A DNA stretch of 64,000 nucleotides from Thermococcus sp. MAR1 (GTDB lineage: Archaea > Methanobacteriota_B > Thermococci > Thermococcales > Thermococcaceae): assembly GCF_012027305.1 (NCBI RefSeq), contig NZ_SNUF01000001.1, positions 558,001-622,000 on the forward strand, given 5' to 3'. The translations under genes and the position numbers were made by a program. Shown here one piece after another: positions 1 through 64,000 of the stretch (positions are counted from its first letter, which is position 1; each line of letters begins with the position of its first letter). The notes beneath the pieces are model-generated. The model had not been told where the DNA came from. It saw only the letters and a program-made list of their open reading frames with translations, and did not search any database.

Positions 1-331
1 GCTCGGCGGAACGATGCGCCTTGGTGCCTATCCAGTCAAGATAAAGCCTGGAACCCTAGCTAGGGAACTCTATGGAAAGGAGCTGATTTACGAGCGCCAC
101 AGGCACCGCTGGGAGGTCAATCCGGAGTACATAGAGAAGTTTGAGGAGGCCGGCCTGGTATTCAGCGGCATAGCCGGTGACGACGAGAGGAGGATGGAGA
201 TACTCGAACTTCCAGAGAAGAGGTACTTCATAGCGACGCAGTTCCACCCGGAGTTCAAGTCCCGGCCGATGAACCCGGCGCCGGTCTTCCGCGGTTTGGT
301 TAAGGCGGCAAAAGAAAAGAAAGGCCTTTAA
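1..331 (+). CDS. pyrG: CTP synthase, C-terminal end (partial)
   Basis: This is the last 109 residues of CTP synthase, which makes CTP from UTP, glutamine and ATP. The reading frame is open to the left edge, so the gene starts outside the window. The visible part is the end of the class I glutamine amidotransferase domain. The FHPEF segment carries the His and Glu of the Cys-His-Glu triad and is followed by the family ending with [10 protein letters not shown]. The stop overlaps the last bases of the membrane-protein gene that converges from the other strand. Confidence 0.95.
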
Positions 332-1218
332 ACTTCAATTCCGAGCTCAAGAAGCTCCTCATCAACTTTTTTCAGTTCCTCCATTCTCTGGAGTTCCCTG
401 TAGAACGCCACCCCCGCCGTCCAGATGAAGACATAAAGCAGGGCATCAAACGGTGCCTGAAGGAACGCCGAGACGTACGGCGCTATGTTCTCTGGTATGG
501 CTATCTGCGTTACGAATGCTATTGGACTCGCCACCATCATTATGGCGATAGTTCCAACCCCCAGGAGAGCACCGAAGCCCACTGTGGAGCGGACGTTCCT
601 GAATGCCAGTCCAAAGGCCTCGAAGGCCGCTCCAATACTTCCCCCCTCCACGTAGAACGGGATTGCAAGGGATGAGAGGCCAACCGTAAAGGCCAGGACG
701 ACGAGCATCATCAGCAGGCCAATGAGGACAAGCACTATTCCCGCCGGTGCCAGAACGACACCCAGAACTATCGGGATAGTGACAACACCTATGAAGACCA
801 ACATTATGATGCCGTAAACGAAGTTTACCAAGATTACCCCGGGGAAGTGCTTCAGGCCCTCTATCAAAAGCCCGCCGAGGGAGTACTCTTCACCCTTCAG
901 ATGCATGAAGATCCCCTTCGTGACCCCGTATTCAAATATAGCTCCAACGATAAGGGCGATGAGGGAATAGACGGCGAGCCCTTTGAGGAGATCCATCAGC
1001 ACCTCCATCTCGGTTCCACCTATCGGTGTTCCGTATTCCTCGATTATGACGTTTCCCTTCTGGATTGAAGTCTGATTGTACTCGTAGTTAACTTCGCCGG
1101 GGATCAGGTACGCTCCCAGCGGGGCCATCATGAAGCTCATGAGCAGCACAAGCAGGTATAGTCTCTTGTTCTTGAGGACGAGTGAGAATGCGTTTGTGAA
1201 GGCGTCAACCGCTCCCAT
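328..1218 (-). CDS. polytopic membrane protein, unknown function
   Basis: This 296-residue protein has a short cytosolic N-terminus, a first membrane segment near residues 18-38, a polar loop of about 40 residues, and at least five further hydrophobic segments to about residue 275. A charged tail ends it. The start ATG follows a clear GGTGGTGGC SD site. I recognise no catalytic motif. It resembles the Gly/Val-rich integral membrane proteins found in Thermococcales next to housekeeping genes, and I cannot assign a role. It converges on pyrG with a 4-base overlap and is probably monocistronic. Confidence 0.8.
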
Positions 1219-1270
1219 GCCACCACCTGATGGAGTAATGGGGGCTAGGATTTAAAAATCCTTCCAGAAA

Positions 1271-1280
1271 AGCTTATAAA
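1271..1280 (+). promoter_or_regulatory. TATA promoter of rps8e
   Basis: AGCTTATAAA lies behind a purine-rich BRE (CAGAAA). It sits about 60 bases before the S8e ATG, which gives a leader of about 30 bases ending in the SD GAGGTGAG. A second A/T palindrome (AGGATTT/AAATCCT, 1248-1263) just upstream probably holds the TATA of the divergent membrane-protein gene. Confidence 0.6.
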
Positions 1281-1333
1281 CGAACCCCCCAAAGTGGCGA
1301 TAGGTTGAGTATTAAGCTCATGAGGTGAGATAA

Positions 1334-1726
1334 ATGGCTATCTGGCAGGGAAGGTCACTCAAGAAGCCTTCAGGCGGAAGGATTATCCTCGCTAGGAAGA
1401 AGAGGAAGAGGGAGCTCGGAAGGGAGCCGGCTTTTACCAGAGTCGGTGAGGACAGGGAAAAGAAGAAGATAATCAGAACCTACGGTGGAAACAGGAAGGT
1501 TCGCCTTATAGAGGCCCTCTACGCTAACGTCTTCGAGAACGGTAGGGGCAAGAAGGTTAAGATACTCAGCGTCGTTGAGAACCCGGCTAACAGGCAGTAC
1601 GTCAGGAGGAACATCATCACAAAGGGCGCCATCATCGAGACCGAGGCCGGCAAGGCCATCGTCACCAGCAGGCCCGGCCAGGACGGCGTCGTCAACGCCG
1701 TTCTCATCAAGGAAGAGAGCGCCTGA
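1334..1726 (+). CDS. rps8e: 30S ribosomal protein S8e
   Basis: This is a 130-residue small-subunit ribosomal protein shared by archaea and eukaryotes. It starts with the family hallmark [15 protein letters not shown], has a basic stretch ([11 protein letters not shown]), and contains the conserved [18 protein letters not shown] core. Length is normal for archaeal S8e. The SD GAGGTGAG lies 4 bases before the ATG. A T-rich tract follows the stop directly, so it appears to be transcribed alone. The identification is very secure. Confidence 0.97.
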
Positions 1727-1727
1727 A

Positions 1728-1744
1728 TTTTTTTCTCCTTTTAA
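1728..1744 (+). terminator. T-rich terminator after rps8e
   Basis: The stop codon is followed at once by a run of seven T, then CTCC and TTTT. Oligo-T tracts of this kind are typical archaeal terminators. Confidence 0.55.
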
Positions 1745-1784
1745 GTGCTATCGTTAAGTACTGTTAACCCTGAAAACTTTACGC

Positions 1785-1821
1785 TACCGTTAACCCACTG
1801 GAGTTCATGATATTAACGGTA
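1785..1821. repeat. Inverted repeat between rps8e and the Nog1 gene
   Basis: TACCGTTAA (1785-1793) and TTAACGGTA (1813-1821) are perfect 9-base arms separated by 19 bases, in the gap between two converging genes. The motif CTGTTAACCC occurs once more just upstream (1761-1770), so the gap contains several GTTAA words. It may be a bidirectional 3'-end structure. No protein binding is known. Confidence 0.4.
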
Positions 1822-1829
1822 AAAAGGCA

Positions 1830-2909
1830 TCAGAGCTCCAGTTCTTCCCGGTACTTTCTCAGTTCCTTCTCCATTATGCGCTTTGCCTGCTCCTCGACCA
1901 TGGGCTTTACGAGCTCTATAACGCGCTCCTTCAGCCTCTCAAGGCCTTCGCCATTGAGCGCCGAAATTCTGAGTGGTTCAAGTCCCTTAGCTCTGACGAA
2001 CTCCTCTACCTTTCTAATCTTCTCCTCGTCTGCTATGTCCACCTTGTTGAGGACTACGATGAATGGAAACTCGCCGAATTCACTGTAAATTTCCTCGAAC
2101 AGGTGGGTCTGCTCTTCAATCGGATAACCGCAGTACTCGCTGGGGTCGAATATATAAACTATCACCTTTCCGAGGTGCTTTAAGGCGAGGATGGCCTGTC
2201 TCTCTACCTCGTTCCTCTCGCTCAGCGGCCTGTCGAGCAAACCCGGTGTGTCTATTACCTGGTATTTCAGGTAGTGCTCCTCGAACTGGCCGACGTTTAT
2301 GCCCTTGGTTGTGAACGGGTATGTGGCCACTTCAGGTCTGGCGTTGGTTAACGCCCTCAGAAGGGTTGACTTGCCCACGTTGGGGTGACCGGCTATGACG
2401 ACAGTTGGGAGTTCAAGGTCAACGACCGGCAAATCCTTTAGAACGTTCCTCGCCTGATTGAGGTACTCAAGGTCGTCGGCTATATCCCTAAGAACGTCCG
2501 CAACGCGACCGTAGAAACTCCTCCTGAGCCTTGCAATCTCATTTGGGTCTCTAGAGTAGCGTATCTTTTCAACGTACCTCTGCTCCAGGTTCCTTATCGT
2601 CCTTATCGCCCAGTTGATCCTCGCAAGAGAGCGGTGGAACTGGTTTCTGTCAACGAGCGTGTCGACAAGTTCCCTGTAGAACGCTGGCAGCTCCGAAACA
2701 CCCGGTGTTCTGTCCAGGAGCTTTCTGAGGTTGTCCCTAACCACGTTTGAGACAGTCCTTACGCGGAGCTCCTCTCTCTGTCTTGCCTTTGCCCTCGGGC
2801 CACCCTTGGGCGTGAAGGCCGATGCGGCCTTTTCGGCCCTCCTGAAGGCCTTATCGATGAGCTCATCAGCGGTAAGAACCGTAGGCATCTTCTCAAAAGG
2901 ATTTCTCAT
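1830..2909 (-). CDS. Nog1-family ribosome-assembly GTPase
   Basis: This is a 359-residue homologue of eukaryotic Nog1, a GTPase that acts in large-subunit maturation. A helical N-terminal domain (residues 1-165) precedes an OBG-type G domain. The G domain has the P-loop GHPNVGKSTLL near 176-186, a switch region with TTKGINVG, DTPGLLD (G3), and NKVD (G4). Length matches archaeal forms, which lack the long eukaryotic C-terminal extension. The SD GGGGTGAT sits just before the ATG. It converges on rps8e. Confidence 0.93.
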   Translation of the reverse strand: MRNPFEKMPTVLTADELIDKAFRRAEKAASAFTPKGGPRAKARQREELRVRTVSNVVRDNLRKLLDRTPGVSELPAFYRELVDTLVDRNQFHRSLARINWAIRTIRNLEQRYVEKIRYSRDPNEIARLRRSFYGRVADVLRDIADDLEYLNQARNVLKDLPVVDLELPTVVIAGHPNVGKSTLLRALTNARPEVATYPFTTKGINVGQFEEHYLKYQVIDTPGLLDRPLSERNEVERQAILALKHLGKVIVYIFDPSEYCGYPIEEQTHLFEEIYSEFGEFPFIVVLNKVDIADEEKIRKVEEFVRAKGLEPLRISALNGEGLERLKERVIELVKPMVEEQAKRIMEKELRKYREELEL

Positions 2910-2967
2910 AACATCACCCCGTCATCTCGCGGAGAAAAGTTAAAAGGAGAGTTTAAAAAGTTGCCCC

Positions 2968-3180
2968 TCATTCTCCGAGGGACTTGGAGATAGTGTAACC
3001 AATAAACGAGGCCAAAAATACCAGGAGGAACAAAATAAGTGCCATTATCCTCCCAACTTGGTTGCTATCAGTGAATCCCGCCACTATCATTAGGAAAAAG
3101 ACCACCACGAGCAGGATCCCAAGTTTCTCAAACAGATTTTCATGAGTGTTGAGTTTTTCAATTATCGCACCCAATCCCAC
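2968..3180 (-). CDS. small two-helix membrane protein
   Basis: This protein of about 70 residues has two hydrophobic stretches (about residues 20-38 and 45-63) joined by a short polar turn, so it is probably a hairpin in the membrane. The SD GGGGGTGG fits best with a GTG start at 3180. A GTG three codons earlier lies too close, and the nearby ATG is out of frame. A TATA-like TTTATATTTT lies at about 3225-3235. Function is unknown. Confidence 0.6.
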   Translation of the reverse strand: MGLGAIIEKLNTHENLFEKLGILLVVVFFLMIVAGFTDSNQVGRIMALILFLLVFLASFIGYTISKSLGE

Positions 3181-3243
3181 GCATTCCACCCCCTAAAGCT
3201 CTGTCTCGAAACCACAACGGTGCGAAAATATAAAAAACTATCG

Positions 3244-4050
3244 TCAGAGTTCAATTACCTTCCCAACGTGAAGCGGCTCTATCCTCTCACCGAGCATGGC
3301 CTTCAGGTACGCGTAGGAGTCAATGCCAGTGCAGTGGCCGGCGTAGAGCCGTTCGGCCTCTATCCTTTCGGCGACTTCGTTGAGAATTTCCCTCTTGGCA
3401 CCATTGAGATGAAGGCCTCCTATCAGCGCTCTGACAGGTTTTCCGCTCACATCCTCCGCATGCCACGCTATGTTCAGAACCCCCGAGTGACCGCAGCCAG
3501 TGACGACGGCAACCGCATCGCCGAGGTCGATTATCAGCGCCATGTCGTCCGGGACGGAGTCCCTCTCTAGTTTTCCGTCCCTTTCAACGTAGCCCACCGC
3601 CCTGTCCCATGTGCGCCTGAGTATCTCTCCCGAACTCCAGAACCCCGGTGCGAACTCGAAGGGCTCCTTCCTGAGAACGAACTCCGCTTCCAGTTCTTCA
3701 AGTTCTTCCCTGCTGAAAGGAATACCAATGTCCCTCCTCTTGGGTTTCAGGGCTATCCTGTTTCTGAAGATTTCCGGGTGGCCTATGACCATCAACGGCT
3801 TCGTTCTGGCTTCGAGGAGATCCTTCATTCCCCCTGTGTGGTCGTAGTGTCCGTGGGTGATGAAGAGGAAGTCAATCCCGTCCGCATCGATTCCCAGCTC
3901 CCCCATGTTGTGAAGGAGCACACTCCCATCCGTGCCAGTATCAACGAGAACCCTGATTCCTTCGTGTTCAACTAGCGCCGAAAAGCCATGGGCGCCGAGG
4001 AGGCCCTTTCTAAACCCGGCATGGTTCTCATATAACACAGTTAGTTTCAT
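3244..4050 (-). CDS. MBL-fold metal-dependent hydrolase, COG1237-like
   Basis: This is a 268-residue metallo-beta-lactamase-fold protein. The metal signature THGHYDHTGG (near residues 65-74) and later His residues (TGCGHSG, GGLHL, AGHCTG) are intact. The family, COG1237, includes proteins annotated as dihydropterin-CH2-ribofuranosylaminobenzene-phosphate synthase, a step toward methanopterin-type cofactors. Whether this copy does that reaction or acts as a hydrolase cannot be told from sequence. SD GAGGGGTC precedes the ATG. Divergent from uppP. Confidence 0.75.
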   Translation of the reverse strand: MKLTVLYENHAGFRKGLLGAHGFSALVEHEGIRVLVDTGTDGSVLLHNMGELGIDADGIDFLFITHGHYDHTGGMKDLLEARTKPLMVIGHPEIFRNRIALKPKRRDIGIPFSREELEELEAEFVLRKEPFEFAPGFWSSGEILRRTWDRAVGYVERDGKLERDSVPDDMALIIDLGDAVAVVTGCGHSGVLNIAWHAEDVSGKPVRALIGGLHLNGAKREILNEVAERIEAERLYAGHCTGIDSYAYLKAMLGERIEPLHVGKVIEL

Positions 4051-4106
4051 GGCGACCCCTCGAAAAGTTTATGTTCTGGGGAATTAAAACCCTTGGTGTG
4101 GTTGCC

Positions 4107-4922
4107 ATGGTTAACATCGGTGAATACGTAGCACCGCTGGTTTCAGGCATCGTTGTTGCACTTTCGTCTTGGCTTTCCATTAGTCCCGAGGGATACTTTG
4201 TCTCAAACCTCCTTCACAACGTCGATCCGGCCTACGTGGACTACCTAGTGCCCGCCTATCTGGGGATTACCTTCGCGGTTCTCTTCTACTTCAAGGAGAA
4301 GATAGCACTCGGTTCCCAGAACGCCCTTCGAAAGAGCTTCGACTCTGAGACGAGGTATCTTCTCTACGCCACCATCTTCACGGTTCTCCTCGGTTATCCC
4401 ATACTAGCCGAGGTCAGGGACGTTATTACCCCCCGCACCTCAGACATGGTAAACGCCGTGATTGGAGTTGTGATAATCATCCTCGGCCTGCTCGCGGGCA
4501 CGAAGTCGCTGGCACCGTTCAAGGGGCTGGAGAGCCGCATTCGGGAGGAAAAGGAGGAAGCAACTCTCCTAGATGCAATAATATCCGGCCTCTCGCAGGG
4601 AATCACACTCCTCGGAGGTCTTTCCAGGAGTGGGCTGGTTCTCCTTGGTCTCCTGTGTACAGGCATAAGCGTGAGGCGGGCCCTTGAGTTGAGCTTTATT
4701 GTGGCCCCAGTGTACTTTGTTATGAAGCTCGCGTTCCTCGGCGGTTGGGAGCCTGCGCTCCCGGTTTCTCTGCTGTTCACGGCTTTCCTCGCCGCGTTCG
4801 TCGTCAGTATCGTAACGATGAAAGCTCTCGTGAGGTTCTCGGAGTCCATTGGCCAGAGGGGTTTTCTGGTCGTCTTTGGGTCCATCTCCATCGCTGTTTA
4901 CCTATTGGGGGTGATTCTATGA
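4107..4922 (+). CDS. undecaprenyl-diphosphatase-like phosphatase (UppP/BacA family)
   Basis: This 271-residue integral membrane protein of the UppP family is predicted to remove a phosphate from polyprenyl diphosphate so that the lipid glycan carrier can be reused. The family motif is visible as SGLSQGITLLGGLSRSG (near residues 160-176), with the Ser-Arg-Ser core. About seven membrane segments are seen. I chose the ATG at 4107, preceded by GGTGTGG, over an ATG twelve codons upstream that overlaps the likely promoter. Its TGA overlaps the ATG of the next gene (ATGA), so the two are coupled. Confidence 0.85.
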   Translation: MVNIGEYVAPLVSGIVVALSSWLSISPEGYFVSNLLHNVDPAYVDYLVPAYLGITFAVLFYFKEKIALGSQNALRKSFDSETRYLLYATIFTVLLGYPILAEVRDVITPRTSDMVNAVIGVVIIILGLLAGTKSLAPFKGLESRIREEKEEATLLDAIISGLSQGITLLGGLSRSGLVLLGLLCTGISVRRALELSFIVAPVYFVMKLAFLGGWEPALPVSLLFTAFLAAFVVSIVTMKALVRFSESIGQRGFLVVFGSISIAVYLLGVIL

Positions 4923-6178
4923 AGGCCGTGGTTCTCGCAGCCGGGAAGGGTGAGAGGCTACGCCCGCTGACAGATGACAGGCCAAAGGTTATGCTTAAGG
5001 TCGCAAACAGGGCGATAATCGAGTACGTGCTTGAAAACCTCGACCCCTTCGTGGACGAGTTTATCGTGGTGGTCCGCTACGAGAAGGAGAAGCTGATGGA
5101 AACCCTTGGGGACGAGTTCAACGGAAAGCCGATAACCTACGTCGAGCAGCTCCCCGGAGACGGAACGGCCAAGGCCATAGAATCGGCGGGCAAGTTAATC
5201 GGTGACGAGGAGTTCATAGTTGCGAACGGGGACATATACTTTGAGATAGACGGTGTAAAAGAGCTTGTGAGTGCCTTCAGAAGGGAAAGGGCCGATGCGG
5301 CGCTGCTCGTCAAGGAGTTCGATGATTTGAGCCACTTCGGCAAGATCGAGGTCAAAGGGAACCTAGTCACGGCCGTTAAGGAAAAGCCCGGCAAGGTCTC
5401 GGGCTACGCGAACCTTGGCGTTTATATCTTCAAACCAGACGTCTTTGACTTCATTAAGGAAACTCCCCTCAGCAAACGAGAGGAATACGAAATAACCGAT
5501 ACGCTCAACTTGATGCTGGATGCTGGAAGGAGAATAACCTACGCCGTCTATTCCGGCTACTGGAACGACGTTGGCAGACCTTGGAACATGCTGGAGCTGA
5601 ACGAATACCTCCTCAAGAACAAGCTTAAACACAGCATCAGGGGCATCGTGGAGGAAGGAGCCACGATAGTACCTCCAGTTGAGATAGGAGAAGGTACGGT
5701 CGTCAGGAGCGGGGCCTACATAATCGGGCCGGTTAAGATAGGCAGGAACTCCCGCATCGGGCCGAACTGCTTCATAAGACCGTACACCAGCATAGGCGAC
5801 AACTGCCACATAGGCAACGCCGTGGAGGTCAAGAACTCCATCATAATGGACAACTCCAACGCTCCGCACCTCAACTACGTCGGGGACTCGATAATCGGGG
5901 AGAACACTAACCTCGGCGCTGGCACCATCACGGCAAACCTGAGGCACGACAAGGGCACGATAAAGGTTGAGATAAAGGGCAAGCTCGAGGACTCCGGAAG
6001 GAGGAAGCTCGGGGCGATAATAGGCCACAACGTCAAGGTGGGCATAAACGTTAGCATCTATCCCGGTAGAAAGATAGGGAGCAACTCCTTCGTCGGGCCA
6101 GGGGTGATAGTTGACAGAAACGTTCCAAGCGGGAGCCTCGTGGTAGCGAAGCAGGAGAAAACGGTGATGACGAGATGA
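4919..6178 (+). CDS. bifunctional sugar-1-phosphate nucleotidylyltransferase/acetyltransferase (GlmU-like)
   Basis: This is a 419-residue archaeal GlmU-type enzyme. The N-terminal half starts MKAVVLAAGKGERLRPLTDD, the nucleotide-binding signature of sugar nucleotidylyltransferases. The C-terminal half (from about residue 245) is a left-handed beta-helix of hexapeptide repeats with the acetyl-CoA-type ending GAIIGHNVKVGIN. Relatives make UDP-GlcNAc and related sugar nucleotides for glycans. The start is the ATG fused to the uppP stop. A 58-codon upstream extension only runs through uppP in another frame. The stop overlaps the next ATG. Confidence 0.9.
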   Translation: MKAVVLAAGKGERLRPLTDDRPKVMLKVANRAIIEYVLENLDPFVDEFIVVVRYEKEKLMETLGDEFNGKPITYVEQLPGDGTAKAIESAGKLIGDEEFIVANGDIYFEIDGVKELVSAFRRERADAALLVKEFDDLSHFGKIEVKGNLVTAVKEKPGKVSGYANLGVYIFKPDVFDFIKETPLSKREEYEITDTLNLMLDAGRRITYAVYSGYWNDVGRPWNMLELNEYLLKNKLKHSIRGIVEEGATIVPPVEIGEGTVVRSGAYIIGPVKIGRNSRIGPNCFIRPYTSIGDNCHIGNAVEVKNSIIMDNSNAPHLNYVGDSIIGENTNLGAGTITANLRHDKGTIKVEIKGKLEDSGRRKLGAIIGHNVKVGINVSIYPGRKIGSNSFVGPGVIVDRNVPSGSLVVAKQEKTVMTR

Positions 6179-7290
6179 GCTGGCATAACCTCATCTCCAT
6201 AGTCAATTTTATCTCCAGATGGGTGCTGTTCTTTGCGGTGTTTTACAAAACGTACCAGACGAGAGAAAAAAGCTGGATGCTTCTAACGGCCGCCTTTTTT
6301 ATCAATGCCTTGGACATCGAGAGCTACATTTTTAAACCCCTTGGCATCGAGATGGCCCACGATGCGTACAGAATCGCCTCGAAGATACCTAACTTCTTCA
6401 TAGCGACGCTGTTGATCTGGGGAGGCCTTCATCTCAAATACCGCACGAGCAAGTTCAAACACGTAGTTGCCGTCTCCGTGCTCCTGGTGCTGTCCTATGT
6501 GTGGCTGTTCCTGCTGGCCGCCAACGCGTTCCATGACAACTTTTTCGTTGAGTCCACGTTTCCGTCCCTTGTCTATGGCGCCGCCCTGATATATTTCGGC
6601 ATGGTTCTGAGGGAGAATGAGATATCCGACCGTGGTATAGACTCGCTCTTCCCGGTAGGGTTGATGCTACTAGGTGTGTTGAATCTGACTTACCCCATCA
6701 CCCGTAACATCAACTGGTTTACCCCCATCGGTTTTTTCCTGGGTGCGCTCTTCCGCATCATGGCCGCGGTAGGAGCGGTTAAGTTCGTGTTCATACCGTT
6801 TCCACCTGCCAGAGTTCCTGCAGCACCAAAGAAGAACATTCCCCCCGGTGCCTACCTCTGTCCGTCAAAGGATACTGCCTTGGGAAAATTCGGCAGTATC
6901 GAAGAGACCCCAAACCTCTTGATGATAACCAGGGAGAACATGGACGCCATAGTTGATAAAGTTCACCCCAGCGCCCTAGTTTTCTGGGTTACCAGGGTCA
7001 TGGAGGGGCAGATACGCAAATCCCCGGAGATATACGCTATAAGTCCCACCAAGATAGACATACTGACTGACTTGATAGCCAAGGCCGTCGAGAGCGGATA
7101 CAGGGTTGTCTACATTGACGCCGTCGAGTACCTGATCGTGGAGAACGGCTTCGAAAACGTCCTTAAGTTCCTCCTCAACGTGAAGGACCACGTTCTCGTC
7201 GCGGGCGGAACACTGATCCTGGTGGTTGACCCTGGAACTCTCGACAGAACCCAGAGAAGAATTTTGGAAAGGGAATTTCCGGGGGAATGA
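6175..7290 (+). CDS. membrane protein with C-terminal DUF835 domain
   Basis: This is a 371-residue protein. Residues 1-210 contain about seven membrane helices. After a Pro-rich linker (PFPPARVPAAPKKN) comes a soluble DUF835 domain of about 150 residues. It has the family's core pattern: a YIDAVEYLI strand, NGFENVLKFL helix, and ILVVDPGTLD near the end. DUF835 is widespread in Thermococcales, with no proven function. A signalling role at the membrane is plausible but inferred. It is the third gene of an ATGA-linked operon with uppP and the GlmU-like gene. Confidence 0.8.
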   Translation: MSWHNLISIVNFISRWVLFFAVFYKTYQTREKSWMLLTAAFFINALDIESYIFKPLGIEMAHDAYRIASKIPNFFIATLLIWGGLHLKYRTSKFKHVVAVSVLLVLSYVWLFLLAANAFHDNFFVESTFPSLVYGAALIYFGMVLRENEISDRGIDSLFPVGLMLLGVLNLTYPITRNINWFTPIGFFLGALFRIMAAVGAVKFVFIPFPPARVPAAPKKNIPPGAYLCPSKDTALGKFGSIEETPNLLMITRENMDAIVDKVHPSALVFWVTRVMEGQIRKSPEIYAISPTKIDILTDLIAKAVESGYRVVYIDAVEYLIVENGFENVLKFLLNVKDHVLVAGGTLILVVDPGTLDRTQRRILEREFPGE

Positions 7291-7296
7291 ACCCCC

Positions 7297-8472
7297 TCAA
7301 CCTAATCCCATCTTCTCAAGGAACCTCTTTGCATAGTGGGTGTCCTTTTCAAGCTCTGCCTTCTGGAGGAGCTGTCTCTCGATGGCCCTGAGTGCGTCGT
7401 GAACGGCCTGTATCGCACCCCAGGTCTCCCCCGTTGCTATGAACACTCCCCTGTCGGTGACGACACGCATTCTGGCCTGGTAGAGGTGTACTCCCCTGAA
7501 GCGCTCGTTGAAGCGCCTGATATAGAGGTAAATTATGCCCTCCTGGCCGAGGAGGTCTTCGTAGCCGTCAACGAAGCGCCTAACGTCCTCGATTATCCTC
7601 TCCCTAGTGAAGTCGCTGAGTACGTCCGCATCTCCACCGAGCTGGAGGTAGAAACGGACCTCCTTCTCAACCATCCTTGAGATTGGTAGAAGCATGTCCT
7701 TGACGGTGAGGATTCCCCTGACTCTGTTGCCCTCGTCAACGACAACCAGTCCGTCTATGTCGTTGTCCATCATCGTCTTAACGGCGTCCCTTAGCGTAGC
7801 CTCCGCGGGTATGGTTATAACGCCCCTTATCATCACGTCGCGGAGCTGCATGCTGAACGGGGGTATCTTCTCACCTGCAACTTCTCCGTACTGGGCCTTG
7901 AAGCGAGGTTTGATGAACCTTATTATCAGGTCGTGCAGGGTAACGAGGCCTTCGAGCCTTCCCTCTTCGTTGACCACGGGTATTCTTGAGATAGCATGAT
8001 CACGCATCGTTGCGAGCGCCTTTGCCACGGTGTCGTCGGGCCCGAGGGTTATGACGTCCTTTGTCATGACCTCTTCGACCTTCTTCTTTCCGAACTCGCC
8101 CTCCGCTACCCTCTTGAGCAGTTCTATATCGCTTATAACTCCTATGATTTCAGCCTTGCTCTCTCCAACCGGGAGGGAGCGCAGGTCAACCTCGATCATG
8201 AGCTTGGCGGCCTTGCTAAGATCCTCATCCGGCTTGATAACTGGGGCGGTCTTGTAGACGTCCCTAACCTTGGCCTTGGTTGGGTCCCACTTGAGGTGGG
8301 AGCGTACTATAAGGTCCTGGGTCAGGACTCCCTTGTACAGGTTTCCGTCGAAGACCAGAATAAGGTCGGGGTCTTCCTTCTCAAAAATTCCGATCGCCTC
8401 AGAAAGCGGGGCGTCGATGTCTATTTTCTGGAACCTGTCGGTCATAACCTCCTGCACAAGAATACCGACCAT
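7297..8472 (-). CDS. four-CBS-domain protein with HPF-like C-terminal domain
   Basis: This is a 391-residue protein. Four CBS motifs occupy about residues 1-265 (repeating VMTDRF, VRDVYKT, VEEVMTKDVITL, LRDVMIRGVITI). Such modules usually bind adenine nucleotides. Residues 270-391 follow the order of a ribosome hibernation-promoting factor: helix (RERIIEDVRRFVDGYEDLL), strand (IIYLYIRRF), strand (YQARMRVVTD), strand (GVFIATGETWG), then a helix ending KAELEKD. The start was moved to 8472 because AAGGAGGTG lies 6 bases before it. It could be a ribosome-inactivating factor sensing energy state. Recently described archaeal ribosome-dimerising factors are of similar size, but I cannot confirm orthology here. 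Confidence 0.85.
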   Translation of the reverse strand: MVGILVQEVMTDRFQKIDIDAPLSEAIGIFEKEDPDLILVFDGNLYKGVLTQDLIVRSHLKWDPTKAKVRDVYKTAPVIKPDEDLSKAAKLMIEVDLRSLPVGESKAEIIGVISDIELLKRVAEGEFGKKKVEEVMTKDVITLGPDDTVAKALATMRDHAISRIPVVNEEGRLEGLVTLHDLIIRFIKPRFKAQYGEVAGEKIPPFSMQLRDVMIRGVITIPAEATLRDAVKTMMDNDIDGLVVVDEGNRVRGILTVKDMLLPISRMVEKEVRFYLQLGGDADVLSDFTRERIIEDVRRFVDGYEDLLGQEGIIYLYIRRFNERFRGVHLYQARMRVVTDRGVFIATGETWGAIQAVHDALRAIERQLLQKAELEKDTHYAKRFLEKMGLG

Positions 8473-8556
8473 TTCTGCCACCTCCTTTTCACTTATTATT
8501 AGGGCGGCCGATAATTTAAACCTTTGCAACCGAGAGCTTTTAGTTAATTTAGGTTA

Positions 8557-8584
8557 ATAAATCTTTCGCGGAAAGATTTATAAA
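8557..8584 (+). promoter_or_regulatory. tRNA-Ser promoter inside a palindrome
   Basis: The TATA element GATTTATAAAA (8575-8584) lies about 27 bases before the tRNA, the usual archaeal spacing. It is embedded in a near-perfect dyad: ATAAATCTTT (8557-8566) and AAAGATTTAT (8572-8581) with a five-base CGCGG centre. The symmetry places a TATA-like sequence on both strands. Confidence 0.6.
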
Positions 8585-8608
8585 ACTCCCGCGAGAACTC
8601 TCCATCGC

Positions 8609-8694
8609 GCCGGGGTAGCCTAGCCTGGGAAGGCGCGGGACTCGAGATCCCGTGCGCGCTGCGCACCAGGGTTCAAATCCCTGCCCCGGCGCCA
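8609..8694 (+). tRNA. tRNA-Ser (anticodon CGA)
   Basis: An 86-base class II tRNA. The acceptor arms GCCGGGG (8609-8615) and CCCCGGC (8684-8690) pair perfectly. The T arm is CAGGG-TTCAAAT-CCCTG. The anticodon stem is CGGGA/TCCCG with loop CTCGAGA, giving anticodon CGA (8643-8645) that reads UCG. The long variable arm (GTGCGC/GCGCAC) is typical of serine tRNAs. Discriminator G and an encoded CCA follow. No intron is present and the 3' end is not repeated elsewhere in the window. Confidence 0.97.
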
Positions 8695-8871
8695 ACTGCC
8701 GAGCCCTTCGGGGTGCCTTCCAAGTTTTCACAATTCTTGTTGTGTTTCCCCTGTGGAGAATGCCCTTTGGACGTTGATCTGTGTGTTTGGATAAAACCCC
8801 CATACCTATCACTAAAATTGAAAAGGAGATGCAACTCCCCGCCTATATTTTATGGGATTTTGACTTTTGCT

Positions 8872-8892
8872 CAAGCTTTTTCTAAAAGCTTG
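8872..8892 (-). repeat. Perfect hairpin at the 3' end of the methionine aminopeptidase gene
   Basis: CAAGCTTTT and AAAAGCTTG are perfect 9-base arms around a 3-base loop, one base past the map stop codon. No oligo-T follows on the minus strand, so this is not a standard archaeal terminator. It may mark or protect the mRNA end. The rest of 8695-8871 is AT-rich and shows no gene. Confidence 0.4.
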
Positions 8893-8893
8893 C

Positions 8894-9784
<891 letters not shown>

Positions 9785-9880
9785 CTATCACCGCCATAAG
9801 AAGGCCATATTACCCCTTAAACCTTTCCACTCCGGGAAAAACCTTTTATTTACTGCAGACCCTACCTCTACGGTGGGCCC

Positions 9881-11362
9881 ATGCTAGAGCTCAGAAAGTA
9901 CATAAACATCTCGGACGATATCTTTGTGGTTAAGAACCTCATCGGGGCAATCCTGCAGGGTGTGGGGCTGGCGTACCTCTTCCCCGTGTTGCTGGTGTGG
10001 TTCTACCCCGATGAAATCGGTTACGTTGTTTACTTCGCTCTCCCCGGAGTGTTCTCCATTCTGCTCGGTGCGTGGCTCGCAAGACACATGGGGAAGGTTG
10101 AGGACGTTAACCTCAGACAGGCCATGGTCTCGGCCGCTTTTACCTGGCTCTTTGCATCGTTCATAAGTGTCATGCCGTTCATCTACATAGCTGGTATGCC
10201 TTTTGTGGACTCCTACTTCGAGAGCATGAGCGCTTGGACCGGAACGGGCCTCACCATGATGAGCAACCTCGAGAGTTATCCCCATATACTCCTCTTCTGG
10301 CGCGCTTGGATGCAGTGGCTGGGCGGAATCGGTATCGTCCTAGTCGCACTGACGGTTCTCATCCGCCCCGGAGTGGCTGCGGCTAGGCTCTACCGGGCCG
10401 AGGCTAGGAGCGAGAGAATAGTTCCTAACCTCGTCAACACCTCGAAGGTCATCTTTCAGATATACCTGGTTCTCACGCTGGTTGGCGTATACCTCTATTA
10501 CATTAACGGCATGCCACTCTTCGATGCGGTAATACACTCCATGACCGGCCTTGGAACCGGTGGTATGAGCAGCCACGACCTGAGCATCGGCTACTTCAAC
10601 AGCACCTCTATAGAGGCCGTTACGATATTCCTCATGATAATGGGTGCGGTCAACTTCACGGTTCACTACAGGATCTTCAGGGACAGGCACCTCAAGCCCT
10701 TCTTCGACGACGTTCAGGTCAAGTACATGTTCATATTCCTGTTTCCAGCGATAGCCATGATAGCCCTTAGCCTTACTCAGGTCGGGGATGGTATAGGTGA
10801 CGCCCTCAGGCAGGCGGTTTTCCACTCCGTTTCGGCAATAACCTGTACCGGATTTGGAATCGCTGACCTGAGCAAGTACCCGGAGATGGGTAAGTTCATA
10901 CTCGGCATCCTTATGGTCATCGGAGGTGGCGCTGGAAGCACCGCGGGTGGTATAAAGCTCATACGTGTCATATTGATGTACGAGAGCCTCAAGTGGACCC
11001 TTCAGAGCGCCATACTGCCCAAGGGTGCTGTCATCAAGAGAAAGGTGGGCAACTATCTCTTCAGCGAGGAGGACATCCAGGAGGTCATGAGCTTCACGAT
11101 GACGTACTTTGCCTTTCTCCTCATAGGCACCCTCTACACGATGCTCCGCCTTGGCACGAGTTTGACGGACTCGTTCTTCGAGGTCGCGTCCGCCCAGGGC
11201 AACGTTGGCCTCAGCATCGGCATAACCTCCCCCACACTGCCGGTTGACATTAAGATTCTCCTCATTCTCCACATGTGGATTGGAAGGCTGGAGATATTCT
11301 CGACCCTAGTGTTCATCATAAGCGTGTTCCTCCTCGCCCCGAGGGTGGTGACGAGGAGATGA
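9881..11362 (+). CDS. TrkH/KtrB-family potassium transporter
   Basis: This is a 493-residue membrane protein with the fourfold M1-P-M2 repeat of Trk/Ktr channels. The filter-like Gly segments are visible as WTGTGLTMM, GLGTGGMSS, TCTGFGIAD and AQGNVGLSIG. It should form the K+ conducting subunit and need a regulatory TrkA/KtrA subunit, which is not in this window. SD GGTGGGCCC precedes the ATG. The stop overlaps the ATG of the following ATPase gene (ATGA), which is an odd partner for a Trk channel. Confidence 0.93.
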   Translation: MLELRKYINISDDIFVVKNLIGAILQGVGLAYLFPVLLVWFYPDEIGYVVYFALPGVFSILLGAWLARHMGKVEDVNLRQAMVSAAFTWLFASFISVMPFIYIAGMPFVDSYFESMSAWTGTGLTMMSNLESYPHILLFWRAWMQWLGGIGIVLVALTVLIRPGVAAARLYRAEARSERIVPNLVNTSKVIFQIYLVLTLVGVYLYYINGMPLFDAVIHSMTGLGTGGMSSHDLSIGYFNSTSIEAVTIFLMIMGAVNFTVHYRIFRDRHLKPFFDDVQVKYMFIFLFPAIAMIALSLTQVGDGIGDALRQAVFHSVSAITCTGFGIADLSKYPEMGKFILGILMVIGGGAGSTAGGIKLIRVILMYESLKWTLQSAILPKGAVIKRKVGNYLFSEEDIQEVMSFTMTYFAFLLIGTLYTMLRLGTSLTDSFFEVASAQGNVGLSIGITSPTLPVDIKILLILHMWIGRLEIFSTLVFIISVFLLAPRVVTRR

Positions 11363-12219
11363 ACGTCATCACCGTGGAGAACCTTAGCTTCAGGTACAGG
11401 AGGGCAAGGGAATACTCACTTAGGAATGTCAGCTTTGAGGTTAGACGGGGCGAACTCCTCGGAATAATCGGGCCGAGCGGAAGCGGAAAGTCCACACTAT
11501 GTCTGACGCTCAACGGGATCATCCCCAATTCAATAAAGGGCGAGTTCTCGGGCGATGTCATAGTTAGGGACCCGGAGACGGGGGAAGAGTACAACACCAA
11601 GGAAACGCCGGTGGCAAAGCTCTCAACGCTCGTCGGCCTTGTCCTTCAGAATCCCGAGAGCCAGCTCTTCAACATGACCGTCGAGGAGGAAATAGCCTTC
11701 GGCCTTGAAAACCTGGGATTCGATAGGAACGAGATACTCAGAAGGCTCCGGTGGGCGCTGGAGGTAACCGGACTGAGGGGGCTTGAGAACGAGTTTCCGC
11801 CCAACCTCAGCGGAGGGCAGCAGCAGAGGCTGGCCATAGCGGCGGTTCTGGCCATGGAACCGGCCGTGCTGGTTCTAGACGAACCGACCTCTCAGCTTGA
11901 CCCCGTCGGACGGAAGGAAGTTCTGGGACTGGTTTCCCTCCTCCGGAAGGAGCACGGCATCACGGTGGTCTTGGTTGAGCATCACACCGATTACATCCTT
12001 CGCTTCGCCGACAGGGTGCTGGTCATGGCAGGTGGAGAAATCGTCCTGGAGGGAACCCCGAGGGAGATAGCCGAGGAGGCCGAGACGCTGAAGAGGCTCG
12101 GCGTGAAGCTCCCTCCAAGCCTCGAGATATCTCACGAGCTCAGGAAGAGGGGTATGCTGAAAGGGCCGGCCATTACTGAGGAGGAGCTTCTCTACGGGAT
12201 AGGATATCCTCCAGTGTGA
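11359..12219 (+). CDS. ECF/cobalt-type ABC transporter ATPase
   Basis: This is a 286-residue ABC ATPase. It contains Walker A GPSGSGKST, Q-loop LVLQNPESQLFNMTVEEEIAFG, signature LSGGQQQRLAIAAVLA, Walker B VLVLDEPTSQLDP and the switch His (VEHHTD). The Q-loop type is that of EcfA/CbiO energising subunits of vitamin or metal-ion importers. No second ATPase, EcfT or substrate subunit lies next to it, so partners must be elsewhere. The start is the ATG fused to the trkH stop. The 3' end overlaps the opposing gene by 47 bases. Confidence 0.88.
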   Translation: MNVITVENLSFRYRRAREYSLRNVSFEVRRGELLGIIGPSGSGKSTLCLTLNGIIPNSIKGEFSGDVIVRDPETGEEYNTKETPVAKLSTLVGLVLQNPESQLFNMTVEEEIAFGLENLGFDRNEILRRLRWALEVTGLRGLENEFPPNLSGGQQQRLAIAAVLAMEPAVLVLDEPTSQLDPVGRKEVLGLVSLLRKEHGITVVLVEHHTDYILRFADRVLVMAGGEIVLEGTPREIAEEAETLKRLGVKLPPSLEISHELRKRGMLKGPAITEEELLYGIGYPPV

Positions 12220-13003
12220 GCGCCTTCCCAAGGAGCGCGTATTTGAGGTCGTAGAGCTTGAGCATGAGCTCAAACCTGGCGTCGGGGTCTTCCACCTTAT
12301 CGGCGATTTTAAACGCGGCTTCCAGTATTTTAAGCGCTTTCTCCCTATTGCGGTTGCCCTCGATCTCGGCCAGATAGTAGAGAGCCATCGCTTTATGAAA
12401 TGGGCTGGAGATGTGGTCGATTATCAACTTTGCCCGCTGGACGTCGCCCTCCCTGTAGAACATCTCCGCCAGATGCACTAGGACGACATCGAGCTTCTCC
12501 GGATCACGAACCATCTTCATGGCATAGCCAGCTTTTTTCAGCAAGCCCTCTTTTATCAGCTCCATAAGGACATCCCTGATTATGTCCGAACTCTCCCCCG
12601 CGAGGTTTATCGAGGTTCTGAGGGCCATATCACCGTTGAGTTCGTCGTTTAGATGATAGAGGAGAACCGCCAAGTCTCCAAGCAGTATCGATCTGTAGCG
12701 TGGGTTAAAAATAGAGTTGATTAGGGGTATCAAGGTCTTGACAGTTTCTCTCACATCTTCAATGTTCACAGAGGCTTCGTTTTTTGATCGCCTTAGTTCC
12801 GCCAGCCTATCCATTGCTGACCGCAGGATCATCCGAAGTGCCAGAAACCTGTTCGATTCACTTTCAATTTCACCAACTAATTCAACCGCCTGCCCGATAT
12901 CTCCGATTCCTATAAGGGCCTCTATGTCTTCCAAGATCTCCAGTTCGGACCTTTTTTTCTTTTTCTTACCCAGAGACCGGAAGAACTCATCCAGCCTCCC
13001 CAT
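12173..13003 (-). CDS. all-helical repeat protein, unknown function
   Basis: This 276-residue protein is rich in Leu, Ala, Arg and Lys with regular amphipathic helices, in the style of TPR or HEAT-like repeats (for example LAEMFYREGDVQRAKLIID then ALYYLAEIEGNRNREKALKIL). A Lys-rich patch (GKKKKKR) lies near the N-terminus. It is probably a scaffold or adaptor. The ATG at 13003 is chosen because AAAGGAGGTG sits just upstream. It is third in an overlapping operon with the archaemetzincin and CYTH genes. The C-terminal 47 bases overlap the convergent ATPase gene. Confidence 0.7.
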   Translation of the reverse strand: MGRLDEFFRSLGKKKKKRSELEILEDIEALIGIGDIGQAVELVGEIESESNRFLALRMILRSAMDRLAELRRSKNEASVNIEDVRETVKTLIPLINSIFNPRYRSILLGDLAVLLYHLNDELNGDMALRTSINLAGESSDIIRDVLMELIKEGLLKKAGYAMKMVRDPEKLDVVLVHLAEMFYREGDVQRAKLIIDHISSPFHKAMALYYLAEIEGNRNREKALKILEAAFKIADKVEDPDARFELMLKLYDLKYALLGKALTLEDILSRREAPPQ

Positions 13004-13541
13004 GTTCCACCTCCTTTTCAAGCATCAATTCAAGATAGGAACGTCTCTCAAACTTCTCGACCCCAAGGGACTCAAGAATCTCACGGAGTAACATCACGGT
13101 TTCTTCTACTACCTCCTCCCTGTCTGCAAGGGCTTCAATCTCAATGAACTTTCCGAGGCCGTTTACATCATCCAGGTCTATTATGATGCCCTTGTCGACG
13201 TAGTATTTTTCCCGGGTCTTCTCTATGGTGAGAACCTCCTCGAAACCCAGGTTTCTGAGTATCTCCGTGTGCTTATCGGGGTCGCTTATTGGGACCTCTA
13301 TCTCCCTCCGGGTTTTGGAGTTCTGGTCTATCTTTGGTCCCTTATAAGTTAGGAATGCCTCGAAGTGTCCGTTGAAGCGTCTTACCCTTATCCTGAGGGC
13401 TTCATCGGTTTCGGCGAAATTCCTGCACGGATGTCTGAAGTAGGTGTCCTCATGGTACTCAGTTCGTATCAGCTTGAAGTTCTCCCTAACGCGCTCAAAC
13501 ACCCTCTCGTTCGCGTATCCCTTAACCTCAATCTCTATCAT
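12987..13541 (-). CDS. CYTH-domain protein (class IV adenylyl cyclase/ThTPase superfamily)
   Basis: This is a 184-residue CYTH tunnel-fold protein. It starts with the EIEVK motif that binds metal and triphosphate, followed by conserved basic and acidic strands (LRIRVRRF, FLTYKGPK, TRREIEVPI, IIDLDDVNGLGKFIEIE). Family members hydrolyse triphosphates or, in some bacteria, make cAMP. Archaeal members are often labelled CyaB without proof. It overlaps its upstream neighbour by 4 bases and its downstream neighbour by 17, so the three genes are co-translated. Confidence 0.88.
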   Translation of the reverse strand: MIEIEVKGYANERVFERVRENFKLIRTEYHEDTYFRHPCRNFAETDEALRIRVRRFNGHFEAFLTYKGPKIDQNSKTRREIEVPISDPDKHTEILRNLGFEEVLTIEKTREKYYVDKGIIIDLDDVNGLGKFIEIEALADREEVVEETVMLLREILESLGVEKFERRSYLELMLEKEVEHGEAG

Positions 13542-14185
13542 AACCCAACCTCCAGGTTTTCCTTAAGCCTCCTGAGACACGCGGAACAGTAAACGGGTTC
13601 CTTGATGTCCGTATCAACGACGGAGTTTGAGAAGTGCATGACGCACCGCCTATCCGGACAGTGTCCCAGGCCAAAAACATGCCCCAGCTCGTGCATGGCT
13701 TCCTTAATCACCCTTTCGATGAAGAGTCCCTCGTTCGGGGCTTCTCCATAGAATTCAGGCCTGAGCCTGAACGTTGAGATGACCGCGGCCCCGAGTCCAG
13801 GATGTGCGAGTCCAAAAATGAAGTTCAATCCCTCCTCGTAGAGGTCGAGGTCGGTTATCCCGAGGACGGCGCGTGCCCTCTTCTTCCTTCCCACTTCGGA
13901 GAGATGGGGTAAGAACCTCCTCCCAAGGTACTGATGTCTCAGGGGATTGTAAGCCTCGGAGAAGGGGTCTTCGGAAAGGGCGTCACTCACCGCGACGGGA
14001 ATGCCTAAGGGAGTGTAGTAAGAACCGACGAACTCCAGCACCGCCCCAACCACCAGCCCCTCAACCCCTCCGATGGGTACGAGGAGTATAGTCCCCGGCT
14101 TCCCTTCGAATGTTTGGACTTCATCCGGCGCGTGTACGGGATGCGGGAATTGGCTCGGTACAGGCTCTGCCCTCACGCCTCCCAC
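13538..14185 (-). CDS. amzA: archaemetzincin metalloprotease
   Basis: This 215-residue protein carries the archaemetzincin signature: HELGHVFGLGHC for zinc binding and catalysis, then CVMHF (Met-turn) and a second CxxC site (YCSAC). Homologues are secreted-like or cytosolic zinc peptidases of unclear substrate. The start is uncertain. GTG 14185 gives about 30 extra residues before the conserved TILLVPIGG strand. A TATA-like AGGTTTATC at about 14209-14217 supports a nearly leaderless GTG start. It leads an operon with the CYTH and helical-repeat genes. Confidence 0.88.
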   Translation of the reverse strand: MGGVRAEPVPSQFPHPVHAPDEVQTFEGKPGTILLVPIGGVEGLVVGAVLEFVGSYYTPLGIPVAVSDALSEDPFSEAYNPLRHQYLGRRFLPHLSEVGRKKRARAVLGITDLDLYEEGLNFIFGLAHPGLGAAVISTFRLRPEFYGEAPNEGLFIERVIKEAMHELGHVFGLGHCPDRRCVMHFSNSVVDTDIKEPVYCSACLRRLKENLEVGL

Positions 14186-14256
14186 CGTTATCTAATTTGC
14201 CTTGGGGGAGATAAACCTTTCCAAAGGAAGAAGAGAAGAGACCTCACGGGAGTTGC

Positions 14257-15294
14257 TCACGGTGTGAGGTCCATCTCGCGAAGCTCCTCGAGGAAGCGCC
14301 TGGCGAACTCGATGGTCTTGTCTATGTCCCTCAGGTCGGCCGTCTCGACCTGGCTGTGCATGTAGCGTATCGGTATGCTGAGGACTGCAGTGGCGACGCC
14401 CTCCCTGTTAATCTGCATTATGTTGGCGTCGGTTCCGGTCGGCCTCGGGCTGGCCTCAACCTGGAGTTCTATGCCGTACTTCTTGGCAACCTCGTCGGCG
14501 AAGGCGCGAACCTTGGGGTTGATGTTGGGCCCGACGTCCATGACCGGGCCGCCTCCGAGCTTGGGAACTATCTTGCCCTTGTCGCCGACCTGCTTGGCGA
14601 AGGTGACGTCCATCGCTATGCCTATCTCCGGGTCTATGGCGTAGCTGGCAACCCTGGCACCCCTCAGGCCGACCTCCTCCTGAACGCTCGCAACAAAGTA
14701 GATGTCCGCCTCGTGGTTCTCAACTGCCCTAGCGGTCTCTATCATGGCGTAGAGGCAGACGCGGTCGTCAAGGTAGGGCGTCGCAATCCTGTTCTCGTTG
14801 AGCCGGACGAAGGCCGGGGCGAACTCTCCAACAGTTCCGACGCGGAAGCCCATCTCTTCGGCTTCCTCCTTACTGTCGGCGCCGACATCGACAACGATGG
14901 TGTCCCAGTCAGCGGCCTTCTTCCTGTCCTCGGGCTTCTGAAGGTGGGGCGGTATGTGGCCCACCACGCCAAAGTGCTCTCCCTTCCCGGTGAAGAACCT
15001 TATCCTCTGGGCGACGAGGGTTCTTGGGTCAACGCCTCCAACGGGAACGACGTGGAGGTAGCCTTCCTTGTCTATGTGGTTGACCATGACGCCTATCTTG
15101 TCCATATGGGCGGCAATCATTATCCTGGGCCCGTTGCCCTTCTTGTGGGCGATAACGTTGCCGAGCTTGTCAACGTATATCTCGTCCACGTGGTCCTTCA
15201 GGGCATCAAAAACGACGTCCCTTATTCCAAGGAACTCGTAGCCGGAAACTCCTGGGGCTTCAACAACTTTCCTGAGGAGTTCAATGTCCACCAT
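14257..15294 (-). CDS. TET-type M42 aminopeptidase
   Basis: This is a 345-residue M42 family peptidase of the kind that forms dodecameric tetrahedral shells and trims peptides left by the proteasome. Metal ligands and catalytic residues are visible: AAHMDKIG (His), YLDDRVC (Asp), QEEVGLRGA (catalytic Glu and ligand Glu), DVTFAK (Asp), and YMHSQVE (His). Sequence around [18 protein letters not shown] reminds me of the TET3 paralogue of Pyrococcus, but this is from memory. Monocistronic, with its own promoter. Confidence 0.92.
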
Positions 15295-15367
15295 GGCTTT
15301 CGCCTCCTTTAGATTTCCATCTGAATGTGTTCGGCCAGCTTAATAAGGTTTACGAAAGAAAAGGGGT

Positions 15368-16894
15368 TCAGCCGAGGATGACCTGCAGGTAGGCCTCCTC
15401 CTCTGGCTCAAGGTGCTCTATTTCCCACACAATAAGCCCGTCTTTGACCTCTGCCCTACCCTTGGTTGCCTTGATCTCTATCGCGTTGACGCCCTTCTCG
15501 AATCTGAAGTTATCGACGCCCTTCAGCCTCGGTGCCTTCACCTTAACGAAGTAGTACCTGTCCAGCATCTCCTCCTGGATTATTGGCCTGAAGAACGCTG
15601 TATACGAGGTTCCAGCCAGGATTATCCCCGCGATCAGAAGTATTGCCGCCAGCGGTCCGTAGTTCCTCGGAGGCTTTGCCGGGGTGGTTGTAGTGGTCAG
15701 CGGGGGCGTCGTGGTCGTCGTTGGTGTCGGGGTTTGGGTGACCGGTGGCGTCACCTTCACGCTGGCCTCACCGCCTATGTATCTGCTGCTCTCCGCGTGG
15801 AGCATTATCGTCCCGTAGCCGATCTTTTTGAGGTCCACCACAGCCAAGCCAGAGGCGTTCGTGGTCGAGTATTCCTTGCCGAGGGGCCCCGCGGCGGTGA
15901 CCGTTATGTTGGGTACGGGGTTCCCGGTGGAATCCACGACCTTCACTCGGAGCGTCTCGTTCTCCTGGACGGCGCTTAGGAACAGTTTTCTGACCTCAAC
16001 GAATGTCGTCACTACCTTTCCGTCGAGGTTCAGGATGACCTCGTAGGTTCCAGGTTTGTCTACGAGGTACGAAACGATTCCTTCGTCGTCGGTTTTGAAG
16101 GGTATCCCGTTTATCTTCACGGAGATGTCCGGAACGCCCTGACTGTTTTCATCGTAAACGTGGACGTATATGGCCCCATCCTTGAAGTACGCATCGTACC
16201 TCAGGTTTCTCTGGTACACCCGGAACGTTGTCGTTTTGCTCTTGAACCTTCCACTGAAGTTTGCCCAGAAGTACACGGAGTAATCGCCAACTCTAGGCCT
16301 CGTGAGCTTTACGTCCTTTATCCAATTTTCACCAGGCCGGAGATATATCGTGGTGACGAACGTTTCCAGAACGCTGCCATCGCGGGTGAGCGTGTATCCA
16401 AGCCGGCCTATGATAACACCGTTCGCCTGGGAGGTCATCTCCAGTCTCACGGTGACGTTGCTACCGTAGGTATACTCATTGTTGACATCAATCTTAAGTG
16501 TGTAGTCAACCAGTGTTTCCACCCTGACGGTTACCTGGGCCTCGGAATAGCTTGAACCAACCCTGGCCACGAGGGTCAGGTTGTACCTTCCGGGATCGAG
16601 ATTGAGGAGCTTGACCGATATTGTATCTTGGATTGTGCCATTTGGCCCAATGGGCTCCCTGATGACCTTGCTCCCGTAGAGAAAGCCCTCCGCAGGGCCG
16701 GTAACGTACACCGTGACGTTCGACACCGTCTGGTTCCCCAGGTTTCTGAGCTGGAATGGGATTATTATGGTATCCCCTGGAACACCCGTGAACTCATCGT
16801 TAAGCGGGACGATTACAAGAGGTGACTGGGCGCTCACGTGCGGAAGAAGAATCGGAACCAGCAGGATTATCAGCAGTATGCCCTTAAACTTCAC
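15368..16894 (-). CDS. cell-surface protein with beta-sandwich domains, Thr/Pro stalk and membrane anchor
   Basis: This is a 508-residue secreted, anchored protein. A signal peptide covers about residues 1-22 (cleavage after VSA). Next come CARDB/NEW3-like beta domains with many N-x-T/S sequons, then two carboxypeptidase-regulatory-like repeats (DENSQGVPDISVKINGIPF and DSTGNPVPNITVTAAGPLG). A Thr/Pro-rich stalk follows (about 388-410), then one membrane helix (LAAILLIAGIILAGTSYTAFF). Unusually, about 75 residues form a cytosolic beta-rich tail. Ligand unknown. It overlaps hjc by 11 bases and follows it in the same direction. Confidence 0.8.
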   Translation of the reverse strand: MKFKGILLIILLVPILLPHVSAQSPLVIVPLNDEFTGVPGDTIIIPFQLRNLGNQTVSNVTVYVTGPAEGFLYGSKVIREPIGPNGTIQDTISVKLLNLDPGRYNLTLVARVGSSYSEAQVTVRVETLVDYTLKIDVNNEYTYGSNVTVRLEMTSQANGVIIGRLGYTLTRDGSVLETFVTTIYLRPGENWIKDVKLTRPRVGDYSVYFWANFSGRFKSKTTTFRVYQRNLRYDAYFKDGAIYVHVYDENSQGVPDISVKINGIPFKTDDEGIVSYLVDKPGTYEVILNLDGKVVTTFVEVRKLFLSAVQENETLRVKVVDSTGNPVPNITVTAAGPLGKEYSTTNASGLAVVDLKKIGYGTIMLHAESSRYIGGEASVKVTPPVTQTPTPTTTTTPPLTTTTTPAKPPRNYGPLAAILLIAGIILAGTSYTAFFRPIIQEEMLDRYYFVKVKAPRLKGVDNFRFEKGVNAIEIKATKGRAEVKDGLIVWEIEHLEPEEEAYLQVILG

Positions 16895-17285
16895 CCTTTA
16901 CCACCCCTTCGAGGGACCTTTGCCTCCCGATAACTTCGTCGAAGGTAAGATAGTTCTTTGTTTGCAGGCCCACCTTATAGTTTTTGCCGCTTTTTTCTAG
17001 GCTCTCCGGAAGGAAGAAGCGCCAGCCGTTGTTCACGAACTTGACCGCTATAACCGGCTTTGCACCGAACCTTTCCGCAAATGAGATGAGCTTCTCGTAA
17101 TCCTCGCTGCTGAAGTAGAGCTTCTCGCTCCTGGTGCTCTTCACCTCTATGCAGAGGTGGACCTTTCCGTTGCCGGCGATTATATCAACTTTCTTGCTCC
17201 CGGCGGAGCGCACCACCGCGAAACCGGCCTTTTCGAGCATCTTTATAAGCTCTCTTTCCGCGCTCGCCCCCCTTCTGTACTTCAT
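16884..17285 (-). CDS. hjc: Holliday junction resolvase Hjc
   Basis: This 133-residue archaeal Hjc nuclease cuts four-way DNA junctions symmetrically during recombination. The nuclease core is intact: GASAERELI (Glu), VDIIAG (Asp) and CIEVKST (Glu-x-Lys), preceded by the basic start MKYRRG. Length is typical. The promoter region is shared with the divergent carbonic anhydrase gene. The last bases overlap the surface-protein gene. Confidence 0.96.
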   Translation of the reverse strand: MKYRRGASAERELIKMLEKAGFAVVRSAGSKKVDIIAGNGKVHLCIEVKSTRSEKLYFSSEDYEKLISFAERFGAKPVIAVKFVNNGWRFFLPESLEKSGKNYKVGLQTKNYLTFDEVIGRQRSLEGVVKGEV

Positions 17286-17356
17286 TGCACTCCCTCATCC
17301 TATATTGCCCGGTTAGGTTTATAAGCTATGTCGAGGAGTTAAGGCCGGTGATGGAC

Positions 17357-17881
17357 ATGGCGATTTATGAGTTGGCCGGAAAGAAGCCTAAAATTCACGA
17401 GACCGCTTTCATCGATGAGACCGCTTCGGTCATAGGCGATGTCGTTCTTGAGGCAAAGACGAGCGTCTGGCCAAGTGCCGTTCTGAGGGGCGATATAGAG
17501 CAGATTTACGTTGGCGAAGGCTCGAACGTCCAGGACAACGTCAGCATACACACCTCCCACGGACAGCCCACTATAATAGGAAAGTACGTCACCATTGGCC
17601 ACAATGCAGTGGTTCACGGTGCGGAGATAGGCGACTACACCATCATCGGAATGGGTGCCGTCATACTCGACGGGGCCAAGATAGGCAAGCACGTCGTCAT
17701 CGGTGCCGGCGCTCTCGTCCCGCCCGGCAAGGAGATACCGGACTACAGCCTGGTCGTCGGCGTTCCGGGTAAGGTAGTCAGGCAGCTCAGTGAGGAGGAA
17801 ATCGAGTGGACAAAGAAGAACGCCGAGATTTACATAGAGCTTGCCGAAATGCACCTCTCCGGCAGGAAGAAGATTGAGTGA
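17357..17881 (+). CDS. gamma-class carbonic anhydrase-like hexapeptide protein
   Basis: This 174-residue left-handed beta-helix protein has the three zinc-binding His of gamma-carbonic anhydrases: IHTSHG, then GHNAVVHG. The YSLVVGVPGKVVRQLSEEE ending is typical of the family (PaaY/YrdA/Cap). Start ATG 17357 is chosen because GGTGAT ends 4 bases before it. This also gives the MAIYEL beginning I remember for the Pyrococcus homologue. A TATA (GTTTATAAG) lies about 40 bases upstream. The TGA stop sits inside the SD of uppS. Confidence 0.88.
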   Translation: MAIYELAGKKPKIHETAFIDETASVIGDVVLEAKTSVWPSAVLRGDIEQIYVGEGSNVQDNVSIHTSHGQPTIIGKYVTIGHNAVVHGAEIGDYTIIGMGAVILDGAKIGKHVVIGAGALVPPGKEIPDYSLVVGVPGKVVRQLSEEEIEWTKKNAEIYIELAEMHLSGRKKIE

Positions 17882-17886
17882 TGGCC

Positions 17887-18681
17887 ATGATTTCCCGCCT
17901 CCTCTCCCACGTTCCCCACATTTTATTCAAGCCTGTCTATGACCTCTACGAAAGCTACCTTCTGGACAGGGTTAAGTCCGGGAGAATCCCAAGGCACGTG
18001 GCCATAATAATGGACGGGAACCGTAGGTGGGCGCGGAAGCTGGAGAAGCCCCCGTGGTACGGCCACCTCTTCGGCTCCCGGAAGCTTGAGGAGATACTCG
18101 AATGGTGCCGCGAGCTCGACATAAGGACTCTCACAGTTTACGCCTTCTCCACCGAGAACTTCAAGAGAACTCCCGAGGAGGTAAACGCCCTCATGAACCT
18201 CTTCGAGGAGAAGTTCAAGGAGCTTCTTGAGGACGAGAGAGTTCACAAGTATGGAATTCGAGTGAACGTCCTTGGGAGGAAGGAGCTCTTGCCTGAAAAC
18301 GTCAGAAAAGCCGCCGAGGAGGCGGAGAAGGCCACGCGGAAGTACGGCAACTACACCCTCAACATAGCCCTTGCCTACGGGGGGAGGAGTGAGATAGCCG
18401 ATGCCGTGCGGGACATCGTAAGGGACGTTCTGGCCGGAAGGATAAAGCCGGAGGATATCGACGAGGAGCTCATAAAGGAGTACCTGTACTACCCGAACAT
18501 GCCCGACCCGGACATCGTTATAAGAACCGGCGGCGAGGAGAGGATAAGCAACTTCCTCCTGTATCAAATCGCCTACAGCGAGCTTTTCTTCGTTGACGTT
18601 TACTTCCCCGAGTTCAGAAAGATAGACTTCCTCAGAATCATTCGCGAGTACCAGAAGAGACAGAGGCGCTTTGGAAGGTAG
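17887..18681 (+). CDS. uppS: cis-prenyltransferase (polyprenyl diphosphate synthase)
   Basis: This 264-residue enzyme builds long Z-polyprenyl diphosphate, the lipid carrier for glycan assembly, from IPP units. Signatures include AIIMDGNRRWARK, YAFSTENFKR, and RTGGEERISNFLLYQIAYSEL with the Asp/Arg residues that bind the diphosphates. The start ATG 17887 lies 4 bases after the SD (GTGAT), which also contains the stop of the upstream gene. GTG 17878 and ATG 17881 are less likely. It pairs functionally with UppP at 4.1 kb. Confidence 0.95.
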   Translation: MISRLLSHVPHILFKPVYDLYESYLLDRVKSGRIPRHVAIIMDGNRRWARKLEKPPWYGHLFGSRKLEEILEWCRELDIRTLTVYAFSTENFKRTPEEVNALMNLFEEKFKELLEDERVHKYGIRVNVLGRKELLPENVRKAAEEAEKATRKYGNYTLNIALAYGGRSEIADAVRDIVRDVLAGRIKPEDIDEELIKEYLYYPNMPDPDIVIRTGGEERISNFLLYQIAYSELFFVDVYFPEFRKIDFLRIIREYQKRQRRFGR

Positions 18682-18781
18682 CTTTCCATCATCGGAGCCA
18701 TCCCATGCCGGGACGACCCTTTTTAAAATTTTCCGCTAAAGCTTATTAACGTTGGGGCCGATTTTCTCACGGTGGTGATTA

Positions 18782-19456
18782 ATGGCCTACGGTGAGCTGA
18801 GCCCGAGAATCAAGAAGGTCTATGCCCAGGTGAGATATCTGGATGACTATCACTGGGAGATAAACGGTGGAAAGATAATCGGACTTCACAAGAAGAGCAA
18901 CGTCAGGGTTACCATTGAGGTGGCCGACAACAGGGAACACGCCGAGAAAATGGCAGAAAACGGTGGCGAAGGGATCAGGATAATAGCGATACCAGATAAA
19001 AGCGTCTTCTTCGTCCACAACGGCGTATTCATACTGACCTACCGCTACCTCAAGGCGACCCTCGCGGACATAAACGACCACATAGTCTGGAGCGGCTTCA
19101 AGGTCGTCGAGGACGGGGAGAACCTTATCCAGGAGGACTTCTACGAGTACCTCGGAGGGGCCTTCATCAACCACATCAAGAACAACATGCTCGCCGGCCA
19201 GGATTACATCTTCTGGCAGTTCTACAAGTGCGAAGCCTGTGGAAAGTACGTTGATGTGGAAAGCCTTGAGAGGCACCTCAAAGGGCACGGAATAAAGCAC
19301 CACGAGAAAAGCGAAGAGCGCTACGAGGTCTTTGAGATAAACTTTAGAGACGGTAAAATCTACGACAAGTACGGCAAGGATGTTCCTGTTAAGGAGTTCA
19401 GTGAGGAGGCAAGGGACTTCCTCGATGAGATAATGGCTGGTATGAAGGGGGCATGA
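18782..19456 (+). CDS. TBP-interacting protein, TIP26-like
   Basis: This is a 224-residue protein that I recognise as close to Tk-TIP26, a Thermococcus protein reported to bind TATA-binding protein and block its DNA binding. The length agrees. A Cys2His2-like element (CEACGKYV then [10 protein letters not shown]) lies in residues 149-174. The N-terminal half is alpha/beta. The SD GGTGAT lies two bases before the ATG. This would be a general transcription modulator. The assignment is from memory of the family. Confidence 0.8.
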
Positions 19457-19508
19457 TGTACTCTGCAACGTTCTTCCCCTCAACTTTATGGGGGGAAGGC
19501 GGGTGGAG

Positions 19509-20237
19509 ATGAACGTCATCGACCTCTTTCGGGAGGAATATCTCCCTGGCTCTACCGTCAGCATTATCTACGATGCGTATTCTTCTGCCTGGAGAATACC
19601 CCTCCTTCTTCTCCGGTATGCAGTTGAGAACGGCCGCCTCGGTATAATATCCAACTACTTGGGACCCATCAGGTCGTTCATGAGGAAAGCAAGCACAGTT
19701 GGCTTTGATATGGAAACAGCCCTTCAGAAGGGCGATGTGGCTGTTATAGACCTCTTTGGAACGAGGTACGGCTCACGGGAGTCAATCCCAAACGTCTTTT
19801 ATCTGGACAAAGTCGAGCCTGAGACCCTCAATCCAAAGATAGACCGCATATACAACACCCACCTGAAGAGCCTCATTCAAGACCGACCGGTTTTCCGTCT
19901 GGTTTATACCCTCGATGGAGTTTCTCTGCTCCTCGGGGAGGACAATACCCTGAAGCTTCTCAACCAGACCCTCGCATCCAGAACCCACCAGCTTCCGGAC
20001 TCCATACTGGTGCTGGCCCTCAACAGGGACGTTGTCTCGACCCGGTTTGTGGCGTGGGTTTCGGAGATAAGCGATTATGTGATCCTTGCCAAGTCCTGGC
20101 TTGAAGAAACGGGGCTTAAAGAAGCACTGTATCTGATATCTGCGCCTTACGAGGACTTTGAACCGGAGATGTACTCGTTCCGCGTTACAAAGAGAAGTGG
20201 AATGGAAAAGCTGAAGATAAGAAAAATCAGCCCCTGA
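19509..20237 (+). CDS. DUF257 family protein
   Basis: This is a 242-residue member of DUF257, a family essentially confined to Thermococcales. It has an alpha/beta pattern like a degenerate RecA/KaiC fold: [19 protein letters not shown] near the start, then [14 protein letters not shown] and [21 protein letters not shown]. No Walker A is present, so it is unlikely to be an ATPase. Start ATG 19509 follows GGGTGG. It follows TIP26 and overlaps the end of thrS by 11 bases. Confidence 0.75.
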
Positions 20238-22110
20238 ACTTGGGGCGCCTGCTGAGGAGCAACGGCAGGGGTCTTGGCCTGTAGGGGAAGCCCTCGGTCT
20301 GACCCTTTATCTCCCTGATGAGGTCCTCGAGCTGCATCTCTACCTGCTTTCCGTCGCTCCTTCTCCTGACGGTTACGGTGCCCTGCTCCTTCTCGTTCCT
20401 GCCGACGACGATGACGTAGGGAACCCACTCCTTCTCGGCCTTCCTTATCTTCTTGTTGAGCCTGTCGGAGGTATCGTCAACGTCAACGCGAATCTTTGCT
20501 CCCTCAAGCTTCCCGGCCACGTAGAGCGCGTAGTCGAGAACCTCGTCGCTGACAGGAATTACGCGTACCTGTATCGGGCTGAGCCAGAGGGGGAACATTG
20601 GCTTTACGCCCTTCGCCTGGAGCTTGGCCTGCTTCTCAAGGATTGCATACATGACCCTCTCGATTGCTCCGCTCGGGGAGCAGTGGAGTATGAGCGGGTG
20701 CCTTTCCTTGCCCTCTTCGTCGTAGTAGGTTATTCCAAAGCGCTCTGCATTCTCGACGTCGATCTGGACGGTGCTGAGAGCTGCAGCTTTGTCGAGGTTG
20801 TCCACGAAGTTGAACTCGAACTTGAGTATGAAGTAGAAGAACCTCTGCTTCCACATCTCGATGAGGACCGGCTTGCCGATTATCCTCGCCAGCTCAACGA
20901 TGAAGTCCCTGTTCTCCTTCCAGAAGTCCTCGGTGAACCTTATGGCAACTTCGTAGTCCTCGGGAGTGAGTCCAACTCCCCTGAGAACCTCCATGCTGAG
21001 CTTGTACTGCTTCTTGAACTCGTCCATGGCCTGCTTGAGGTCTCTGGCGACGGTGTGCATATCGGGCATCGTGAAAGCCCTGAGCCTCCTGAGGCCGGAA
21101 AGCTCTCCGCTCTTCTCGCGCCTGAACGAGTAGCGGGTAAGCTCGTACATCCTGAGCGGCAGGTTGCGGTAGCTTATCGTGGCGTCCTTCTTTATGAGGA
21201 ACTGGCCGAAGCAGGCTGCAAACCTGAGGAAAAACTTCTTGTCGCCGCTCTTAACCACGTACTGCCTAGCGGGGAAGCGGTTGAGGTACTTCTCGAGCGC
21301 CGGGTGCTCGAAGTCATACATGATCGGGGTCTCGACCTCCATGGCGCCGTACTCTATGACCTTCTCGGTGACGTACTGCTCGAGGAGACCCTTGATGAGC
21401 CTGCCCTTGGGATAATAGCGGAGGTTTCCAGGGTCGCTTCCTGGCTCGTAGTCAACCAGCTCCTGCTCAAGCATTATCCTGACGTGGGGAGGCTCTCTCT
21501 CCGCCACCCTGCTCTTGCTTATCTCATAGTTGGCGAACTTCCTGAGATTCTCATGCCCCGTGAAGTCAAACTTTTCGACCTCGACGAGCTCTCCTTCGGG
21601 CGTGAGGATGTACCAGTAGCTCTTGAGCTCCTCCTCCTCCTTCTCAAGGGCTATGTTGCGCTCCTCCTTGCTGACCGCCTCGCCACTCGGGACTATCGTC
21701 CTGCTGAGTTCTGCTAATGGGTGTCCCTTGCAGCTCAGCCTGAAGGCCTTGTAGTAGCCGAAGGGCGCGCGCTTGACCTCAAAACCCTCCTCCCTCAGCC
21801 TCTCCTCGATCCTCTGGAGAACTTTCAGCGCCACGTCGGGTTTTGCCAGCTCGCTGCTCAGGTGGGCGAAGGGATAAACGAATATCCTGTCGGCCTTTAC
21901 CTGTGAAGCAACGTCCTTAATCTCAATAACTGCCTTTTCGACGACCTCGTCGGGGTTGGTCTCGTCGGCCTTCTCAACGCTCATGAAAACCGCCAGAACC
22001 TCGTCAAGTCTGCCCTTCTTCTGCTCCTCGCTTATCGGTTCGGGGCTTTTCAGGGCCTTGTCTTTTACCTCGTATTCCAAATAGTCGCTGTGTATCAGAA
22101 GCATTCTCAT
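20227..22110 (-). CDS. thrS: threonyl-tRNA synthetase, archaeal type
   Basis: This 627-residue enzyme attaches Thr to tRNA-Thr. The N-terminal domain (about 1-145) is the archaeal D-aminoacyl-deacylase-like editing domain instead of the bacterial one. It is followed by the class II catalytic core (motif 2 region [33 protein letters not shown]) and a C-terminal anticodon-binding domain ([19 protein letters not shown]). The start at 22110 is set by GGTGGTGG upstream. Divergent from csl4. Confidence 0.96.
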
Positions 22111-22231
22111 CTTTAACCACCACCATAGGCTCAATTGGAATTACTAAAACTTTTCCCTTCGCCCTTATAAATCCCCCGCATGGCAAAGGCTTAAAAAATC
22201 CGGGCTGGAACTTTCATGGAGGTGTGGGAGA

Positions 22232-22819
22232 ATGGATGAAAAGAGGAGTGCAAGGAACGGTGACCTGGTTCTTCCTGGGGACTACCTCGGCGTCATTGAG
22301 GAGTATTTCCCCGGTGAGGGTGTTAAGGAGGAGAACGGTGAGCTCTACGCAATAAGGGCAGGTAAGGTAAGGATAGACCAGGATAAAATGGAGATAAGCG
22401 TCGAGCCCGTGACGGACACACCGCCCCTTCCTCAGGTCGGTGACATAGTCATTGCCAAGGTCATTGAGGTCAAGCCCCAGGCGGCAATAGTTCAGCTCAT
22501 TAAAATCGAGGGAAGGAACGACCGGGAGATAGCGACATCGAAACTCGCCGGAATCCACATCTCTCAGGTCAGAGAAGGCTACGTGGAGGGCATGAGCAGC
22601 GAGTTTAAGATAGGCGATATCATCAGGGCGAGAGTCATAGCAAACGAGAAGAGTCCAATCCAGCTGTCCACCAAGGGCCACGACCTAGGTGTTATCTACG
22701 CCCTCTGCTCCCGGTGCAGGGCGCCCCTCGTGAGACGTGGCGACAAACTCATCTGTCCGCGCTGCGGCCACGTCGAGACCAGGAAGCTGTCCTCCCTCTA
22801 CAGAAAGTTGAAGGTGTGA
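22232..22819 (+). CDS. csl4: exosome cap subunit Csl4
   Basis: This 195-residue RNA-binding cap subunit of the archaeal exosome has an N-terminal domain with LPGDYLGVIEEY, a central S1 domain (GDIVIAKVIEVKPQAAIVQL to SPIQLSTKG), and a C-terminal zinc ribbon CSRCRAPL...CPRCGH with four Cys. It recruits DnaG and substrates to the Rrp41/Rrp42 ring. It begins an operon with the DUF2067 gene and rpoL. The next gene starts two bases after its stop. Confidence 0.95.
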   Translation: MDEKRSARNGDLVLPGDYLGVIEEYFPGEGVKEENGELYAIRAGKVRIDQDKMEISVEPVTDTPPLPQVGDIVIAKVIEVKPQAAIVQLIKIEGRNDREIATSKLAGIHISQVREGYVEGMSSEFKIGDIIRARVIANEKSPIQLSTKGHDLGVIYALCSRCRAPLVRRGDKLICPRCGHVETRKLSSLYRKLKV

Positions 22820-22821
22820 GT

Positions 22822-23454
22822 ATGGCCAGGGCGAAGAAGGTAATAACTATCCACGTCCGGGACGACAGGGAGAAGGAGGAGTTTCTCAGGGAGCTTCAGA
22901 GGCTTCGCCTTCCTGCGTTCATCTATGTTCACGCCAAACTCAACGACCTCAAGATAAACGTTCAGGGAACCAAGGACGACATCAGAGAAGCCATCCGCAG
23001 GATAAGGGAAATACACAACCGTGTCAGGGCCAAGCTGTACCCCGACAGACGCGGCCTCTACCGCTACACGATAGACGACCTTCTCAGGGAGTCCGGGGCG
23101 AGTGTCTCAACCCCGATACTCGTAAAGACCCTGGAACTCCTGGGAGAAACCGTTGAACTGAGAGAGGGCGAGCTGATAACGTCCATGCCATGGGAGGAGC
23201 TGGTTTCCCTGACTGGAACCCTCGGCGAGTACCTCTCGGACATCTCCCTCCAGACCACCAGGCAGATAAGGGAGGTCATCCTCCCCGTGGCGATTCTCAA
23301 AGACCTCGACCCCATGGAGGTAATTGACCTGCTCGTTGAACTCGGTCTGGCCGAGTGGAAGGAGGATAAGTTTAAATACGAACTGGTGAAGAACAAGGAG
23401 CAGGCGATGAAAGAGCTCCTCAAACACTTAGAGGGTGAGGAAAATGAAGATTGA
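22822..23454 (+). CDS. DUF2067 family protein
   Basis: This is a 210-residue protein conserved in archaea next to csl4. A basic start ([15 protein letters not shown]) leads into a ferredoxin-like alpha/beta unit, then a helical second half. Its fixed position between an exosome subunit and an RNA polymerase subunit suggests an RNA-related role, but none is proven. The ATG at 22822 lies just after the csl4 stop. The longer upstream frame merely reads through csl4. Confidence 0.8.
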
Positions 23455-23731
23455 GGTCATCAAGCGTGAGGAAAACGTCCTTGAGTTCTACCTTGAGGGT
23501 GAAGACCACACCTTCGCCAACCTGCTCAACGAGGTACTCCATGAGAACAAGCACGTGACCTTCGCGGGTTACACCATCGAGCACCCGGTTCTTATGGCGA
23601 GAAAGCCCAAGTTCAGAATCGTCACCGACGGAAAAGTAAGTCCGGAAAAGGCCCTTGAGGAAGCCGCTCAAAAGATATTCGACAGGGCTAGGGCCGTTCT
23701 CGATGCATGGAAGGCCGCTATAGGCGAGTGA
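23444..23731 (+). CDS. rpoL: DNA-directed RNA polymerase subunit L
   Basis: This 95-residue subunit L (Rpb11/AC19-like) dimerises with subunit D to start RNA polymerase assembly. The core [18 protein letters not shown] and [10 protein letters not shown] are classic. Start ATG 23444 is preceded by GGGTGAGG and overlaps the end of the DUF2067 gene by 11 bases. A T-rich tract follows the stop. Confidence 0.96.
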
Positions 23732-23824
23732 GCCTTTTCCTTTTCCGTTCCCCACCCAAACCCTTAAATGCCGGACTCTTCTAACTTTAAGTTGAAATCA
23801 ACGACCCCTACCGGGGTGGAATAC

Positions 23825-25141
23825 TTGGAACGCTCGGGTCATCTACTGATCGTCATCATCCTGCTGGGTCTGTCAATAAGGCTTATCCTGGCCCCCTACT
23901 CGGCCGGCAGTGATTTGGCCCAGTTCTACGGCTTCGCTGGAACCATGATCGAGCATAAGGCGTGCTTCTACTCCTATGCCGACGCGACCGGCTTCTGGAA
24001 TAAGGGCTGGCCGTATCCCTGGCCCTACGTCTACGGCCCGGTCATGGCGTACGTCCTTGGTCTCGTGAGGTACGTTGTCGGAGGTTCCGTCCGGGCTTTC
24101 TGGAGCGGTGGGAGCTACTACGTTTACGTTGACCCGACGTGGGCGTTCTCCGTCAAGCTGGTTTTCATCCTCGCCGACACTGCTGTGGCCCTTCTTCTGT
24201 ATCTTTTAATCCGCGAGAAAAGTCAAAAACTCGCCATCCTTGGGGCTGCACTCTACTACCTGAACCCGATAACGATTCACGTCTCGGCCGTTTACGGAAT
24301 GTTTGATGAACTCGCGCTTGCCTTTTTCCTCGCGGGACTTTACGCCTCCCGCAGAGAGCGTTTCTCCTATGCCCTCTACGGATTTTCTCTGGCGGTCAAG
24401 CACACCCTCCTATTTCCGGCGCTTTTGAACCTCTGGGATGCCTTTTTAAACGGGAGGAGAGCCATCTCACGAGTTCTCTTCTTTCTGCTCGGCGCTTTAA
24501 CCCCATTTCTGCCGATGATGCTCTTCTGCCCATCGAGTCTGAAGGGGTTACCGGACTTGCTGAGGGGTATACAGGTTTCGTACCCCCTTCCCGTCTCCTA
24601 CAGCATGAACGGGGTTTCGAGCCTCGCGACCTACCTCCACATAACGGGGGGGAGGGACACCCTTTTCCTCCTCCGATACTGGTACGTTTCAGCATTTATC
24701 CTTCTCTCGCTGGTTCTCATCAGGCATGTATTTAACAGAAATCTTGTCGTCTCTACTGCCCTTGCCTACGCCGTCTTCACCGCCACCTACTGGCGCGTCA
24801 ACCCGCAGTACCTCGTTCCTCTGGTGGCGTTCCTGATACTGCTCGCGGCGGTTGATATGGACATAACGGGTGTCTTGTCGCTGTTCACGGTTGTTTACGC
24901 CGGAATCTGGCCGATAATGCAGCCCTCCGCATTCTGGTTCCACGTGCACATGGAGAACCCCAACTGGGCACTTGTCCACTTCGTTGACTCCATAACGTTC
25001 AGGATATTCTCGGATGAACCTTACGTTGCCTACAGCGTTGGTCTGACGCTCCTCCTCTATGCGTTGATACTGTCAGCCACTCTGCCCCATCTCAAAAACC
25101 TTAAAGCCTGGCTCTCGGAGAGGGAATGGGTGAGAGCTTGA
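23825..25141 (+). CDS. GT-C-like polytopic membrane glycosyltransferase (putative)
   Basis: About 438 residues with ten or more membrane helices. The first luminal loop has an acidic-aromatic motif ([11 protein letters not shown]), followed by a Trp/Tyr/Pro-rich segment ([11 protein letters not shown]) and [13 protein letters not shown]. These features are typical of GT-C mannosyltransferases that use polyprenyl-phosphate sugars. No donor can be named. The frame is open from ATG 23768, but that ATG lies within a TATA-like CCCTTAAATG. I prefer TTG 23825, 5 bases after GGGGTGG. Overlaps the next gene by 16 bases. Confidence 0.7.
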
Positions 25142-25524
25142 GGTACGAGAGGGACTTCACGGACAAGGGGCTCGCGAAGTTCGGAGATTCACTGGTGAAC
25201 TTTGTCTTCTCGCTGGCCCTAAGTGAATACCTTGGGAGGCCCACCGGAGAGAGGGTTCCCAACGCGTCTCTGACCATAGCCCTCGAGCTGGCCGGGCTGA
25301 GGGGCGTTATTCCGCCGAGGACCGACAAGCACGGTAAGGGCGACATAGCGGAGGCGATATTCGCCTACGCGTGGCTTGAGGGCAAGATAACTGTGGAGGA
25401 AGCCGTCGAGATTCTGAGGGAGAACTTTGCCGAGGACGTTACACACTTTTCGAGAAAAAAGGAGGCGATAGGAAGGGCTTTCGCTGAAGTCTTCAAAGTA
25501 ATAGGGGAGAGGTTGGGGTTATAG
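25126..25524 (+). CDS. RNase III-like small protein
   Basis: This is a 132-residue protein with the pattern of a stand-alone RNase III domain. [24 protein letters not shown] matches the signature helix, and [15 protein letters not shown] matches the second catalytic helix (D..EA). No double-stranded-RNA-binding domain is present, as in bacterial Mini-III. It may process structured RNA. It overlaps its upstream membrane-protein neighbour and converges by 6 bases on the isomerase-like gene. Confidence 0.75.
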
Positions 25525-26325
25525 GCTCGTGAGAAGTTCTATCAGTCCATGCTTCGTTGGAACCTTCGCGAACTTCTCGGGGTCTTTGACCTTGAGGAGA
25601 AGCGGCACATCGCCGAAGAGCTTGAGCACCTTTCCGAAGGGTATGCTACCCTCTCCTGGCAGGAGGTGCAGGTCGCCGACGCCGTAGGCGAGTGCATCTT
25701 CTGGTTCAACCTGGGGGAAGAGCTTTCCGAAGTTGTCGTGTATCATGAGTATTACCGTCTTGTCCGTTCCGAGCTTGACGTCTTCAAGCAGCTTGTCGGC
25801 ATCACCCTGTGCGCTGAGGAAGGCGTGGGCTACATCGAGGGCAAAGCCTACGTTCTCCCTCTCGACGTTATCCACAACGTAGAGCGTGTCCTTGACGCTG
25901 AAGGTGTTCTCAAGGGCTATCTTTATGTTGAACGGCGCCACCATGTCGGCGAGCTGCTGAATGGCTTCTATCTCAAGGTCGAGCCTTCCTGTTCTTCCGC
26001 TCTGCATCACTATAACCTTGGCACCGAGCTTTATTGCAACGTCCGCCATCGCCCTTGCCACGCGGAAGTGTCTGGTGTAGTAGATGTGGTCGCGTAGATT
26101 GACGGAGGTGGGCATCCTGACTATGTAGTCGATGCCAACGCCCCTGAGCGTCGTTTCGATGTTCCTGAGCTTCTTTTCAATTACGACACCGTTCATTATC
26201 AGCCCTAGGGTGTGGGGAAATATCGAGACGAAGTCGTAGTTCTTTATCTTGACGTCCGCTAGGACTGATGCGAGTGTTTTGTCCTTGGTGACGAAGTGCG
26301 GGTAAATCGTTACGCCTATCTCCAT
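25519..26325 (-). CDS. sugar isomerase/endonuclease IV-like TIM-barrel protein
   Basis: This 268-residue AP-endonuclease-2/xylose-isomerase-like TIM barrel has metal-site segments visible as ALENTFS (Glu), FALDVAHAF (Asp, His), MIHDNFG (His, Asp) and [13 protein letters not shown] (Glu). That is a complete set for a metal-dependent isomerase or epimerase. The substrate is unknown. SD GGTGGTAGC precedes the ATG. Divergent from sppA. Confidence 0.8.
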
Positions 26326-26419
26326 GCTACCACCTACAAGAGAGTTGAGCGCTGGATATAAAAGCTTACCGAGGGGCAGGGTTTAAAAGTTCCGGCTGGA
26401 GATATAGGTGGGTGAGCGA

Positions 26420-27427
26420 ATGAGAGAGAACATCTGGAAGTACATTTCAGCCGTTCTCGTACTCCTTCTTGCGGCGTCGAGCGTAGCCGTCGTCCTGCTC
26501 TACATGCAAACTTCAGAACTGAAAACCTACCAACCGCCCTCAAACGTTACTACAACGGTTCTCGTCCAAGGGCCCAACGTCACGTGCAACACCACTTCGT
26601 ACCAGCTTCAGATAGACGAGCTCCAGAGGCAGATTGATTTTCTGAAGGCTCAGCTCAGGGAGCAGAACCTGCCCGAGGGCAACGCAACGATAGCTATAGT
26701 CCCCATATTCGGCCTCATAGACGACTACACGGCCCTTAGCGTGATTCCCACTCTGAGGGAGATAGCCAAGAACGATTCCATCGCGGGTGTTGTTCTTTGG
26801 ATAGAGAGCCCTGGCGGCTACGTTGGGCCGGTGAGGGAGATATATTCCACTGTCCGGAAGCTCAACCTTGTAAAGCCGGTTGTTGCGTACACAGGAGGTA
26901 TAGCCGCTTCCGGCGGCTACTACATAGCCGTCGGGGCCGAGAAAATAATAGCAGACCCCCTGGCAGACGTGGGAAGCATCGGCGTCATCTACGTTCACTA
27001 CAACCTCCAGCAGAACTATGAAACGAACGGAATAAAAGTCGAGGTCTTCAAGACCGGGCCCTACAAGGACATGGGCGCCGAATGGCGCGGTCTCACCGAA
27101 GAGGAAAAGGCCATGATAACGGAGATGGTTGATACTTACTTCCAAGGCTTCCTCCAGGCGGTGAGCAACGGCAGGGGCATGAGCATCAACGAGACGAAGA
27201 AATACGCAACCGGAAGAACCTGGTTCGCCATGAACGTTACCGGAAGTCTGGTTGACGAAACCGGCGACCTGGACTACGCGGTTAGCGTGCTGGAAAAAGC
27301 CCTCAACGTCACCAACCCCCGGATAGTCATCTACAAAGGTTCCACTCCCTCTGACTTCGGCATATTTGGAAGCACCGCCCTGCTCCTCGACCCAAGGTAC
27401 GTTAGCGCTTACGTAAGAACGGGGTGA
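26420..27427 (+). CDS. sppA: signal peptide peptidase SppA
   Basis: This is a 335-residue membrane-anchored serine protease that degrades cleaved signal peptides. One N-terminal membrane helix (about 8-30) precedes a coiled segment and the protease domain. Catalytic Ser lies in TGGIAASGGYY, and the general-base Lys in FKTGPYKDMGAEW. The half-length, single-domain form matches the T. kodakarensis enzyme. ATG 26420 is chosen for the GGTGAG just upstream. Its TGA is part of the SD of the next gene. Confidence 0.93.
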   Translation: MRENIWKYISAVLVLLLAASSVAVVLLYMQTSELKTYQPPSNVTTTVLVQGPNVTCNTTSYQLQIDELQRQIDFLKAQLREQNLPEGNATIAIVPIFGLIDDYTALSVIPTLREIAKNDSIAGVVLWIESPGGYVGPVREIYSTVRKLNLVKPVVAYTGGIAASGGYYIAVGAEKIIADPLADVGSIGVIYVHYNLQQNYETNGIKVEVFKTGPYKDMGAEWRGLTEEEKAMITEMVDTYFQGFLQAVSNGRGMSINETKKYATGRTWFAMNVTGSLVDETGDLDYAVSVLEKALNVTNPRIVIYKGSTPSDFGIFGSTALLLDPRYVSAYVRTG

Positions 27428-27432
27428 TGGCC

Positions 27433-27915
27433 ATGCTCTGCGAGGAGAAGCTTGAGGTGTTTGATAACGGCTTTGAGGACGAAAAATTTAAACTCCGGGT
27501 CGAGTTCTACGGGAACGACGCCAGAAGGCTTCTCCTTGCGGTGATCAGGGAGCTTTACCTTCCAGACTACGGCGAGGACTACGTCTATCCATTCGAGTGC
27601 GCCAAGGAGTTCTGGGGGATTTACATGGATGGCAGTGAAGCGGTTGCCGAGGAGTTCAGGCCGAGTCCGGTAAAGTTCCTCAACCGGAGCGTTCTCAAGA
27701 GGCTGGAGAAGGCACTGGAGGAGACGGGTGCACCCGAGGAAGTCATGAAAAGCATAGACTTAGAGAAGGCGGAGATTCACAAGCTCAAGAAAGGTTTATT
27801 AGCCCTTGGGAAGAATTTCATCCTTGACGAGGGCAGAAAGACACTCATAGTCTTCAACAAGCCGAGCGCGCGGGAGCTGATACTGAAGTATCTGGGGATG
27901 CTCGATGGAGCTTGA
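27433..27915 (+). CDS. conserved-type protein of unknown function
   Basis: This is a 160-residue soluble, acidic alpha/beta protein that I do not recognise. Visible blocks are VEFYGNDARRLLLAVIRELYLPDYGED, a central helical part and a strand-rich end (RKTLIVFNKPSARELILKYLG). Start ATG 27433 lies 4 bases after GGTGAT, which also contains the sppA stop. It overlaps the next gene by 11 bases, so the three genes form one operon. Confidence 0.65.
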   Translation: MLCEEKLEVFDNGFEDEKFKLRVEFYGNDARRLLLAVIRELYLPDYGEDYVYPFECAKEFWGIYMDGSEAVAEEFRPSPVKFLNRSVLKRLEKALEETGAPEEVMKSIDLEKAEIHKLKKGLLALGKNFILDEGRKTLIVFNKPSARELILKYLGMLDGA

Positions 27916-28900
27916 AGCGGGGATATGGATAGCGGTTTCGCTCATAGTCCTCTACCTCGTATGGGAGACGGTTAGTCCCATCCTTTCTCCCATAATCCTT
28001 GCGGTGACGCTCGCCTACATCCTCTACCCCCTCCACGAGAGACTGGCGAGGAAAACTGGCAACAAGGTCTCGGCGTTCATCATGACGGCCATCCTTACCC
28101 TGACCACCTTCCTCTTCATAATCGGGTTCGCCCTCTGGATAAACGATGTCAAGAGCTCGTTAGCGTACTACATCAACTCCTTCTTCGAGTGGCTCCTCAC
28201 CTGGAACCTTCCGGCTGCCGTCTACGAACTCCTTCAGAAGCTCGCTGAAGACATTCCGAAGCGCTTTGAGGAATACGTCCTCGGATACACGTACTCCCTC
28301 CCCAAGCTCTCCCTTCAGGCGATAGTCATGGTCTTCGCATTCTACGGTATGCTCATAAACGCCAGGGCCATTCGGAGGGAAGTCTACTCACTTCTGCCAC
28401 CAGAGAACAGGGAGCTGGCGATAAAGCTCCTCGAAAAGGCCGGCGAGACACTTCACGGTCTTCTCCGCGGCTGGCTGGCCATCAGCATCCTCAAAGGTGT
28501 CTTCACCGCAGGTGGTTTCATCCTCTTTGAACTCGCCAAGCCTGGAGGAGCCATAGCCGCTGGAATCTTCACCGTGATCTTTGAGCTCCTGCCAGTTTTT
28601 GGAGGCTGGGTTGTCTGGCTCGCCGGTGCGGTTTACATGCTTAAGGGCGGAAACGTTGCCGGCGCCATTGTGTTTGCTCTTTACGGAATCGTCTTCATCT
28701 CGCCCCTTCCCGATATACTCCTGAGGCCCAGGCTCGGAACAAGGGAGAAGGGTGTCAACGCTCTAATCTCGCTCGTTGGAGTCTTTGGCGGCTATCTGGC
28801 CTTTGGGTTCGTTGGAATAATAATCGGACCAGTGGCCCTCTCGTTGCTGGCGACTCTCGTCGAAGAATGGAAGGAAGTCAAGGTGAAAAGCGCCGGATGA
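27905..28900 (+). CDS. AI-2E family permease
   Basis: This 331-residue membrane protein of the AI-2E/PerM family has two N-terminal helices, a soluble insertion (about 70-150), then five or more helices, including the family pattern FELLPVFGGWVVWLAGAVYML and LRPRLGTREKGVNALISLVGVFGGYLAFGFVGIIIGP. Members export small molecules or act as Na+/H+ antiporters. The substrate here is unknown. Its 3' end overlaps the opposing DHPS-like gene by 23 bases. Confidence 0.88.
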   Translation: MELEAGIWIAVSLIVLYLVWETVSPILSPIILAVTLAYILYPLHERLARKTGNKVSAFIMTAILTLTTFLFIIGFALWINDVKSSLAYYINSFFEWLLTWNLPAAVYELLQKLAEDIPKRFEEYVLGYTYSLPKLSLQAIVMVFAFYGMLINARAIRREVYSLLPPENRELAIKLLEKAGETLHGLLRGWLAISILKGVFTAGGFILFELAKPGGAIAAGIFTVIFELLPVFGGWVVWLAGAVYMLKGGNVAGAIVFALYGIVFISPLPDILLRPRLGTREKGVNALISLVGVFGGYLAFGFVGIIIGPVALSLLATLVEEWKEVKVKSAG

Positions 28901-29696
28901 AGCTTGCTACCTTGACCGCGTCGAGGGTTTCTTTGACGTCGTGCGTTCTAACGATGTGTGCTCCCTTGAGGACGGCTATTGCTGTTGCCGATAAACTTCC
29001 GGGTAATCTCTCCGCTGGGTCTTTTCTACTGGTTATCGCCCCTATGAAGGACTTCCGGGAGACCCCTATAAGGATGGGCCGTCCGAAGATTTTGAGGATG
29101 TCGAGGTTGGCTATGACCTTTGAGTCCCACTCGTACCAGGGGGGCCACTCCGGGCGGAGGAAGCCTATCGCCGGGTCTATGGCTATCTCCTCGATACCGT
29201 GTCTCTCGGCTATGACGAGGCTCTCCTGCAAGAAGTCTATCACCGTGTGGACCGGGTCGCTGAGGTTCCTAACCTCGCCGTGGGCGCAGACTATCACGGG
29301 AGCGGTATATTCAGCCGCGACCTGCGCCATCCGGGGGTCGCCCTTCAGACCGGTGACGTCGTTTATAATGTCCGCTCCCGATTTAAGGGCCTCTTCGGCG
29401 ACTTTTGCATTGGTGGTGTCTATGCTTATGGGAACGTTAACGTGGTCGCGGATGGTTTTAATCGCCCATACTGCCCGCCTTACCTCCTCCTCGACTGGAA
29501 TCTGGGTCTCAAGGTAAGGGGCCGTCGATTTGGCGCCGATGTCGATGAAGGTTGCTCCATCCTCAACCATCTTTACTGCAGTCTCAATGAGTTTCTCCTC
29601 GTCGTTCCTGACGCTCCCCTTGTAGAAGCTCTCAGGCGAAACGTTGATGACGCCCATTATCCTCGGCTCACCTAGGTCAACTCCCGCGAACTTCAT
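28878..29696 (-). CDS. dihydropteroate synthase-like protein
   Basis: This is a 272-residue TIM-barrel protein of the DHPS family. MGVINVSPESFYKGS, FIDIGAKSTAP, PISIDTTNAKVAEEAL, INDVTG and IGVSRKSFIGAI match the pterin-binding loops. Thermococcales do not use ordinary folate, so it may join a pterin to a modified arylamine. A divergent beta-RFAP synthase gene strengthens that idea. Start ATG 29696 lies 5 bases after GGCGGTGA, in preference to GTG 29705. Confidence 0.85.
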   Translation of the reverse strand: MKFAGVDLGEPRIMGVINVSPESFYKGSVRNDEEKLIETAVKMVEDGATFIDIGAKSTAPYLETQIPVEEEVRRAVWAIKTIRDHVNVPISIDTTNAKVAEEALKSGADIINDVTGLKGDPRMAQVAAEYTAPVIVCAHGEVRNLSDPVHTVIDFLQESLVIAERHGIEEIAIDPAIGFLRPEWPPWYEWDSKVIANLDILKIFGRPILIGVSRKSFIGAITSRKDPAERLPGSLSATAIAVLKGAHIVRTHDVKETLDAVKVASFIRRFSP

Positions 29697-29765
29697 GGTC
29701 TTCACCGCCTAAAAATAGCCGCTGGGTATAAAAGGACTTTTGCCCTTCCAGTTCTGGTGGTGTTC

Positions 29766-30734
29766 ATGCTAATCCGTACTCCGAGGAGGCTTCATCTGGG
29801 TCTCATCGATCCATCGGCCACCTTTGGGAGACGCTTCGGAAGCCTTGGCGTTGCCCTCGAAGGCGGCTACGAGGTCAGAATCGTTGAGGGCGAGGCAATG
29901 GATATAATTGCCGAAGGTGAGGACAGAAAAACCATCGAGTTCGCTATAAAGAGGATGAACTCCGCCTACGAAACCGGAGTCAACTACATCGTTGAGGTCA
30001 GGAAGGCCATCCCCCGGCACGTTGGTCTCGGCTCCACGACCCAGCTCAGCCTGGCGGTCGCGATGGGAATAGCCCGGCTTAACAACCTGAACGTCTCTGT
30101 TGAAGAGCTGGCTAAGGTTCTTGGAAGGGGAAGGAACGGTGGTGCCGGAATCTACTCCTTCGCCTACGGCGGATTCGTCATAGACGGCGGCGTTAGGAAC
30201 GGCATTCCGCCCCTGATATTCCGCGAGGACTTCCCGGAGGGGTGGGCTTTTCTGCTGGTTATTCCCGAGCTCAAGCCCGGCCTCGACGAGGAGGAAGAAA
30301 AGCCAGTGATGGCGGGAGTCGTCGGCAGGGTGGACGTGGCGATGGAGATAAGTCACAGAATACTGCTCGGCCTCCTCCCGGCCTTGAAGGAGCGGGACGT
30401 GAGAACCTTCGGTGAGCACCTCTCCGCTATACAGAGGCTCGTGGGAAAGCACTTTGAGCCGTACCAGGGTGGGGAGTTCAGGGAGGACGTTAAGCTTATA
30501 CTCGACTTCCTGGCAGAGAAAACCTACGGCTGTGGCCAGAGCAGCTGGGGGCCGACCGTTTACGGGCTGATACTCAGGAGTGACTTCCAAAGGCTCAGCG
30601 CCGAGGTCCACGACTACCTGAGGGAGCACGGGATAAGGGCGAAGGTCGAGCTTGGCCTTCCGAACAACACAGGGGCGGAGATAATTGGGGAGAGCGCGTT
30701 CCTTGAGAGGCTGATAAAATCTGTGGGTGGTTAG
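29766..30734 (+). CDS. beta-ribofuranosylaminobenzene 5'-phosphate synthase
   Basis: This is a 322-residue GHMP-kinase-superfamily protein of the beta-RFAP synthase family. That enzyme condenses PRPP with 4-hydroxybenzoate or 4-aminobenzoate as the first step to methanopterin-type pterins. Typical segments are RRLHLGLIDPS at the N-terminus, PRHVGLGSTTQLSLAVAMG (GHMP loop), and YGCGQSSWGPTVYGL near the C-terminus. Start ATG 29766 follows GGTGGTG. It is divergent from the DHPS-like gene and is followed closely by the glycosylase gene. Confidence 0.92.
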   Translation: MLIRTPRRLHLGLIDPSATFGRRFGSLGVALEGGYEVRIVEGEAMDIIAEGEDRKTIEFAIKRMNSAYETGVNYIVEVRKAIPRHVGLGSTTQLSLAVAMGIARLNNLNVSVEELAKVLGRGRNGGAGIYSFAYGGFVIDGGVRNGIPPLIFREDFPEGWAFLLVIPELKPGLDEEEEKPVMAGVVGRVDVAMEISHRILLGLLPALKERDVRTFGEHLSAIQRLVGKHFEPYQGGEFREDVKLILDFLAEKTYGCGQSSWGPTVYGLILRSDFQRLSAEVHDYLREHGIRAKVELGLPNNTGAEIIGESAFLERLIKSVGG

Positions 30735-30735
30735 C

Positions 30736-31527
30736 TTGACGCTCGATAGGTTCATCAAGGTAAGGTACCGGGCCGACGAAGAAAAAGTGGGGATCCTCAG
30801 GGAGATTTTAAGCGAACTTGGCATTGACTGTGCCCGAATCATTGAGGAAAAGGTTGACCTCCAGTTCGATGCCCTCAAAAACCTCCATGCGAACCTTGGG
30901 GACGATGAGCTTTTCATCAAGCTGGTCATAGCGAATTCCATTGTGAGTTATCAGCTGACGGCGAAGGGCGAAAGGTGGTGGTGGGAGTTCTCCGAGCACT
31001 TTTCCGAGAACCCACCAGTAGGAAGCATAGCCGAGGCGTACTCCTCCTTTCTGCCGAATTCGAGGACCAACAGAAGGCTGGTCGCCGGGAAGGTGAGGAG
31101 GCTGGAGAGGCTCGAACCTTTTCTCGATTCGCTCTCCCTACGTGACCTGAGGGACTACTACTTCAACGGCATGGAATGCCTTCGTGACGGGCTTGCAAAG
31201 GGCCTCGGCTCAAAGAGAAGCGCCAAGACTATAGTCTTCGCGGTTAAGATGTTCGGCTACGCGGGCAGGATAGCCTTTGGGGAGTTCGTGCCGTATCCAA
31301 TGGCCATCGAGATACCCGATGACGTGAGGATAAACGCCTATACAAAGAGATTCACGAACGAGCCGCCGGTGAGCTTCTGGAACAAGATTGCGGAAGAGAC
31401 GGGTATCCCACCACTGCACATAGACTCTATACTCTGGCCCGTCCTGGGGGGGAACAAGGAGGTCCTGAGAAGAGTGAGGGAGCACTGTCCAAAATGGGAG
31501 GACGTTTTGAAGCTGGCTTCCCTCTAA
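30736..31527 (+). CDS. archaeal 8-oxoguanine DNA glycosylase (AGOG)
   Basis: This 263-residue HhH-GPD-superfamily glycosylase/lyase excises 8-oxoguanine. It is all-helical, with the catalytic Lys region GLGSKRSAKTIVFAVKMFGYAGRIAFG and the Asp segment IPDDVRINAYTKRF, as in AGOG. Length is near the family norm. Start TTG 30736 is inferred because GGGTGG lies 5 bases before it and the upstream stop is embedded between. It is co-transcribed with beta-RFAP synthase. Confidence 0.88.
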   Translation: MTLDRFIKVRYRADEEKVGILREILSELGIDCARIIEEKVDLQFDALKNLHANLGDDELFIKLVIANSIVSYQLTAKGERWWWEFSEHFSENPPVGSIAEAYSSFLPNSRTNRRLVAGKVRRLERLEPFLDSLSLRDLRDYYFNGMECLRDGLAKGLGSKRSAKTIVFAVKMFGYAGRIAFGEFVPYPMAIEIPDDVRINAYTKRFTNEPPVSFWNKIAEETGIPPLHIDSILWPVLGGNKEVLRRVREHCPKWEDVLKLASL

Positions 31528-31637
31528 GTTTCCCAATGATTCGCGGCTTCATTTAATCTCCACTTGGGCCATCTCCTGGGGAAAGAAAACCTCCCGTGCT
31601 TAATCTATTGTGAGCTCTTTCAACTCGATTGACAAAA

Positions 31638-31645
31638 TTTTTATA
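31638..31645 (+). promoter_or_regulatory. TATA promoter of the ABC exporter operon
   Basis: TTTTTATAC is preceded by the BRE-like ACAAAA. The expected start of transcription is near 31670, about 37 bases before the permease ATG. Confidence 0.6.
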
Positions 31646-31667
31646 CTTCTTGCGTTAATTTTAATCG

Positions 31668-31682
31668 GGAGTAGTTTACTCC
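31668..31682. repeat. Short palindrome at the predicted transcription start
   Basis: GGAGTA and TACTCC are perfect 6-base arms around GTT. They sit about 25 bases after the TATA, where RNA synthesis should begin, so they could be an operator or a 5' hairpin. Confidence 0.4.
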
Positions 31683-31706
31683 AATACTGCAATGGGGGGT
31701 ACATCT

Positions 31707-32582
31707 ATGCTTTGGGGTTTTCAGCTTGAGTTTAAGCAGAGCCTTCGAACCAAGAAGCTCTGGGTTCTGCTGGGGATTATGGTGCTTCTGTACATCCCTC
31801 AGCTCTACCTCCAGAAGTCATTTGGGCGGGAACTTGAGAGCGTTGGGGATGCCATCGCCGTGCTCGTGGACAACGTTACGGGAATGGGAGGGTTTTTCAT
31901 AGCCCTTTTGGCCCTGCTGATGGGTGCAACGGCTATAAACAGCGAGATTGAGAAGGGAACCCTTAGGATCGCAATGAGCAAGCCGATTAAGAGGTTTGAA
32001 TACATTGGCGGAAAGTTTGGGGCTCATGCTTTGATACTGTTCTTTGCGCTCCTGTTAACGACGGTCGTCGGTGTTGTAGGCCTTGGCTGGCTTGGGGCAC
32101 CCATGGGCTGGGAGCTCTTCAAGGAGTCGCTAATACTCAACATGCTCCTGCTCTTGGCAATGATACAGCTGGTGGCGCTCGGCTACATTCTTTCAACGTA
32201 CATAAGGTCGTCCAGCACAGCCCTTGGCGTCTCCCTCGCGGTGTTTTTTGTAATCTTCATGATAATGCCGGCAATAGTGCAGTTCATGGCCATCAAGGAC
32301 TACGTGGGAAATCCGGATCAGCCGATTAACTGGGGAGAGGCCCAGGGGAAGATCAAGGACTACACTACCAAATTCCTCTTCTACGTCCCGACGAAGCAGG
32401 TGGACGTCATAGTGAAAGACGCCTCAAGGATCTCCGGGGATATTATGAATCCCGAGGTTGAATATCTTGGCCTCATGCATGGGATAAGGGAAAACCTCAC
32501 GAACTTCGGAATACTCGTAGGGCTCACGCTGGTGTACCTTGGAATCGGATTCTACCGCTTCCTCCGTATGGATCTGAGGTGA
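31707..32582 (+). CDS. ABC-2 type transporter permease
   Basis: This is a 291-residue permease with six membrane helices and a large loop (about 200-255) between the last two. Conserved text NSEIEKGTLRIAMSKPIKRFEYIGGKFGAHAL is typical of ABC-2 permeases in which a cytosolic stretch follows helix 2. It should form an exporter with the ATPase encoded next. ATG 31707 lies 7 bases after GGGGGGT. ATG 31692 overlaps that SD. Its TGA is inside the SD of the ATPase gene. Substrate unknown. Confidence 0.88.
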   Translation: MLWGFQLEFKQSLRTKKLWVLLGIMVLLYIPQLYLQKSFGRELESVGDAIAVLVDNVTGMGGFFIALLALLMGATAINSEIEKGTLRIAMSKPIKRFEYIGGKFGAHALILFFALLLTTVVGVVGLGWLGAPMGWELFKESLILNMLLLLAMIQLVALGYILSTYIRSSSTALGVSLAVFFVIFMIMPAIVQFMAIKDYVGNPDQPINWGEAQGKIKDYTTKFLFYVPTKQVDVIVKDASRISGDIMNPEVEYLGLMHGIRENLTNFGILVGLTLVYLGIGFYRFLRMDLR

Positions 32583-32587
32583 TGGCT

Positions 32588-33505
32588 ATGATCCGAATCG
32601 AGAATCTGGTCAAGGTTTACGGAGACGTTCGTGCCCTCGACGGCCTGAACCTTGAGGTCAGGGCCGGTCAGATATACGGCTTCCTTGGCCCCAACGGCGC
32701 CGGAAAGAGCACCACCATCCTCAGCACCCTGGGCCTGATATTCCCGCAGGAGGGGAGGATTCAGCTCTTCGACCTTGAGGTTTTTAGGAACGGCAGGTTC
32801 AACGAAAACAACCTCGTTGAGGCCAAGAGGAGAATAGGCTACATGCCTGAGCATGCCACCCTATGGGACTTCCTTACCCCGGTTCAAACCCTCGATATGA
32901 TCGCCGACGCCTTTGGAATCCCGAAGGCCGAGCGGGAGAGGCAGGTCAGGGAGCTCCTTGACCTGGTCAATCTATGGGAGGACAGGAACCGGAAGGTCGG
33001 CAAGTTCTCGAAGGGTATGCGCCAGCGTCTCCTGCTCGCTCAAGCGCTCATAAACGACCCTGAGCTTCTAATTCTTGATGAGCCGATGACGGGCCTCGAC
33101 CCGACTGGAATAGCGGAGTTCAAGGACATCATCAGGGAGCAGAAAAAAGCCGGGAGGACGGTCTTCTTCTCAAGCCACATCCTGGCTCACGTCGAGGAGA
33201 TATGCGACACCGTTGGCGTAATAGTCAAGGGTAAGCTCCGCGTTGAGGACAACCTTGACAGCATCAAGAGGGAGTTCCTGAAGAAGGCGGGCTACACGAT
33301 CGTGGTGGAGACCAACGTTCCGGTGGACTTCACGGGGGTCGGGTGGAAGGTCACGCCGCTCGGTGAGAGGAAGTACCGCATAGTGGCGCCGGAGGACATC
33401 AGAGAGCAGATTCACGATTTCGTTGCCGCACAAGGGGCTAAGATTCTCACCATGCAGGTCAAAGAGCCGAGCCTTGAGGAGATATTCCTCAAGATGGTGG
33501 AGTGA
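32588..33505 (+). CDS. ABC transporter ATP-binding protein
   Basis: This is a 305-residue ATPase partner of the preceding permease. It has Walker A GPNGAGKST, signature FSKGMRQRLLLAQAL, Walker B LLILDEPMTGLDP and switch His SSHILAH. The C-terminal 80 residues form the accessory domain common in DrrA/CcmA-type exporters. Start ATG 32588 lies 4 bases after GGTGAT. A T-rich stretch follows the stop. Confidence 0.92.
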   Translation: MIRIENLVKVYGDVRALDGLNLEVRAGQIYGFLGPNGAGKSTTILSTLGLIFPQEGRIQLFDLEVFRNGRFNENNLVEAKRRIGYMPEHATLWDFLTPVQTLDMIADAFGIPKAERERQVRELLDLVNLWEDRNRKVGKFSKGMRQRLLLAQALINDPELLILDEPMTGLDPTGIAEFKDIIREQKKAGRTVFFSSHILAHVEEICDTVGVIVKGKLRVEDNLDSIKREFLKKAGYTIVVETNVPVDFTGVGWKVTPLGERKYRIVAPEDIREQIHDFVAAQGAKILTMQVKEPSLEEIFLKMVE

Positions 33506-33600
33506 ATCCTTTTCTTGTTTTTTCACCCCTTATTTAGAATTCGAACCAAAATCTTTTTAGGTTGTCCAACAAAAGTTCGGATAGTTTAAAGGTGAGTTCC

Positions 33601-34188
33601 ATGTTGCTACCGATGCATATTTTTGTTGCCTATATGATAGGCGCCTGGAGGGGCTGGGATAAAAGACTACTGGCGGCATTCGTTGTTGCGAACTCCGCTC
33701 CTGACTACAGCTTCATCCAGATGCTTCTGGCAACTGGAGACTTCACGAGGACTTTCTTCAACCATGGCTTCGTTTCGTTTTTTTATGTCCTTCCGTTTGG
33801 TCCCCTGGGAATCATAGGAAACGGACTTCATCTGCTAGCCGATACATTTACCGGTGGTATCCCGTTCTTTCCTGACGGTGTCTGGTACGGTTTTCCGAGG
33901 CTCGGCTGGCACATCTGGGGGAAGTTTATCCTCGTCCCGTGGGAGATACCGATAGCGGTGGCAGGCATCTATGCTGCTTACAGGCTGGGAATCGGAAAAG
34001 TCGCCTACACGCTCTCTGCGTTTTTCTTAGGCTATGCCGTCTTTGCCCTGCTAACGCCGCTCTATCTCTTAAATCCCCTTCTTGCCACAGGGTTTGGCTT
34101 TCTGGTCCTCTGGTATCTGGTAGAAAAAGCCAGGCTCCTAGACAGGCTGGGGGTCAGGCTTGGAGAGGCTGTGAAAGTGAAGGGATAA
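33601..34188 (+). CDS. YdjM-like membrane protein (putative)
   Basis: This 195-residue protein has about five membrane helices. MHIFVAYMIGAWRG, SAPDYSFIQ, NHGFVSFF and HLLADTFTGG give a His/Asp pattern like that of the YdjM/DUF457 group of membrane-bound putative metal-dependent hydrolases. The resemblance is modest and no activity is proven. Start ATG 33601 is 4 bases after GGTGAG. A TTG start 13 codons earlier falls next to the likely TATA (ATCTTTTTAGG). Confidence 0.65.
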   Translation: MLLPMHIFVAYMIGAWRGWDKRLLAAFVVANSAPDYSFIQMLLATGDFTRTFFNHGFVSFFYVLPFGPLGIIGNGLHLLADTFTGGIPFFPDGVWYGFPRLGWHIWGKFILVPWEIPIAVAGIYAAYRLGIGKVAYTLSAFFLGYAVFALLTPLYLLNPLLATGFGFLVLWYLVEKARLLDRLGVRLGEAVKVKG

Positions 34189-34192
34189 AAAA

Positions 34193-35458
34193 TCAAACTT
34201 CCGCCCTCTCGAATTCTTCCTTTCTTTCCAGCGGCTTGGTTGCGTCTATTCCCCACTTCGCGGTGAGGCTCTTCTCTGCGGAGGGGTCCAGGGAACTGCC
34301 GCGGGCGTTGGGGATGACCACCAGATCCCTATCGGCCTGGAAGCGCGTCGCTATCGCCCATTCCACTTCTCTGTCGTCGTATATGTCCACGTCCTCATCC
34401 ACAACGACCACGTGCTTCAGGCTCGGGTGCCCGGTGAAGGCAGCAAGAATCGCATTCTTTCCGTCCCCGTCGTGCTGTTTGGTTATGCTCACCACCGCGT
34501 GGAGCCACATCGCACCGCCCTCGGTCAGCCTTACGCCGTGAACTCTGGGAACAACCCTCTTAACGCTCGCGTAGATCTGCGGCTCCTTCGGCAGGCCCAT
34601 AAGCATGAAATGCTCGTAGCCGCCGGGGAGAAGGGCATGGAAAACCGGTTCATCGACGTGGTACATTCTTTCAAAGACCACCACCGGCTGCTTCCTCACG
34701 TAGTCGTAGGTTCCGGTTATATCGACGAACGGTCCCTCGTCGGTCAGCTCGGGAAGTATCTTGGCCTCGAAAACGAACTCCGTCTCAACCGGGACGGGTA
34801 TTCCTCCGAGGTCGAAGACTTCGAGGGGTCTTCCAAAGGCCCTCCGGCTCATCGCCGAGGCTATCTCAAGCTCGCTTATGCCGTAGGCCACGCTCGTGGC
34901 TCCGGCGAGGAGGACGTGGATCGGGTTCCCGACGACTATCCTGACGTCCAGCTCCTCCCCAGCCTCTGCCTTTTCCTTCCACATAGCGTACAGATGCCTC
35001 GGAACGAGCCTTATGGCGGCTCTTTTATCATCAATGACCATCATCCTGTGGAAGGACATATTGACAAAGCCTTCCTCGTCCCTGGCTATGACCATGGCGG
35101 ATGTGAAGTACTGACCGCCGTCCTTGGGGTAGTACTTTGGAATCGGAAGCTCGGTTAGGGAGAAGTCCCCGGTTGAGTTCGCCATGAAGGGTGCGCCATC
35201 AACCGTCCTGTAGGGTTCGGGATTTTCCATGGCATCCGCTATGAAGTGGAGGAGTTTCTCCTTCTCGGTTCCCAGGTAGCCCGCTATCCTCTCCCTCGTG
35301 CTCCATATGTTGCCCGCAACGGCCCAGCCATCCACGTTCCTGAAGAGAACCGGTCTATCGCGGTATTTCAGGAGGTACTTGGTTATCTCAAGCTCCTTGC
35401 TCACGGGCTCTTCCACAATGACGGTATTCTCAAAACGCTCGATGATTTCCCTCAGCAT
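34193..35458 (-). CDS. UbiD-family decarboxylase, candidate anhydromevalonate-phosphate decarboxylase
   Basis: This 421-residue UbiD enzyme should depend on prenylated FMN. The cofactor and metal site is visible as [12 protein letters not shown] (Asn, His), and the catalytic acidic run as [26 protein letters not shown]. In most archaea a UbiD homologue decarboxylates trans-anhydromevalonate 5-phosphate in the modified mevalonate pathway. This is the likeliest role, since HMG-CoA reductase is 9 kb away. The UbiX-type flavin prenyltransferase is not in the window. SD AAGGTGAT precedes the ATG. Confidence 0.85.
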
Positions 35459-35525
35459 TCTATCACCTTAGATGGGTGTTCCAAAAGGTCTATAAAGCCT
35501 TTTTCCAAACCTCCGATGATTGGCC

Positions 35526-36926
35526 ATGCCTATGGTAGTCCTTCGCATCCCGGACGGTTCGGCATTGGTGAAAATCGAGAAGGCTGACCCCCAGGTTTAT
35601 TTCAAGATATACGAGCTGCTCAGCTACAAGAAGGACTTCGGGAAATGGGAGAAGCCGGAGAGCCTCTACGACCCTTACGAGAGAACGTTCCCAGTGGGTG
35701 TCCTTCCGAGGGTTAAGAAGTTCCTCAACTGCAAGGGTTATCGGGTGAGAATTAAGGACGAGAGGCAGATCAGGGGAGTAAAGCTCAACTCCACCTGGAA
35801 CGAGAACTACGTCATGCGCAGATACCAAGCGAGGGCGATAAAAAAGGCCCTTAAGGAGAAGATGGGCGTACTTTCCCTTCCTGTGGGAAGCGGTAAAACT
35901 GTTGTCGGTCTCAGGATAATCCACGAGCTCGACCTCTCCGCGCTGATAGTCGTCCACACGAAGGAGCTTCTCTACCAGTGGGCGGACAAGGTTAGGGAAG
36001 TTTTGGGCGTTGAGCCGGGCATAGTCGGGGACAACAAATGGGAGGAGCGCGCCGTTACCATTGCCATGATACAGACCCTTCTCTCGAGAGGCGCGGAGAA
36101 GCTCCAGAACGAGTACGCGATAGTGATGTTCGACGAGTGCCACAGAACCTCAGCCGCCGAGAAGTTCTACCAGCTTGGACTCAGCCTTCCCCAGGTTTAT
36201 CGGTTCGGCCTCTCTGCGACCCCCTGGCGCCGCGTTCGCGGGGAAGAGATAAAGATCGAGGCCGTCGTTGGCCCGACCATATTTGAGGTCAAGGCCGAGG
36301 ATCTGATAAAGGAGAGGTTCCTTGCAAAGCCCCGTTTTGAGATAATAACCTACGAATCGACCATGCCGTCGTTCAGTGAGCGCTACAAGGAGCTCTACGA
36401 AGACATGATAATGAACAACGACGAGAGGAACAGGGCAATAGTCAAGAAGGCCGTTGAACTCGCTAGGAAAGGGCATCGTATCCTCATTGACGTGAAGCGC
36501 ATAGAGCACGGTAAAATCCTGAAGGAGATGCTTGAAGCGGAGGGAATAAAGGCCGAGTTTCTAAGCTCCCAGAGCCCAAACAGGTGGGAGATACTGGATG
36601 CGTTTAAGGATGGCGAGGTTCCGGTTCTGGTTTCCACTCTCCTGAAAGAGGGTGTTGACATACCCGAGATTTCGGCGATAATACTGGCCGGCGGCGGAAA
36701 GAGCGACATCATGACGATTCAGACGATAGGCCGTGCGCTGAGGCCGAAAAAGGGAATGAAGGCCGTCATCGTTGATGTCCAGGACGACGACCCCTTACTC
36801 TTCACCCACTTCATCGAGAGGCAGAAGGCACTCAAGCAGTACTACGGCATGTACTATGACAGGGAGATGGCCTCAAAGCTCGATGAGAAGGTCCCCAAGA
36901 AGGGCCGCTCTCGTAAGCGCCCGTGA
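35526..36926 (+). CDS. XPB/Rad25-like SF2 helicase
   Basis: This is a 466-residue superfamily 2 DNA helicase. Motif I LPVGSGKTVVG, motif II FDECHRT, motif III LSATPWRR, and motif VI QTIGRALRPKKG are present, with an N-terminal damage-recognition-like region. Archaeal XPB often has the nuclease Bax1 as neighbour, but none is here. Start ATG 35526 follows GATGAT with a 5-base gap. A TATA (TCTATAAAG) lies about 30 bases upstream. Its last 54 bases overlap truA. Confidence 0.88.
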   Translation: MPMVVLRIPDGSALVKIEKADPQVYFKIYELLSYKKDFGKWEKPESLYDPYERTFPVGVLPRVKKFLNCKGYRVRIKDERQIRGVKLNSTWNENYVMRRYQARAIKKALKEKMGVLSLPVGSGKTVVGLRIIHELDLSALIVVHTKELLYQWADKVREVLGVEPGIVGDNKWEERAVTIAMIQTLLSRGAEKLQNEYAIVMFDECHRTSAAEKFYQLGLSLPQVYRFGLSATPWRRVRGEEIKIEAVVGPTIFEVKAEDLIKERFLAKPRFEIITYESTMPSFSERYKELYEDMIMNNDERNRAIVKKAVELARKGHRILIDVKRIEHGKILKEMLEAEGIKAEFLSSQSPNRWEILDAFKDGEVPVLVSTLLKEGVDIPEISAIILAGGGKSDIMTIQTIGRALRPKKGMKAVIVDVQDDDPLLFTHFIERQKALKQYYGMYYDREMASKLDEKVPKKGRSRKRP

Positions 36927-37676
36927 GTAGCGCTCGAACAGGTCTCTCTTCGCTTTGTTAATACCTCTCTCATCCCCCTTGAACTCGATGCCCGGATAAT
37001 CTATGTGCCACAGAACCAGGCCCTCAGCAGGGGCGGGCGGGATTTTTTTCGTGTAGATTCCCTCCAGCATGTTCTTCACCTCTCTGGCCTCGAGCAATCC
37101 CAAACCGCAGAAGCGGAGGGCGTTCACGATTCTTCTCGCCATCTCCCAGAGGAAGCTCTTGCCCTCAATCTCTATGACGTAGTAGCCGTGGCGCCGGCTC
37201 ACCCCAAGGCGGGTCAGCTCTCTAAGGGGGTCTTTTCCCGGCTCTAGTCTAGCGAAAGCGGAGAAATCGTGCGTTCCAATGAAAAGGGAGGCGCAGTTCC
37301 CCATGGCTTCCTCGTCGAACCCCTCATCAACCAGATAATACCGGTAGGTCTTTGACTTTGCCCAGAAACGCGGGTGGAAGTCGTTCGGCACCTCGGCAAC
37401 GCCGAGAACCCAGACATCGCGGAGGTGGTGGTTGAGAACCTCTCCCCTGAGTAGGTCGGCCCGGCCCTCGACGTCAAAGGCCACGACGTTGAAAAATGCG
37501 GAGACGCCCCTATCGGTTCTGGAAGCCCCTTTAAAGTTCGAACTCTCGGCGTCCCTTATTATCCCAAGCTTTGAGAGTACCCTTATGAGCTCCCCTTCAA
37601 CCGTCCTAACGTCTGGTTGCCTCTGAAACCCGTAGAATGCCGTGCCGTCGTACGCTATCCTGAGGGCCATCCTCAT
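36873..37676 (-). CDS. truA: tRNA pseudouridine synthase TruA
   Basis: This 267-residue enzyme makes pseudouridine at tRNA positions 38-40. The catalytic Asp is in GASRTDRGVSA. AYDGTAFYGFQRQP at the N-terminus and SFLWEMARRIVNAL near the C-terminus are family marks. A TATA (ATTTATACC) ends about 25 bases before ATG 37676, so the message is probably leaderless there. The 25-codon upstream extension lies beyond the promoter and is rejected. Confidence 0.93.
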   Translation of the reverse strand: MRMALRIAYDGTAFYGFQRQPDVRTVEGELIRVLSKLGIIRDAESSNFKGASRTDRGVSAFFNVVAFDVEGRADLLRGEVLNHHLRDVWVLGVAEVPNDFHPRFWAKSKTYRYYLVDEGFDEEAMGNCASLFIGTHDFSAFARLEPGKDPLRELTRLGVSRRHGYYVIEIEGKSFLWEMARRIVNALRFCGLGLLEAREVKNMLEGIYTKKIPPAPAEGLVLWHIDYPGIEFKGDERGINKAKRDLFERYSRALTRAALLGDLLIEL

Positions 37677-37740
37677 GGTTGGTGAATCTGGTGGAGGGTA
37701 TAAATGTCTTTCCCAGAGCCGTCTTTGGAATATCGCCAAA

Positions 37741-37781
37741 TTACTTTGCAAAAGTAAACCCTGATTTTGGATTCAATCCAA
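37741..37781. promoter_or_regulatory. two perfect dyads upstream of a 31-codon gene
   Basis: TTACTTT-GCA-AAAGTAA (37741-37757) and TTGGATT-C-AATCCAA (37767-37781) are two perfect 7-base inverted repeats with centres 25 bases apart. They lie just upstream of a TATA-like ATTGATAAA (37798-37806). They resemble operator sites, possibly also affecting divergent truA. No binding protein can be named. Confidence 0.45.
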
Positions 37782-37838
37782 TGGAAGTGGAGAAAGATTG
37801 ATAAAGAGCCTTAATTAGTTGTACTTGGAGGTGGGAAG

Positions 37839-37934
37839 ATGGAATGGATCTGGGATATGGAGATATTCACAAACGTCACGAACTTTGAGATAATGTGCAC
37901 GTTCCTTTATAAGGGCCTAAAAAAAGGGGATTAA
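37839..37934 (+). CDS. possible 31-residue small protein
   Basis: ATG 37839 opens 31 codons ending in TAA. The ATG lies 5 bases after a full SD, GGAGGTG (37827-37833), and about 33 bases after a TATA-like sequence. The product begins MEWIWDMEIFTN and ends YKGLKKGD: an aromatic, acidic N-terminus, one Cys and a basic tail. It has no strong membrane helix. It overlaps the end of pheT by 4 bases on the other strand. I know no family. The expression signals are better than chance would give, but coding is unproven. Confidence 0.5.
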   Translation: MEWIWDMEIFTNVTNFEIMCTFLYKGLKKGD

Positions 37935-39637
37935 AGATAAGGCTCCCTGTAGAGCGGCCACAGGAACAGCTCGAAGGCCGCTACTGGCATTTCTATTCCC
38001 CAATTTTCTAGAACGGCCGGATGGATTTCCCCGATAATGCCGATTTCTTTCCCGTCCACGATGATTCTTCCCGCCCTGCCCGGAATGAAGCTTGGGTGCT
38101 CTATTTCTTCAAGCCCGTACTTGAAGCCGAGGTGGCGCATAACGCTTTCCAGTATCTCCTTGGCCTCGGTAAAGGTTACGCGTGGGTGAGCTAAGGCAAC
38201 CGCCAGCTTGCTCTCGCTCACGGTCTTCGTTTCTCTGCTTTCGTCTATCAGCGTGACCTTTCCGACCTCGAAGATCCTCTGTGGGTATTCCTCGTGGGTG
38301 TTCTGGCTCAGGAAATCGAGCAGGCTCGGGGTGAGCCACACTCTGAGGGCAGACCACTTGGGGCTTATCGGGTTCTCTATCTCGACGAGCTCCGCCGGCG
38401 GGTTGTTGAAGTAGTCTCTCCCGTATTCCAGGTTCATCTTTTCATACTGAGCCTCTCTGTTGGTGAGGTTGAAGGTCATGACCTCCTGCAGGCCGAAGCC
38501 GACCATGAGCTCCCTGACGGCGTCCTCGAATTCGACGAACTTGTCCCCCCTGCCCTGGACGGCAAGCTTCGGCTCCTCAGGTTCGATCTCGTTATAGCCG
38601 TAGGCTATGAGGACATCCTCCAGAACGTCGCGGGCGTGCATTATGTCATCGCGGAAAGCCGGATAGAGGAGTTTTGCCTTCCCGTCAACCAACTTGACAT
38701 CGTACATCATTCTCTCGAGGAGGCCCTTGATCTCCTCGTCACTCAGCTCAAGGCCGGTGAGCCTCTTGATGTAGTCCAGCTCGACCTCGAACTCCTTCGG
38801 GGCCAGGTCCGGTGTCTCAACCTCGAAGTCTGGATAGACGACCTTAACGCTCTTTATCTTTCCGCCGCGTTCGGCTAAAGCCGTGACTACGACGTTTAAA
38901 GCCAGCATTATCTTCTTCAGATCCCAGCCGGTGACGTCAACGAAGACTCTCCTCGTTTCTGTGGTCACCCTGCCGGTTATCTCCGAGTTTATGATTGGGG
39001 GCATCGAGAGAACTTTGCCCTCGCTGTCCACGAGGAGCGGGTAGTAGGGCTTGTCCTTGATGAGGTGGCCGTACTCCCTGCCCTTCTCGTGCCTCTCAAG
39101 GATTTCTTCCAGCGTGAGCTCCTCCTCGAAGCCCAGCGGGACGAACTTCTCGCTCTTCTCAGCGGCGCGGTAGTATATTGGCGGCTTCACCTTATCAAAG
39201 TCGAAGATGCCTATGGCGACCTCTCTTCTCCTCCTCCCGAAGGTTAAAGCCACCTTCTCCTGGAGGTTTATCATCTGCTTTAGCGCCTCTTCATCGAGGC
39301 TCAGTCCCTCAACTATCGCGTAGACACCATACGGGCGGATGTTTTTCAGCTTCTCGTCAACGTAAACGGTTACACTGCTCTTCTCGACATCATATTTTGG
39401 AAGACCGCTCTCGAAGCCGAGCGCCCAGCGTATCTGCCTCGCTATTCCTTCCGCACTCCATAGGTCGGGCCTGTTGGTGTCTTTCGAGTCGGCCTTGAAG
39501 TAAAGCTCCCCGTTCTCCTCCCAGACGTCGTCCAGCTCGCACTTCGCGTAGAGGAAGAGGTCCTCCCACTCCTCAACCGTGAAGCTCTTCCCGATGAGCC
39601 TTTCCAGATCCCGCTTTGACACATCGAACTTGGGCAT
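37931..39637 (-). CDS. pheT: phenylalanyl-tRNA synthetase beta subunit
   Basis: This is the 568-residue beta subunit of archaeal-type PheRS. It has an N-terminal B1-like domain, a B3/B4 editing region (RREVAIGIFDFDKVKPPIYYRA) and B5 domain, and a C-terminal catalytic-like domain (LQEVMTFNLTNREAQ, VEIENPISPKWSALRVWLTPSLL). It lacks the tRNA-binding EMAP and FDX-ACB domains of bacterial PheT, as is normal in archaea. SD GAGGTGAT lies 3 bases before the ATG. It is 9 bases after pheS. Confidence 0.96.
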   Translation of the reverse strand: MPKFDVSKRDLERLIGKSFTVEEWEDLFLYAKCELDDVWEENGELYFKADSKDTNRPDLWSAEGIARQIRWALGFESGLPKYDVEKSSVTVYVDEKLKNIRPYGVYAIVEGLSLDEEALKQMINLQEKVALTFGRRRREVAIGIFDFDKVKPPIYYRAAEKSEKFVPLGFEEELTLEEILERHEKGREYGHLIKDKPYYPLLVDSEGKVLSMPPIINSEITGRVTTETRRVFVDVTGWDLKKIMLALNVVVTALAERGGKIKSVKVVYPDFEVETPDLAPKEFEVELDYIKRLTGLELSDEEIKGLLERMMYDVKLVDGKAKLLYPAFRDDIMHARDVLEDVLIAYGYNEIEPEEPKLAVQGRGDKFVEFEDAVRELMVGFGLQEVMTFNLTNREAQYEKMNLEYGRDYFNNPPAELVEIENPISPKWSALRVWLTPSLLDFLSQNTHEEYPQRIFEVGKVTLIDESRETKTVSESKLAVALAHPRVTFTEAKEILESVMRHLGFKYGLEEIEHPSFIPGRAGRIIVDGKEIGIIGEIHPAVLENWGIEMPVAAFELFLWPLYREPYL

Positions 39638-39646
39638 GCTATCACC

Positions 39647-41149
39647 TCACCACACCAGTTTCGCTTCCCTGAGCCATCTTAAGTCGTAGCTGAAGAGGTA
39701 GCGTATGTCGTCTATTCCGAGCTTGAACATTGCCAGCCTGTCTATTCCTATTCCCCATGCTATGACCGGGACGTCTATGCCAAGGGCCTTTGTCATCTCC
39801 TCGCGGAAGATTCCGGCACCGCCGAACTCGACCCAGCCGAGCTCTGGGTGATAGGCGCTCATCTGGACGCTCGGCTCCGTGAACGGGTAATAGTCAGGTA
39901 AAAATTTCACCTTCTTCGCTCCAGCTATCTCCACCGCGAAGCGCTTGAGTATTCCGAGGAGGTGTTTGAAGGTCAGGTCTTCGCCGACGACGAAGCCGTC
40001 AACCTGGTTGAACTCTATGAGGTGCGTCCTGTCGAGAACGTCCGGACGGAAGACACGCTGGATTGTGAAGTACTTCCCTGGAATCTCAACGCCTCTCGCG
40101 AGCTGTCTGGCATCTAAAGCCGTTCCATGCGCCCTGGGCATAAGGAGCATCGCCCTCTCCGGAGACCAGACGTAGCCCCATCCCCTTGAACCTGCCAGAC
40201 CGTGCTCGTGGGAAGCCCTTACCCTTTCGACCAGGTCTTTTCCGGGCAGGTGGCCGCTCTTCGGGTATTTGAGCTGGTAAGTGTCGGTCCAGTCTCTCGC
40301 CGGGTGGTTCTGGGGCTGGAAGAGTGCATCGAAGTTCCAGAACTGGGTCTCTATGAGGCTGTCAACGGTCATCTCTATGAAGCCCATCTCGATTAATCTT
40401 CTCCTCAGTTTGTCGAGGAAAGCCCTGTACGGCTGCTTCTTGCCGGGGTAGAATCTCCTTACAGGGGCCTGGATGTTGAAGCGCTTGAACTCGACTTTCC
40501 TCCACTTGCCGGACTTTATCAGCTCGGGGGTAAGGGTCGATACCTCCTCTTTCAGCTCAAGGCCCTTCCTGACGAGCTCTTCCCCTTCAGGGGTCATCTC
40601 CACGAATCTCTCGGTTGCTGTGTCTTCCTCGGCTATTTTTCTCCTCTTAAGCTCCTTGGCCGGAACCAGTTTCTCAACTTCACTCAGAGGTACGACTTCC
40701 CTCTCGGCGAGGAGCTTGAGGACTTTATCAATGGGCCTCTCCTCCGCGTTCATTCCCTTCTCGGTGATTTCAAGAACTAGCCTCCCCTCCTCCTTTCTCA
40801 CGGATGCCCAGCCTTCTTTCCTCAGAAGGCCGACTATCGGTTTCAGCTCATCCTCGCTGAGAACCTCACGCAGGTCGTCCAGGGTTACCTTTCTCTTCTC
40901 TTTTAGAACCCTCAGAGCCCTCCACTCGGGGAGACCTATTTCAGCGTACTTTCTTCCGGTCTCGGTTAGCTTTGCTATTCTTTTGCTTCTTTCCTCGAGC
41001 CTCGCCAGCCCTTTGCTCTGGAGTCCTAGGACGGAGCGCATGACCGCGACCTGGTCGAGGCCAGTTTTCTCGACGAGTTCTTCAAATTTGACCCTTTTAA
41101 CCTCGTTGAGCTTTATGAGCGTGAGTTTCTCCTGGTAGCTTAACTCCAT
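39647..41149 (-). CDS. pheS: phenylalanyl-tRNA synthetase alpha subunit
   Basis: This is a 500-residue catalytic subunit. The first 200 residues form the archaeal/eukaryotic winged-helix N-terminal domains (repeated [38 protein letters not shown]). The class II core includes [12 protein letters not shown] (motif 1), [21 protein letters not shown] (motif 2) and [10 protein letters not shown] (motif 3). SD AAGGAGGTGAG precedes the ATG. Cotranscribed with pheT. Confidence 0.97.
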
Positions 41150-41220
41150 AAGCTCACCTCCTTGGGTTGAGTTTGAGAAGAGTTACTTAAGAATTGCGGT
41201 GGAAGAAAAGGGAAAACGAG

Positions 41221-42273
41221 TCAACCCTTGTGCGGGAAGAAGACGACCTTTCCGGTCTTGCCCGCCCTCATCAGCTCGAAGGCCTCCTCGAAATCATCAA
41301 AGCCCTTGTATTTGTGGGTGATTATCGGGTCAAGGTTGAGCTTGCCGCTCTGGATTAGGCTGGACACTGTGTACCAGGTCTCCCAGAGGTGCCTTCCAGT
41401 TATGCCGTGAACCTCGAGGGCCTTGAAGATTATCAGGTTGTTGAAGTCCAGAGTAACGTCGCGCGGGAACAGACCGAGCAGTGAGACCCTTCCACCGGGT
41501 GTGGTGGCCTTGAGACCCTGTTCGAGAGCCTTCGGCGCTCCACTGAATTCTAGGAACACCTCAACTCCGGCCCCGTCGGTTACGTCCATCACGAACTTAA
41601 CCGGGTCCTCCTCGAAGGGATTAACCACGTAGTCGGCGCCAACTTTTTTGGCCAGCTCGCGCCTGAATTCGCTCGGTTCGCTCACGATAACTGGATACGC
41701 CCCGGATGCCTTTGCGACGGCAATTCCAAGGAGTCCGAGCGGGCCAGCACCGGTTATGAGTGTACTCCTGCCGGCTATTGGCCCTGCCAGAACGGTATCG
41801 ACGGCGTTGCCGAGCGGCTCCTGGAGGGTAGCATACTCGGGCTTCATTCCCTTCGGGTTCTTCCAGGCGTTCTGGGCCGGAACTATCGCGTATTCCGCGA
41901 AAACACCGTCCATATCGACGCCGAAGATCTTCGTGTTCTGGCAGACGTGGTAGCGATTGTGCCTGCAGGCGTAGCACTTGCCGCAGACGATGTGGGTCTC
42001 GGCACTTATGTAGTCGCCGACCTCGAGGGTGTCGACACCTGGGCCGACCTCGATGACCTCACCGGCTACCTCGTGTCCCATAATCTGGGGTGGCTTGATC
42101 CTGCTCTGGGCCCACTCGTTCCATTCGTAGATGTGGAGGTCAGTTCCGCATATACTGGTGGCGAGAACCTTGATGAGAACCTCACCGGGCCCGGGCTTTG
42201 GAACGTCGACCTCGACGAGCTCGGCACCGTAAGCGGGCTTGGTTTTTACAATAGCTGGCATTTTCTCGGCCAT
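41221..42273 (-). CDS. tdh: L-threonine 3-dehydrogenase
   Basis: This 350-residue zinc alcohol dehydrogenase family enzyme oxidises threonine to 2-amino-3-ketobutyrate with NAD+. Catalytic zinc ligands are in [12 protein letters not shown] and MGHEVAGEV. The structural zinc Cys are in [15 protein letters not shown]. The Rossmann loop is [10 protein letters not shown]. Length equals that of the T. kodakarensis enzyme. ATG 42273 fits the SD GGAGATGAT better than 42282. Confidence 0.93.
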
Positions 42274-42426
42274 GGCAATCATCTCCTTAACCTTACAATG
42301 CCTATCTGAACGGGGGATGATATAAACCTTTTGCGGCTGGGTGTGGGAGCGGAGATGCTTTCCCGGCCTATTGGAAAACCTTATATCCTCTTTTGAGTAT
42401 TTTCCACTTGATAAGGGGGTTTAAAG

Positions 42427-43170
42427 ATGGCGCTGATAGTAGTAACGGGGAGGGGCGGTGCTGGAAAGACCACGATGACCGCTAACCTTAGCACTTACCT
42501 GGCCATGCGGGAGTATCGTGTGCTGGCGGTAGATGGTGACCTTTACCTCCCCAACCTTGGCTTTCACTTCTCCCTTGACACCGTCAAGTATACCCTCCAC
42601 TCCCTTCTGAGGAACCCGGACATCGACCCGGAATGGGCAATATACAAGCACCCTCAGACTGGGGTCCATGTCATGCCTGGGAGTACTCAGCTCCAGGACG
42701 TTCTCGGAATCTCGCCGAGGAGGCTGGTGGAGATACTTGAGAAGGTCAAATACAAGTTTGGGGTTGTATTCGTGGACTCCCCAACGGGTATTCCCTTTGA
42801 TACTCTCCCGACCTTTGAGGTGGCAAACTATCAGCTGATAGTGGTGGAGATTGAACGCTCCCCCATCTACTCCTTCGAGACCATGGTGAAGAACGAGATT
42901 GAGAAGCTCAAGGTTTTGGGCGAGAGGTACAACCTCAACATCGGCGTCATCCTGAACAAAGTTAGGGAATCCGCCGATGTCGTTGAGAAGATTGTTGAGG
43001 CGGTTGAGAGCGACCTCGACGTTCCCGTCATTGGATGGATCCCCTTCGACTACAACGTTCCTGAATCCATCAACGAGGGCATTCCAATCGTCAAGTACTT
43101 CCCCGAGAGCGACGCTGCCATAGCCCTGAGGGAAACGGGGGAGATACTTGAGGAGTGGATATTCGGCTGA
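42427..43170 (+). CDS. MinD/ParA-like ATPase
   Basis: This is a 247-residue deviant-Walker ATPase. The P-loop is VVTGRGGAGKTTMTAN, with VDGDLYLPNLGFHF (switch I region) and VVFVDSPTGIPFDT (switch II region). The usual signature Lys (KGGxGKT) is replaced by Arg 9. No ParB or MinE-like partner is near. A short C-terminal helix (ALRETGEILEEWIFG) might bind membrane. SD GGGGGT precedes the ATG. It is followed 17 bases later by hmgA. Confidence 0.85.
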   Translation: MALIVVTGRGGAGKTTMTANLSTYLAMREYRVLAVDGDLYLPNLGFHFSLDTVKYTLHSLLRNPDIDPEWAIYKHPQTGVHVMPGSTQLQDVLGISPRRLVEILEKVKYKFGVVFVDSPTGIPFDTLPTFEVANYQLIVVEIERSPIYSFETMVKNEIEKLKVLGERYNLNIGVILNKVRESADVVEKIVEAVESDLDVPVIGWIPFDYNVPESINEGIPIVKYFPESDAAIALRETGEILEEWIFG

Positions 43171-43187
43171 TTTCTGGAGGTGTTTGC

Positions 43188-44414
43188 ATGAACGTGGAAG
43201 AGCTTGTGGATAAGGTAGCGGGCGGAGAAATAAAGCTCCACCAGGTTGAGAGGTACACAAACGGCGATAAGAAACTCGCCACTGAAATAAGGAGGAGGGC
43301 GCTTGAAAAGAAGCTCGGTGTTAGCCTTGAGAACATAGGGCACTACTCGATAGACCCCGAGAGGGTCATAGGCAAGAACATCGAGAACATGATAGGCGTC
43401 GTCCAGATACCGATGGGAGTTGCCGGCCCTCTTAAAATCAACGGGGAATACGCCAAGGGCGAGTTCTACATCCCCCTCGCCACCACCGAGGGAGCGCTAG
43501 TTGCAAGCGTCAACCGTGGCTGCTCCGCCTTGACAGAGGCGGGTGGGGTGAAGACTACGATAATAGACGACAAGATGACCCGAGCGCCCCTTCTCAAGTG
43601 CCCCGACGCGAGAAGAGCTAGGGAAGTCGCCGAGTGGGTAAAGGCTAATCTCGACTACCTCCAGGAGAAGGCCGTCAGCAAGGTCACCAGACACGGAAAG
43701 CTGAGGGACGTTAAGCCCTACATCGTCGGCAACAACCTCTATCTCCGGTTCGAGTTCAAGACCGGAGATGCCATGGGCATGAACATGGTCACCATATCAA
43801 GCGAGGAGATAATGAAGGTCATCGAGGAGCACTTCCCGGACGTGAAGTACCTCGCCCTCTCGGGCAATCTCTGCGTGGACAAGAAGCCGAACGCGATGAA
43901 CTTCATCAACGGCCGTGGGAAGACCGTTATTGCCGAGGCCATAATCCCGCGCGAGATAGTCGAGAAGAAGCTGAAAACCACTCCGGAGCTCATAGCCGAG
44001 GTCAACTACAGGAAGAACCTCATCGGTTCGGCCCAGGCCGGTTCCTATGGCTTCAATGCTCACTTTGCCAACATAGTTGGTGCAATATTCCTCGCAACCG
44101 GCCAGGACGAGGCTCAGATTACCGAGGGCTCGCACGGCATAACCCTCGCGGAGGTTACCCCCGAGGGAGACCTCTACATCAGCGTCACCATGCCGAGCCT
44201 TGAGATTGGGACGGTCGGCGGAGGAACTCGCGTCCCGACCCAGAGGGAGGCGCTGAGCATAATGGGCGTTGCCGGCGGCGGAGATCCGCCCGGTACAAAC
44301 GCCAAAAAGTTCGCCGAGATAATAGCCGGTGCAGTTCTCGCCGGGGAGCTTTCTCTCCTCGCGGCAATAGCGGCGAAGCATCTGGCGAAGGCACACGCCG
44401 AGCTGGGGCGTTAG
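43188..44414 (+). CDS. hmgA: HMG-CoA reductase (class I, archaeal)
   Basis: This is a 408-residue soluble catalytic domain that reduces HMG-CoA to mevalonate with NADPH, the committed step to archaeal ether lipids. Signatures include ENMIGVVQIPMGVAGPL, TTEGALVASVNRG (catalytic Glu), TGDAMGMNM, and GTVGGGTRVPTQ. There are no membrane helices, as expected in archaea. ATG 43188 lies 5 bases after GGAGGTG. Its stop overlaps the opposing orphan gene by 4 bases. Confidence 0.97.
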   Translation: MNVEELVDKVAGGEIKLHQVERYTNGDKKLATEIRRRALEKKLGVSLENIGHYSIDPERVIGKNIENMIGVVQIPMGVAGPLKINGEYAKGEFYIPLATTEGALVASVNRGCSALTEAGGVKTTIIDDKMTRAPLLKCPDARRAREVAEWVKANLDYLQEKAVSKVTRHGKLRDVKPYIVGNNLYLRFEFKTGDAMGMNMVTISSEEIMKVIEEHFPDVKYLALSGNLCVDKKPNAMNFINGRGKTVIAEAIIPREIVEKKLKTTPELIAEVNYRKNLIGSAQAGSYGFNAHFANIVGAIFLATGQDEAQITEGSHGITLAEVTPEGDLYISVTMPSLEIGTVGGGTRVPTQREALSIMGVAGGGDPPGTNAKKFAEIIAGAVLAGELSLLAAIAAKHLAKAHAELGR

Positions 44415-45061
44415 CCTTTTTTCTTTTCTTCCGTTCCGAGCCGGATAACGAAGACCTTTGTGCGGGTTTCTCCCGTTGAGATGACCTCTACTCCTCTGAA
44501 ATAGAGCAGTGAGAATGGATAGTCGAGTATCAGATAAATGATTAGGGCAAAAATTATTGTGCCGAGAAGACCAGCCCAGTAATTTCCGAACTCCATCACG
44601 GATGAGAAAACAACACCACCTAACAGACTCACCAGAAAGTTCAGCGTGGAGCGGTGCTTGTGCCTTATCCCGCCAACCTTTCCATTGCCTATGATCCTGA
44701 GAAGTTCACGCAGTCCCTCTTTTCTCCGCACCCTGAAGGCCAGGGTAAACTCAATCCCCGGGATGTCCATGAGGTCAATCGGGACACTTGATTCGAGCAG
44801 ATAAAGGACACGGTTTAGATCGGTTTTTACCTCTACCACGCCAAGAAACGCCATTCCTTCATAAAGAGAATCTCCCTCAGTTTCCAAAAGGTACGGATCT
44901 GGGTCTATCAGCCGTGTGTACCGTACACCCTTAAGGTTCAGGTGTTCTTCCACAATCTTCGTGCATTCTGAAAGAGATTCACACCTAACGCTGGCATATT
45001 TGAGGATCTTTCCTCCGCTTATTAGGTGGAACGTTCTCCTAACCCGTTCCCTTAAAGCCAT
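44411..45061 (-). CDS. membrane protein of unknown function
   Basis: This is a 216-residue protein. Residues 1-140 are soluble alpha/beta with charged repeats. Two hydrophobic helices follow (about 146-163 and 167-190), then a basic tail ending EEKKKG. I do not recognise a family. Codon use is more A/T-rich than the flanking genes. It shares an AT-rich divergent promoter region with the next orphan gene. Confidence 0.6.
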   Translation of the reverse strand: MALRERVRRTFHLISGGKILKYASVRCESLSECTKIVEEHLNLKGVRYTRLIDPDPYLLETEGDSLYEGMAFLGVVEVKTDLNRVLYLLESSVPIDLMDIPGIEFTLAFRVRRKEGLRELLRIIGNGKVGGIRHKHRSTLNFLVSLLGGVVFSSVMEFGNYWAGLLGTIIFALIIYLILDYPFSLLYFRGVEVISTGETRTKVFVIRLGTEEKKKG

Positions 45062-45332
45062 CGTTAAGAATACCTTCCGGAGTTTAAAACTTTCACCCTT
45101 TGTAAAGCCTGTTGGTTTGCCACTTGGTATTGTTAGTGAAGAATTTCTCTCATTTTGCCACGTTTATAGCTGAAGTTTGGGATGTTACGCTCTATACTGT
45201 CCTGTACTGTAACATCTTATGGATTTTTATCTTGATTTTACCTGTTTTTGTTGCCATTCTCACAATTTTCCTGACGTGAGTTTGGAGAAAAGTTAATTTA
45301 GGACATTTTTCAATGTGTGTTGGGGGAATCCA

Positions 45333-46016
45333 ATGATCCCTGTTGAAATTGGAGGGCACACCTGCAAATCCATACTAGTAAGCTCAACCTCAAAGCTGTT
45401 TGAACTACTGTTCGCGGACGTGGTTATCCAGTCCCCTACCTACAAGAGCTTCCTCCTCGATAGTGGGCTTTACATCGTTGATTCCCACGGAACAAAGCTT
45501 CTACGAATGGAATGCTCAAGAGGAAAAGGGGTCCTGCTGGACGAGTTCTATTACCTGGGTATACCCCCCGAAACCGTTATCGAGACGTATCTGACAGCAC
45601 TTTTCAATCTTCTCGAGATGGTCAAGATCCGTGAAAAACTGTTCCCGGAGTATTACGTGCTCGATAAGGTGGTTCAACCTGAAAAAATCGAGATTAAAGA
45701 TCATCCCGCGGGGTTCCGAAGAGGAACGTATACACTTATAGATGAACTCCTCGCCAGAAACTACCGGCGGATTAAAATAGGGACCCCTCGAAAGCTGGCC
45801 AGGGTACGTTATGACCCACTGGAGGCTTTTGGGGCCCGGGTGCTTGCCAACACGATTCTGCTGTTTGATAAAAAAGACCTCCGGGAGCTGGCTTTTTTAC
45901 ACTTCAAAGACCACAGGATAGCGAGAACGCTCTACACCCATTCAACGGACTCATACCTTAACAGTGCGTTTTTTGGTTACCTGAAATTCAAAGTCCGCAA
46001 GTTCTTGGGGGTCTAA
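45333..46016 (+). CDS. orphan protein of unknown function
   Basis: This is a 227-residue soluble protein with no motif I know. Its N-terminal strands (IPVEIGGHTCKSILV, YIVDSHGTKLLRMECSRGKGVLLDEFYYLG) suggest a beta-rich module, followed by helices rich in Arg/Lys and Phe (FFGYLKFKVRKFLGV at the end). ATG 45333 lies 4 bases after TGGGGGAA. A TATA-like AAGTTAATTTA is found about 40 bases upstream. Locally A/T-rich, it may have been acquired by transfer. Confidence 0.6.
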   Translation: MIPVEIGGHTCKSILVSSTSKLFELLFADVVIQSPTYKSFLLDSGLYIVDSHGTKLLRMECSRGKGVLLDEFYYLGIPPETVIETYLTALFNLLEMVKIREKLFPEYYVLDKVVQPEKIEIKDHPAGFRRGTYTLIDELLARNYRRIKIGTPRKLARVRYDPLEAFGARVLANTILLFDKKDLRELAFLHFKDHRIARTLYTHSTDSYLNSAFFGYLKFKVRKFLGV

Positions 46017-46032
46017 TGAAAAATATGGGGCC

Positions 46033-47922
46033 TTAGGAAGCGGCCTCCTGGATCTTCTTCCTCACGAGCGAGCTGACTAGCTTTCCGTCCGCCCTTCCAC
46101 GGAGCTTTGCCATCGCTCTGCCCATGATCATTCCCATCGCTCCCATCCCTTTGGCCTTGATGACCTCGATGTTCGCCTGAACGACCTCGTCTATTATTCT
46201 CTCAACCTCTTCCTCGCTGAGCAGCGTTAGGCCCTTCTCTTCTGCCACCTGGGCGGCGCCCTTCTCGGGGTTCCTCGCCAGCTCCTTGAAGATCTCCTCG
46301 AATGCTTCCTTGGCTATCTTCCCTCTCATGTAGAGTTCGAAGGTTTCCCTAATGTGCTCGTCGGTGATGTTCTCAACGGGAACTTCCTTTTTGAGTCCCT
46401 TGAGGACCACCACGAGGATTGAGGCGGCTAAAGATGGCTTGATGCCCTTGGCTACCAGCTCCTCGAAGAGCTCATCGCGCTCGTCGTTCACTAGGGTCTC
46501 GGCAAGGCTTCTGTCTAGCCTATACTCCTTCACGTAGCGCTCAACGCGTTCCTGCGGCAGCTCCGGCAAATTCGCCAGTATCTCGTCCTTCATCTCGTTA
46601 GTTATCAGTATCGGCGGTATGTCTGTTTCCGGATACATCCTGGCCTTGCCCGGGAGCGGGCGCATGTACTGGGTGTTTCCATCCGGCAGGGCTCTCCTGG
46701 TCTCCTCTGGCACTCCCTCGATGGCCTCCCTCGCGCGCTGGAGGACCTCACGGAGGGCGTTCTTTGCGGTCTCCTCTTCAGCTGCAACGAGAACGAAGGC
46801 ATCATCTTCGTCGAGTCCGAGCCTTTCGATGACGGCCTTGACCTCTTCCTCCCTAATTCCATAGTTCGGTAATTCGTCGATGTGGAATATGCCCTTCACG
46901 TACTTCTTGGCCCTGTCGGCCATCTCGGTGCCAAGCCTCCTTCCGGGCTGTATCTCCTTACCTATAAGTCCGCGGAACTTCGGAAGCTTAACTGCAAGAA
47001 CCTTTCCGCCTTTCTTTACCGTGCGGGCGATTATCTTCGAGCCGGTGTTCTCGAATATATCCGTAACGTCGTGGAACTCCTCCCTTATGTCCTCGGGCTT
47101 GACCCCGCGCTTCTTCAGCTCGTCCCTTATCGCTAGAAGGTTCAGCTGCCTCTCAATCTCGCGCTCGATGATGACGGGTATCATGTCCAGCTCCTGCACA
47201 CCTTTGATTTCGACCCTTGCACCTCCTCTGATGGAGACGTTGAGGTCCTGCCTGATGGTTCCGAGACCGCGCTTGACCTTTCTCGTAGCCCTGAGCGCAT
47301 CGCCGATGTACTTGGCAACCACCTTTGCCTGCTCCGGGTGGTGTATGTCCGGGGTCGTGCTTATCTCAACGAGGGGAATGCCAAGGCGGTCGAGGCGGTA
47401 GATTACCTCCTTCTCCCTTCTCTCAACGATACGGCACGCGTCCTCCTCAAGGCATATCGTCGGTATTCCAACGCTTCCCCAGGGGGTATCGACCTTCCCG
47501 TTCATGGCTATTATCGCGGTCCTCTGGAAGCCGGAGACGTTTGAGCCATCTATGACTATCTTGCGCATGAAGTGGACCTCGTCAACAGGAGTGGCGTTGA
47601 GGAGGTAGCTTATCTGGAGAGAGACCCTGAGTGCCTCCTCGTCGGGCATGTGGGGCGGTTCTTCGTCGATGTAGACGAGGTCAGTAAGCTCATAGTTCCC
47701 CTCGTAGATGTATGTCCTGCCCTTTTTGAATTCTTCAAGCGCGGCTGGATCGATTTCACCGAGCTCGCTTATCGTTGGCCTGAGCCTGCGCTGGAATGTG
47801 AAATCAACCTCTTCGCTAAACTCACTCGGGACGGGTGAGAACAGCTTTTTTGTGTCCAGCTGCCTGTGGATTTCAAGGCCAACCTTGAGGCCAAGCTCCT
47901 CGTAGTTGAACTTCCCGGTCAT
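46033..47922 (-). CDS. gatE: Glu-tRNA(Gln) amidotransferase subunit E
   Basis: This 629-residue subunit binds Glu-tRNA(Gln), phosphorylates it and transfers ammonia to make Gln-tRNA(Gln). It has a GatB-like cradle ([38 protein letters not shown]), an AspRS-like insertion in the middle, and the C-terminal YqeY-like helical tail ([16 protein letters not shown]). The ATG overlaps the vapC stop (ATGA), and the SD GGAGGTG lies within the last codons of vapC. Its partner GatD is separated by the toxin-antitoxin pair. Confidence 0.96.
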
Positions 47923-48392
47923 CTTAACACCTCCAGTGGAGTTCTCAAAAAGTCATCATCAAAGGTCGCTATCTTGTCTATCCCATAATACTCACAGGCT
48001 GATACAATCAGGGAATCGTTTGGGAGCAGACCAAACTTTTTGCGGATATCCCGGGAGAGATGCATTATCTCCCAGTTCTCGTCGAGGAAAATCAAAACAT
48101 CCGATGCAAGAAGGGAATCCAGGAGTTCATCAAAGGTTTCTACGGGCTCATATAGCTCAGGGTTCTTGGCGAGCTCCTTTCTGAGCGAGTAGAACCTGTA
48201 GCTTCCAGTTAGTTTGGTATAGTTTCTTGCAAGCAGCTGAAAGGCAACCTCTCCGTATATCGTTGGCGTAATCGCGAGGATGTACTCACTGACCAGTCTC
48301 TCCATCAGTTCAGTTCCGCGTTTCTCCCCGAGCAGGTAGTCTATCCAGACGTTTGAATCAACCATCACCGGCTCTCTTGAGGATGTGCTCAT
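47919..48392 (-). CDS. VapC-like PIN-domain toxin
   Basis: This 157-residue PIN nuclease has acidic residues Asp12 and Asp18 ([11 protein letters not shown]), Glu48 (YGEVAF), Asp126 ([10 protein letters not shown]) and Asp145-147 (ATFDDDF), which form the usual Mg2+ site, so it appears active. Known VapC toxins cut tRNA or rRNA. The start at 48392 is set by GGGAGGAGG 6 bases upstream. It overlaps the antitoxin gene by 35 bases and gatE by 4. It sits between gatD and gatE. Confidence 0.88.
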
Positions 48393-48570
48393 GGTACGCC
48401 TCCTCCCAGTCTATGTCCCCGACATCCTTCAGCCCTCTAAGCGCTCCAGCGTATCTCTTAATGGCCTCTTTGGGGTCAGCTATGAGTATCTCCACCTGGG
48501 TCCCCTCAGGCAGGTCCACCTTATCGAGGGGCTTGAAGACCCCGTTCCTGTAAACCGCTCTGATCCCCAC
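48358..48570 (-). CDS. AF2212/DUF104-type antitoxin
   Basis: This 70-residue small beta-rich protein has the family core IRAVYRNGVFKPLDKVDLPEGTQVEI, followed by an acidic helical tail ([13 protein letters not shown]) that would wrap the toxin. Proteins of this group (PF01954) are found upstream of PIN toxins. Start GTG 48570 lies exactly 4 bases after GGTGAT, whose TGA is the gatD stop. This tight coupling shows that it is translated with gatD. Confidence 0.82.
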   Translation of the reverse strand: MGIRAVYRNGVFKPLDKVDLPEGTQVEILIADPKEAIKRYAGALRGLKDVGDIDWEEAYHEHILKRAGDG

Positions 48571-48575
48571 ACCCA

Positions 48576-49895
48576 TCACCTCAGGAAAGTGTCAAACCTC
48601 GTGTAGGGGGTTATCTCTCCGGCGTAGTTGGTCAGCATCATCTCGCGGATTTCCTTCGGGTCGTCGGTGTGGCCGAGAACCCACATGAGTTTAACATAGG
48701 CAGTCTCTGGGAGCATGTCCTCGCACGGAATCACGCCTGCCTTTAGGAGTCTTCTTCCGGTGGAGTAGACGTTGAGGTTCACCCTTCCGTAGAGGCACTG
48801 GCTGGTCATGCAGACGCTGAGGCCTTCCTCAGTGGCACGTTTTATGGAATCTATGAGGTAAGTCGGAACGTGGCCCAGTCCGGTACCCTCGATGACGATT
48901 CCCTTGTATCCCTTATCAACAAAGAAGTCTATGACCTCAGGCTGGATTCCTGGGAACGCTTTGACGAGGGCTACGCGCTCCTCCATTTCGTCGTCCACCC
49001 AGACCTCGCTCTCGGTTCTCCTCCTGTAGTCGCTCCTGAGGAACTCGATTTTGCCTCCGGGCCATATCTTCGCTATAGGAATGTCGTTTATGCTCCTGAA
49101 AGCATCGCGTCTGCTCGTGTGCATCTTCCTTGCCTTGGTTCCGCGGTGGGCCAGGCAGTAGGTATCGCCGGTTTCGCCGTGCATGACAATGGCAACCTCT
49201 CCGAGGTCTGCAGTCGCCATTCTGACCGAGCATATCAAGTTCATAGCCGCGTCACTGCTCGGCCTGTCGGAGCTCCTCTGGGAGCCAACGAGGATAACCG
49301 GCTTGCCTAGGTCGCGGAGCATGAAGCTGAGCGCCGAGGCGGTGTAGGCCATCGTGTCCGTTCCGTGGGCGATGACAACTCCATCTTCCCCGTTGTTCAG
49401 CATTCTGGCAACTTCATGGGCTATCTTAATCCAGTACTCTGGGCGCATGTCTTCGCTCATTATGTTGAAGAGAAGCTTCGGTGTTATGTTCGCTATATCA
49501 AATATCTCGGGGACGGCCTTGGCGAGCTCCTCCGCGGTGAAGGCGGCGTGAACGGCGCCGGTCTTGTAGTCAATCCTGCTCGCTATTGTCCCTCCGGTTC
49601 CTATTATCGCAACGCTTGGAAGGCCCGGCTTCTTGGGAAAGATCTCCTCGAACTTCAGCTCCTCCCTGGGGGCGGCCTTCTCGATCACCTCGACCTCCAG
49701 GATTTGATCCACGAGGATTCCGACGTTGTATCCGTTGTCGAGCTTCAGCGTGAGCGTTTCGCCGCTGGATAGCTCGTAAGGATTCATGACGATACCCTCA
49801 TAGACGCTCGTGTTTCCATTCTCCTTTTCGATTATTCGGACGTGATCTCCGACTTCAAGGCCTTTCTCCTTCATAAACCTCTCAACTTTGCGCAT
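48576..49895 (-). CDS. gatD: Glu-tRNA(Gln) amidotransferase subunit D
   Basis: This 439-residue glutaminase subunit provides ammonia to GatE. An N-terminal SH3-like barrel (about 1-75) precedes an L-asparaginase-like domain. Catalytic Thr are in GTGGTIASR and AHGTDTM, with the Lys/Asp partners in the following core. ATG 49895 lies 4 bases after GGAGGGAG. The 35-codon upstream extension in the open frame is rejected. It leads the gatD-vapB-vapC-gatE operon. Confidence 0.95.
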   Translation of the reverse strand: MRKVERFMKEKGLEVGDHVRIIEKENGNTSVYEGIVMNPYELSSGETLTLKLDNGYNVGILVDQILEVEVIEKAAPREELKFEEIFPKKPGLPSVAIIGTGGTIASRIDYKTGAVHAAFTAEELAKAVPEIFDIANITPKLLFNIMSEDMRPEYWIKIAHEVARMLNNGEDGVVIAHGTDTMAYTASALSFMLRDLGKPVILVGSQRSSDRPSSDAAMNLICSVRMATADLGEVAIVMHGETGDTYCLAHRGTKARKMHTSRRDAFRSINDIPIAKIWPGGKIEFLRSDYRRRTESEVWVDDEMEERVALVKAFPGIQPEVIDFFVDKGYKGIVIEGTGLGHVPTYLIDSIKRATEEGLSVCMTSQCLYGRVNLNVYSTGRRLLKAGVIPCEDMLPETAYVKLMWVLGHTDDPKEIREMMLTNYAGEITPYTRFDTFLR

Positions 49896-50000
49896 AGCTC
49901 TCCCTCCGGGGAATAGTGCGTTCAATCCAATATAAACCTTCGGGCTGGACAAGTGACAAAATCTGGCCGAATTCCCAGGTAAATCCTGTCGGAATGACAA

Positions 50001-50294
50001 CTATCTGGCCTCAATCTTAAACCTTGGCTCCTCTATCCACTCAGACTTGCACCTCGGACAGCGGGAGGGGACGTTTATCTCCGGCCTGAAGACGAAGCCG
50101 CACTTCCTGCACTCGGCTGGCTTTATGAGGAGCACCTTTCCCTCGTGTTTCAGTGTTCTCTGAATGGCCTTCAGGTCCTCGATGATAACCCTCTTAGCCC
50201 CCCTTCCCCTCAGTTCGAGGGCCAATGCAAGCTCTCCCGGTGAGTAGTCCCTCTCCTCCAAAAGCTTTATTATGCGCTGCCTACGAGTCATCAT
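50001..50294 (-). CDS. HTH/Zn-ribbon predicted transcriptional regulator
   Basis: About 97 residues. It has a winged-helix-like N-terminal half (TRRQRIIKLLEERDYSPGELALALE), then a zinc ribbon with CRKCGFVF and CPRCKSEW. It matches archaeal proteins described as HTH fused to Zn-ribbon (COG3357). The targets are unknown. A TATA (ATTTATATC) about 20-30 bases upstream of ATG 50294/50291 with no SD indicates a leaderless message. Divergent from pus10. Confidence 0.82.
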   Translation of the reverse strand: MMTRRQRIIKLLEERDYSPGELALALELRGRGAKRVIIEDLKAIQRTLKHEGKVLLIKPAECRKCGFVFRPEINVPSRCPRCKSEWIEEPRFKIEAR

Positions 50295-50339
50295 CGCGAG
50301 AAGCTCTGACTGGCGAGATATAAATCTTAGGGTGGGAGC

Positions 50340-51500
50340 ATGATAATTGAGAACGCCGAAAGGGTGCTTGAGTCTCATGGACTCTGCAACCACTGCCTGG
50401 GGAGACTCTTCGCGAAACTCGGCAGAGGCACGAACGAGGAGCGCGGAAGGGCGATAAGGTTCGTTCTCAATATGGAGCGCTCAGCTAAGGGGCTGCCACC
50501 GATTGAAGAGCCCGAAAGGTGTGAGCTCTGTCAAGACATCTTTGAAAGAATTCCCGAGCTCGTTGGAGATATGAAGAAGGCGGCTGAAGGTATCGAGTTC
50601 GAGACGTTCCTCGTCGGTTCCCGCTTTCCCGGGGAGATACGCGAGATGGAAGAGGCCATCTGGAGGGAATTCGGAATCGATACAGCCGAGCCGATAAACC
50701 GTGAGTTCAACCGCGAGCTTGGAAAGGCCTTTGGTTTGGCCACCGGAAAGGACACCGCCAAGAACCCGGACGTTGTTTTCATAGTTGAGGCCTACTCCGG
50801 AAAAATCGAACTCCAGATAAACCCTATCCACATCTACGGTCGCTACCGGAAGCTCGTGCGTGGAATACCTCAGACACCCTTGCCGGACTTTGAGGACAGC
50901 GTCGCCTCAATAATCTGCCGTGCGTTCTCCAGGGCGAGCAGGGGGAAGTGCGTCTTCAAAGGTGCCGGGAGGGAGGACGTTGACGTCCGTATGCTCGGAA
51001 ACGGACGGCCGTTCATAGTTGAAATCAAGCGTCCCAAACGAAGGAGACTCGACCTTGACGCGATAGCGAAGGAAATAAACGCGAGCGGAAAGGTAGAGGT
51101 CCTGAACCTGCGCTTCGTTTCACCGAAAGAAGCCGAAGAAGTTCTCACCCGGAATCACCGCAAGGAATACCTTGCCCTCGTCCGTGTTGAGGAGGGGGTA
51201 ACACCCGAGGAAGCTGAACGTATTGCCCGGGAGCTCGGAGGCCTTGAAGTTCATCAGCGGACTCCCTGGCGCGTGAGAAAGGCTAGAGCGGACAGGGTCA
51301 GGGTCAAGAGGGTTCACGAGGCCGAGGCAAGGTGGCTGGATGAGAACCACTTTGAGCTCAGGCTCGTCACTGACGGGGGTCTTTACATCAAAGAGCTGGT
51401 ATCGGGGGACAGAGGCCGCACAAAGCCCTCTGTGAGTGACCTCCTCGGAAAGTCCGCCTGGTGTGAAAGGCTGGACGTGCTGAACATCCTCGATGACTGA
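50340..51500 (+). CDS. pus10: tRNA pseudouridine synthase Pus10
   Basis: This 386-residue archaeal Pus10 makes pseudouridine at tRNA positions 54 and 55. It has an N-terminal zinc-binding/THUMP-containing part (CNHCLGRLF; CELCQDIF) and a catalytic domain with Asp in GAGREDVDVRMLG, followed by RPFIVEIKRPKRR. SD GGGTGGGAGC lies directly before the ATG. It is followed by the L21e operon with its own TATA. Confidence 0.94.
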   Translation: MIIENAERVLESHGLCNHCLGRLFAKLGRGTNEERGRAIRFVLNMERSAKGLPPIEEPERCELCQDIFERIPELVGDMKKAAEGIEFETFLVGSRFPGEIREMEEAIWREFGIDTAEPINREFNRELGKAFGLATGKDTAKNPDVVFIVEAYSGKIELQINPIHIYGRYRKLVRGIPQTPLPDFEDSVASIICRAFSRASRGKCVFKGAGREDVDVRMLGNGRPFIVEIKRPKRRRLDLDAIAKEINASGKVEVLNLRFVSPKEAEEVLTRNHRKEYLALVRVEEGVTPEEAERIARELGGLEVHQRTPWRVRKARADRVRVKRVHEAEARWLDENHFELRLVTDGGLYIKELVSGDRGRTKPSVSDLLGKSAWCERLDVLNILDD

Positions 51501-51503
51501 AAA

Positions 51504-51635
51504 CTTTATAAACGGTTCTCGCCGATTGGATAGCGAAGCCATAACAGGCTTAGTTGATATGCCGAAAAGGTTCGAAAAGCTGGATACGTCTTTGCGTCCG
51601 TTGCGCGATGGATAAAAATCCGTGAGGTGATGGGA
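51504..51635 (+). promoter_or_regulatory. promoter and long leader of the L21e operon
   Basis: A strong TATA (CTTTATAAACG, about 51506-51514) predicts transcription from near 51536, leaving about 100 bases before the L21e ATG, long for this genome. The leader holds an 18-codon frame (ATG 51559 to TAA 51615) with only a weak SD, and short inverted segments (GCCATAACAGGC). A regulatory leader is possible. Confidence 0.4.
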
Positions 51636-51932
51636 ATGGTCAAAAAGGCCCACAGCTTTAGGAGGAAGACCCGCGGGAAGCTCAGCAAGAGCCCCAGGAG
51701 AAGGGGGCTTCCGCCTCTCACCAGGTTCCTTCAGGAGTTTGAAACCGGGCAGAAGGTCCACATAGTTATCGAGCCGAGCTATCACAGGGGAATGCCCGAC
51801 CCGAGGTTCCACGGAAGAACCGGGACTGTAGTTGGTAAGCGCGGCGACGCCTACGTCGTTCAGATTAAGGACGGCGGCAAGGTTAAGACCTTCTTCATCC
51901 ACCCGGTTCACCTTAGGGCCCAGAAGGGATGA
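51636..51932 (+). CDS. rpl21e: 50S ribosomal protein L21e
   Basis: A 98-residue basic protein of the large subunit. It starts [18 protein letters not shown] and contains the KOW-like [23 protein letters not shown] and the [11 protein letters not shown] ending. The ATG is 4 bases after GAGGTGAT. It is first in the classical archaeal order L21e, Rpb4, DUF655, KsgA. Confidence 0.97.
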
Positions 51933-51934
51933 GC

Positions 51935-52297
51935 ATGATCGGGAGAAAGAAGCTCGAGGAGCGGTACCTTACGGTAGCCGAAACCAAGGAGCTCCTCGAG
52001 AGGCGCAAGGCAGAGGGGGTGGAGGAGAACCCTGAGGAGCCGATGTTCTACGAGGCTAGGGTTAGCCTTGAGCACGCCGAGCGCTTTGCGAAGCTCAAGC
52101 CCGAGCAGGCGGTTGAGCTTAAGGGGAAGCTCATGGAGCTTTTCGAGTGGATGGATGAGAGGTTAGCAGCAAAGCTCGTTGACCTGATGCCCGAGGACTA
52201 CTTCGACGTAAGGGTAATCTTCAGCAAGGAGGACTACATGCCCACCAAAGAGGAAGCCGAGGAGATAATAAGGCTCCTTGACGACTACAGGGAGTGA
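51935..52297 (+). CDS. rpoF: RNA polymerase subunit F (Rpb4)
   Basis: A 120-residue helical subunit that forms the RNA polymerase stalk with subunit E (Rpb7). It has LTVAETKELLERR, then an HRDC-like end (MPEDYFDVRVIFSKEDYMPTKEEAEEIIRLLDDY). I prefer ATG 51935, 4 bases after GGGAT. ATG 51929 overlaps the L21e stop and is also possible. A pyrimidine-rich tract follows the stop. Confidence 0.93.
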   Translation: MIGRKKLEERYLTVAETKELLERRKAEGVEENPEEPMFYEARVSLEHAERFAKLKPEQAVELKGKLMELFEWMDERLAAKLVDLMPEDYFDVRVIFSKEDYMPTKEEAEEIIRLLDDYRE

Positions 52298-52366
52298 CCT
52301 CTTCTTTTCCTTTTCCTAGACAAAGTATAAAAACTCCGGGAGGGTATAACTTCTGGGGGAGAGACA

Positions 52367-53805
<1,439 letters not shown>

Positions 53806-54348
53806 TTACTCCTCCGGCTCGGTTCCAAACAGGGTAACGTACAGGTTCCTTAGTTTCTGATAGTGGCCATTCTCTATGTTGGCGAGCCATATCAGCGTTG
53901 CCTTGGAGTTCTCGTCCTCGGTTCTCTCCGACAGATACCGGTAAACGTCGTGAGCCAGCTTCTCGGTTCCCATCAGGTACTCCAGAATGTCCCGGAGGCC
54001 GCCGTGGTAGACCATATCCCTAAGCCGCTCCTCGGAGAGCTCTACCTCAAGGGCAGGCAGAGTGACCTTTGGGGGGTTCTCAGTTGGAAACATTTCCTTG
54101 AACATCTTCAGCAGGGCCTCCGCGTGTCCCAGGCTCTCCTTGTAGAGCTGGAAGAATAGCTTGGACACCCTCTCATCCCAATTGACATCGCGGCTTAGCT
54201 GGTAAAGTTTGTGGTACATCTCCGCCTCCTTTACTTCCTGATCCATCCAGTATGCCAGCAACTCCTTGTGATTTAGTTTGGAGATTGCCGTGAGTATCTC
54301 TCTAAATTTTGCCTTTTCCCTTTCAGTCTTGTATAAGGATGTCTTCAT
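53806..54348 (-). CDS. rubrerythrin/ferritin-like diiron protein
   Basis: This is a 180-residue four-helix-bundle protein. Iron-site residues are suggested by DQEVKEAEMYHKLYQLS, KESLGHAEALLKMF, MGTEKLAHDVYRYL and ANIENGHYQKL (ExxxH-like pairs). No rubredoxin domain follows. It may handle peroxide or iron in this anaerobe. SD GGGGATAG precedes the ATG. Confidence 0.8.
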   Translation of the reverse strand: MKTSLYKTEREKAKFREILTAISKLNHKELLAYWMDQEVKEAEMYHKLYQLSRDVNWDERVSKLFFQLYKESLGHAEALLKMFKEMFPTENPPKVTLPALEVELSEERLRDMVYHGGLRDILEYLMGTEKLAHDVYRYLSERTEDENSKATLIWLANIENGHYQKLRNLYVTLFGTEPEE

Positions 54349-54435
54349 GACTATCCCCGAATACGTTACGGGTTTCTCGTGTTTATACTTTTCGCCGGCG
54401 ATTGATTTTTAAAAGGCTCCGGGAAACTCCACACC

Positions 54436-56181
54436 ATGATAATCGCCATCATCGATGGTTACACTGATGAACCTGCGGGCCTTGGTGTTCCGCCTTACTT
54501 GGGAATATACCCGCGCTATGCCTACGGAGCGATTAAGAAAGCTAGACCTAACGCCGAAGTCTTTTACCTCACCATAGACGACCTAAGGGCGACGTTCGAA
54601 GGTGAAAATGGGATAGCCACCAAAAACAAGACCCCCAACTTCTCCCAGGTACAGAGAATTCTCCAAAAGGCCGAGCTCATCATTTACATCGGGGGCCTCC
54701 ATACCCCCGGGAAGTACCTCTCAGCGATTCCCTCCCAGGTTGAGGAAGTTGCCAAGTTCCTGAGACCTTTCCCGGGAATTAAAATCCTCGGCGGACCGGC
54801 TTTCATGGGGTCGGCCCATGCCGGTGGTACGAGGATAAGCTCCCGCGAGTTAACCTTGGCTGAAACGGTTTTTGACCACATAGTCTACGGAGATCTTGAG
54901 GCGTTCCTTTATGATTTCCTGAGGAATCCCGGGGATGCAGACCCCTTTCGCTTCAGAACCTATGACGAACTCAGAGACTACGCGATTCTTGGAGCCGAGG
55001 TGGTCAGGCAGTTCCCCGATTACCCCGATTTTGTCATAGTGGAGATTGAGACCCAGCGCGGCTGTCCAAAGGCGGCGGGAATAGGGGGTTGCTCCTTTTG
55101 CACGGAGCCTGTGAGGTACCGGAAAGTTGAGAACCGGCCCATAGGAGATGTGGTTAAAGAAGTGGAGGCACTCTACAGGCTTGGCGTCAGGCACTTCCGG
55201 GTTGGAAGGCAGAGCTGTATATTCTCATATATGGCAAAACCAAACGGTCGTGTTCCAATCCCAAATCCTGACGCCATTGAAAAGCTATTCAGAGGAATCC
55301 GCTCCGTTGCACCGGACGTTAAAACCCTCCACGTTGATAACGCCAATCCAGCGGTTATAGCCAACTATCCTGAGGAGGCAATTATGATAGCAAAGGCCCT
55401 GATAAAATACGGAACCTCCGGCAACGTGGTGGCTTTCGGCCTTGAAAGTGCCGATCCTAAGGTTGCCAAGCTGAACAATCTGAACGCAACTGCCGAAGAG
55501 ACCTATGAAGCCGTTAAGCTCCTCAATGAGATCGGGGGAAAGAGAGGCCCAAACGGTATGCCGTGGCTCCTCCCTGGAATCAACATCATCTTTGGCCTGC
55601 CAGGAGAGACCAAGAAGAGCTACGAGCTGACGTTTCAGTTTCTTAAGCGCCTTCTGGAGGAGGGGCTGATGGTCAGGAGGATCAACATACGCCAAGTGGT
55701 CATCTTCCCCGGCACTCCTCTCTGGCACATGAGGGGGAAGGTAAAAACCGAGAAGCACAGGAAGCTCATCCAGCACTACAAGTACAAGATACGGCACGAG
55801 ATTGACCTTCCAATGCTGAAACGCCTCGTTCCAGTGGGGACCATTCTTCGCGATGTCCGTGCTGAGGTCGTTGAGAACGGCCTGACTTACGGCAGGCAGA
55901 TCGGGAGCTATCCCCTCATCGTGGGCATCCCCAAGGAAATCGAGCTTAACAGGTTCTACAACGTTCTCGTCGTTGGACACGGTTTCAGGAGTATCACCGG
56001 CGTCCCGGTTCCTATAAACGTGAACACCGAGACTCCCAAGGTTCTTCAGTACCTGCCGGGCATCGGGAAGAAGAACGTTGTGAGGATCCTTTCAAAGCGG
56101 CCTTTCAGGGACGAGAACGAGTTCTTCCTCACGGTGGGAAGGGATAAAAGGGAGATACTGGAGGGACTGATCACCGTGTAG
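54436..56181 (+). CDS. radical SAM enzyme with C-terminal helix-hairpin-helix (COG1031-like)
   Basis: A 581-residue protein. An N-terminal alpha/beta domain (1-190) resembles the cobalamin-domain shape but lacks DxHxxG. The radical SAM domain has the cluster Cys at 210, 219 and 222, so the spacing is CX8CX2C and not the usual CX3CX2C. The last 60 residues hold a helix-hairpin-helix (QYLPGIGKKNVVRILSKRPF). The substrate is unknown; the HhH suggests nucleic acid. A TATA (ATTTTTAAAAG) about 25 bases before the ATG implies a leaderless message. Confidence 0.88.
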   Translation: MIIAIIDGYTDEPAGLGVPPYLGIYPRYAYGAIKKARPNAEVFYLTIDDLRATFEGENGIATKNKTPNFSQVQRILQKAELIIYIGGLHTPGKYLSAIPSQVEEVAKFLRPFPGIKILGGPAFMGSAHAGGTRISSRELTLAETVFDHIVYGDLEAFLYDFLRNPGDADPFRFRTYDELRDYAILGAEVVRQFPDYPDFVIVEIETQRGCPKAAGIGGCSFCTEPVRYRKVENRPIGDVVKEVEALYRLGVRHFRVGRQSCIFSYMAKPNGRVPIPNPDAIEKLFRGIRSVAPDVKTLHVDNANPAVIANYPEEAIMIAKALIKYGTSGNVVAFGLESADPKVAKLNNLNATAEETYEAVKLLNEIGGKRGPNGMPWLLPGINIIFGLPGETKKSYELTFQFLKRLLEEGLMVRRINIRQVVIFPGTPLWHMRGKVKTEKHRKLIQHYKYKIRHEIDLPMLKRLVPVGTILRDVRAEVVENGLTYGRQIGSYPLIVGIPKEIELNRFYNVLVVGHGFRSITGVPVPINVNTETPKVLQYLPGIGKKNVVRILSKRPFRDENEFFLTVGRDKREILEGLITV

Positions 56182-56950
56182 CTGTACTGTTCTCCGGCCA
56201 GGAGAACCCTATGATGTTTTCTACCAGCACAACCTCTGCCCTCAGCGTTTCGTCGGTGGTTCCCTCTATTACCAGCGTGCCCTTCCGGGGGGCGAATATT
56301 CTGTTCTCCGTCGCACCCTCTGCCGGTCCGATGAGGATTACCACCAGATGATTCTCGTTTCCTAGCTTGCCCCGGCCTATGTCCACCTTTGTCCAGAAGT
56401 TCAGGTAGGCTTTTCTGTATCTGAGCCACGTTTGATTGAATGCATACTGCTTGGCGGTGGCGTTATCGTATCCCAACTGGAGCCCTCTGATGTAATAGTT
56501 CGTTGTGAATATGTTGGATACCACACCCGATATCTCCGAAACGGTGAGAGTTCTGTATCTGCAGTCCCCCACGTACAGCTGGGGAGCATCTTTGCAGTTG
56601 GTGACGGAGGGATCGCCCATCACTATGGTGAAGTACTCGTAGAAGCTTCTGATTGTCAGGTTGAGGTCGACCTCTGGGCTGCCGGTGATGTAACTGTTCA
56701 CGGTGATATTGAAGAGCTTTGAACCTGCTGGGGGTTTCGTGCCCTCCTCAATCAGCTTCTGGTACTGCTCCGCGGTCAGCGTATAGAACTGCCCCGAGGG
56801 TGTGTATATCATGACATATTGCGTGGATGCCCTAGGAGTTCCTGGATGTATCACTGCACCGAAGCTATGGTACGAGTAAAGCACGTAGCTGATGGGAGCA
56901 ATGACCACCAAAAGAACCACAAGAACCACTGCGAATCTCTTTTGATCCAA
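56171..56950 (-). CDS. membrane-anchored protein of unknown function
   Basis: About 259 residues. There is one N-terminal membrane helix (AVVLVVLLVVIAPISYVLY), then an extracytosolic domain with several N-x-T/S sequons and two Cys (NCKDAPQLYVGDCRY) that could form a disulphide. The start is uncertain. TTG 56950 lies 8 bases after GGGGG and TTG 56956 lies 2 bases after it. It ends with an 11-base overlap on the radical SAM gene and begins just downstream of the S-layer gene. Confidence 0.65.
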   Translation of the reverse strand: MDQKRFAVVLVVLLVVIAPISYVLYSYHSFGAVIHPGTPRASTQYVMIYTPSGQFYTLTAEQYQKLIEEGTKPPAGSKLFNITVNSYITGSPEVDLNLTIRSFYEYFTIVMGDPSVTNCKDAPQLYVGDCRYRTLTVSEISGVVSNIFTTNYYIRGLQLGYDNATAKQYAFNQTWLRYRKAYLNFWTKVDIGRGKLGNENHLVVILIGPAEGATENRIFAPRKGTLVIEGTTDETLRAEVVLVENIIGFSWPENSTATR

Positions 56951-56995
56951 TGTCAAAACCCCCAGAAAAGGGAATTAAAAGAGAATGAAAGGCCT

Positions 56996-58813
56996 TCAGA
57001 GGCCAGCGAGGTACTCCATAAGGGCCTCGGCGGCGACCTTGGTCTCGTCCCTGGTGGCACCAGCGACGATGACGACGTCGTAGCCGCCAAGGGCGTCCTG
57101 GATGTACTCGATGTCACCTGGGCTGTTGTACCAGTCAACCTGGCTGATGTTCTGCTCGACGAGGTACTTGGTGAGGCTGTTGGCAACCGGACCACCGATG
57201 AGAATGAGGTTGCTTCCCGGGTCGTCCATGTTGACCTCGTAGTCCATGACGGTTATCGGGCTGGTGACCGGCTTGAGGGTCATCACGTCACCGTAGATGC
57301 CCTCGACCTTGTAGTCGGTGTCGAGGACGTCGTCGCCGACCTTGAGCTCCTTCTCAATGACCTTGCCCTCCTTCTCCTTGAGGCAGATGTAGGCGTAGGC
57401 AACGATGAAGTCCTTGTCCTCGGGGTCGCCACCGTTTCCGTTGATGTCCCAGTCGGTGTATCCAGCATCCTTGAGTTTGACCTCGTTGAGGGTCTTCATC
57501 TCGAACTTGTAGAACAGGTTGTAGGTGCCGAAGAAGTCCACCGGGTTGCCCTTGAGCTCGTCCTTGTTGGTGAGGGTTATGTTGGTTATAGTATCGTTGT
57601 TAACGGTGTTGATGGTCATTGCCCACTTGATGCCGTCGTAGGTTATAGTGTTGCCGCTCTCCCAGGTCTGGACATCGACCCTGGCGGCGATGCTTGCAAT
57701 GAGGTGGCCGTCGATACCGACGAAGGTGTCGAGGAGCTTGAGGACGACCTTACCGTCGCCGAAGATGTCAACGTCCTGGCCCTCCTCCAGTATCTTCTGG
57801 TCGCTCTCCTGGCCGGTGACGGCGTTCTTGACGACGACGAGGGCCCTCTGGTCGATGATGCTTATGTCGAGGACGGTGACTATCCAGTCGGTGCCCTCGA
57901 TGGCCTGCGGCTGGCCGACCTGGTACCAGGCCTCCCCCTTGTCGAGACCGGCGGTGAACTGGCCGTCGCCGACGCTGAGGACGTAGAAGGTCTGGCCGAA
58001 CACGGTGAAGGTGTCGCCGGCCTTGACGCCCTCTTTGTAAACCTCACTGCCAACTAAGTTGTCCGGGACGTCGTTGGCGTCGCCTATGACCCACTTGGTA
58101 GTGTTCTGGTACTCGGGATCGACACCCCACTCGGGGTAGCCGTCCAGGACCTTGGACACCTCCCAGTAGGTGTAGTTGTAGAGTTTGTAGTCAACGAACA
58201 CGGTAACGTTGCCAGGGGTGATGACTATGTCAGCGTCCTTCGGCGGGTAGGTCTTGTCCCAGTCGCTCGGGTTCTTGGACTTGAGCTCGATGTTCTTGAC
58301 GCTTATGTCCCAGTCAATGAGCTGTTCATCCTTGATCTTGTCCTTGTCCTTAATCTCAACGGTGAAGTTGTACCAGGACTTCCAGTCATTGTAGGTCATG
58401 TCGTAGCCGGCACCGTTCCACCAGTAGTCGGCCGGAAGGTCCTCGTACTTGTAAACCCAGTCAGCAACAGCGTCGTGGGCCTCGATGGTTGTGTAGTTGT
58501 AAGCGTAGATGGTGTCCTTCCAGATGGTCTTGGGTGCGTACTCGGCCTTGACCTTGACGTAGCCGTTCTGAACCTCGGCCTGCTCGCTGGTGTAGAGCAG
58601 GCTGCCAAGGGCAACGGCTATATCAGCGGCGCTGGCAACATCCATAGCAGCAGCGGTACTTCCAACGACGATTTTAACGTTCGGGGTTCCGTCGGCGTTA
58701 ACGAAGAAGTCCTTCGGTATGTTCGGGACGGTCGGCTGAGCGCTGGCAAAGCCCATGGTGGCTCCAACCATTGCGGCACCAATTGCAAGGGCCGCGATCT
58801 TCTTCACTTTCAT
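56996..58813 (-). CDS. S-layer protein
   Basis: This 605-residue major surface protein starts with a signal peptide (MKVKKIAALAIGAAMVGATMGFASA). The mature chain begins with the VVGSTAAAMDVASAADIAVALG motif seen at the start of Thermococcus S-layer proteins, is acidic with many Asn-x-Thr sequons, and ends with a related VVIVAGATRDETKVAAEALMEYL motif. Codon use is very biased and the promoter is strong, as expected for an abundant protein. SD AAGGAGGTG lies 8 bases before the ATG. Confidence 0.92.
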   Translation of the reverse strand: MKVKKIAALAIGAAMVGATMGFASAQPTVPNIPKDFFVNADGTPNVKIVVGSTAAAMDVASAADIAVALGSLLYTSEQAEVQNGYVKVKAEYAPKTIWKDTIYAYNYTTIEAHDAVADWVYKYEDLPADYWWNGAGYDMTYNDWKSWYNFTVEIKDKDKIKDEQLIDWDISVKNIELKSKNPSDWDKTYPPKDADIVITPGNVTVFVDYKLYNYTYWEVSKVLDGYPEWGVDPEYQNTTKWVIGDANDVPDNLVGSEVYKEGVKAGDTFTVFGQTFYVLSVGDGQFTAGLDKGEAWYQVGQPQAIEGTDWIVTVLDISIIDQRALVVVKNAVTGQESDQKILEEGQDVDIFGDGKVVLKLLDTFVGIDGHLIASIAARVDVQTWESGNTITYDGIKWAMTINTVNNDTITNITLTNKDELKGNPVDFFGTYNLFYKFEMKTLNEVKLKDAGYTDWDINGNGGDPEDKDFIVAYAYICLKEKEGKVIEKELKVGDDVLDTDYKVEGIYGDVMTLKPVTSPITVMDYEVNMDDPGSNLILIGGPVANSLTKYLVEQNISQVDWYNSPGDIEYIQDALGGYDVVIVAGATRDETKVAAEALMEYLAGL

Positions 58814-58816
58814 TTT

Positions 58817-58848
58817 CCCAACACCTCCTTAAGCTTGGGCTTACGCCC
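58817..58848 (-). other. alternative hairpins in the S-layer mRNA leader
   Basis: In the mRNA sense, GGGC-GTAA-GCCC forms a 4-bp stem with a GNRA loop (58837-58848). Alternatively CCCAA (58835-58839) can pair with TTGGG (58817-58821), which places the SD AAGGAGGTG in a 13-base loop. The two helices share bases and exclude each other. Confidence 0.35.
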
Positions 58849-58895
58849 TGGGATGGTCTAATATGTATTGTCAATGACTTTCTACCTGGTTAGGG

Positions 58896-58908
58896 TATAT
58901 ATACTTTT
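58896..58908 (-). promoter_or_regulatory. strong promoter of the S-layer gene
   Basis: On the minus strand, BRE-like GCGAAAAG runs into the TATA AGTATATATA. It predicts transcription from about 58872 and a leader near 58 bases. The rest of 58909-59013 is AT-rich with no gene. Confidence 0.7.
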
Positions 58909-59013
58909 CGCTTTCAGACCCTTTCTCCGCTTAAAAGAAGCTCGCTCATTGCCGTAAAAATGAAAGGGAGCTTAATTAAATGCCTATAGGCTTTTCGCCT
59001 TTTGCCGATAATA

Positions 59014-59838
59014 TCAGGGGTTCAATTTGAACTCAGTATTCTTTTTCTCCATGAGTTGCCTCTTCACAGGCCTCGTCACAAGCTCATTGACAAAACCACC
59101 GAGATCCGTCAGGGTATTTTGGAGCTCATTGGCGGTCACGTCTATGATCTCAGGCTCTATGATGGAGATCGCGACGGGGGCATACTTTGCGGTGAGCTGA
59201 ACCAGGGTTTCGAAGTCAGAGAGAAGTTCCGCGGCGAGAAGACCTTTGAATTTACCCCCCTCCACCTGTCCCTGGACAACGAGCTTGTTTATCCTGCACC
59301 CCTCAATGCTGAGGGCCTTTCCCATGGTGGCCTTTATGCCTTCCTCGTCCTCTCCGAAAACCTCTATCACGAAGCGGTAAAGAATGTTCCTGTCTTCAAC
59401 TATCAGCTCCTCAATCTCCTCTCTGGAATAGCCTATCCTGGGCTCTGGGAGATCGTCAAGCTTGGGATACACGGCCAGACCGCCGAACTGCTTCATGAGC
59501 TTTCCCATGAAGAGGGATATCTCACCAAGGATCTTCATGAGCTCATTTGACTCAATCTCCAGTTTCCCCGGCTTGAGGACCTCTACCACTGCGGGGGAAT
59601 ACCTGAGGGTCAGGCGAACGATATCGGCAAGGTTCCCAGCAACTTGGGCCTCTATGACTCCGGAATACCTTAACAACTCTTCCTCAGGTTCTTCTATAAC
59701 CTCTTCCACTTTCACGTACTTTATCTTGCCGCCTTTCTCCTCTCGGAGGTTCTTCGCAGTCTCCTCCAGGGCCCTTTCTAAAACTTTCTTGTCGTTCCCA
59801 ACACCTTCGATGTAAAAAATAACCTCAATCGTCCCCAA
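59014..59838 (-). CDS. protein with an internal duplication, unknown function
   Basis: About 274 residues, made of two related halves. The segment from about residue 57 (RYSGVIEAQVAGNLADIV) aligns with that from about 196 (KFKGLLAAELLSDFETLV), and both continue to an NEL motif. I count 14 identities over 59 aligned positions. Each half looks like an ACT- or ferredoxin-like alpha/beta unit. TTG 59838 follows GGTGGTGA, which holds the amrS stop. GTG codons at 59844-59850 are alternatives. Last gene of the minus-strand run. Confidence 0.65.
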   Translation of the reverse strand: MGTIEVIFYIEGVGNDKKVLERALEETAKNLREEKGGKIKYVKVEEVIEEPEEELLRYSGVIEAQVAGNLADIVRLTLRYSPAVVEVLKPGKLEIESNELMKILGEISLFMGKLMKQFGGLAVYPKLDDLPEPRIGYSREEIEELIVEDRNILYRFVIEVFGEDEEGIKATMGKALSIEGCRINKLVVQGQVEGGKFKGLLAAELLSDFETLVQLTAKYAPVAISIIEPEIIDVTANELQNTLTDLGGFVNELVTRPVKRQLMEKKNTEFKLNP

Positions 59839-59840
59839 TT

Positions 59841-60887
59841 TCACCACCACATCCAGTTATATCGCTTTTTTCGATACTCCCCAACTAGGGGAATGGGTTC
59901 ACCGCAGTACTCGCACTTCCCACTCTTGATGTGGTACTCCGTGATTTTGAATCCCCAGCGCACTATTAAAGGTTTGCCGCAGCCGGGGCAGTAGGTGTTT
60001 TCCCCCTCGTGTCCGGGTATGTTGCCGACGTAGACGAATTTGAGTCCCTCTTCCTTGGCAACGCGGTAGGCCATTTCGACCGTCTCAATCGGTGTTGGGG
60101 GGAGGTGGCTCATCTTATAGTGCGGGAAGAAGCGCGAGAAGTGCACCGGCGTATCTTCGCCGAGGTTCTCGACCACCCATCTGGCAAAGGTCCTTATCTC
60201 ATCCTCCCCGTCGTTGAGCGTGGGTATTATGAGATACGTCAGCTCGACGTGGATCCCGAATTCTTTCTTTGCTATAACCGCTGTTCTCCTGCTCGGCTCG
60301 CCGCCAGGAACGCCGGCTATTTTCATGTAGAACTCGTCGCTGAAGGCCTTGATGTCTATGTTCATCGCGTCTATGTAGGGCGCGAGTTCTCTAAACGGCT
60401 CTTCGTTTATGTAGCCGTTGGTTATGAGGAGATTGTAAATTCCCTCCTTCTTTGCCAGCCTCGCTGTATCGAGAACGAACTCGTACCAGATAACCGGCTC
60501 GTTGTAGGTGTAGGCTATGCTCTCGCAGGAGTAACGCTTGGCCATCGCAACTATCATCTCTGGACTCATGTCGTGGAGGTAGGGAAAGCTTTCATCAGCT
60601 TGGCTTATCTCCCAGTTCTGGCAGTGCTTGCAGTGCATGTTGCAGCCGACCGTGCTTATCGAGAGTGCACATGATCCGGGCCAGAAGTGGAAGAGGGGCT
60701 TCTTCTCAACTGGGTCCGTCCCTATCGCCGAGACCTTACCGTAGTTGAACGTGTAGAGCTTTCCGTTGATATTTTTCCTCACCCTGCAGGAGCCGCGCTG
60801 GCCCTCGTTTATGATGCAGTTGAGGGGGCACAGTCTGCACCTCACCTTTCCGCCTTCTAGCGGCTCCCAGTACATAGCCTCACGCAT
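59841..60887 (-). CDS. amrS: AmmeMemoRadiSam system radical SAM enzyme AmrS
   Basis: This 348-residue radical SAM protein was formerly called a pyruvate formate-lyase activating enzyme homologue. The N-terminal Cys-rich element (CRLCPLNCIINEGQRGSC) and C-terminal Cys pairs (YCPGCGK, CEYCGEP) flank the radical SAM core with TVGCNMHCKHCQNW (CX3CX2C). The Memo and AMMECR1 partners are not in the window. ATG 60887 lies 4 bases after GGTGAG, in preference to GTG 60896. Confidence 0.92.
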   Translation of the reverse strand: MREAMYWEPLEGGKVRCRLCPLNCIINEGQRGSCRVRKNINGKLYTFNYGKVSAIGTDPVEKKPLFHFWPGSCALSISTVGCNMHCKHCQNWEISQADESFPYLHDMSPEMIVAMAKRYSCESIAYTYNEPVIWYEFVLDTARLAKKEGIYNLLITNGYINEEPFRELAPYIDAMNIDIKAFSDEFYMKIAGVPGGEPSRRTAVIAKKEFGIHVELTYLIIPTLNDGEDEIRTFARWVVENLGEDTPVHFSRFFPHYKMSHLPPTPIETVEMAYRVAKEEGLKFVYVGNIPGHEGENTYCPGCGKPLIVRWGFKITEYHIKSGKCEYCGEPIPLVGEYRKKRYNWMWW

Positions 60888-60911
60888 GCTTCTCACCGCA
60901 TTGTAGTAGGT

Positions 60912-61637
60912 TCACTCACGTTTAAGTTTTTGGTATTCATTGTAGTAATCACGCATCGTCAGGAACTTTGCGTTCCGGCTCTTGTAATAATCAATAAGCC
61001 TTCCGAGCAGCTCAATGGCCTTGTCCCCGGTGTTGAACCTGCAGTCCCACCGGATTTTTTCCCTCTGCATGGGAACGAACTCCCAGGGGTGGGCGAAGTA
61101 AACCTTGGGCTCCTTCAAGCGGGGGTGGATGAGCTTCTGTACCCTCCATGGCAGTCTTATAACGGAGCTCGTGGTAGATGCCGGAACCTCAAGAACATCT
61201 CCAAAGAACCGCACACCCTCACGATAGCCCTTGTAGGTTGCCTTGGATGAGTCAACCAGGATTCCATTTTTTGCCAGTATATCATAATAATAACTAGGAA
61301 ACTGCAGGTTTGGGGCGCGGAAGGAAACAACTTCGCCGAACTCCCTCAGAACCTCTAGAGACTTGGCGATGGCCCTCTCACCTTCTGCCCTACTGAGTCT
61401 GTCCAGCCGCTCGTGGTTGTAGTTGTGGCTTCCCAGCTCGTGTCCCTCGTCTATAACCCGCTTCACGAGTTCTGGAAAGCGCCTTGCCATCTCCGCGGTG
61501 AAGAAGAACGTTGCCCTGACTTTCTTCTCGGCCATCAAATCCAGCAGCTTCGGAAGCCCTTCCTCCATGCCCCTCGTGGCCGTCAGGTACGGCGGGCAGT
61601 CGTGTTCAACGTCAAATGTTATTGAAACGAGCATCAT
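60912..61637 (-). CDS. polysaccharide deacetylase family protein
   Basis: This 241-residue NodB-type deacetylase has motif 1 FDVEHDCPPY (Asp), motif 2 EGHELGSHNYNHERL (SHxxxH metal ligands), motif 3 FRAPNLQFP, and late motif YFAHPWEF (His). It probably removes an N- or O-acetyl group from a sugar. Its ATG overlaps the stop of the upstream glycosyltransferase (ATGA), so the two likely act on the same glycan. No signal peptide is present, so it is cytosolic. Confidence 0.9.
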   Translation of the reverse strand: MMLVSITFDVEHDCPPYLTATRGMEEGLPKLLDLMAEKKVRATFFFTAEMARRFPELVKRVIDEGHELGSHNYNHERLDRLSRAEGERAIAKSLEVLREFGEVVSFRAPNLQFPSYYYDILAKNGILVDSSKATYKGYREGVRFFGDVLEVPASTTSSVIRLPWRVQKLIHPRLKEPKVYFAHPWEFVPMQREKIRWDCRFNTGDKAIELLGRLIDYYKSRNAKFLTMRDYYNEYQKLKRE

Positions 61638-62857
61638 CCCAGCCTCCTCATCAGCTTGTACAGCAGGTACAGCCTGTCAAGACTCTCCCCTATTTCCATG
61701 GTGCAGCGGTACGCCCGCATAAGCCGCCGCAGTACAACCTCCCACGAGAATTCCTTCTCGACCCTCCTCCTTGCCTCGATCCCCATGGCCACGAGCCTTT
61801 CCCTGTTCTGAAATGCTTCGGCAAGGTTGTCCGCCATTCCACCCTCACTCACGGCCAGCAGGCCGGTGATGCCGTGAAGGACCATGTCCGATAGTCCACT
61901 CTCGTTCCGGCCAATGACGGGATTCCCTGTGGCCATGGCCTCAAGCCCCACAACGGGAAAGGCCTCTAGGATGCCGGGCATGAGAACTAGGTCGGCTGCC
62001 CAGTACAGCGGGAGAAGCCTTCCTCTCTCCATGAAATCGTACAGTTCGGTTATCTCCCCTATGCCAGTCTCTCGGAGGTTCTTCTCCAGCAGGGGGCGCA
62101 TCGGGCCGTCTCCTATCATTATAAGCTTAACCTTGGTTTTCGGAACCTCGCTCCGTTTGAGTGCTTCCTTCATCATTATCGGTATCCGGTGCGCCTGCTT
62201 GCGCTCGGTCATCCTTCCGAGGTACAGCACCACTATCTCGTCCCTCACCCCGAGGTTTCTCCTGGCTTTTTCCCTCTCCTCCGGCTCTGGCGGGCGCCAT
62301 TTTTTAACGTCTATTCCGTTTGGAACCACAAGGACTGGACGGCCGTTGAGCTTATTCCCCAACAGATTTCTAGTATCCTCGGCGACGGGTGTGCTGACGG
62401 CGACGAAGGTGTCTATTCGTTTGAGGTGGTGTCTGATGAATGGCCCCATCAGGAAACCCAGGGAGGGCCTGCCGTAGAAGGAGTGGTTGGTGGCTACGAC
62501 AGGAACGTTCCGAATTCCTCTTGATATTTTTGACACCGCCACTGCCAGGGGTGAGTATATGCTGTGAATGTGGGTTATGTCGAATCCTGTCTTCTTATAG
62601 AACTCGTTTATTCTCCATAACTGTGAAAATCCCACGCTGGAGTGGTATTTTTTGAAGTAAAGCGTCGCTGGGAACCTAACGACAGGATAAGGGAAGCTGT
62701 CAACGTAGGGTTTCATGTACCTGTAGTCGTGGGTTAGGACGTAGGGCTCGTGCCCCATAAGAAGAAGATTGCGGGCCAGTTCATCGATGTGGGACTCTAT
62801 TCCCCCTATCTTCGGGTAGAACCAGTCGCTTGCTATTGCGATCTTAAGGCTTTCCAT
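61634..62857 (-). CDS. GT4-family glycosyltransferase
   Basis: This is a 407-residue GT-B fold retaining glycosyltransferase. It has the N-terminal SDWFYPKIGGIESHIDELARNL (acceptor side), VVPNGIDVKKW, VLYLGRMTERKQ, and the donor site EAFPVVGLEAMATGNPVIG (E-x7-E). The domain order is like PimB/GPI-GlcNAc transferases. Start ATG 62857 is supported by GGAGGGG upstream. The frame is open for another 96 codons, but those cover the neighbour's coding sequence. It overlaps both neighbours. Confidence 0.92.
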   Translation of the reverse strand: MESLKIAIASDWFYPKIGGIESHIDELARNLLLMGHEPYVLTHDYRYMKPYVDSFPYPVVRFPATLYFKKYHSSVGFSQLWRINEFYKKTGFDITHIHSIYSPLAVAVSKISRGIRNVPVVATNHSFYGRPSLGFLMGPFIRHHLKRIDTFVAVSTPVAEDTRNLLGNKLNGRPVLVVPNGIDVKKWRPPEPEEREKARRNLGVRDEIVVLYLGRMTERKQAHRIPIMMKEALKRSEVPKTKVKLIMIGDGPMRPLLEKNLRETGIGEITELYDFMERGRLLPLYWAADLVLMPGILEAFPVVGLEAMATGNPVIGRNESGLSDMVLHGITGLLAVSEGGMADNLAEAFQNRERLVAMGIEARRRVEKEFSWEVVLRRLMRAYRCTMEIGESLDRLYLLYKLMRRLG

Positions 62858-63720
62858 ATCTCGACCCCTCCGGACGTCAGGAGAACCGCTAGCCCCACTA
62901 GACTGCTGGCGACGTACGAGACAAAGCGCTCCAAGAGGGTTATCGAAACCGCGAGCGCCATTGGGATGCCGAAGTACGTGAGTGTTCCAACGAGGCCCCC
63001 CTCGATTATTCCCACACCTCCGGGGGTGAAGGCGATGAGGCCAAACAGCAGGTTGGCTATTGAGATAACCGCTATGAAGCTCCACGCCAGGTTGAGGCCA
63101 AAGGCGAGGGCTATGAGTTTCAATCTGACGACATCGAGGAGCCACACGGTGGAGCTGAGCAGCACCGCAGCCATGTTGAGGCTGTGCATGCTCCGGAGTG
63201 CAGTTATCTTTCGCATCTCTTCATCCGTCACGGGGGTTCGGAAAAGCCTGAGTGAGAGCCTCACGAAGGCATCCCACTTAATCCATACCAGGATCACGCC
63301 GGCTATACCGAGGATTATGAACGGGAGGGGTTCCCCGGATGAGAAGTACATCATACCAACTAAGAACAGGGCGAATATGGGGATGGTTTCCAGTATGCGC
63401 TCGTAGACTATGCTGACCGCGGAAACTCCCGTGGGTATGTTCGCCCTTTTAGAAACCCATGCCATTCTGAGCAGTTCTCCCCCGCTCCTGCTCATTGGAG
63501 TGACGTTGTTCATGAAAATCGAAGCTAGGATAGCCTTGATGAGCTCATGCAGGGGTGCGTCTCTACCGACGCCCCTCAGAACGAGCTTCCAGCGGATGCC
63601 GTAGAGAACGACGCTCACGTAGTACGTGAGAAAGGCTAAGATGAGGTACTTGAGGGACGCGCTAACGACCACTGAAAAATACTGCTGCGCCGACGTTGCG
63701 ATACTCTCCAGCATAGTCAT
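62833..63720 (-). CDS. AglD/LPG-synthase-like membrane protein (UPF0104)
   Basis: This is a 295-residue protein with about eight membrane helices, of the lysylphosphatidylglycerol synthase TM/UPF0104 family. Marks are NNVTPMSRSGGELLRMAW and FTPGGVGIIEGGLVGTL, as in bacterial MprF and the C-terminal part of haloarchaeal AglD. It may move lipid-linked sugars across the membrane. The SD AGGTAGGTC lies before the ATG. Its 3' end overlaps the GT4 gene by 25 bases. Confidence 0.87.
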   Translation of the reverse strand: MTMLESIATSAQQYFSVVVSASLKYLILAFLTYYVSVVLYGIRWKLVLRGVGRDAPLHELIKAILASIFMNNVTPMSRSGGELLRMAWVSKRANIPTGVSAVSIVYERILETIPIFALFLVGMMYFSSGEPLPFIILGIAGVILVWIKWDAFVRLSLRLFRTPVTDEEMRKITALRSMHSLNMAAVLLSSTVWLLDVVRLKLIALAFGLNLAWSFIAVISIANLLFGLIAFTPGGVGIIEGGLVGTLTYFGIPMALAVSITLLERFVSYVASSLVGLAVLLTSGGVEIWKALRSQ

Positions 63721-63754
63721 GACCTACCTTAAATCGGCCCAGGATTTTAAAACG

Positions 63755-64000
63755 TTATCGGAACATCTCTCTATACGTCCCTTTTGCTCCCTGGGCAAGG
63801 TGTTCCCAGCCTAGAACGGGCATCTTCTGTCTTTTTCCGTCGATGGTAATGTACACACCGTCCCCCCTCTCGACCCGTCCTATCACGGTGAACTCCATCT
63901 GGAGATCATCTACCCTTCCCTCGGGTACTGTGAAAACGAGTTCGAACTCCTCCCCGCTCGCGAGGGCAATTTCAATTGGATCCAGCCCAAGGGCCTCGGC
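63755..64000 (-). CDS. thiL: thiamine-monophosphate kinase, C-terminal part (partial)
   Basis: The last 81 codons of a gene that runs off the right edge. The sequence DPIEIALASGEEFELVFTV is the conserved C-terminal substrate motif of ThiL (usually SGEDYELLFT), followed by VIGRVERGDGVYI. ThiL phosphorylates thiamine phosphate to thiamine diphosphate. It is upstream of, and in line with, the AglD-like gene, from which it is separated by 34 bases containing a TATA-like TTTTAAAA. Confidence 0.85.
   Translation of the reverse strand, partial: AEALGLDPIEIALASGEEFELVFTVPEGRVDDLQMEFTVIGRVERGDGVYITIDGKRQKMPVLGWEHLAQGAKGTYREMFR

Follow-up and report, generated by a model that had tools for sequence, protein, structure and literature searches.

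A microprotein gene kept across a family of hyperthermophilic archaea, convergent with pheT and with a conserved promoter of its own

Known small-protein systems and the locus opposite pheT

Small-protein regulators that consist of a single helix and dock on larger complexes form a general class, whose members are short and helical, present one conserved face and are expressed from a regulated promoter of their own. Usually, small-protein regulators work by docking on a partner and modulating it. In archaea, zinc-finger micro-proteins have been described from Haloferax volcanii (PMC10716476). For Thermococcus kodakarensis, the transcriptome map places the TATA box about 23 bp before the start, with a median 5'-UTR of 16 nt and a ribosome binding site of the form GGDGRD, and adds 55 new orphan RNAs, in which it reports no ORF above 10 codons (PMC4247193). 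The locus analysed here holds a real microprotein gene that is found throughout the family, has a conserved private promoter and is unclassified relative to the family libraries searched.

In the window, i.e. the whole stretch of 64,000 nucleotides of Thermococcus sp. MAR1 DNA that was analysed, a gene of 31 codons encoding MEWIWDMEIFTNVTNFEIMCTFLYKGLKKGD occupies positions 37839-37934 of the plus strand and ends in TAA (37932-37934), which bears out the original prediction of a short frame between truA and pheT. Both neighbours lie on the minus strand. The ORF is divergent from truA (tRNA pseudouridine synthase, 36873-37676, with its own TATA box at 37699-37705) and convergent with pheT (PheRS beta, 37931-39637), the two stop codons overlapping by 4 nt (37931-37934) that read TTAA. 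A minus-strand run of seven T just past the pheT stop (37919-37925), located within the 3' Lys codons of the microprotein, is a candidate pheT terminator and would end that transcript. One stretch (37919-37934) hence serves both strands, with the T run and the overlapping stops of pheT sharing bases with the last codons of the microprotein. Runs of at least five A near the 3' end of the ORF were seen at 34 of 59 loci; the Lys-rich tail is also found in genus g5, where pheT is distant, and is therefore not solely a terminator by-product.

Across the relatives, pheT stays next to the gene in all genera and the upstream genes vary. The microprotein gene presents INDEPENDENCE from neighbours, in that the upstream gene is truA (called by tblastn) or else thyX, tdh or an alaX-like gene (recognised by eye from sequence), and the microprotein and usually the TATA box persist; its own promoter is kept whether it stands beside truA, thyX, tdh or alaX. 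The end of pheT lies about 400-500 nt from the ORF in g5, g6 and some g2 loci, and at the g5 locus that was inspected another ORF sits between the microprotein ORF and the pheT end. The microprotein gene appears to be a genuine, independent transcription unit with its own promoter.

Conservation of the frame and selection on the peptide

Used alone, the peptide yielded tblastn matches in 57 of the 61 genus genomes. A profile search was positive in 87 of the 94 genomes from the order, with each of the six genera represented (6/6) and per-genome E-values down to about 1e-18. At all examined loci whose contig reaches pheT, the frame adjoins the pheT 3' end in convergent orientation. Conservation of the frame among relatives, the check proposed with the original prediction, was thereby confirmed beside pheT in these 87 genomes of the order. 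The seven genomes without a profile match comprise five draft assemblies (G024, G036, G070, G088, G091), which also yielded no match to the C-terminus of pheT, and two complete genomes. One of the latter (G023) keeps pheT and truA, its microprotein is an apparent relic, SNVANFEVAWVPYKGMEKR, and the TATA box and dyads are gone; in the other (G072), tdh lies directly opposite pheT instead. Since these two complete genomes have no intact gene, the microprotein is not strictly essential. The relic in G023, located between truA and pheT (L150 / L089), belongs to a small, 1.5-Mb genome.

Beyond the order, 21 other genomes of the class gave no convincing match (best E 0.006, inside a 617-residue frame), and the phylum-level search covered the same 115 genomes as the class-level search. 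A second short match, VTNFEIMCQFL, was seen in a 63-residue frame away from pheT (L146, G012:C1:512234-512266), possibly a paralogue fragment or a product of chance.

Within a 20-codon core compared over 56 distinct sequences, dN/dS was 0.148 in frame, as against 0.82 and 1.94 in the other plus-strand frames and 1.0, 0.29 and 1.78 in the minus-strand frames; the underlying pairwise counts are not phylogenetically independent, and the contrast between frames is large. Entropy by codon position was 0.86, 0.54 and 1.38 and thus highest at the third, and at the protein level E8 and N15 are invariant, with F16, M19 and K25 nearly so. Because in-frame dN/dS is low relative to the other frames and third-position entropy is highest, selection acts on the protein, and the frame is under protein-level purifying selection in the genus. 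The second check that came with the prediction, synonymous-site bias, had the same outcome (about 0.15 in frame vs 0.8-1.9 in the other plus-strand frames). A conserved start, Shine-Dalgarno (SD) sequence and promoter, as they mark a protein-coding gene, are present as well, and the frame is almost certainly a genuine translated gene. Short frames do arise randomly, and they abound opposite pheT and truA, but order-wide conservation, a fixed SD and TATA box and a dN/dS of 0.15 speak against a chance open frame, which we reject on conservation and dN/dS and to which we assign next to no probability.

Alternatively, the main product of the locus might be an RNA directed at the 3' end of pheT, antisense or otherwise regulatory, with the frame incidental or secondary. 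With convergent genes and overlapping stops, any microprotein transcript must enter pheT antisense, and antisense starts close to the ends of genes are frequent in T. kodakarensis (PMC4247193). Against this stand the protein-level selection on the frame, the absence of an Rfam match and the g2, g5 and g6 ORFs that lie some 400-500 nt from the pheT end, where the pairing with pheT is not conserved, yet the peptide is. On account of these latter loci we reject the view that the core function is antisense control of pheT, and the antisense explanation in general strikes us as very improbable next to that of a protein-coding gene.

Searches for known families returned no significant match in Pfam (best E 0.044) or PHROGs (best E 0.028), no match in NCBIfam, and in the PDB sequences a chance 12-residue match only (E 1.2); nor was a description of the microprotein found in the literature. 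A viral origin was rejected as there was no PHROG match, and a ribosomal or RNA polymerase subunit of solved structure as there was no PDB match. For 36500-39500, Rfam gave no match at E-values up to 5, and a non-coding RNA was rejected on this result together with the selection on codons.

Promoter signals and upstream dyads

The SD sequence GGAGGTG (37827-37833, plus strand) stands 5 nt before the ATG, and the TATA box TTGATAAA (37798-37805, plus strand) lies 41 bases before it, with an A/G-rich BRE just upstream at about 37790-37797. Both signals had been named in the original prediction, the SD at this very spacing and the TATA-like sequence downstream of the dyads, and both hold. An SD of GGAGGTGA type, full or partial, occurs in most relatives, and at the 44 genus loci TTGATAA precedes the N15 codon by 70-90 nt, which puts it about 41 nt upstream of the ATG. 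The microprotein SD fits the T. kodakarensis consensus GGDGRD, and from the TATA position and the 23-bp rule of that map (PMC4247193), the transcript is predicted by analogy to start at about 37825-37829 and would have a short leader that includes the SD.

Two dyads, to which no strand is assigned, precede the TATA box. In its conserved register, dyad 1 (TTTGCAAAAGTAAA, 37745-37758; genus consensus TTTACnnnnGTAAA) starts 53 nt before the TATA start, and dyad 2 (TTGGATTCAATCCAA, 37767-37781; genus consensus TTGGAnnnnnTTCAA) starts 31 nt before it, with perfect 7-bp arms (TTGGATT-C-AATCCAA). When the 44 genus loci were anchored on the TATA box, TTTACnnnnGTAAA scored a mean of 7.7/10 matches at offset -53 (median 2.8 at other offsets) and TTGGAnnnnnTTCAA a mean of 7.9/10 at offset -31 (median 2.6). 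Conserved inverted repeats at fixed distances from the TATA box, as in operator-controlled promoters, are thus found at -53 and -31. Two perfect 7-base repeats with centres 25 bases apart had been predicted, and they are there; dyad 2 coincides with the conserved element, which is in register across the genus, but the perfect register of dyad 1 (TTACTTT-GCA-AAAGTAA, 37741-37757) is not the conserved one. The two registers overlap and are about 2.5 nt apart, the perfect symmetry being found, among the listed loci, only in the window species and one close relative (L031, L038). In the conserved register, the dyad centres are about 22 nt apart, roughly two helix turns.

Dinucleotide shuffles of the 167-nt gap between truA and the ORF contained a mean of 0.05 dyads and reached two in 0.6% of cases, so the two dyads exceed chance; among the 14 such dyads of the 64-kb window, just one pair of neighbours is spaced within 30 nt. 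A search for both dyads together (20 fixed bases, at most 3 mismatches) found them at the microprotein locus in all of the 10 genomes tested and gave one other, weak 3-mismatch match in a single genome. As a pair, the module is essentially private to the microprotein gene and occurs about once per genome, on which ground a regulon common to the full two-dyad module was rejected.

Lying between two divergent promoters, with dyad 1 about equidistant from both TATA boxes, the dyads could in principle control truA, the microprotein being constitutive. Dyad 2, however, is immediately upstream of the BRE and TATA box of the microprotein, and both dyads are spacing-locked to that TATA box. Moreover, G023 retains truA beside its microprotein relic and has lost the dyads, and related dyad-2-like sites (TTGACAnnnnTTCAA-like forms) precede the microprotein gene at loci where truA is not the upstream neighbour. 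Control of truA therefore seems unlikely, and it is the transcription of the microprotein that is probably regulated through the dyads, as the conserved cis-elements suggest; one or two DNA-binding regulators would act at both dyads and thereby switch it. Such operators are not universal, since loci without truA and other genera have different upstream sequences. In g5 (L117-L119, L128, L129) and g6 (L120), another conserved upstream block, TTGACAAT..., stands before a TTTAAAT box, and this difference suggests that operators may have turned over between genera.

Dyad 1 also has counterparts elsewhere. The entire genome of the window species has just three mismatch-free copies of TTTACnnnnGTAAA, namely near IMP dehydrogenase, between ribose-1,5-bisphosphate isomerase (TIGR00511) and an aminotransferase, and inside an ORF. 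Both the site close to guaB and the one flanked by the ribose-1,5-bisphosphate isomerase and aminotransferase genes (L169, G000:C2:321980-321993; L161, G000:C1:86239-86252) have the palindrome TTTACGTTTGTAAA, which recurs at the same places in several relatives and was not found near guaB in several other relatives examined. A small nucleotide-linked regulon that operates via the dyad-1 palindrome is possible, and the link to purines is only a lead because guaB of those other relatives has no palindrome nearby.

Possible function and relation to known systems

AlphaFold models residues 2-30 as a single helix (mean pLDDT 90.7, pTM 0.49), an outcome to be read with the ease in mind with which a 31-residue sequence is predicted as a helix, and Foldseek, for which a single-helix query is a weak test, gave no match. 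Reasoning on a helical wheel would place E8, N12, N15, F16, M19 and L23 on one face. A single alpha-helix could dock this conserved face (E8, N12/S12, N15, F16, M19, L23) onto a partner protein and modulate it. We give docking on a partner somewhat less than an even chance: the idea draws on the helix model and the conservation pattern and has no further support, as there is no homologue of known function.

One candidate partner is PheRS itself, to which the peptide might bind as a small accessory. The lasting linkage would then make sense, for pheT stays beside the gene throughout the genera and the upstream neighbour does not. Yet the genes are convergent, not co-transcribed and about 400-500 nt apart in the g2, g5 and g6 loci, gene-order inertia accounts for the linkage equally well, and neither G023 nor G072, which both have PheRS, retains the peptide gene intact. 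We consider an action on PheRS improbable. A wider proposal is likewise improbable: two dedicated operators would control a hitherto undescribed helical microprotein found throughout the family, and this would modulate some core process of the hyperthermophiles, e.g. PheRS activity or nucleotide metabolism; the hint at nucleotide metabolism derives from the recurrence of the dyad-1 palindrome near the IMP dehydrogenase and ribose-1,5-bisphosphate isomerase genes.

Overall, the locus is best explained, with good confidence, by a conserved, independently transcribed, dyad-regulated microprotein of about 30 residues. The "regulated microprotein" of the original prediction is supported in that the frame is conserved and selected; that it is regulated is what the conserved cis-elements point to. 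That at least 87 genomes, from all six genera, have retained the microprotein implies that the cell uses it. For well-studied archaea, this is a new conserved gene family, apparently overlooked in published transcriptome maps and in family libraries, and with its 30 residues and a conserved two-site promoter of its own the microprotein makes a tractable target.

How such a gene relates to mapped transcripts can be seen in T. kodakarensis. Like the 3'-end antisense transcripts described there (PMC4247193), the microprotein transcript would start opposite and close to a gene end; unlike these, its SD is conserved and its reading frame under selection. If transcribed in T. kodakarensis, the gene falls outside the 55 orphan RNAs, because no ORF above 10 codons is reported in them (PMC4247193), and its transcript may have been filed as antisense to pheT. 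With the zinc-finger micro-proteins of H. volcanii (PMC10716476), the microprotein shares that it is stand-alone, very small, archaeal and easily missed by annotation. It differs from them in being a single helix without the C(P)XCG zinc motif; no sequence relation between the two was found, and the microprotein is restricted to one hyperthermophile family.

The single-helix small-protein regulators come closest in manner. Although the microprotein is not a typical membrane peptide, it is likewise short and helical, with one conserved face and its own, probably regulated promoter, a resemblance in the way of working rather than a sign of membership in that class.
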